From a virus: 24,303 bases of DNA. Positions within the stretch are counted from its first letter, which is position 1. Each line of letters opens with the position of its first letter. A program made the translations under genes and the position numbers. The stretch lies in the IMG/VR virus record IMGVR_UViG_3300030107_005311, positions 1-24,303 of that record; one strand, written 5' to 3'. Below are positions 1 through 24,303 of this stretch, piece by piece. Under the pieces are notes generated by a model. That model had not been told where the DNA came from. It was given only the letters and a program-made list of their open reading frames with translations, and did not search any database.

Positions 1-162
1 ACCATGCCTGGTGTAGGTGAGGTTGGTGAATGGAAAGATAAACTTCTTAATAAGAATCCTGGATGGGGAGAAGTCCTCAAGAAAGCAGAAAAATCTGGGG
101 GCATTAATGCAAGATTAGCAAAAAGAAATATCGGTACAACACAAGGATTGGGGGACTATTAG
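1..162 (+). CDS. Partial unknown protein, C-terminal end
   Basis: The frame is open from the first base of the window to a TAG at 160-162 and gives 53 residues ending in GTTQGLGDY. The piece is basic and Gly/Lys/Asn-rich, with a Trp near the middle, and has no motif I can name. An ATG at base 4 could be a start, but no upstream sequence is visible to judge it, so I treat the gene as truncated at the window edge. It stops one base before the phoH start and is probably in the same transcription unit. No function is proposed. Confidence 0.55.
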   Translation, partial: TMPGVGEVGEWKDKLLNKNPGWGEVLKKAEKSGGINARLAKRNIGTTQGLGDY

Positions 163-163
163 T

Positions 164-919
164 ATGCCTAAAAAGAAAAAGACTGATGATCCCATTGGAG
201 TTGGACTGACGGCTAAGCAAATGAGACGAAAGAAACCAATCAATTCGGATTTACTTGTTGATATTGATCCTCTTACACCAAATCAAGAGAAATTTTTTGA
301 AGAGTATGATGCAGGTAAACATTTGTTTGCCTATGGATGTGCTGGTACAGGTAAAACATTCATTGCATTGTACAAAGCACTTAAAGAAGTTCTTGATTTA
401 GATACACCATACGAAAAGATTTACATCGTTCGTTCTCTTGTATCAACACGTGAGATTGGTTTCTTACCTGGAGATCATGAGGATAAGTCTTCTCTTTTCC
501 AAGTACCATATAAGAAGATGGTAAAGTATATGTTTCAGATGCCATCTGATACAGACTTTGAAATGCTTTATGGTAATCTTAAAACTCAAGAGACTATGAC
601 GTTCTGGAGTACCTCATTTATCAGGGGAACTACATTAGATAATGCAATTGTTATAGTTGATGAATGTCAGAACTTGAATTTTCATGAGTTAGATAGTATA
701 ATTACCAGAGTAGGAGATAATTCTAGGATTATTTTCTGTGGTGACGGAGTTCAAACTGATCTTCGTAACAACCATGAACGTGCTGGACTAGGTGATTTTA
801 TGAAAGTTATTTCTATGATGGAATCATTTGCCTCTGTTGAATTTGATATCAATGATATCGTTCGTTCGGGATTGGTTAAAGAATACATCTTAGCAAAGCA
901 TTCTCTTGGTATGTTATGA
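164..919 (+). CDS. phoH: PhoH-like P-loop ATPase
   Basis: This 251-aa protein has a Walker A motif GCAGTGKT (residues 58-65) and a Walker B segment AIVIVDECQN (161-170) with the Asp-Glu pair expected of the PhoH family. The stretch REIGFLPGD (about 96-104) is also typical of PhoH proteins. The first 25 residues are a Lys-rich extension without clear structure. PhoH-type ATPases are widespread in marine phages. Their biochemical role in infection is not settled, although the fold is that of an RNA-helicase-like NTPase. The gene overlaps the nuclease gene by four bases (ATGA), suggesting translational coupling and a shared role in nucleic-acid metabolism. The family call is very secure; the function is not. 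Confidence 0.95.
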   Translation: MPKKKKTDDPIGVGLTAKQMRRKKPINSDLLVDIDPLTPNQEKFFEEYDAGKHLFAYGCAGTGKTFIALYKALKEVLDLDTPYEKIYIVRSLVSTREIGFLPGDHEDKSSLFQVPYKKMVKYMFQMPSDTDFEMLYGNLKTQETMTFWSTSFIRGTTLDNAIVIVDECQNLNFHELDSIITRVGDNSRIIFCGDGVQTDLRNNHERAGLGDFMKVISMMESFASVEFDINDIVRSGLVKEYILAKHSLGML

Positions 920-1599
920 CATTTGAGCATTGTAATTTTCTTGGTGATATTGAATTAGAAAAGAAAGAAACTCCTGGTTGTAGACTGTATCAAGTCCCCA
1001 ATGGTGAGTGGGTTCCTTCAATAACTTCAGTAACATCTTTCTATAATAGACACATCTTTACTGAATGGCGTAAGCGTGTGGGTGAGGAAGAAGCAAATCG
1101 CATCACCAAAAAAGCAACCACACGTGGTACAGATTTCCATGAGGCAGCTCAAGGTTATCTGGAGAATAAAGAATTGGATTGGAATAACTTCCTTCCTGCT
1201 ACACAATTTATGTTCCATCATGCTAAACCTTACCTTGATAAGATTCAAAATGTTCATGCAATCGAGCGTACTCTCTACTCAGAGTATCTTGGCATTGCTG
1301 GTCGTGTTGATTGCATTGCTGAATATGAAGGCGAACTAGCAGTCATTGACTTCAAGACATCTGAAAAGATTAAACCTGAGAAGTGGATGGAAAATTACTT
1401 TGTTCAGGAGCAAGCATATGCTTGTATGTATTATGAATTGACTGGTATTCCAGTTAAGAAACTTATTACTTTAATGGTAACACCAGGTGGTGATGTAAAG
1501 GCATTTGACAAACGCAACAAAGACGAGTATATTAAGCTATTAGTAAAGTATATAAAGAAATTTGTCTCCTCTAATCTCAAATCTCATGGTAATGGATAA
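916..1599 (+). CDS. PD-(D/E)XK superfamily exonuclease (RecB/Cas4-like)
   Basis: The 227-aa product has the ordered motifs of a RecB-type PD-(D/E)XK nuclease. These are FHEAAQGY with His75-Glu76, GRVDCI with Asp132, IDFKTS with Asp145 and Lys147 (the D-x-K catalytic pair), and QEQAYACMY with Gln166 and Tyr168. These residues bind metal and cleave DNA in the family, which includes mitochondrial genome maintenance exonuclease-like proteins. No cysteines are arranged as in an iron-sulfur Cas4. The start overlaps phoH by ATGA and the end overlaps the gp33-like gene. Placed among replication genes, it probably acts in recombination or DNA end processing. The substrate cannot be told from the sequence. 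Confidence 0.87.
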   Translation: MTFEHCNFLGDIELEKKETPGCRLYQVPNGEWVPSITSVTSFYNRHIFTEWRKRVGEEEANRITKKATTRGTDFHEAAQGYLENKELDWNNFLPATQFMFHHAKPYLDKIQNVHAIERTLYSEYLGIAGRVDCIAEYEGELAVIDFKTSEKIKPEKWMENYFVQEQAYACMYYELTGIPVKKLITLMVTPGGDVKAFDKRNKDEYIKLLVKYIKKFVSSNLKSHGNG

Positions 1600-1849
1600 A
1601 GAATTAAACGAAGTGTTGGAGAAGAAGTTTCTTTGTCCATCCAAATTCGCACAGGATATAGAAAAGTTAGTGCATGAAAATGATTCACTTAATTATATTG
1701 AAGCAATCATAGTTTATTGTGATCAGAACACAATTGAACTTGAGTCTGTACCTAAATTATTATCAAAGCCCCTTAAAGAAAAACTTAAGTACGATGCACA
1801 GGAGTTAAACTTTTTAAAACGCACATCCCGTGCGAAATTGCCAATCTAG
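1592..1849 (+). CDS. 33: gp33-like late-transcription coactivator
   Basis: The 85-aa product from ATG 1592 (MDKELNEV) carries a segment YIEAIIVYCDQNTIEL, followed by a short helix and LNFLKR. This lines up with the central region of T4 gp33 (YLEATTAFLEENSI, then ENLLRP). In T4, gp33 bridges RNA polymerase and the sliding clamp for late transcription. The frame is open further upstream to TTG 1562, but that start would sit deep inside the nuclease gene. ATG 1592 or ATG 1586 gives a normal length and a short overlap. The position just ahead of the gp59 and gp32 genes matches the T4 order 33-59-32, which supports the call. The protein is shorter than T4 gp33 (112 aa). Confidence 0.75.
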   Translation: MDKELNEVLEKKFLCPSKFAQDIEKLVHENDSLNYIEAIIVYCDQNTIELESVPKLLSKPLKEKLKYDAQELNFLKRTSRAKLPI

Positions 1850-1852
1850 TTT

Positions 1853-1903
1853 CATAAAAGCCCCAAAAAAAATCCTGCCAATTTTTTCCCTTATTACTTT
1901 TTT
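1853..1903 (+). repeat. Intergenic 51-bp element, copy 1
   Basis: This element begins with CATAAAAGCCC, continues with an A8 run, then CCTGCCA, then a T6 run, and ends in ATTACTTTTTT. A second copy of identical length lies at 22276-22326; by hand comparison 43 of 51 bases agree. Both copies start a few bases after a stop codon and end a few bases before a small ORF. In this copy the A and T runs can pair as AAAAAAT with ATTTTTT around a 7-nt loop. It lacks the GC hairpin of the other copy, so it would be a poor intrinsic terminator. Confidence 0.7.
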
Positions 1904-1905
1904 AA

Positions 1906-2067
1906 ATGGAAGACGATCATTTGCCAGAACATATCAATAATCTTTGGGAGGATATGGATCGTCTCAATGCATTATATGAAGAACTTATGTGGGAGCATGA
2001 TGTTGCATTAGAGTTTAAAGCAGATTACAAAAACAATCGGATTATTATCAAACCATTACCTGGATGA
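1906..2067 (+). CDS. Small acidic protein, 53 aa, unknown
   Basis: ATG 1906 opens a 53-codon frame ending TGA 2065-2067. That stop overlaps the gp59-like start as ATGA, so the two genes look translationally coupled. The N-terminal half is acidic and helical in character (MEDDHLPEHINNLWEDMDRL), while the end is more basic and hydrophobic (NNRIIIKPLPG). It begins only three bases after the 51-bp intergenic element, and no Shine-Dalgarno sequence is visible. T4 has no gene between 33 and 59, so this is an insertion relative to T4. I do not recognise the family. Confidence 0.65.
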   Translation: MEDDHLPEHINNLWEDMDRLNALYEELMWEHDVALEFKADYKNNRIIIKPLPG

Positions 2068-2660
2068 TGCCTTTTGAAACATATAAAACTTATCTTGCAA
2101 TGAAGCAACACTTCACTAGAGATAAGTATGATTACCATAAGTATTGTGGTCGTTCTCGTGCTACCTTACAAGCATTTCATAAGCGGAAGGACAGATACTT
2201 CTTTGAGAAGATGTCTAGAGCACACCCAGATAAGGAGATAGAGGATTATTTCTTAGCAAACTTTGTTAGTTGTAAGGATCCAGAAACATTATGGATAGGA
2301 GAGATAATAAAGGAAGGAGATAAAAATTTTACACAATGGAAGAAGAAGGTACAGTCATTGTCATATATTTTTAAAGAGGATGTGGATGTATTGTTTGATA
2401 GAAAGTTAGATGAGGTGTTTGATTGTAGCAAAGGACACCCTCATATATTAAAAAGTTACTTAGGTGGTTACACTACTCTTGAAACTCTTGTGATATGTGA
2501 TAGAATACTTGGGTACGTTAAAAACTTTGACAGTAAGTTGAAGGATCCAGTGTGGCAAACCGTCAGTAGACGGATTAAAAAATATGCACCCTTCCTAAAT
2601 ATTAATGTACCACTTTATAAAAAAGTCCTTAAGGAGGTTGTAATTAATGGCAATGACTAA
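2064..2660 (+). CDS. 59: gp59-like loader of replicative helicase
   Basis: The 198-aa protein aligns by eye along its whole length with T4 gp59 (217 aa). It has YLAMKQHF near the N-terminus where T4 has YLMIKQHM, then KRKDRYFFEKMS where T4 has KRRDKYFFQKLS. Next come ANFVSCKDPETLWIGEI where T4 has SNLVANQDAWIGDI, and a C-terminal all-helical half containing TTLETLVICDRIL. In T4, gp59 binds fork DNA and gp32 and loads the gp41 helicase. Its neighbours here, gp33-like upstream and gp32 downstream, match that role. The start is fixed by an ATGA overlap with the 53-aa ORF; a second ATG follows at once (MMPF). Confidence 0.88.
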   Translation: MMPFETYKTYLAMKQHFTRDKYDYHKYCGRSRATLQAFHKRKDRYFFEKMSRAHPDKEIEDYFLANFVSCKDPETLWIGEIIKEGDKNFTQWKKKVQSLSYIFKEDVDVLFDRKLDEVFDCSKGHPHILKSYLGGYTTLETLVICDRILGYVKNFDSKLKDPVWQTVSRRIKKYAPFLNINVPLYKKVLKEVVINGND

Positions 2661-2823
2661 TGATGAAGTACTTAAAAATTTAAAGGAGCAACTGGTTAGC
2701 GTCAGTGAGACTCGTCTTAAACTTCTAGGTGCTATTGATGTTCTTGAACAAATTCAAGAAAGTCAAGATGAAATTGTAACTGAAACTGAAACTGAAACTT
2801 CTGATGAGGTTGAAAGAAATTGA
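2647..2823 (+). CDS. Small acidic protein, 58 aa, with Glu-Thr repeat
   Basis: ATG 2647 lies 9 bases after a strong Shine-Dalgarno sequence, AAGGAGG at 2631-2637, one of the best in the window. The frame reads to TGA 2821-2823. The first 43 residues are probably one or two helices (NDEVLKNLKEQLVSVSETRL and following). The tail is a low-complexity ETETETE run encoded by GAAACT repeats. It overlaps the end of the gp59-like gene by 14 bases, and its stop overlaps the next gene's TTG start. I do not recognise the family. The strong ribosome site and clean overlaps on both sides make it a convincing gene. Confidence 0.7.
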   Translation: MAMTNDEVLKNLKEQLVSVSETRLKLLGAIDVLEQIQESQDEIVTETETETSDEVERN

Positions 2824-3158
2824 CGTTTTTCGATTCTGATATTGTCCGTAAGGAAATGGCAGACATTCAAGATCTTCAAGAGGAGATCTATGGGGATGTC
2901 TTTAATTTTCCTCAGATGGATAATGATACGAAAGTAGAACACATTGAACTACTTCATGAACTTCTTGAAAAGCAAAGGGTACTCTATGCTCGCATGAGTT
3001 TATCAGATGATCCTGAAGCACAGAAAATGAGAGAGAACATCCAACAGTCTGCTGTTATGATGGGGATGCCCAAGGATGTTGATATGTCCAATGTCTTTGC
3101 CAATATGGAAAAGATGATTGGTATTATGAAACAACAGGTTGACAATACTTCTCTTTGA
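2820..3158 (+). CDS. DUF1825 family protein, cyanobacterial-type
   Basis: The 112-aa product begins M-T-FFDSDIV, matching the FFDSEIV start typical of cyanobacterial DUF1825 proteins. It keeps their layout of helices, with the central IELLHELLEKQRVLYARMSLS and the Met-rich end. The conserved FFDS argues for the TTG start at 2820 rather than the internal ATG at 2856. The TTG overlaps the preceding stop (TTGA). The family is restricted to cyanobacteria and their phages and has no established function. Its presence between replication genes is the best single clue to a cyanobacterial host. The last codons lie inside the gp32 promoter. Confidence 0.8.
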   Translation: MTFFDSDIVRKEMADIQDLQEEIYGDVFNFPQMDNDTKVEHIELLHELLEKQRVLYARMSLSDDPEAQKMRENIQQSAVMMGMPKDVDMSNVFANMEKMIGIMKQQVDNTSL

Positions 3159-3167
3159 TATTATAAT
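3139..3167 (+). promoter_or_regulatory. Consensus sigma70-type promoter for gene 32
   Basis: TTGACA at 3139-3144 and TATAAT at 3162-3167 are both perfect matches to the -35 and -10 consensus and are separated by exactly 17 bases. Transcription would start near 3174, leaving a leader of about 38 nt before the gp32 ATG. The -35 box and spacer overlap the end of the DUF1825 gene, whose stop is at 3156-3158. This would allow early transcription of gp32 by unmodified host polymerase, independent of upstream read-through. Confidence 0.85.
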
Positions 3168-3181
3168 CAATAGGTACACAC

Positions 3182-3211
3182 AAGCCAAATCTCAAAACAA
3201 AAGCCAAATCT
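3182..3211 (+). repeat. Direct repeat in gp32 leader
   Basis: AAGCCAAATCT occurs at 3182-3192 and again at 3201-3211, the second copy ending directly at the gp32 ATG. The leader is A/C-rich and has no Shine-Dalgarno sequence and no obvious hairpin. In T4, gp32 represses its own translation by binding an unstructured leader. The repeats are placed where such an operator would be, but that role is inference. Confidence 0.6.
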
Positions 3212-4102
3212 ATGTCTTTTTCAAGTCTAAAGAAACAATCTTCTCTCGGTTCGCTCACCTCCAAATTAGTTAAGGAGATAGAGAAGACAAGTACTACCAG
3301 AGGTGGTGCTGATGAGCGACTTTGGAAACCAGAACTCGATAAGTCTGGTAATGGTTATGCTGTTATCCGTTTCCTTCCTGCACCAGATGGTGAGGATCTA
3401 CCTTGGGCAAAGGTTTATTCTCATGCATTCCAAGGACCAGGTGGTTGGTACATAGAAAATTCTCTTACTACTATGGGTGGTAAGGATCCTGTATCAGAAT
3501 ACAATAGGGACTTATGGAACAGTGGTAATGATGCTGATAAGGATGTTGTTCGTAGACAGAAGCGTAAGCTTTCTTACTATGCAAACATCTACGTTGTAAA
3601 AGACCCAGTTAATCCTCACAATGAAGGAGGAGTCTTCCTATTCAAGTTTGGGAAGAAGATTTTTGATAAGTTAACCGCAGCAATGCAACCTGAGTTTGAA
3701 GATGAGACACCCATTAATCCTTTCGATTTCTGGCAAGGTGCAAACTTCAAACTTAAGATACGCAAGGTTGATGGTTACTGGAATTATGACAAGTCAGAGT
3801 TTGATGCTCCTGCACCTCTGCTTGATGACGATGATGCACTTGAAGCACTCTGGAAAAAAGAGTACTCTGTTGCTGAGTTTACCTCACAGTCTAACTTCAA
3901 ATCATATGAAGATTTAGAACGTCGTCTTAAGTCTGTCTTAGGACAGAAGCAAGCACAACGTCCTCGTTTTGATGAGGAAGTTGAAGTAGAGGATAATACA
4001 CGTGCTCCTGTTGCAGCAGCTGCTCCTCCTGTTTCTACACAGGCGACAGATGGTGATGAGGATGATGCTTTAAGTTATTTCCAGAAACTTGCTAACGAAT
4101 AG
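3212..4102 (+). CDS. 32: gp32 single-stranded DNA-binding protein
   Basis: The 296-aa protein follows T4 gp32 in order. There is a basic N-terminus with KKQSS, similar to the T4 KRKST cooperativity motif. The OB-fold core contains YAVIRFLPA, WYIENSLTT and YYANIYVVKDP (T4: IRFLP, KWYIENCSST, YSCNILVVKDP). The C-terminus is acidic (DGDEDDALSYF), used in T4 to contact replication partners. It coats ssDNA during replication, recombination and repair. There is no cysteine anywhere in the protein, so the T4 zinc site (three Cys and one His) cannot form. It has its own promoter and a repeat-containing leader. Its stop directly abuts the convergent gp53 stop. Confidence 0.94.
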   Translation: MSFSSLKKQSSLGSLTSKLVKEIEKTSTTRGGADERLWKPELDKSGNGYAVIRFLPAPDGEDLPWAKVYSHAFQGPGGWYIENSLTTMGGKDPVSEYNRDLWNSGNDADKDVVRRQKRKLSYYANIYVVKDPVNPHNEGGVFLFKFGKKIFDKLTAAMQPEFEDETPINPFDFWQGANFKLKIRKVDGYWNYDKSEFDAPAPLLDDDDALEALWKKEYSVAEFTSQSNFKSYEDLERRLKSVLGQKQAQRPRFDEEVEVEDNTRAPVAAAAPPVSTQATDGDEDDALSYFQKLANE

Positions 4103-4762
4103 TTAACCTAAATTGGGGTTACTTCCCCTCTTTAATTTCGGGTTAATGTATTCACTTGATGGTTCGTAGTCTAGCAAAGTTTCTACTTCGTCTATGACAT
4201 ACGATAAAAATCTAGACTCTAGGATGTTGATATTTCTTTTATCATCCTGGAGTCTTTCTTCATAGGTACGATAAGTTATACCTTTTATAGGACTTACTTC
4301 AACTAACTGATTAGTTCCACTATCTAAGAAGGTTGCTTTGAATGTTGAGTCAACAATCTTTCCTTTGGGTACAAATATTTTTCCTTTAGAGTCTTGGATT
4401 TGTATAGTTTCATAGTGTTTGATTAAATCTGTACCACCAGTATCACCATATTTTTCTGAGAGATAGTTATTAAAATCTCCCTGTGACATTGGCCATTCAT
4501 CTCTTACATTGATTATATTATTTGCAAGAAGTACTACCCAATCTAAATCTTCATCACCATAAACATTATAAGCAACTTGATCTGGCCTTTCATCTCCTTC
4601 TATTTTATACTTAGTGAAAGACATAAAGTCACTAAAGATATCTTCTCTTATTACTGGACGACGAAATAAGTTTTTAACTTCTAAGTAGTCACGATTAGAT
4701 TTTCTCTCATTGATACGAGAGACGTAATCAAAATTTGGAAGTTGTTTAAAGTAATTAGACAT
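4103..4762 (-). CDS. 53: gp53-like baseplate wedge protein
   Basis: The 219-aa product matches the T4 gp53 family. The key segment ERPDQVAYNVYGDEDLDWVV then LLANNI, with DEWPMSQGDFNNYLSEKYG after it, corresponds to T4 RPEELANAIYGNPQLYWVLLMCND and its following region. The C-terminal third has NINILESRFLSYVIDEVETLL, again as in T4. gp53 is a wedge component needed to join wedges into the hexagonal baseplate. The gene is on the minus strand, converges with gp32 with no spacer, and shares one base with the upstream gp48 stop (TAATG). It is followed by no convincing terminator. Confidence 0.88.
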   Translation of the reverse strand: MSNYFKQLPNFDYVSRINERKSNRDYLEVKNLFRRPVIREDIFSDFMSFTKYKIEGDERPDQVAYNVYGDEDLDWVVLLANNIINVRDEWPMSQGDFNNYLSEKYGDTGGTDLIKHYETIQIQDSKGKIFVPKGKIVDSTFKATFLDSGTNQLVEVSPIKGITYRTYEERLQDDKRNINILESRFLSYVIDEVETLLDYEPSSEYINPKLKRGSNPNLG

Positions 4763-5991
4763 TAGAAACCTATTGTTGAGTCGTCTGCACCATCATAATC
4801 ATCCTCATAGATTGGATCTAGTTCTTGGAGTGTTAATGATATTTCATAAGCAGTCATTGATTTGTTTGGTAATGTCATATAAGTTCCGTCAGGTACATAA
4901 TTGACATTGAAAGTAGTCAATGCTGATCTTTTCATTTTATATAAGAATGGATGATTATTGTTATATCCAGAATGGAAAGAAGCATCAAATACATTAGGAG
5001 ATTCTAGAAATAGATTACCACCAGGAGATTTCTTTACTGCCATTCCTTGTTTAAAGAATCTAATTATTTTTCTGATAATTCTTGTTTCGGATTCACTTCT
5101 AGCAGTTAGTCTGAAAGTATAAGTAAATGAACGTAGTTGTGGCCCATTGAATAATAATTCCATATTGGGATTAAGTATCTTTCCTTGATCCCTAGCAAGC
5201 AATTGATTTGTAGTAGCATTCATGCCTGGTATTTGTCCTACTAAAGCCATTTGTGCTGCCTGTTTTAAACCTCCAGATTCATTTGCAGCTTTAGTAAGTA
5301 ATTCGTTTACTCCTCCTGACATTCCTTCAAAAAAATTATTTGAATTCATCACTCCCATTGCTGCTGCACCACCTGCCATTTGTAGAGTGTTCATTTCATG
5401 CTGGTTCCATCCAACTGCATTACTATCTGCAAGAGTTGGTGGTATAGGAAGAATGACAGATCCTAGGGTTGTCATTTTTCTTTGAGATGCTTGTCCACCT
5501 TCTTCAAATTCACCAGCTTTATACTCCAGCATTGAAATCCGCATGAAGTCTGCATCATCAGAAAGTTTTGCTAATGGATAGCGTAAATCTTTAGTATAAT
5601 TTTTTCTTGAACTTGTACTATTATTTCTAGGTGTATTTTCAGATACTAATGAATCTCCTTCATCTTTACCACCTTCTGTATCTCCACCACCATCATCATT
5701 AGTACCGAATACATTTAAACCTTCTGCATATTTGTCTAGTGTTTTTCTAATATCTGGATCCCCTAGTTCTATATTTGCTGACTGTCCGAATGCTTGCTTA
5801 ACTGATAGTTGATCTTCTGCACCTAACCATGTACCATCTGATTTAAAGAAGTTGCCATCATCTAAGTTCTGTGTGTATTCTACGCCAAGTGAGTCTGTAA
5901 ATTTAGCAGCGACAGAAAGAGATTCAGGATCCCAACTAAAGGTTCCTCTTGTACCAGTCTTTGTTATTATTTGGTTAGATACTGTTGACAC
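4762..5991 (-). CDS. 48: gp48-like baseplate tail-tube cap protein
   Basis: The 409-aa product starts with GTG at 5991. Residues 1-160 are a variable region with a DDGGGDTEGG linker. The C-terminal half has the conserved tube-like fold segment NMELLFNGPQLRSFTYTFRL, SESETRIIRKIIRFFKQGM and YEISLTLQELDPIYEDDY. These are typical of T4 gp48 relatives, which cap the baseplate and begin tail-tube growth with gp54. A hydrophobic Ala/Gly/Met-rich stretch lies at about residues 200-260. The gene sits directly upstream of gp53 in the same minus-strand unit. A CTAAATA motif lies just ahead of its start. Confidence 0.82.
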   Translation of the reverse strand: MSTVSNQIITKTGTRGTFSWDPESLSVAAKFTDSLGVEYTQNLDDGNFFKSDGTWLGAEDQLSVKQAFGQSANIELGDPDIRKTLDKYAEGLNVFGTNDDGGGDTEGGKDEGDSLVSENTPRNNSTSSRKNYTKDLRYPLAKLSDDADFMRISMLEYKAGEFEEGGQASQRKMTTLGSVILPIPPTLADSNAVGWNQHEMNTLQMAGGAAAMGVMNSNNFFEGMSGGVNELLTKAANESGGLKQAAQMALVGQIPGMNATTNQLLARDQGKILNPNMELLFNGPQLRSFTYTFRLTARSESETRIIRKIIRFFKQGMAVKKSPGGNLFLESPNVFDASFHSGYNNNHPFLYKMKRSALTTFNVNYVPDGTYMTLPNKSMTAYEISLTLQELDPIYEDDYDGADDSTIGF

Positions 5992-6002
5992 TATACTTCT
6001 TT

Positions 6003-6374
6003 TTAGTTATTTAGAACAAAATTTTGGTAGGGAATAGTCTTGAGTTCATCAATCTCTGATGGGTTCACATAATATAACTGCCCTACTACTTCCATGAAGG
6101 TATAGTTTCTCATTCTATTCCAATGAAAGTTGTATCCCTTGAATCCATTTGGCATGTACTCTGTAACAGCAACGAGAGGATTAGTATCGTATGTAATGTT
6201 AGGAGTCTTTGCTTTGTATATAAAAGTATAATACTTTCCTAAGTCAGGTACTGGTGTTACTCCATCTGATAATCTATCAATGATATCAACCATTAGATCA
6301 TCAGCATCCTCTGTACCTATGAGGTTCTCCACTATACCAGTGAGTCTATTTTCGTAGGGTTCATTTAATGCCAA
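6003..6374 (-). CDS. Conserved T4-like phage protein, 123 aa, unknown
   Basis: This 123-aa protein has an acidic helical N-terminus (residues 1-38). It is followed by an aromatic-rich domain with YYTFIYKAKTPNITYDTNPLV, GYNFHWNRMRNYTFMEVVG and LYYVNPSEIDEL. I recognise the pattern (YxYxPKTP, NPLV, NxHW, R-YT-E) as a small family common in T4-like marine phages, but it has no assigned function I can state. It overlaps the end of gp4 by 14 bases and lies ahead of gp48 and gp53. A structural or assembly role is plausible from its neighbours only. Confidence 0.7.
   Translation of the reverse strand: MALNEPYENRLTGIVENLIGTEDADDLMVDIIDRLSDGVTPVPDLGKYYTFIYKAKTPNITYDTNPLVAVTEYMPNGFKGYNFHWNRMRNYTFMEVVGQLYYVNPSEIDELKTIPYQNFVLNN
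6008..6014 (-). promoter_or_regulatory. Candidate late promoter motif ahead of gp48
   Basis: Read on the minus strand this is CTAAATA, close to the T4 late -10 element TATAAATA. It lies about 17 bases upstream of the gp48 GTG and within the last codons of the 123-aa gene. In an AT-rich genome such 7-mers occur by chance, so the call rests on position. Confidence 0.3.
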
Positions 6375-6798
6375 GTTCTTTTTCCGTAACTACTTTAAAG
6401 GTTAATTGTCTCATCTCACAGAATGACATAGCAGCTTTCCATTTTGCTTGGTTCTTTGCATACTCTGCCACTTCACGTATGAATGTTCTCTTTTGTTTCC
6501 TTCCTTTTGTGGGAGGGACACAATGTTTTAATGGTTTAACTTCAATTACATATCTTTTAACTTTACCATTACTTTCTTTAATCTTCATGTAGAAGTCTGG
6601 GAAGTAACGGTGGACTCTGTTGTCAAGAGGTGATACGTATGGTATAAAAAATTCTTCACTGCCCCATTCAAGTATATTTACATTACGATCACACCATTTC
6701 ATAAACTTTAGTTCCCAAAGGGATCTATAAATGATGTTTCTTGAGTCTCCTTGGTACTTATTTGAGTGAGTTGGAGTAAACTTACCTTTATAAGACAT
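6361..6798 (-). CDS. 4: gp4-like head completion protein
   Basis: The 145-aa product is the size of T4 gp4 (about 150 aa). It has the conserved NIIYRSLWELKFMKWCDRN, YVSPLDNRVHRYFPDFY and YVIEVKP segments. PD at residues 67-68 and E86-x-K88 form a PD-(D/E)XK-like nuclease core, a feature described for the gp4 head-completion family. In T4, gp4 acts after DNA packaging to finish the head before tail joining. It is the first gene of the minus-strand unit and diverges from gp54 across a 33-bp gap. Confidence 0.9.
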   Translation of the reverse strand: MSYKGKFTPTHSNKYQGDSRNIIYRSLWELKFMKWCDRNVNILEWGSEEFFIPYVSPLDNRVHRYFPDFYMKIKESNGKVKRYVIEVKPLKHCVPPTKGRKQKRTFIREVAEYAKNQAKWKAAMSFCEMRQLTFKVVTEKELGIK

Positions 6799-6831
6799 AC
6801 ATAGTATAGGGAAACACCATATGGTATTTAG
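6799..6831. promoter_or_regulatory. Divergent gp4/gp54 intergenic region
   Basis: This 33-bp gap must carry the start signals for both strands unless transcription reads in from elsewhere. On the minus strand it has CTAAATA (6831-6825), about 27 bases from the gp4 ATG and similar to the T4 late -10 element. On the plus strand TATAGG lies at 6805-6810, which is weak. A perfect 10-bp palindrome ACCATATGGT sits at 6816-6825. Confidence 0.4.
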
Positions 6832-7869
6832 ATGGCTGGGAACATACCAGGTACAAAATATAGTACGTCAGATTTTCTGAGTAAGTTTGGAAACATTGCT
6901 CAGTCAAGTCAGTATAGAGTTCATTGGGCATGGCCTATTGAGGTTCAAAGATATCTGAGTGCTCAGAAGATACCTTATATTTTAATGAATGAGGGAAGTG
7001 TTTTATGTAAAGCAACTTCACTTCCTGGTTCTTCATTATCAACACATGATGTTGCTAATGATTTTTATGGTGTAACGCAAAAGAGTGCATATCGTCGTCA
7101 GTTTGATGGAAGTATTGATTTAACATTCTATATTGATAGTGATTATGGAATGCTTTATATGTTTGAAGGATGGTTAGAATATATTATGCAAATGAAATGT
7201 GATTCTGGAGATCCTAATAGTAAAGGTGTTACCTATACTGCTTCTTATCCTGATAGTTATAGGTGTTTATTATATCTTCATAAGTTTAATAAAGATCATC
7301 AAGGTGTACCTTCATCCAGAAGAGGAGTACATGGAGCAGCTGCTAATGTGTATGGTGAACCAGGAGATATAGTCTATACATTTATTGAAGCTTTCCCTCA
7401 GAATATATCATCAACATCTGTTTCATATGATCCCTCTCAGAATTTAGAATTTACTGTATCTTTTGCTTATACTAGGTACATTACTAGTAGAAGTGTTAGT
7501 AGGAATGGTGGTACTGCTGGTATACCTAATCCTAGAAGAAGACAATCAACTAAATCTAGTCCTATAGATAATCCTTCTAATCCTAATTTCAAAAATACTA
7601 GACAGGGTGTTCTTAATCATATAGAAACATGGCGTGATAATGAAGGTGAGGATTATGGTGTTCCTATAGTGGGTAGTCCTTATAATAGAGCATTAATTAA
7701 TCAACAAACAGGTGAAGGTGGACAACTTAGTCAAGCAGTTAAGGGACAGAACGTTAATGATAGTGGTGGCGGTGGTAACTCTACTATAAATGGTGTTAAC
7801 CCTTCAGGTAGAACAGGTGAAACATCAGGAGATGTTGCTTTATCAAGAGCAAGAGAAAAGTCCTTATAA
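6832..7869 (+). CDS. 54: gp54-like baseplate tail-tube initiator
   Basis: The 345-aa product resembles T4 gp54 (320 aa). A tube-like domain runs from about residue 20 to 225. It includes ATSLPGSSLSTHDV, FDGSIDLTFYIDSDYGMLYM and FIEAFPQNISSTSVSYDPSQ followed by FTVSFAYTRY. The last matches T4 FTGCHPISVSSPELSYDG and FDVTFAYRVM. The final 120 residues are polar, Gly/Asn/Ser-rich and probably flexible. gp54 sits on the baseplate hub and nucleates tail-tube polymerisation with gp48. It opens the plus-strand hub module and diverges from gp4. Confidence 0.85.
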   Translation: MAGNIPGTKYSTSDFLSKFGNIAQSSQYRVHWAWPIEVQRYLSAQKIPYILMNEGSVLCKATSLPGSSLSTHDVANDFYGVTQKSAYRRQFDGSIDLTFYIDSDYGMLYMFEGWLEYIMQMKCDSGDPNSKGVTYTASYPDSYRCLLYLHKFNKDHQGVPSSRRGVHGAAANVYGEPGDIVYTFIEAFPQNISSTSVSYDPSQNLEFTVSFAYTRYITSRSVSRNGGTAGIPNPRRRQSTKSSPIDNPSNPNFKNTRQGVLNHIETWRDNEGEDYGVPIVGSPYNRALINQQTGEGGQLSQAVKGQNVNDSGGGGNSTINGVNPSGRTGETSGDVALSRAREKSL

Positions 7870-7874
7870 ACCTG

Positions 7875-7881
7875 CTAAATA
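7875..7881 (+). promoter_or_regulatory. Candidate late promoter motif ahead of gp26
   Basis: CTAAATA lies in the 37-bp gap between gp54 and gp26, 25 bases before the gp26 ATG. It resembles the T4 late -10 box TATAAATA, and no -35 box is needed for that class. No Shine-Dalgarno sequence precedes gp26. The same 7-mer occurs ahead of gp4 and gp48 on the other strand. Confidence 0.4.
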
Positions 7882-7906
7882 AACACACATAATATTATAT
7901 TTTGTT

Positions 7907-8629
7907 ATGCCTTTACCAAAAATTGCCACACCAACGTATGAGTTGGAACTGCCGTCAAGTGGAGAAACAATTACATATAGACCTTTCTTAGTTAAAGAAG
8001 AGAAACTTTTAGTACTTGCTATGGAGAGTGAGGATACTAAGAGTATTACGAGAGCAATAAAAGAAGTTCTTAAGTCTTGTATTAAAACAAAAATTAAAGT
8101 AGATACTCTTCCTACATTTGATATTGAATATCTGTTCCTTAATATCAGAGGTAAGTCTGTTGGTGAAGAAGTTGAGGTTACTGTTACTTGTCCTGATGAT
8201 GGAGTAACAGAAGTAGATGTTAATATACCTATAGATAATATCCAAGTTCAAAAATCAAAGGAACATACTAATAATATTAAACTTGATGATACATTGTCTA
8301 TGACAATGAAGTACCCTTCTTTGGATCAATTTATTGAAACTAATTTTGATGTGAATGAATCTAAAGGTACTCAACTTGAACAGTCATTTGATTTGATTGG
8401 TTCTTGTATTGAAACTATCTACAGTGATGAAGAAGCATGGCCTGCTTCTGATTCTACTAAGAAAGAAATTGGTGAGTTTCTTGAGCAGTTAAGTTCAAGT
8501 CAATTCCAAGACATTGAGAAGTTCTTTGAGACTATGCCTAAGCTTTCTTATGATGTAGTTGTTACTAACCCTAAGACTAAGAAGAAGAATACTGTGGTAT
8601 TGGAGGGACTAGCAAGTTTTTTCGGGTAG
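7907..8629 (+). CDS. 26: gp26-like baseplate hub assembly protein (tail assembly chaperone)
   Basis: The 240-aa protein belongs to the T4 gp26 (T4_baseplate) family. It opens with MPLPKIATPTYELELPSSG and TYRPFLVKEEKLL, a start I know from many T4-like marine phages. The central part is a beta-rich module (VEVTVTCPDDG, VDVNIPI), and the C-terminal third is helical (IGEFLEQLSSSQFQDIEKFF). In T4 it is an assembly factor for the baseplate hub. Two codons before the final Gly codon lies a T TTT TTC heptamer. A -1 shift there would replace the last residue and stop with the gp51-like frame, giving a protein of about 302 aa. Its position just before the tape-measure-like genes fits a tape-measure chaperone. 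Confidence 0.86.
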   Translation: MPLPKIATPTYELELPSSGETITYRPFLVKEEKLLVLAMESEDTKSITRAIKEVLKSCIKTKIKVDTLPTFDIEYLFLNIRGKSVGEEVEVTVTCPDDGVTEVDVNIPIDNIQVQKSKEHTNNIKLDDTLSMTMKYPSLDQFIETNFDVNESKGTQLEQSFDLIGSCIETIYSDEEAWPASDSTKKEIGEFLEQLSSSQFQDIEKFFETMPKLSYDVVVTNPKTKKKNTVVLEGLASFFG

Positions 8630-8655
8630 CACTCTCCCATATGAATTTGGAGAGT
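8602..8655 (+). promoter_or_regulatory. Programmed -1 ribosomal frameshift signal, gp26 to gp51
   Basis: Four elements are correctly ordered and spaced. GGAGGG at 8602-8607 is a Shine-Dalgarno-like stimulator, 9 bases ahead of the slip site. The heptamer T TTT TTC at 8617-8623 is in the gp26 frame as TTT TTC. A 7-base spacer follows at 8624-8630. A perfect 7-bp stem ACTCTCC (8631-8637) with GGAGAGT (8649-8655) closes an 11-nt loop. After the slip, reading continues CGG GTA GCA CTC and joins the gp51-like frame with no stop until 8812. The gp51 ATG at 8641 lies in the loop. Confidence 0.85.
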
Positions 8656-8814
8656 TACTTCAGGATTAATTTTGCTTTGATGCAGTACCATAAATACAGC
8701 TTGACGGAGATAGAAAACATGATGCCTTGGGAACGAGACATCTATGTAGAACTCCTTAAACAACACCTCGAAGAAGAACGAGAAAAGCAAAAGCAACAAG
8801 CGAATGCCCAGTAA
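8641..8814 (+). CDS. 51: gp51-like short frame, probably expressed as a -1 frameshift extension of gp26
   Basis: The frame from ATG 8641 gives 57 aa. From the frameshift site (CGG 8623) it adds 63 residues to gp26. The product reads NLESYFRINFALMQYHKYSLTEIENMMP, then a charged helix (YVELLKQHLEEEREKQKQQ). The pattern of a Tyr/Trp-rich helix, 'Y-S-L-T-E-I-E-x-M-P' and a charged C-terminal helix resembles the T part of G/GT tail assembly chaperones. It also resembles the cyanophage genes labelled gp51. No Shine-Dalgarno sequence precedes ATG 8641, and that ATG lies in a hairpin loop, so independent initiation looks weak. It is far shorter than T4 gp51 (249 aa). The end overlaps the next gene by 11 bases. 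Confidence 0.72.
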   Translation: MNLESYFRINFALMQYHKYSLTEIENMMPWERDIYVELLKQHLEEEREKQKQQANAQ

Positions 8815-11029
8815 CAATAAAAATATAATAGGTGATTTAAGGGGGAAATTTGATCCTCATTATAAGTTAGCGTCTAATGTTGAAGGGATTGGGAAACAAT
8901 TAGATATTAAAATTGCTCAGTTGCATAAGACTTTAAGTAAGTCCTTTGTAACACAAAGGAAAACTTTGACGAGAGTTATTGGTCTTGAGAAAAGGGTTGG
9001 TGTTACTGAAGGTAAAGTTAATGTTATTGAAAGTATAGTTAGTGAGTTAGAAGCACAACAGGCAGCAGAGGAGCAAGCAAAGGAAGGTATAGATGAGATA
9101 TTAAATGATATACATGAAGCAGAAGCAGAAGCAGAAGTAGGTGGTACAAAACCAAAACCAAAGGCTAAGAAGAAACCAAAGGCTAAGAAGAAACCAGTAG
9201 CAAAGAAGAGGGGTAAAAAATCTTTTAGTAAAACTAAGGGTAAAGTTAAAGCTGAAAAGTTTTTTAATCTTGCTCAAGAGGTGAGAGCACAAGGAACTTT
9301 AGGTGGTGAGACATTAACTCCAGAGCAAAGGAAGGCAGGTTTTAAAGCAGCAAAGGATGGAGCAGATTCAGTAGGTTGGAAAGAATTTCTTGATTCAGTT
9401 GAGGAGACAAAGGGAGCAGCATCTAGTGAAGGAATAACTCCAAATACTAAGATGCTTCCTGGTAGTAGTGATATGGGACAGGGTGTGTTAGAGGGTATTG
9501 CTACTGATGTTAAAAGTATTCTAGGTGTTATTGATTCACGTACTGAAGCAGAAGAGGATGCTGCTGATGAGATAAAGCAAGAGAAAGAGAAAGATACTAG
9601 AAAAGATAAGGAGGAAAAGAAAGAGGCGAAAGCAAATAAGAAAGGGCCACTTCCTGGTTTTATTAAGAAGGCAACTGCACCAGTTGAAAATATATTAGGT
9701 GCTATTGTAAAAACATTTTCACTTCTTCTTGCTGGTTGGGGAATTACTAAGTTACTTGATTGGTTGGGTAATCCTAAGAATGCTAAAGCAGTAGAAGAAC
9801 TAAAAGATTTTATAACAGTTGCACTTCCTCCTATTCTTAAAGGTATTCTAGCACTAGTTGCATTAGATATAGGATTAAAAGTATTTGCTTTTGCTAAGAT
9901 GCTTGCGTCGGGTAGTCTTAAATTGTTGATGGGACTTAAGCAGATGGCAATTGGTGTTGCTAAATGGGCTATGGCTAATCCAAGATTAGCAATTGCTATG
10001 GGATTGGGTGCTGCAGCAATAGGATTATTTTTGTCTAGTGATGGTGGTAGTGGTGATGATGATACTGAACAGGGAACATCGGATAATAATATTGAATCTG
10101 AAGTTGAATTAAATGGTGGTGGATTAGTTCCAATTCAAAAATTTAAAGAAGGTGGATTTGTATCTGGTCCTAGCGGAGTTGATAAAGTTCCTGCAAAATT
10201 AACAGCAGGTGAATTTGTTATGAGTAAAGGAGCAGTTCAAAAGTATGGTGCTAGTACTCTTGCAAATATGAATGCTGCTGGAGGTGGAACTAACAGACCA
10301 ACAATGGGTAGATATAATGAAGGTGGTTTAGCTAAACAAGGTGTCGTAACTAACCCAGAAGTGAAAAAACAACAAGAAGCATATATGCTTAAGTTTGTTA
10401 ATGAAGAAAGAGCATTGCAGGGTATGGAACCTTTAAATAATCTAACTTATGCTCCAGGTGTGGAACTTACAAAACCAATGGGTAAAGAATATTTTGGTGG
10501 TGGAATAAAAGAAACATCAAATACTTTTACAGATATTGATAAGGGTATCAAGAGCAAATTTGAAACAAAAACAATGGGTGATCAATCCATAATGCGTGGA
10601 TCAATCGGTCAAACAACAGAAAAAGATAGGGACAAGTTTTTTGCAGAAAACCCACATGCAAAAGCATTATTAAATCTCAAGAATCAGTCTGAACTAGATG
10701 CTTTAGGTGGTGACATATCTGCAAGTGCCAAAATGAATGGTGGTGGTTTAGTTCCAATTCAAAACTTCCAAGGTGGTGGTTTAGTTCAGGGATTTCAAGG
10801 TGGTGGAGGGGTTAAAGCGGTTAAGACTGCTACTCAATTAATTAATAGTGTTCCAGGTAATAGTGGAGGAAGTAGTAGTGGAGCAACTATTCTTCCAGTA
10901 CCTTCTGGTTCTGGTAGTGGTAATGCAGGTAATAGTGGTAGTGTGGATAACTTAGTTATGTTTTCTCCTGTTGATGGTGATAATCTTTCATCATTAATAA
11001 TGAAATCAATGTATAGCATCTTAGATTAA
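8804..11029 (+). CDS. Tape-measure-like protein, 741 aa
   Basis: Domain order: a probable coiled coil at residues 25-105; a Lys/Pro/Ala repeat at about 117-145; a charged helical stretch at 245-280; and hydrophobic segments near 300-320, 337-370 and 395-412. A Gly-rich part contains GGFVSGPSGVDKVPAKLTAG and EFVMSKGAVQKYG (about 447-482), a signature common in phage tape measures. NGGGLVPIQ occurs twice (about 436 and 643). A last Gly/Ser-rich linker follows ILPVP and precedes a short helix. Tape measures set tail length inside the tube and help DNA entry. The position right after a frameshifted chaperone gene supports this. It is not a clear sequence match to T4 gp29. Confidence 0.72.
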   Translation: MPSNNKNIIGDLRGKFDPHYKLASNVEGIGKQLDIKIAQLHKTLSKSFVTQRKTLTRVIGLEKRVGVTEGKVNVIESIVSELEAQQAAEEQAKEGIDEILNDIHEAEAEAEVGGTKPKPKAKKKPKAKKKPVAKKRGKKSFSKTKGKVKAEKFFNLAQEVRAQGTLGGETLTPEQRKAGFKAAKDGADSVGWKEFLDSVEETKGAASSEGITPNTKMLPGSSDMGQGVLEGIATDVKSILGVIDSRTEAEEDAADEIKQEKEKDTRKDKEEKKEAKANKKGPLPGFIKKATAPVENILGAIVKTFSLLLAGWGITKLLDWLGNPKNAKAVEELKDFITVALPPILKGILALVALDIGLKVFAFAKMLASGSLKLLMGLKQMAIGVAKWAMANPRLAIAMGLGAAAIGLFLSSDGGSGDDDTEQGTSDNNIESEVELNGGGLVPIQKFKEGGFVSGPSGVDKVPAKLTAGEFVMSKGAVQKYGASTLANMNAAGGGTNRPTMGRYNEGGLAKQGVVTNPEVKKQQEAYMLKFVNEERALQGMEPLNNLTYAPGVELTKPMGKEYFGGGIKETSNTFTDIDKGIKSKFETKTMGDQSIMRGSIGQTTEKDRDKFFAENPHAKALLNLKNQSELDALGGDISASAKMNGGGLVPIQNFQGGGLVQGFQGGGGVKAVKTATQLINSVPGNSGGSSSGATILPVPSGSGSGNAGNSGSVDNLVMFSPVDGDNLSSLIMKSMYSILD

Positions 11030-13170
11030 TGTTGGGAAGTATTCTAGGTGGTGCTGCTAAGGGTTTACTGAAGAAACCCAAGAAGATTAATCCAGATAAA
11101 TTTGCTGGAAAGATGGAGGAGACTAAGGAGTCTTCTGGATCTAAAGGAGGTGCATTAGCATTATCACCATCAGAATCTATTGTTAAAGTTGTAGATATAA
11201 AACCTAATGAACCAAAGGTAAAGGTAAAAGGTGGGCCTTTGGCTGAGATACAAGAGGGTGTTCATTCAATTGTTGTAGCACTTTCAAATGAATCAAAGGC
11301 AAAGAAGAAAAGGTTAAAAGCGAAAAGAAAGAACCAAGAGAAGAAGAAGAGAGCATTTTTAGAATCTTTGTCTGAAATTGGTAGTGTTGGTGCTAAGATT
11401 GGTGGTGCTATAGCATCCAAATCTGGGGTGGGTAGTCTTCTATCTAATATTTGGAAGACAATAGGTATATTATTTGTTGGATGGATGATGAATCATCTTC
11501 CAAAAATTATTGCATTTATTCAGAAGTTTGTTGAGATTGTTGGTAAGATAGGTAAGTTCTTAGAACCTATTGTCAAGGCTGTATTTGCCACGATGGTATG
11601 GATAACAGATAAAGGAACAAAACTTACTGCTATGCTTGTTGGTGTTAAACCAGATGAAGCATTAAACAATAGTATCATAAAGAATTTTACTGAGATACAG
11701 AAGAGGATACCTTTAATTGAAGCAATATTTGCTACCTTTGCTCTTCTTAAAGCAAGGAGTGTATTATCAAAACAACCTAAAGTTAAAAAACCAAAGTCCA
11801 CAAAAATAAAACCTAGAACTAAATCAGCAAAGTTAACTCAGAATAGAAGAACTTCTCAGGCAGTAAGGAATAGATTTGCTAGAAGATTTGGTGGAAATGC
11901 TTCTAGGGCAAGGTTTGGTGGCAATGTACCAGGTAGACTTGGAACTAGAGGAAGTAGTATCTTTGGTAGAGGATTTAATAAAGGTGTTGGTAGACTTGGA
12001 TTAAAGATGTTTGGTAAAGGTCCAATGAAGATCATTGCTAAGTTTGCAAAGATACCTATCATTGGCCCTCTTATTGTTGCAGTAACTCAGTTACTATCAG
12101 GAGAACCACTTGGTAAAGCATTATTTATGGGTGTTGGTGCAGGATTAGGTGGAGTTTTAGGTGGTTTACTTTCTGGTGCATTAGGTATTGGTACTGCAGG
12201 TTTTGGTGCAGTTTTAGCACCAGCTATTATGATAATGGCTGAAGGTATTGGTGCATTTGTTGGTGAGTTATTATATGATGGGTTCCTTGGTAAAGGATGG
12301 GGTGCTGCAGGTCAAAAATTGAAGGATACTGTAGTGGGTTTCTTTAAACAGACTGGTGAGATAATTAAATCAGTTTGGAAGTGGATAATGGGTGGTGGAT
12401 TGATTGAGTTGGGTAAGAGTGTGGGTAAGGGAATAGTATATTTCTTAAATCCTGCAGGATTCTGGTGGGATATGGCCAAGAAACTTGGTGGTGTTATGAA
12501 AGCAGTTGGAGAATGGATAGGTGGTGCAATGTTGAGGTTTATTGATAATTTCTTTAAAGAAACTGCTATAGAAATTCCTGATGGAGGTGGTATTAGAGCT
12601 GGACTTACTCTTGCAGCTCAAACTTTAGGATTATATGATTGGTTAGCGGGTATTGGATATGCTGGAGGTAAGAAAGGACAAATAGATAAGTTTCCAAATC
12701 TATTACAGTTGTATAATCCATTTAAGTATGTTCCTTTATTGTTTAAGTCTTTCTTTCCAGAGAAAGCAAAAGCAATGGCAGAAAAGAAAGCAGCAGTTGA
12801 ACGTGGAGATGTAGCAAAGAAAAATATATTTGGTGTAGAATTAAGTGATGAACATCAGAGTGAGGAATATCTTAAGAAGAGAGATAGTGGACAAATAACA
12901 AGTGGAGATAGTGGACAAATAGCAAGTGATTCAACAAGTCAGAAAACAGAACAAAATGCTTCTAGTATTAGTCATTCTGCTTCTTATGATAGAGTCGATG
13001 TGCAAAAAGGTGGTAGAGGTTCTGCTATAATACCAGTACCTATTAATCAGATGCAGGGTGGTACTTCAGGTGGTTCTGGTGGAGGTGCATCTTCTAGTGG
13101 AGTAAATAAGTATGATGTTGTAAGTGATTTAAAGAAGACTATGGTTCTTGCTAAGTTGTATCCAGGATAA
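11029..13170 (+). CDS. Second tape-measure-like or hub protein, 713 aa
   Basis: The product has a Lys/Glu-rich N-terminal half. Strong hydrophobic segments lie at about residues 138-172 (IWKTIGILFVGWMMNHLPKI and following), 331-355 and 360-425 (Gly/Ala-rich). A basic Arg/Lys/Gly-rich region lies between (250-330). The C-terminus has SAIIPVPIN, a Gly/Ser linker and a short helix (YDVVSDLKKTMVLAKLYPG). This layout parallels the 741-aa neighbour, suggesting that the two are diverged paralogs. The hydrophobic segments are typical of tape measures or of proteins that enter the host membrane. By position (before gp27) it could stand for T4 gp28 or gp29. Its start shares one base with the previous stop (TAATG). 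Confidence 0.6.
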   Translation: MLGSILGGAAKGLLKKPKKINPDKFAGKMEETKESSGSKGGALALSPSESIVKVVDIKPNEPKVKVKGGPLAEIQEGVHSIVVALSNESKAKKKRLKAKRKNQEKKKRAFLESLSEIGSVGAKIGGAIASKSGVGSLLSNIWKTIGILFVGWMMNHLPKIIAFIQKFVEIVGKIGKFLEPIVKAVFATMVWITDKGTKLTAMLVGVKPDEALNNSIIKNFTEIQKRIPLIEAIFATFALLKARSVLSKQPKVKKPKSTKIKPRTKSAKLTQNRRTSQAVRNRFARRFGGNASRARFGGNVPGRLGTRGSSIFGRGFNKGVGRLGLKMFGKGPMKIIAKFAKIPIIGPLIVAVTQLLSGEPLGKALFMGVGAGLGGVLGGLLSGALGIGTAGFGAVLAPAIMIMAEGIGAFVGELLYDGFLGKGWGAAGQKLKDTVVGFFKQTGEIIKSVWKWIMGGGLIELGKSVGKGIVYFLNPAGFWWDMAKKLGGVMKAVGEWIGGAMLRFIDNFFKETAIEIPDGGGIRAGLTLAAQTLGLYDWLAGIGYAGGKKGQIDKFPNLLQLYNPFKYVPLLFKSFFPEKAKAMAEKKAAVERGDVAKKNIFGVELSDEHQSEEYLKKRDSGQITSGDSGQIASDSTSQKTEQNASSISHSASYDRVDVQKGGRGSAIIPVPINQMQGGTSGGSGGGASSSGVNKYDVVSDLKKTMVLAKLYPG

Positions 13171-14507
13171 TGTCTAAGACAAAAGAAAAATCAACGTTCA
13201 GGGAACTATCCATATCTAATCCAAAGACTAACAATTCTGCTAGTCTTACTGGAGGATTTATTGAGTTAAATTATTATGAGAGTATCCTTTCTAATCATAT
13301 TACTGCATCATTAGTCATTGCAGATACTGGTAATACTATAGGTGAAGGTAAGAATAAGAAAGATCTTTTAAATGGATTACCAGTAAGAGGTGGTGAACCA
13401 GTAAGAATAAGGGCATTAGATAAGAATGATAATGAGTTAAAGTTTGTAGGAACACAAGGTGCTTTTTATGTTAATAGAATAAAGAATGTTCTTACTTCAA
13501 CCAAACAAACTGTAATGCAATTTGATCTCTGTACTAGGGAATATATTGCTAATGAGCAAGTAAGAGTTCAGAAAAGGTATAGTGGAAAGATATCTGAATC
13601 AGTTAAGAAGATATTAAAGGATGTTCTTAAGAGTAAGAAACCTAAGGATATAGAAGAGGTTGCTAATTCATATAATTTTATTGGTAATTTAAAGAAACCA
13701 TTATATACTTTAACTTGGTTAGCATCTAAGTCTATACCTTCTGATGGTGCATATGGAAAGAGTGCTGGATTCTTTTTCTTTGAGACAAAGGATGGGTATC
13801 AATTTAAATCTATTGATTCTTTGATAGGGCCTACTAGAGGTGGTGGTAGTGCAGACTCAAAAAATTCAAAGAAGTATGAGTTTACTAATCTTCCTGACAA
13901 AAGAGAAGGGTTTGGTAAGATATTAAAATATAATGTAAACAAAAATATTGATCTCCATGAGAAACTTACGATTGGTGCATACAATTCTAGGTTTACATTC
14001 TTTAATCCATATACTTTTCATGTGAAGCATAAAGATATTTCTATGAAAGATAATCAGTCAGGTGGTAAAGTTAAAACAGCAGGAACCGAATTGGATTTTG
14101 TAGCACCAGAGTTTACTCAATCAATTACAAGAGGATTTAGTGCTGTCCTTGATGTGGGAACTTTGCCTACTGGTAAGGATGGTAAAGAGCAGATTGATAA
14201 TTGGAGAAAGAAAAAGGATGAGACTAACGATAGAGTAACTGATAGAATGATACAAGCAATTACTAGATATAATCAGATATATTCTATCAGTGTTGATATC
14301 ATGATAGAAGGTGACTTTTCATTGAAGGCTGGTGATACAATATACTGTGAGTTTCCTGATGTCTCTGCTCAAACTAAGAGACCTAGCAAGGAAACTAGTG
14401 GACTGTATTTAATTTCCAGTCTATGTCATAAAGTTACCTCTTCTAATACCCTAACTTCATTGAATTTAATTCGTGATTCTTATGGTACAAAGAAAGGGGT
14501 TAAATAA
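13170..14507 (+). CDS. 27: gp27-like baseplate hub protein
   Basis: The 445-aa protein begins with SKTKEKSTFRELSISNPKTN and a beta-rich domain (FIELNYYESILSNHITASLV). Its end, VDIMIEGDFSLKAGDTIYCE, YLISSLCHKVTSSNTLTSLN and LIRD, parallels T4 gp27 ([37 protein letters not shown]). gp27 forms the trimeric hub ring that carries the gp5 spike and meets the tail tube. The position between tape-measure-like genes and the gp5-like gene agrees with this. It is slightly longer than T4 gp27 (391 aa). It follows the previous gene with a TAATG overlap. Confidence in the family is good, though similarity to T4 is mostly at the C-terminus. Confidence 0.8.
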   Translation: MSKTKEKSTFRELSISNPKTNNSASLTGGFIELNYYESILSNHITASLVIADTGNTIGEGKNKKDLLNGLPVRGGEPVRIRALDKNDNELKFVGTQGAFYVNRIKNVLTSTKQTVMQFDLCTREYIANEQVRVQKRYSGKISESVKKILKDVLKSKKPKDIEEVANSYNFIGNLKKPLYTLTWLASKSIPSDGAYGKSAGFFFFETKDGYQFKSIDSLIGPTRGGGSADSKNSKKYEFTNLPDKREGFGKILKYNVNKNIDLHEKLTIGAYNSRFTFFNPYTFHVKHKDISMKDNQSGGKVKTAGTELDFVAPEFTQSITRGFSAVLDVGTLPTGKDGKEQIDNWRKKKDETNDRVTDRMIQAITRYNQIYSISVDIMIEGDFSLKAGDTIYCEFPDVSAQTKRPSKETSGLYLISSLCHKVTSSNTLTSLNLIRDSYGTKKGVK

Positions 14508-14525
14508 CACAGGAGGAATTTAACT

Positions 14526-14795
14526 ATGACAACTAAAACACCTAACCACGATTTAAATCATGAAGTTTATCTCGATCCTAAAGATGGTAAAGAGCATATC
14601 AATCATGGTATGCATGAGTATACAAAAGAAGATTTAGAGATGCACAATGATGCATTCCATGCTCATGAGGAGAATGAAGAAAATCCTGGTGATGCTAAGA
14701 TAAATGATTGGCACACCCGCCATGAGGATACACATCTTGAAGTGTATTGTGACAACCACCCAGACGCACAGGAGTGTAGAGTTTACGACGAATGA
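14526..14795 (+). CDS. His- and acid-rich small protein, 89 aa
   Basis: This small gene has a strong ribosome site (AGGAGGA, 14512-14518) 7 bases before ATG 14526. Its stop overlaps the giant gp5-like gene as ATGA. The 89 residues include 12 His by my count, many Glu/Asp, and two Cys near the end (EVYCDNHPDAQECRVYDE). Motifs such as HINHGMHEY, HNDAFHAHEEN and DWHTRHEDTHLEVY look well suited to bind metal ions. There is no signal peptide or membrane segment. I do not recognise the family. Its place between hub genes 27 and 5 suggests a role at the hub or spike, by context only. Confidence 0.68.
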   Translation: MTTKTPNHDLNHEVYLDPKDGKEHINHGMHEYTKEDLEMHNDAFHAHEENEENPGDAKINDWHTRHEDTHLEVYCDNHPDAQECRVYDE

Positions 14796-17700
14796 TTGAC
14801 GAGTCGCTGGCAAAAAAATTTAGTATAGGTGAGGATGGATTCACTTGGTGGCTTGGACAAGTCTGTGAATCTGAAAATTGGTTAGCCAACTATCCATCCC
14901 TACCTTTTGATAGAAAGAATGACCTTCCTGGATTTAAAAGAAGGGTAAAGGTATCTATTTTAGGCTGGCATAGTACTGATAAGAATCAATTAAAGAATGA
15001 GGAATTACCTTGGGCATATTGTCTGCTACCAGTAACTGCTGGTGGTGGATTTGGTGGATTGGGAGAGTCACTTAACCTTAGTGGTGGTGAGTGGGTGTTT
15101 GGATTCTTTTTAGATGGAAGTGATGGACAACAACCAGTTATCATAGGTGTATTAGATAAGTCAACACAAGAAGATTATAGGAATGAAATTCCACCTGAAA
15201 GATATAAACCTTTTAGTGGATTTACTAACAAGAGAGTAGTACCTCTTGAAAATATTAAGACAGATGATGCAGTAGAGAAGGAATCTGTAGGTGAGGCAGA
15301 TGTTTCGGAAGGTGATAATGGAGTTAAAAGAACAAAGACTAATCCAAAAGAATGTGTTTGGATTGAGCAAGGTAATGCTGGAGAGACATATGTAAAATCT
15401 AATGTAACTTGTGAAGAAAATCTCAAGGCTACTGGTGAGATGTTACGAGCTGACAACTCTCCTTGTAACAATCCTATGGCATTTGCTGATCGTGCAATGA
15501 AACGATTGTCAAATCTTAAGTCATTGATTAAAAAATATGATGGGGTTCAGGTTGATCTTGGAACGAATAAGATAAGTGATGAGTTGATGAAGGTAGAGGA
15601 AAAACTATGTGCCGATGCTGTTGCAACCTCTCAAGCATTATTACAAACTAAGATAGAAGCAAAGACATTAGAAGCAGCATCTAAAACGATGTCGAAGGTT
15701 GCAACCTTTGCACCATTGAGTGAGATGGTAAAGGCAATGGATGCAAATGAAAAAGCATCTGATGAAATTATTAAACAATTTAATAAAATAAAATCTAAGT
15801 TGCCTTCAGAATCTATGGGTTTTGTGAAGGAGATGGCTTCTAAGATTATAAGTCAACCACCATGCGTAGTTGAATCTTATATGGGTAGTCTAACTGGTAA
15901 CTCATTGGGTAAGATAGATGCAAGTATGAATCAGATGATGGGTTCAGTTAATAATGTTATATCTAAGATTGATAAGTTAGGTAGTCTTTCTAAGATGGGA
16001 CTGGGTGATGCAGGTGCTATTGGCCCCATGCTTAGTGAAGGATTGAATGCTTTTGGTGGTATTTCTATTGACATGGATGGTATCACTAAGTTTACTACTT
16101 CTTATAAGAAATTGTTACCTGGTGAAGCACCTCTTCCATGTCCAGAAGGTGTAAACTTCAATGCTTTGGATGGAGGTTCTCCTATTCCTCCTTCAGCAAC
16201 TAAGATAGGAAATATGTTAGAGAATGTTGCTACTGATTTGGCTGCAGCAGGGCAGTTGAAGTCTGGTATCAGTAACTTCATGGAGAATAATAGTCTCTTT
16301 AGTACTGCTTTAACTCTTGATAATGTAGGGTTGGGTGATGTAGGAGGAACAGGTGGACTTACAGACTTGTTAGACAAAGCAAAGAATCTAGATTCCTTTA
16401 AGAAATTACCAGGAACAATGGGTGATTCTATAATTGAAGCATCTAAGAGTTTGATGAATGGAGGAAAGACAGTTGATGTTGCTATAGTTGCTGCCAATAG
16501 ATTATTTCCTGGTGCTGGAGATGTAGTTAGAGAGGCATTTAAGAATCAACTTGCAGGACAAAGAACTCCTGGTGGTTCATGTGAGACAGGTCCAATCTTA
16601 AATGGTCCACCCATAGTTAAAATATTTGGTGGTTCTGGTAATGGATGTACTGCTAATGCAGTGATAGGACCTAATGGAAATCTACTTGCTGTTGATGTGA
16701 CAAGAGGTGGTAAAGGGTTTACTTCTATTCCTTTTGTTGCTATTACTGATAGTAGTGGAAAAGGTTCTGGAGCAGTTGTTAAAGCGAGTGTGGGTTATGG
16801 TGGTTCTATCACTGATATAACTGTAGTAAGTCCTGGATTTGGATACACAAGCACACCTACTGGTGCAGTAGGAGGTAATGGTAGGACATTTGCAGAGGGT
16901 GACGGCACAGTATTAAAAGATAAAGAAGGAAACTATTATTCATTCGTTCCTGGTACAGGTATTAAAATACCACCAGGAGGTACTGTCTATCTTCCTACTG
17001 GTTCTAAGGTTGAACTACCTACTAGTGCTCTTACAACTGATGGAGATCCTGTATTTGATCCCAATCAAAAGGAACAAGGTAGGATTAAATCAGTCCAAGT
17101 TAATTTAAGGAAAGCATTTAAAGGATTTGGAAAGGTAACAGATGGTTCAGCTGAAGGTGCTGGGCCTGTTCTTAGTATACGTGATGCTGTTACTGATAGA
17201 AAGATTAGTAATCTTATTGAGGTTCAAACAGGTAGACCATTTAATATTGATTACGTAGCACCTGATATATTAGATGACTATACCAAGAGAAATATTCTTC
17301 AGGCAGAAGGAAGGACAGAGGAGTTTGATGAACTAACAGCATTTGGTAGAAGGAGAGGAGATGGTTCACTTTATGGATTGGTTGGTGATAACTTAAATGA
17401 TGAGGAATGGGTACGGGAACAGTATCATTCTTTATTCTGTAGAGAACCTGATGCTGGTGGTTATAGATACTGGTTAAACGATTTAAAGAAAGGACATAGT
17501 AGAGCAACAGTTCTAGCAAACATGAAGATTGCTACGACTGAATATGAAGATCATCAAGCAAGAATTAAGTCAGGTGAAGTTGATCCTGAGAAGTGTAAGT
17601 TTAGATGGAGAAAAGTAAAGAAAGAAATACCACCAATTATAAACAACTTTAGAACTCTAGATCCTTGGAGGGCAAATCTTGCTGCAGGTACTATCCTAAC

Positions 17701-19858
17701 ATTTAGAGGAGTTTACAATCATCATGAACCATTAACTGCAGCACAACTACAGGATCCTTATGATTTAACTAGAGGTAACTATAGATATTTTGTTTTTGAT
17801 TATATTGTAGAAGTTTATGATACCCCTACGGGTTATGCATATGCAGAAGGAACTGATACTGAAAAGACTAAGTGGTTTAAGTTAAAGGAAATAAAATATG
17901 TAACTGGTACTAAAGATTTTGTTAATGGTGAGGTTGTTACCAAGTGGATGAGAGATTATAAGGGTAGGTTATATGAGATGCATATAACAGTATGTACTTA
18001 TGATGATGATAAGATAGAGGTTACTGGGCATGGACTTGCAACCAATTCAGAGGTTCAAGAGGTAGTTAGGACAGCATTGCCATGTATACCACCTATTACT
18101 TCTGATAAGTTAGCAGACTATCAACCAGTTAGATGGTATCGTGAGAAACCTTTTAGAATTGCAGATCCAAAACCTCAGACTCAGGTTACTAGAAGTAATA
18201 GAACAATATCTCTTAATTTTGCAGGATTACATGCTGCAAATAGTCCTATAATGGTTAAAGATGGTGGTAAGAGACTTGATTTAAAGGATGGGCATGGGAA
18301 TGATGCTAATGCATCATTCATTATTGATTCGGGTAATGTTAAATTTAGTGGTGATGGTACAAGTATTGTAGGAGCAGGTAAGGCTACTATTACTTTAAGG
18401 TGGAATGATAATCCAGGTTCAGCTGGAACAGCACTTGGTAGTATTGGATTTGGAGGAAAAACTTGGACACAATCGGGTAGGAGTGGAGCTTTAACACAGA
18501 CTGTTGATATTGGCCAGATGATAGAGACTGTGACTGAAGTGAAAACAAGTACAGACACGTTAAAAAAAGAAGATACTAACATCTACACTGACGAATATGT
18601 TCAAGGTGAAGGACACATTCCTGGTACAGAGAAGAATGAACTTGTCAGAGAAATTATTAAAGTTTATAATTCCTTTGGTGAGAAAAAATATGGGTACGCA
18701 TATAAGAGAGGTTATTTCCAAGGAAGAATGTATGCTGACAGGAGTGGATTAAATTATTGGGTAGAGCAGTATCTTAGAAGTTTAAGAAACATGAGAAGAG
18801 GTATAACATGTGAGACAGAAGAGTATGAAGTTAAACAGTCTACTGCTGGACAACCAGTTCCAGTTAACTTTAAGGTTAAAACTGCATCATATTATGCTGA
18901 CAGTGTTAGGATAGAAGGTTTAGGTATTAATATTGGAAAAGAACTTGGCCCAAATAAAGATATTGTTGAGAGTGTTACAAGACAGGTTGAGTATGGAAAA
19001 GTTTATAGTGTAGTGTTTAATAGTGTTCAGGGTGTTGAGAGATTGAGAAATAATGGTGATAATATTATTGAGATGGAAGATCTTCCACCAGATAGAGTTC
19101 AACCGATTTATTATGATGATATAGTTATTGAATCTAGTATAGGTAAGTTCTATAATATACAAGGAAATACTTGTAGTTTTAGAGTGGATGCTATTTCTCT
19201 TCCATCTATCAAAAAGAAAAGAGTGAAGAAGACAACAGCTCTTAGTGAGGTTGAGTATCTGGGATATAAAAATAATTTAAATCAGAAACCTGAACCTAAT
19301 GCATTTAATTGTGTCAAGAAACTTATCTATGCTGCTGCAAAGATAAACTTTGATAATTTTGGACAAGTAATTAAAGAGGAAACCTATTGTGATTGGGCTA
19401 CAAAGTATGTGGAAGAGGTTCAATCAACCTTTAAACCTACAAATACTTTAGGATATATACTTCCTTGTGGAGGTGAAATAACAGCACCTCCTGGAGGTGA
19501 GGAACCTCCTGTGATTACAAGTGATCCAAAGATAATTGTACCTAAGACAGTTGAAATTGTTTCTACTGGTATAGGATATACTCCTGGTGATGTAGTCTCT
19601 ATTAATGGTGATCCTGTTGAATTTGAGATTGATCCTGATGGTAGAATTATTAAGGTTGATCCACCAAGAAGGCAACCAGTATTTGATTATCCTATTATAG
19701 AGATAGATAGTCCTACAGGTGCTGGTGCTGATATTGAAATGACATTAGAAGCATTACCTCCTACATCAGATGAATTAACACCTGATGATATTCTTCCTGC
19801 TAATATTGTTGAGGTTATTGATTGTGTCGGCAAAAACATTTTTATTAAGGAGAGTTAG
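14792..19858 (+). CDS. 5: Giant gp5-like baseplate hub protein with OB-fold and DUF4214-like modules, 1688 aa
   Basis: Residues 1-120 match the N-terminal OB-fold of T4 gp5: FTWWLGQV, RRVKVSILGWHS, ELPWAYCLLPVTAGGGFGGL and a GxFLDGSDGQQPVIIGVLD stretch (T4: LNWFVGVV, RVRVRVVGLHP, KLPWMSVIQPI, VYGHFLD, GIVLGTYGG). Residues 205-360 are mostly helical. Residues 608-690 carry a Gly-rich beta unit (GGKGFTSIPFVAI, PGFGYTSTP), repeated weakly near 1586-1650. A DUF4214-like module lies at about 869-915 (WVREQYHSLFCREPDAGGYR then YWLNDLKKG), with a degenerate one at about 1285-1335 (GRMYADRSGLNYWVEQYL). No lysozyme motif of T4 gp5 (the GxGH region) is seen. The C-terminal beta-helix of gp5 is absent here and appears as the next gene. 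Confidence 0.78.
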   Translation: MIDESLAKKFSIGEDGFTWWLGQVCESENWLANYPSLPFDRKNDLPGFKRRVKVSILGWHSTDKNQLKNEELPWAYCLLPVTAGGGFGGLGESLNLSGGEWVFGFFLDGSDGQQPVIIGVLDKSTQEDYRNEIPPERYKPFSGFTNKRVVPLENIKTDDAVEKESVGEADVSEGDNGVKRTKTNPKECVWIEQGNAGETYVKSNVTCEENLKATGEMLRADNSPCNNPMAFADRAMKRLSNLKSLIKKYDGVQVDLGTNKISDELMKVEEKLCADAVATSQALLQTKIEAKTLEAASKTMSKVATFAPLSEMVKAMDANEKASDEIIKQFNKIKSKLPSESMGFVKEMASKIISQPPCVVESYMGSLTGNSLGKIDASMNQMMGSVNNVISKIDKLGSLSKMGLGDAGAIGPMLSEGLNAFGGISIDMDGITKFTTSYKKLLPGEAPLPCPEGVNFNALDGGSPIPPSATKIGNMLENVATDLAAAGQLKSGISNFMENNSLFSTALTLDNVGLGDVGGTGGLTDLLDKAKNLDSFKKLPGTMGDSIIEASKSLMNGGKTVDVAIVAANRLFPGAGDVVREAFKNQLAGQRTPGGSCETGPILNGPPIVKIFGGSGNGCTANAVIGPNGNLLAVDVTRGGKGFTSIPFVAITDSSGKGSGAVVKASVGYGGSITDITVVSPGFGYTSTPTGAVGGNGRTFAEGDGTVLKDKEGNYYSFVPGTGIKIPPGGTVYLPTGSKVELPTSALTTDGDPVFDPNQKEQGRIKSVQVNLRKAFKGFGKVTDGSAEGAGPVLSIRDAVTDRKISNLIEVQTGRPFNIDYVAPDILDDYTKRNILQAEGRTEEFDELTAFGRRRGDGSLYGLVGDNLNDEEWVREQYHSLFCREPDAGGYRYWLNDLKKGHSRATVLANMKIATTEYEDHQARIKSGEVDPEKCKFRWRKVKKEIPPIINNFRTLDPWRANLAAGTILTFRGVYNHHEPLTAAQLQDPYDLTRGNYRYFVFDYIVEVYDTPTGYAYAEGTDTEKTKWFKLKEIKYVTGTKDFVNGEVVTKWMRDYKGRLYEMHITVCTYDDDKIEVTGHGLATNSEVQEVVRTALPCIPPITSDKLADYQPVRWYREKPFRIADPKPQTQVTRSNRTISLNFAGLHAANSPIMVKDGGKRLDLKDGHGNDANASFIIDSGNVKFSGDGTSIVGAGKATITLRWNDNPGSAGTALGSIGFGGKTWTQSGRSGALTQTVDIGQMIETVTEVKTSTDTLKKEDTNIYTDEYVQGEGHIPGTEKNELVREIIKVYNSFGEKKYGYAYKRGYFQGRMYADRSGLNYWVEQYLRSLRNMRRGITCETEEYEVKQSTAGQPVPVNFKVKTASYYADSVRIEGLGINIGKELGPNKDIVESVTRQVEYGKVYSVVFNSVQGVERLRNNGDNIIEMEDLPPDRVQPIYYDDIVIESSIGKFYNIQGNTCSFRVDAISLPSIKKKRVKKTTALSEVEYLGYKNNLNQKPEPNAFNCVKKLIYAAAKINFDNFGQVIKEETYCDWATKYVEEVQSTFKPTNTLGYILPCGGEITAPPGGEEPPVITSDPKIIVPKTVEIVSTGIGYTPGDVVSINGDPVEFEIDPDGRIIKVDPPRRQPVFDYPIIEIDSPTGAGADIEMTLEALPPTSDELTPDDILPANIVEVIDCVGKNIFIKES

Positions 19859-19860
19859 TG

Positions 19861-20562
19861 ATGTCGGGTAGAAAACCAACAGGATTATTTGGACTCAATA
19901 TCTATTTTGCATGGAGTAAAAGTGCAGTTGATGGTACAGTTTCTATAGGTGGTGTCTCTAAAGATAAGGTGAGACATGCTGTACGTTTACAAAACAAGTA
20001 TGATTCAAGTCATTATATTACTATGGACTCTAGTGGAAGTAGAAAATCCACTACTACAATAGAGTCTCCCAATGGAATAACTATTAAGACAGGACAGACA
20101 CAAATTAATCCTGGTGCTTCTACATTGTCTATTCAAGTTGAGAAAGGTAACTTAGACATTGAAGTAATGAATGGAGACTTTAATGTCATTGCAGATAATT
20201 TTAATGTTAAGTGTCCTAAGATTAAATATAAAAATGAAAACGTTGTTGCAGGTAATATAACTTTTGATACTGCAAATTCTTTTGATGTTAAAGCACCTCA
20301 TGTTAAAATTACAGCATCAAAAATTGCTGACATAAGTGCTGTTAATGTGCTAAGATTAATGGGTGATAAAACCACTGAAATAATAAGTGGTATTTGTTCT
20401 ATGCAATCTTATAGTACTCGAACAGGTTCTCCACCTGATTTATTTGATAATCGTGAGGAGAATAAAGCAGTACCACAAGAACCAGACTATTCAGATTATA
20501 AACCTAACAATTATCAATCTGTAGAACAGTATAACGCATTACCCACAGGTCCTGAGGATTAA
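19861..20562 (+). CDS. Beta-helical central spike-like protein (gp5 C-terminal analogue), 233 aa
   Basis: The start at ATG 19861 is preceded at good spacing by AAGGAGA; the GTG three bases earlier overlaps the upstream stop. Residues 60-175 form short alternating beta strands: IESPNGITIKTGQTQINPG, LDIEVMNGDFNVIADNFNVK, NVVAGNITFDTANSFDVKAP and HVKITASKIADISAV. This is the repeating pattern of a phage spike beta-helix, as in the last domain of T4 gp5. The tail is polar and acidic (about 190-233). Together with the 1688-aa protein it would restore the OB-fold plus needle layout of gp5, here split over two genes. Its role is membrane piercing at the tip of the tail tube, by inference. Confidence 0.7.
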   Translation: MSGRKPTGLFGLNIYFAWSKSAVDGTVSIGGVSKDKVRHAVRLQNKYDSSHYITMDSSGSRKSTTTIESPNGITIKTGQTQINPGASTLSIQVEKGNLDIEVMNGDFNVIADNFNVKCPKIKYKNENVVAGNITFDTANSFDVKAPHVKITASKIADISAVNVLRLMGDKTTEIISGICSMQSYSTRTGSPPDLFDNREENKAVPQEPDYSDYKPNNYQSVEQYNALPTGPED

Positions 20563-20566
20563 TTAA

Positions 20567-21328
20567 ATGACACACATTATAGACAGTGCTCTAGTCACTA
20601 AAGATTTAGTAGTAGGTGGAGGATCAGCACAAGAACCATCACAACAGACTGCTATAGGTCCAGGTAATGATTTATTACATGGTAGTGCTGATATTTCTGG
20701 GGTAGTCCATATTGGACGTGAGACTTTTGATAAAGGTGAATCTACCTTGATGGTTTCTACCAGTGTAAAGCAGCAAGGTGACAGAGCCATGACTGTTCAT
20801 GGTAATGCAACTATTAATGGCCCTGATGCACATCCTCTTAGAGTTGGAGGGAATGCATTCTTTGATCACCCCAACATAGGTGACTTATCTTCTAGATTTA
20901 ATGAAGCAGATGGTAAACCAAAACCATTTGATATGCAGCATCCTACTGAGGGTGAAGGATATCGTTTAAGATATGCTTGTATTGAAGGCCCTGAGGTTGG
21001 TGTATATTTCAGGGGAAGGTGTAGGAATAAAAAAGAGATTGAATTACCATCTTATTGGAAAGACTTGGTGCATGAAGATAGTATTACGGTACAACTTCAA
21101 CCAGTGGGAGCACATCAAGACATTATCATAAAGAGATGGGATGCTGAGAAGATATATCTTCAGTCCAATGGTGGATTGCCTATCGACTGTTTCTATCATG
21201 TGTATGCAGAAAGGAAGGATGTTAATCCATTGATTGTGGAGTATAAAGGTGGTAGTTGGGAAGACTATCCTGATGCAGAGTATAACGATCCTCAATTCAG
21301 TGGGGTTGTCAATACGAAGACTAAGTGA
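20567..21328 (+). CDS. Cyanophage virion-type protein, 253 aa
   Basis: The N-terminal 120 residues are beta-rich and repetitive (SALVTKDLVVGGG, ADISGVVHIGRETFDKG, RAMTVHGNATINGPDAHPLR). Residues 124-253 form a module with HPTEGEGYRLRYACIEGPEV, VYFRGRC, IELPSYWKDLVHEDSITVQL and CFYHVYAERKDVNPLIVEYK. I know this module from many marine cyanophage structural genes, where it ends fibre- or spike-like proteins; its exact job is not established. The order right after the spike gene suggests a baseplate or fibre part. The next 72-aa gene repeats part of this module. The stop codon lies inside the promoter of that gene. Confidence 0.7.
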   Translation: MTHIIDSALVTKDLVVGGGSAQEPSQQTAIGPGNDLLHGSADISGVVHIGRETFDKGESTLMVSTSVKQQGDRAMTVHGNATINGPDAHPLRVGGNAFFDHPNIGDLSSRFNEADGKPKPFDMQHPTEGEGYRLRYACIEGPEVGVYFRGRCRNKKEIELPSYWKDLVHEDSITVQLQPVGAHQDIIIKRWDAEKIYLQSNGGLPIDCFYHVYAERKDVNPLIVEYKGGSWEDYPDAEYNDPQFSGVVNTKTK

Positions 21329-21334
21329 TATAAT
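21306..21334 (+). promoter_or_regulatory. Sigma70-type promoter ahead of the 72-aa gene
   Basis: TTGTCA at 21306-21311 (five of six consensus bases) and TATAAT at 21329-21334 (perfect) are separated by 17 bases. The promoter overlaps the stop codon of the 253-aa gene (21326-21328), the same layout as the gp32 promoter. Transcription would start near 21341, leaving about 15 nt of leader. Confidence 0.7.
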
Positions 21335-21355
21335 TATTCTATCTGTCAGATTGTT

Positions 21356-21574
21356 ATGAAACTTACTGGACGTTTAAAAGTTGGAAATCGTATTGTAATT
21401 CCTGAAGAAGTGAATCCAGATTCAATTGTGGTTCATCTTACACCTCATAGGGTGTGGCAAGAATTATATGTGAGTTCTGTTGATTATGGAAAGTATATTA
21501 ATGTAAAATCCAACTCAGGAAACAACATTGATTGTTACTATGTTGTGGAGGCTGAAGAACTGTCACAGTCCTGA
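21356..21574 (+). CDS. 72-aa protein related to the end of the 253-aa virion protein
   Basis: Residues 14-66 align by eye with the C-terminal module of the preceding protein. RIVIPEEVNPDSIVVHLTPH compares with EIELPSYWKDLVHEDSITVQLQP, and SNSGNNIDCYYVVEAEEL compares with SNGGLPIDCFYHVYAERK. The segment between has similar length and hydrophobic pattern. It therefore looks like a free-standing copy of one domain, without the N-terminal repeats. It has its own promoter and no clear Shine-Dalgarno sequence. Function is unknown; it could be a chaperone or accessory for the larger protein or a diverged relic, but the frame is intact. Confidence 0.65.
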   Translation: MKLTGRLKVGNRIVIPEEVNPDSIVVHLTPHRVWQELYVSSVDYGKYINVKSNSGNNIDCYYVVEAEELSQS

Positions 21575-21601
21575 TTGACAAAATTGGGACATTCGTATAA
21601 T
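21575..21601 (+). promoter_or_regulatory. Sigma70-type promoter ahead of the 65-aa gene
   Basis: TTGACA at 21575-21580 is a perfect -35 box and TATAAT at 21596-21601 a perfect -10 box, but the spacer is only 15 bases. A shifted -10 TAATAT gives 17 bases with a weaker box. It starts one base after the stop of the 72-aa gene. The region then runs TATATAAAGG to the 65-aa start at 21627. Confidence 0.6.
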
Positions 21602-21626
21602 ATATAAAGGTAGTAGAAGATTCTCT

Positions 21627-21824
21627 ATGGATGATGATGCTTGGTTAACTAGGTGTGTGGTTAATACCACTGCTCGTACCTTCCGTCTGTATAGTAGTGA
21701 CGGATGTGAGAGAGAAGTTACCTGTGAAACAACACAACAGTTCATGGATGTCTTAAAACTGTGTAGAGAAATGTTAGACGAGGATACCCTCGCTTATAGT
21801 GACCCTTTAACTTCTAAATCATGA
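21627..21824 (+). CDS. Small hypothetical protein, 65 aa
   Basis: The product has a mixed N-terminal part (DDDAWLTRCVVNTTARTFRL then YSSDGCEREVTCETTQQF) that looks like a small beta sheet with three Cys. A helix follows (MDVLKLCREMLDED). It has no signal peptide or membrane segment. Its own promoter lies just upstream, and its stop overlaps the next start as ATGA, so it leads a two-gene unit with the exported Gly-zipper protein. I do not recognise a functional family; small proteins of this kind occur in cyanophages. Confidence 0.6.
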   Translation: MDDDAWLTRCVVNTTARTFRLYSSDGCEREVTCETTQQFMDVLKLCREMLDEDTLAYSDPLTSKS

Positions 21825-22252
21825 AAATTGCACTTGCTACCCTTATTGCTCTTGGTTCCTGTACTCCTGCAATAGCAGATTATCAGGCAGGGTATTCTAA
21901 TCAGAGAACATGCCATAAGACAGAATATAGAGAGGAATATATTCCTGGTACAGAGGATAATCCTGGATATGTAAAGTCATGGAAGGATACTGTTGAAGTC
22001 CCTTGCGAAGATGTTAATTCTGATGTTGGTTGGAGAAGACATCCATCTCCATCACCTTCAGACAGACCATACTATCGTAGACATGTAACTGTTTATGAGG
22101 ATACTAATGATTGCACAGATGGTAAGATTGCTGGTGGATTGTTAGGTGGTGGTGCTGCTGCTGCAATGTCACGAGGAGATGGAAGATGGTGGGCAATTCC
22201 ATTAGGTATAGTTGTTGGTAGTCACATTGGATGTGATGCTGCTGGAGGCTGA
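21821..22252 (+). CDS. Exported glycine-zipper protein, 143 aa
   Basis: The N-terminus (MKIALATLIALGSCTPAIAD) is a short export signal. Either signal peptidase I cuts after AIA, or Cys14 in LGSC is a lipoprotein site. Residues 25-90 are polar, with RTCHKTEYREEYIPG and a Pro/Ser-rich piece; Cys30, Cys65 and Cys98, approximately, could form disulfides. Residues 101-143 are Gly/Ala-rich (GKIAGGLLGGGAAAAMS, then WWAIPLGIVVGSHIGC), matching a glycine-zipper membrane hairpin as in bacterial 17-kDa-antigen-type outer-membrane proteins. A phage product of this kind probably acts in the host envelope, perhaps in lysis or superinfection exclusion; that is inference. It is coupled to the 65-aa gene by ATGA. 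Confidence 0.68.
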   Translation: MKIALATLIALGSCTPAIADYQAGYSNQRTCHKTEYREEYIPGTEDNPGYVKSWKDTVEVPCEDVNSDVGWRRHPSPSPSDRPYYRRHVTVYEDTNDCTDGKIAGGLLGGGAAAAMSRGDGRWWAIPLGIVVGSHIGCDAAGG

Positions 22253-22275
22253 TATATTATTTCGATTTTTGATTC

Positions 22276-22326
22276 CATAAAAGCCCGAAAAAAAATTCAG
22301 GGCATTTTTTGCCCTATTACTTTTTT
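22276..22326 (+). repeat. Intergenic 51-bp element, copy 2, with terminator-like hairpin
   Basis: This is the same length as the element at 1853-1903, with 43 of 51 bases identical by hand comparison. It begins CATAAAAGCCC and ends ATTACTTTTTT. Here AGGGCA (22299-22304) and TGCCCT (22310-22315) form a 6-bp stem followed by a T-rich tract, a reasonable intrinsic terminator for the upstream operon. GCCC at 22283-22286 could instead pair with GGGC at 22300-22303, which excludes that hairpin. The AAAAAAT and ATTTTTT pairing seen in copy 1 is also kept. Confidence 0.7.
22299..22326 (+). terminator. Probable Rho-independent terminator
   Basis: The stem AGGGCA/TGCCCT has a T5 loop and is followed by ATTACTTTTTT. 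It sits 47 bases after the stop of the Gly-zipper gene. The stem is short and the U tract is interrupted, so efficiency may be moderate. Confidence 0.5.
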
Positions 22327-22331
22327 GAAAA

Positions 22332-22475
22332 ATGAACGAAGACAAGTATTCTGATTTTTATTTGGAAATATGCAAATATTACGGATATGAGATAAAAGAC
22401 GATAATTTCATAAAAACCCAAAAACCACTAGAAACGTCATATTTCGAGAAATTAAGAAAAGTGGACTTTTCTTAA
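22332..22475 (+). CDS. Small hypothetical protein, 47 aa
   Basis: ATG 22332 opens a 47-codon frame to TAA 22473-22475, five bases after the second 51-bp element. This is the same placement as the 53-aa ORF after copy 1. The product is charged and aromatic (NEDKYSDFYLEICKYYGYEI, then SYFEKLRKVDF). No ribosome site is visible. It shows no real similarity to the 53-aa protein beyond an acidic start. I do not recognise it. The 43 bases from its stop to the next gene are AT-rich (TATATATTAA, TATATTTTAAA) and may hold a promoter, but no -35 box can be assigned. Confidence 0.45.
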   Translation: MNEDKYSDFYLEICKYYGYEIKDDNFIKTQKPLETSYFEKLRKVDFS

Positions 22476-22518
22476 GAGTAAAAGTTCCTATATATTAAGC
22501 ACAAGCGTATATTTTAAA

Positions 22519-23073
22519 ATGAAGAAAATCTTATTGATTACTTCATTATTATTTTTCGGTGCAAGTGGTGTAAAAGCCGATATTGTGCATCGAATTTCTG
22601 CCAGTACTCAGTTGACGGTGGATAGTGCTGCAAGTCAGGCAACTAGGCTAGGTTCAAGTTATAGTGTACAGGGTAGTAATATTACTGCTGGTACTATGGG
22701 TGGACTGACTGCTGCTACTGCAACTGCAGCTGCTGGACATACTGACGGAGTTTATACAGTTACCACAGCTGGCGATGCATTCAGCCTTACTGAGTCATTC
22801 CTTGGTGGCGATGCTGTAGATGCAGATGGTACTACTGTTACCACTGATATTCTTACATATGACAGTGATGGTGCTATCTCTAATACTTCGGCAACTAATA
22901 ACTACGGTACTATTGAAGCATTACCAGCATTTGGTAGTGTGACGACTACTGCTGGTGGAATGGCAGCTACCTTAGCTGGAACTATTGCAACAGATGGGGC
23001 AATAACTTTAACAGCTGGTGGGGCTGGTACTACAGCTACTGGTCAAGTGGTATCAGAGGTGACGGTGAGGTAG
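22519..23073 (+). CDS. Exported Ala/Gly/Thr-rich cyanophage protein, 184 aa
   Basis: A clear Sec signal peptide (MKKILLITSLLFFGASGVKA) is cut probably before DIVHRI. The mature part is beta-rich and low in charge. It has DIVHRISASTQLTVDSAASQ, SSYSVQGSNITAGTMGGLTA, FSLTESFLGGDAVDADG and a Gly/Thr-rich end (LTAGGAGTTATGQVVSEVTV). I have seen this pattern in other cyanophage proteins of unknown function. It contains no cysteine. More than half of the codons sampled end in T, as elsewhere in the genome. It is followed four bases later by a second exported protein. A virion-surface or envelope role is possible but unproven. Confidence 0.68.
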   Translation: MKKILLITSLLFFGASGVKADIVHRISASTQLTVDSAASQATRLGSSYSVQGSNITAGTMGGLTAATATAAAGHTDGVYTVTTAGDAFSLTESFLGGDAVDADGTTVTTDILTYDSDGAISNTSATNNYGTIEALPAFGSVTTTAGGMAATLAGTIATDGAITLTAGGAGTTATGQVVSEVTVR

Positions 23074-23077
23074 TAGT

Positions 23078-23548
23078 ATGAAGAAGTTTCTTCTACTATC
23101 TTTATTATTGATTCCAGGTGCTGCAAGAGCAGTGCCTGTGGTCCCCAATTTTCAACAGGGCTCTATGACGAGCCATACCGAAACTGAATCTACAGTAACG
23201 GAAACCATAAATTCCATTGATTATAGGACAGGATGGGAATACAGTGTGACTGGCCATGGGATCGAAAACGACGGACAACCGTTGAATCCCAACGTCAATT
23301 CCAGCACGGTGACAATAACACCAGCAGTAGGAACAGACGGAAACGGCGACGGAGCAACGGGCGTATTGACGAGTACGTTCGACTCTTTGGATATGGACAG
23401 CGCAGGAAGTTTCACCATATCAAATCCTGGAGGGGCATTTCAATTTACCCAAAGTTATTCTGGGCCTGGGATGACCAATCAGACAATAATACAAAGAGTG
23501 ACCGCCATAAAAAGCGTCACAGACGTAACAAGTACGTTTACGCAGTAG
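23078..23548 (+). CDS. Exported cyanophage protein, 156 aa, second half overlapping another frame
   Basis: The N-terminal signal peptide (MKKFLLLSLLLIPGAARA) is followed by VPVVPNFQQGSMTSHTETES. A Thr/Ser-rich domain then ends with NPGGAFQFTQSYSGPGMTNQ and a TAIKSVTDVTSTFTQ tail. This family occurs in cyanophages and has no known function. From about 23233 the codon use changes: only about 20 of 105 codons end in T, against about 56 percent in the upstream 184-aa gene. Over the same stretch the -1 frame is open and leads into the next gene. The protein itself looks intact up to its TAG stop. Both frames may be translated. Confidence 0.7.
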   Translation: MKKFLLLSLLLIPGAARAVPVVPNFQQGSMTSHTETESTVTETINSIDYRTGWEYSVTGHGIENDGQPLNPNVNSSTVTITPAVGTDGNGDGATGVLTSTFDSLDMDSAGSFTISNPGGAFQFTQSYSGPGMTNQTIIQRVTAIKSVTDVTSTFTQ

Positions 23549-24303
23549 GTGCTTCACTACTAAGTTTAGTCAATCCTACGGTAATGTTAGCAGAGAATGT
23601 TGGTGGAATATCAGCAACTGCTAATCCAATAGCCAATAGTTCGGGCTCAGTCACGAACCAAGCTATTCAAGTTTTACAAGGTCCATACGTCACTAATACT
23701 TACGGTAATCAAATATCTTGTCAAGGTGCGACTTTTAATGCAACACCATATATTCAGTATAGTAACTCATGGAAAGATCCTTTTGAAAGGACTTATCTAG
23801 AACCACAGTATAATAATACAGATTTTACAGGAAGAACAACTACTCAAATTATTACAGTAAAAAATTACCCTTGGTATGATGGATGGAAGAGAGGTCCGAA
23901 TAATGCTGATGGTACGATGGGTGACTTTGTTTTAGATGATGATGGAAATAAGATACCTATTGAAGAGAATTGGTATGATAATAGGGTTAAACAAAATGCT
24001 GATGGAAGTATAATTCTGGATGATGATGGAAATCCAATTCGTTATTATGCTGATGGTGCGGATATGCCCTATGAAATAGAAGTTGATGGCCCTGATGGGA
24101 TACCAGATAATCCTGGTGAGAAGATATGGGATAAACCAATGAGGACTGATATGACTGCTAATAATAATTTTAATATTGGATTATCTGCTACTCTATCAAT
24201 ACCACTTGATAAGAAATTACAGAAATTGTGTAAAGAGGCTGCAACTACTCAAATAGAGCAACAAAAACAATTGACTGCTAATAAGCGGTTAGATTTTGAA
24301 ATA
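23233..24303 (+). CDS. Partial cyanophage structural-type protein with internal signal-like segment; start uncertain
   Basis: This frame is open from 23227 to the window end. The main part has SSGSVTNQAIQVLQGPYVTN, NQISCQGATFNATPYIQYSN and acidic Gly/Asp repeats (DDDGNKIP, DDDGNPIR, GPDGIPDNPGE). It ends in a helix (TTQIEQQKQLTANKRLDFEI); I know this family from cyanophages. A signal-like stretch precedes it: basic RHKKRHRRNKY, then a hydrophobic run up to VMLA. The only ATG, GTG or TTG in this frame before that signal is ATG 23233, about 93 codons ahead of it. The next is ATG 23584, inside the signal. The coordinates given assume ATG 23233; a later non-standard start or a frameshift is possible. 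Confidence 0.6.
   Translation, partial: MGIQCDWPWDRKRRTTVESQRQFQHGDNNTSSRNRRKRRRSNGRIDEYVRLFGYGQRRKFHHIKSWRGISIYPKLFWAWDDQSDNNTKSDRHKKRHRRNKYVYAVGASLLSLVNPTVMLAENVGGISATANPIANSSGSVTNQAIQVLQGPYVTNTYGNQISCQGATFNATPYIQYSNSWKDPFERTYLEPQYNNTDFTGRTTTQIITVKNYPWYDGWKRGPNNADGTMGDFVLDDDGNKIPIEENWYDNRVKQNADGSIILDDDGNPIRYYADGADMPYEIEVDGPDGIPDNPGEKIWDKPMRTDMTANNNFNIGLSATLSIPLDKKLQKLCKEAATTQIEQQKQLTANKRLDFEI

Follow-up and report, generated by a model that had tools for sequence, protein, structure and literature searches.

A probable programmed -1 frameshift joining gp26 to gp51 in a T4-type tail gene block and its relatives

Gene organization at the gp26-gp51 junction

The window studied here, i.e., the whole stretch of DNA that was analyzed, is a 24.3-kb virus record carrying T4-type tail genes, which we read as that of a marine T4-like cyanophage. 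Genes for gp53, a tail tube cap and a head closure protein are on the minus strand, and the plus strand encodes, in order, a tail-tube-like protein (6832-7869), gp26 (7907-8629), a gp51-like frame and two large proteins. The features of the plus-strand region, each with the evidence for its assignment, are as follows.

6832..7869, plus strand: tail-tube-like protein, upstream of gp26 (phrog_45, 1.2e-34)
7907..8629, plus strand: gp26 ORF, 240 aa, probable short chaperone form (TAC-N, G-like) (PF12322, 3.5e-75; phrog_150, 1.1e-82; model pLDDT 86)
8602..8607, plus strand: putative Shine-Dalgarno (SD)-like stimulator GGAGGG, 9 nt before the heptamer (sequence; anti-SD pairing test)
8617..8623, plus strand: slippery heptamer T TTT TTC (81/81 and 77/78 loci; T TTT TTN in 24/26 named phages)
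8623..8814, plus strand: -1 frame, 63 codons plus TAA, probable C-terminal extension (TAC-C, T-like, "gp51") (phrog_634, 2.8e-30; phrog_150, 2.9e-06)
8627..8629, plus strand: zero-frame stop of gp26, TAG (sequence)
8631..8637, plus strand: downstream hairpin, 5' arm (sequence; fold compared with synonymous versions)
8649..8655, plus strand: downstream hairpin, 3' arm (sequence; fold compared with synonymous versions)
8804..11029, plus strand: 741-aa protein overlapping the end of the -1 frame, candidate near the tape-measure slot (phrog_35029, 1.3e-32, function unknown)

Reading of the sequence placed the TTT (8618) and TTC (8621) codons of the heptamer in the gp26 register, followed in that frame by a GGG codon and the TAG stop. 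The GGAGGG is separated from the heptamer by 9 nt, and the arms ACTCTCC and GGAGAGT, which begin 7 nt past the heptamer, form seven perfect pairs around an 11-nt loop. The -1 frame is open from 8623 to 8811 (63 aa) and ends at TAA 8812-8814, with a product that includes ...SFFRVALSHMNLES... The initial annotation of this DNA, which had claimed the GGAGGG, the 9-nt gap and the in-register heptamer, proved exact to the base on re-reading. The 7-bp hairpin that it had described does pair perfectly, and the 63 open codons that it had assigned to the -1 frame extend to the TAA. The hairpin loop contains the first ATG of the gp51 frame (8641-8643), and no SD sequence was seen by eye just upstream of this ATG.

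The 741-aa protein encoded past gp51 had a weak match to a tape-measure profile (0.0012) and is not clearly a tape measure by profile. In phages HTVC008M and Cr30, the tape measure is annotated one gene past gp51.

Predicted products of the gp26 gene and the -1 frame

Profile searches identified gp26 of the window as a member of the T4 gp26/gp51 family, its match to PF12322 scoring 252.9 bits against a Pfam gathering score of 24.5. The -1 frame had no match in Pfam; it matched phrog_634 (gp51) at 2.8e-30 and, in addition, positions 237-281 of the 282 of phrog_150 (gp26 family) at 2.9e-06. Since this second match is to the C-terminal end of phrog_150, some members of the gp26 family hold the gp51 piece in one chain, T4 gp51 being one of them.

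The structure predicted for gp26 (pLDDT 86) had as its best solved match, over residues 1-85, the HK97 tail assembly chaperone (TAC) 2ob9 (Z 7.8, rmsd 4.3, 84 residues aligned, 10% identity). Next to it were 3fgx (Z 7.8) and YqbN (3klu, Z 7.3), the latter an XkdN-like tail assembly chaperone, followed by 5ir0 (Z 5.5), with the remaining rows at 2.4 or below. A Foldseek search of the same model was weak when taken alone (E 0.22). For this reason, and because a Z below 8 may reflect a common arrangement, we counted the TAC fold as moderate support. The likeness to GpG-like chaperones that the initial annotation had proposed to look for with HHpred, and that we sought through the predicted structure, was moderately supported: the best solved match is the HK97 TAC, while the Z of 7.8 and the Foldseek E of 0.22 leave the assignment at moderate strength. 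Sequence searches for solved relatives of gp26 and of T4 gp51 returned nothing credible, and a search of NCBIfam returned only unrelated rows below threshold. No TAC was listed among the fold matches of a model of T4-type gp51, which shows neither a relation nor a difference.

The likeness to 2ob9 is confined to residues 1-85 of gp26, which has approximately 150 further residues. The lambda G protein is smaller than the 240 aa of gp26, whose first ~90 residues carry the predicted TAC-like fold, and the slip heptamer of lambda, G GGA AAG, is unlike T TTT TTC. The reading that we favor is gp26 as TAC-N and the -1 product as TAC-NC, corresponding to lambda G and GT, respectively, with moderate support from the predicted TAC-like fold of gp26.

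Conservation of the slip site and the -1 frame

A gp26 protein search of IMG/VR provided a first set of junctions, the best 80 of at least 598 loci, which together with the window made 81 loci (79 distinct); none of the peptide patterns used in that search spans the junction. A second set was obtained with the more distant P-SSM4 gp26 and comprised 78 loci, i.e., 80 less two (L074 and L077) already present in the first set. In addition, 26 named phages were hand-picked for their spread among hundreds of matching records (686 for gp26).

The heptamer T TTT TTC was exactly nine bases before the stop in all 81 loci of the first set, window included. Gp51 was in the -1 frame in 79/79 alignable loci of this set, two loci (L057 and L074) having been left out of the count because their sequences end ~40 bases past the gp26 match. 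The second set contained the heptamer in 77 of its 78 loci, 76 times at -9 and once at -6, and one locus (L190) was without it. The initial annotation had suggested that related junctions be aligned for the heptamer and its spacing, and both are conserved in these two sets.

Among the 26 named phages, T TTT TTN was in register in 24, the exceptions being Marshall and Vibrio D533, and the -1 frame was open in 25, the exception being S-SCSM1; in the most distant of these phages the gp51 likeness of the -1 frame was judged by eye. The hosts of the named phages with T TTT TTN include Prochlorococcus, Synechococcus, Pelagibacter, Methylophilales, Caulobacter, Vibrio, Aeromonas, Pseudomonas, Stenotrophomonas, Delftia, Rhizobium and Agrobacterium. 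Two of the phages with this site are Atu_ph07 (490 kb) and Pseudomonas phage 30-2 (287 kb).

Phe-Phe pairs elsewhere in the gp26 genes of the first set provided an internal control. These pairs were encoded by TTC TTT (55), TTT TTT (21), TTC TTC (1) and TTT TTC (1). TTT TTC was therefore used in 1/78 of the other Phe-Phe pairs versus 79/79 distinct sequences at the slip site of the same genes, which indicates that the slip site is not there by chance; a chance or low-complexity T run was ruled out by this control. The codon before TTT TTC ended in T in 79/79 distinct sequences.

Purifying selection acts on the -1 codons ahead of the gp51 ATG: for the four that follow the gp26 stop and precede the ATG position, pN/pS was 0.39, compared to 1.63 and 2.43 in the other two frames.

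Sequences flanking the heptamer

The fold after the heptamer was more stable than that of synonymous versions of the same -1 peptide, with a mean z of -2.37 in the first set (n = 77) and -2.93 in the second (n = 71), and was individually significant (p < 0.05) in 49/77 and 53/71 loci, respectively. Controls located further along the -1 frame had mean z values of -0.33 (n = 77) and -0.11 (n = 76). Two of the 79 first-set sequences were dropped from this test as the contig ended, and 71 of 72 were used from the second set. The conservation of the stem, with compensatory changes, that the initial annotation had anticipated held for the presence of structure after the heptamer and for pair changes on both sides of the helix. 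It did not hold for the exact stem, whose position and length vary between relatives: the inner 5-bp helix, in which the two-sided changes were seen, is complete in 41/79 sequences, and among the folds printed some loci, including the window, use a different outer stem.

The pairing of the upstream site with the anti-SD, again relative to synonymous versions, had a mean z of -1.05 (n = 79) and -1.41 (n = 72), compared to 0.18 (n = 108) and 0.08 (n = 96) for control windows. The SD-like motif was absent in 7/72 loci of the second set. In both sets of loci, the average strength of the SD-like site and of the hairpin exceeds what coding requires.

T4 gp26 and gp51 as separate genes

In T4 the genes 26 and 51 are on opposite strands, as they are in Aeromonas phage 25. 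T4 gp26 (208 aa) and gp51 (249 aa) both matched the whole length of PF12322 (8.8e-64 and 3.9e-52), with residues 1-201 of gp51 forming its match, and BLASTP aligned the two proteins with each other (2e-06, single comparison). The last 100 residues of T4 gp51 matched phrog_634 (1.2e-23), a match within which its C-terminal addition falls. In the alignment, the ~45 extra residues of T4 gp51 come after the position of the terminal -FF of the other chains, and in a model of T4-type gp51 (pLDDT 88.8) the elements are similarly ordered, with three helices added at the end. Direct BLASTP of T4 gp51 with gp26 of the window was not significant (0.12), and these two are linked by profile. T4 gene 26 is without the heptamer and has GAG TTC TTT GAG near its end.

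As judged from their sequences, T4 gp26 and gp51 are paralogs, gp51 consisting of a gp26-like domain extended by the segment that the window encodes in its -1 frame. This resolved a doubt voiced in the initial annotation, that gp26 and gp51 of T4 are described as two separate proteins, since T4 gp51 is a gp26 paralog with an extra C-terminal piece. In a tree of 46 sequences, T4-type gp26 and gp51 grouped together with support of 91/80 (below the star at 95 and 80), and the frameshift rows fell outside this group. The matches to PF12322 (both proteins) and phrog_634 (gp51 only), the grouping in the tree and the heptamer-less gene 26 thus indicate that the T4 group encodes the G-like and GT-like forms separately, in T4 itself from opposite strands, unlike the single frameshifted gene found here.

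The same 46-sequence tree is unrooted, and the frameshift rows do not form one group in it (2 changes). Canonical T TTT TTN slippage is widespread and probably the ancestral state, and because the root of the tree is unknown, its ancestry is argued from its spread and not from rooting.

RB43 (L139:3001-4294) has a gp51-like gene followed by a short gp26-like ORF on the same strand, unlike the divergent arrangement of T4. The latter ORF (185 aa), which was read by eye as gp26, grouped with the gp51 rows on a long branch, and its assignment is therefore unsure.

Exceptions to the canonical arrangement

Two records retain gp26 and gp51 next to each other in other relative frames. In S-SCSM1 (L089:1980-2040; one gp26 match) the heptamer is intact and gp51 is in the +1 frame, owing to an apparent insertion of ~11 nt past the gp26 stop (by eye). 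In the second-set locus without a heptamer (L190:2190-2390; a 236-kb record with one gp26 match), gp26 reads into gp51 in the zero frame. An assembly error is possible in both records; for L190, the fusion may otherwise mean that the frameshift was naturally lost.

The relatives of Ackermannvirus Marshall had GAR ATT TTC ATY TAA at the end of gp26 in 18/18 loci (10 distinct junctions). None of these 18 loci has an X XXY YYZ site there, and the -1 extension is still open. Only tRNA-Phe would re-pair well in the -1 frame at such a site, so that a single-tRNA slip would make the long form. These gp26 ends are near locus position 1790-1870 in L223-L240 and near 3230-3300 in L102, and the gp51-like -1 extension, although present in Marshall, is unannotated there. 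In Vibrio D533 (L136, near 2660-2730), gp26 ends in CTT TTC AAG TAA with no canonical heptamer and with the -1 frame open.

We speculate, with more doubt than confidence, that the gp26/gp51 family has interchangeable routes to a short and a long form, i.e., T TTT TTN slippage, duplication in the T4 group and the non-canonical site of the Marshall type. The in-frame fusion of L190 and the +1 arrangement of S-SCSM1 may be further states of the family.

Proposed expression of gp26 and gp26-51, and alternative explanations

A programmed -1 ribosomal frameshift very probably gives rise to two chaperone forms at this locus, gp26 (TAC-N) and gp26-51 (TAC-NC). The central proposal of the initial annotation, namely that gp26 and gp51 are linked as a frameshifted chaperone pair like lambda G/GT, is supported by the conservation of the site, the structure after the heptamer and the moderate TAC-like fold. 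Most ribosomes would end at the gp26 stop and produce TAC-N. In a minority, the upstream GGAGGG and the downstream hairpin would promote a pause at the heptamer, with TTT occupying the P site and TTC the A site; the two tRNA-Phe would then slip one base back onto TTT TTT, and the slipped ribosomes would read 63 more codons to make TAC-NC. By analogy with lambda gpG and gpGT, the tape measure protein may be coated by many copies of gp26 and few of gp26-51, whose extension would recruit the tail tube protein. The T4 group would obtain the equivalent two products from the paralogous genes 26 and 51. We infer the slippage itself, its efficiency and the binding partners of the products.

Gp51 could instead be translated on its own, as a small protein starting at the ATG at 8641 through termination-reinitiation 11 nt past the gp26 stop, with the T run incidental. 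This would agree with the records that annotate gp51 as its own gene and with the presence of an ATG at the annotated position in 72/79 sequences, and of some ATG within -1 codons 3-12 in 77/79. The ATG is missing at that position in the other 7/79, however, 2/79 are without any ATG in codons 3-12, and 19/77 loci of the second set have none in -1 codons 3-14. In the window, moreover, the ATG has no SD by eye and sits in the hairpin loop. Further points against a separate gp51 are the conserved heptamer, the presence of both parts in one chain in T4 gp51, and the purifying selection on the -1 codons upstream of the ATG (pN/pS 0.39), which it cannot explain. We consider this explanation highly improbable. 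An independent start as the sole route to gp51 was ruled out by that selection and by the loci without an ATG, while some separate gp51 is possible in many relatives, given that only 2/79 are without an ATG in -1 codons 3-12. Transcriptional slippage, in which the T6 run gains a base and so leads into the -1 frame, seemed scarcely credible to us. The run is all T, and it is a T7 in some relatives (e.g., HTVC008M and Melnitz), but six T are short for polymerase slippage, which would moreover have no need of the register, the SD-like site or the hairpin, all of them conserved.

A different possibility accepts the frameshift and takes gp26 and gp26-51 as subunits of the baseplate hub in place of tape-measure chaperones. 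Many records name gp26 "baseplate hub subunit", and Leiman et al. 2010 (PMC3004832) cite genetics in favor of gp26 being part of the T4 hub. They also table gp26 and gp51 as hub assembly chaperones, with gp51 absent from the particle. The predicted fold of gp26, which is TAC-like with moderate support, its location between the tube-like gene and the large downstream genes, and the published TAC assignment, as conveyed by citing papers, all argue against hub subunits, and we regard this possibility as unlikely.

The frameshifted chaperone pair has consequences for annotation, as some records present gp51 as a "baseplate hub assembly catalyst" in its own right and others have no annotation for the -1 frame. 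A study by Vladimirov, Gautam and Davidson (Virology 2022;566:9-15) reportedly found frameshifting to be conserved in several T4-like groups, with T4 using the separate genes 26 and 51. The TAC-N and TAC-NC of T4-like phages in that study (Vladimirov et al. 2022) are reportedly the same genes as those described here. Of other publications, in the passages on this subject, a 2016 review has the G-T frameshift as conserved "except T4" (PMC5009743), some T4-like phages are said to have a short and a longer gene in place of frameshifting (PMC10885494), and T4-like phages are cited as having polyT slip signals in their TAC-N genes (PMC12846349). The phrase "except T4" is explained by the sequence evidence given here: T4 and its near relatives encode the two forms in genes 26 and 51, which are paralogs, and the frameshift is retained in cyanophages and in many other T4-like lineages. 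As far as can be told from the title of the 2022 study and from passages of papers citing it, T4-like frameshifted TAC genes had already been described in 2022, and our main point was therefore already known. What is added here is chiefly support for two stimulators, together with a set of exceptions. The conserved putative stimulators and the putative non-canonical site of the Marshall type are possibly new; the Marshall-type variant was not found in the passages on T4-like TAC genes of the other papers cited here.

Other open reading frames of the window

The head closure protein (6361-6798, minus strand; phrog_218) also scored on a TnsA-like endonuclease domain (3.9e-22). At the end of the tail gene block are three consecutive ORFs (21821-22252, 22519-23073 and 23078-23548) whose N-termini, by eye, resemble secretion signals (MKIALATLIALGS, MKKILLITSLLFFGASG and MKKFLLLSLLLIPGAA, respectively), and the second and third of these are seemingly similar. 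A long open frame (23233-24303) overlaps ORF 23078-23548 in another frame and runs off the window, possibly reflecting a frame disruption.
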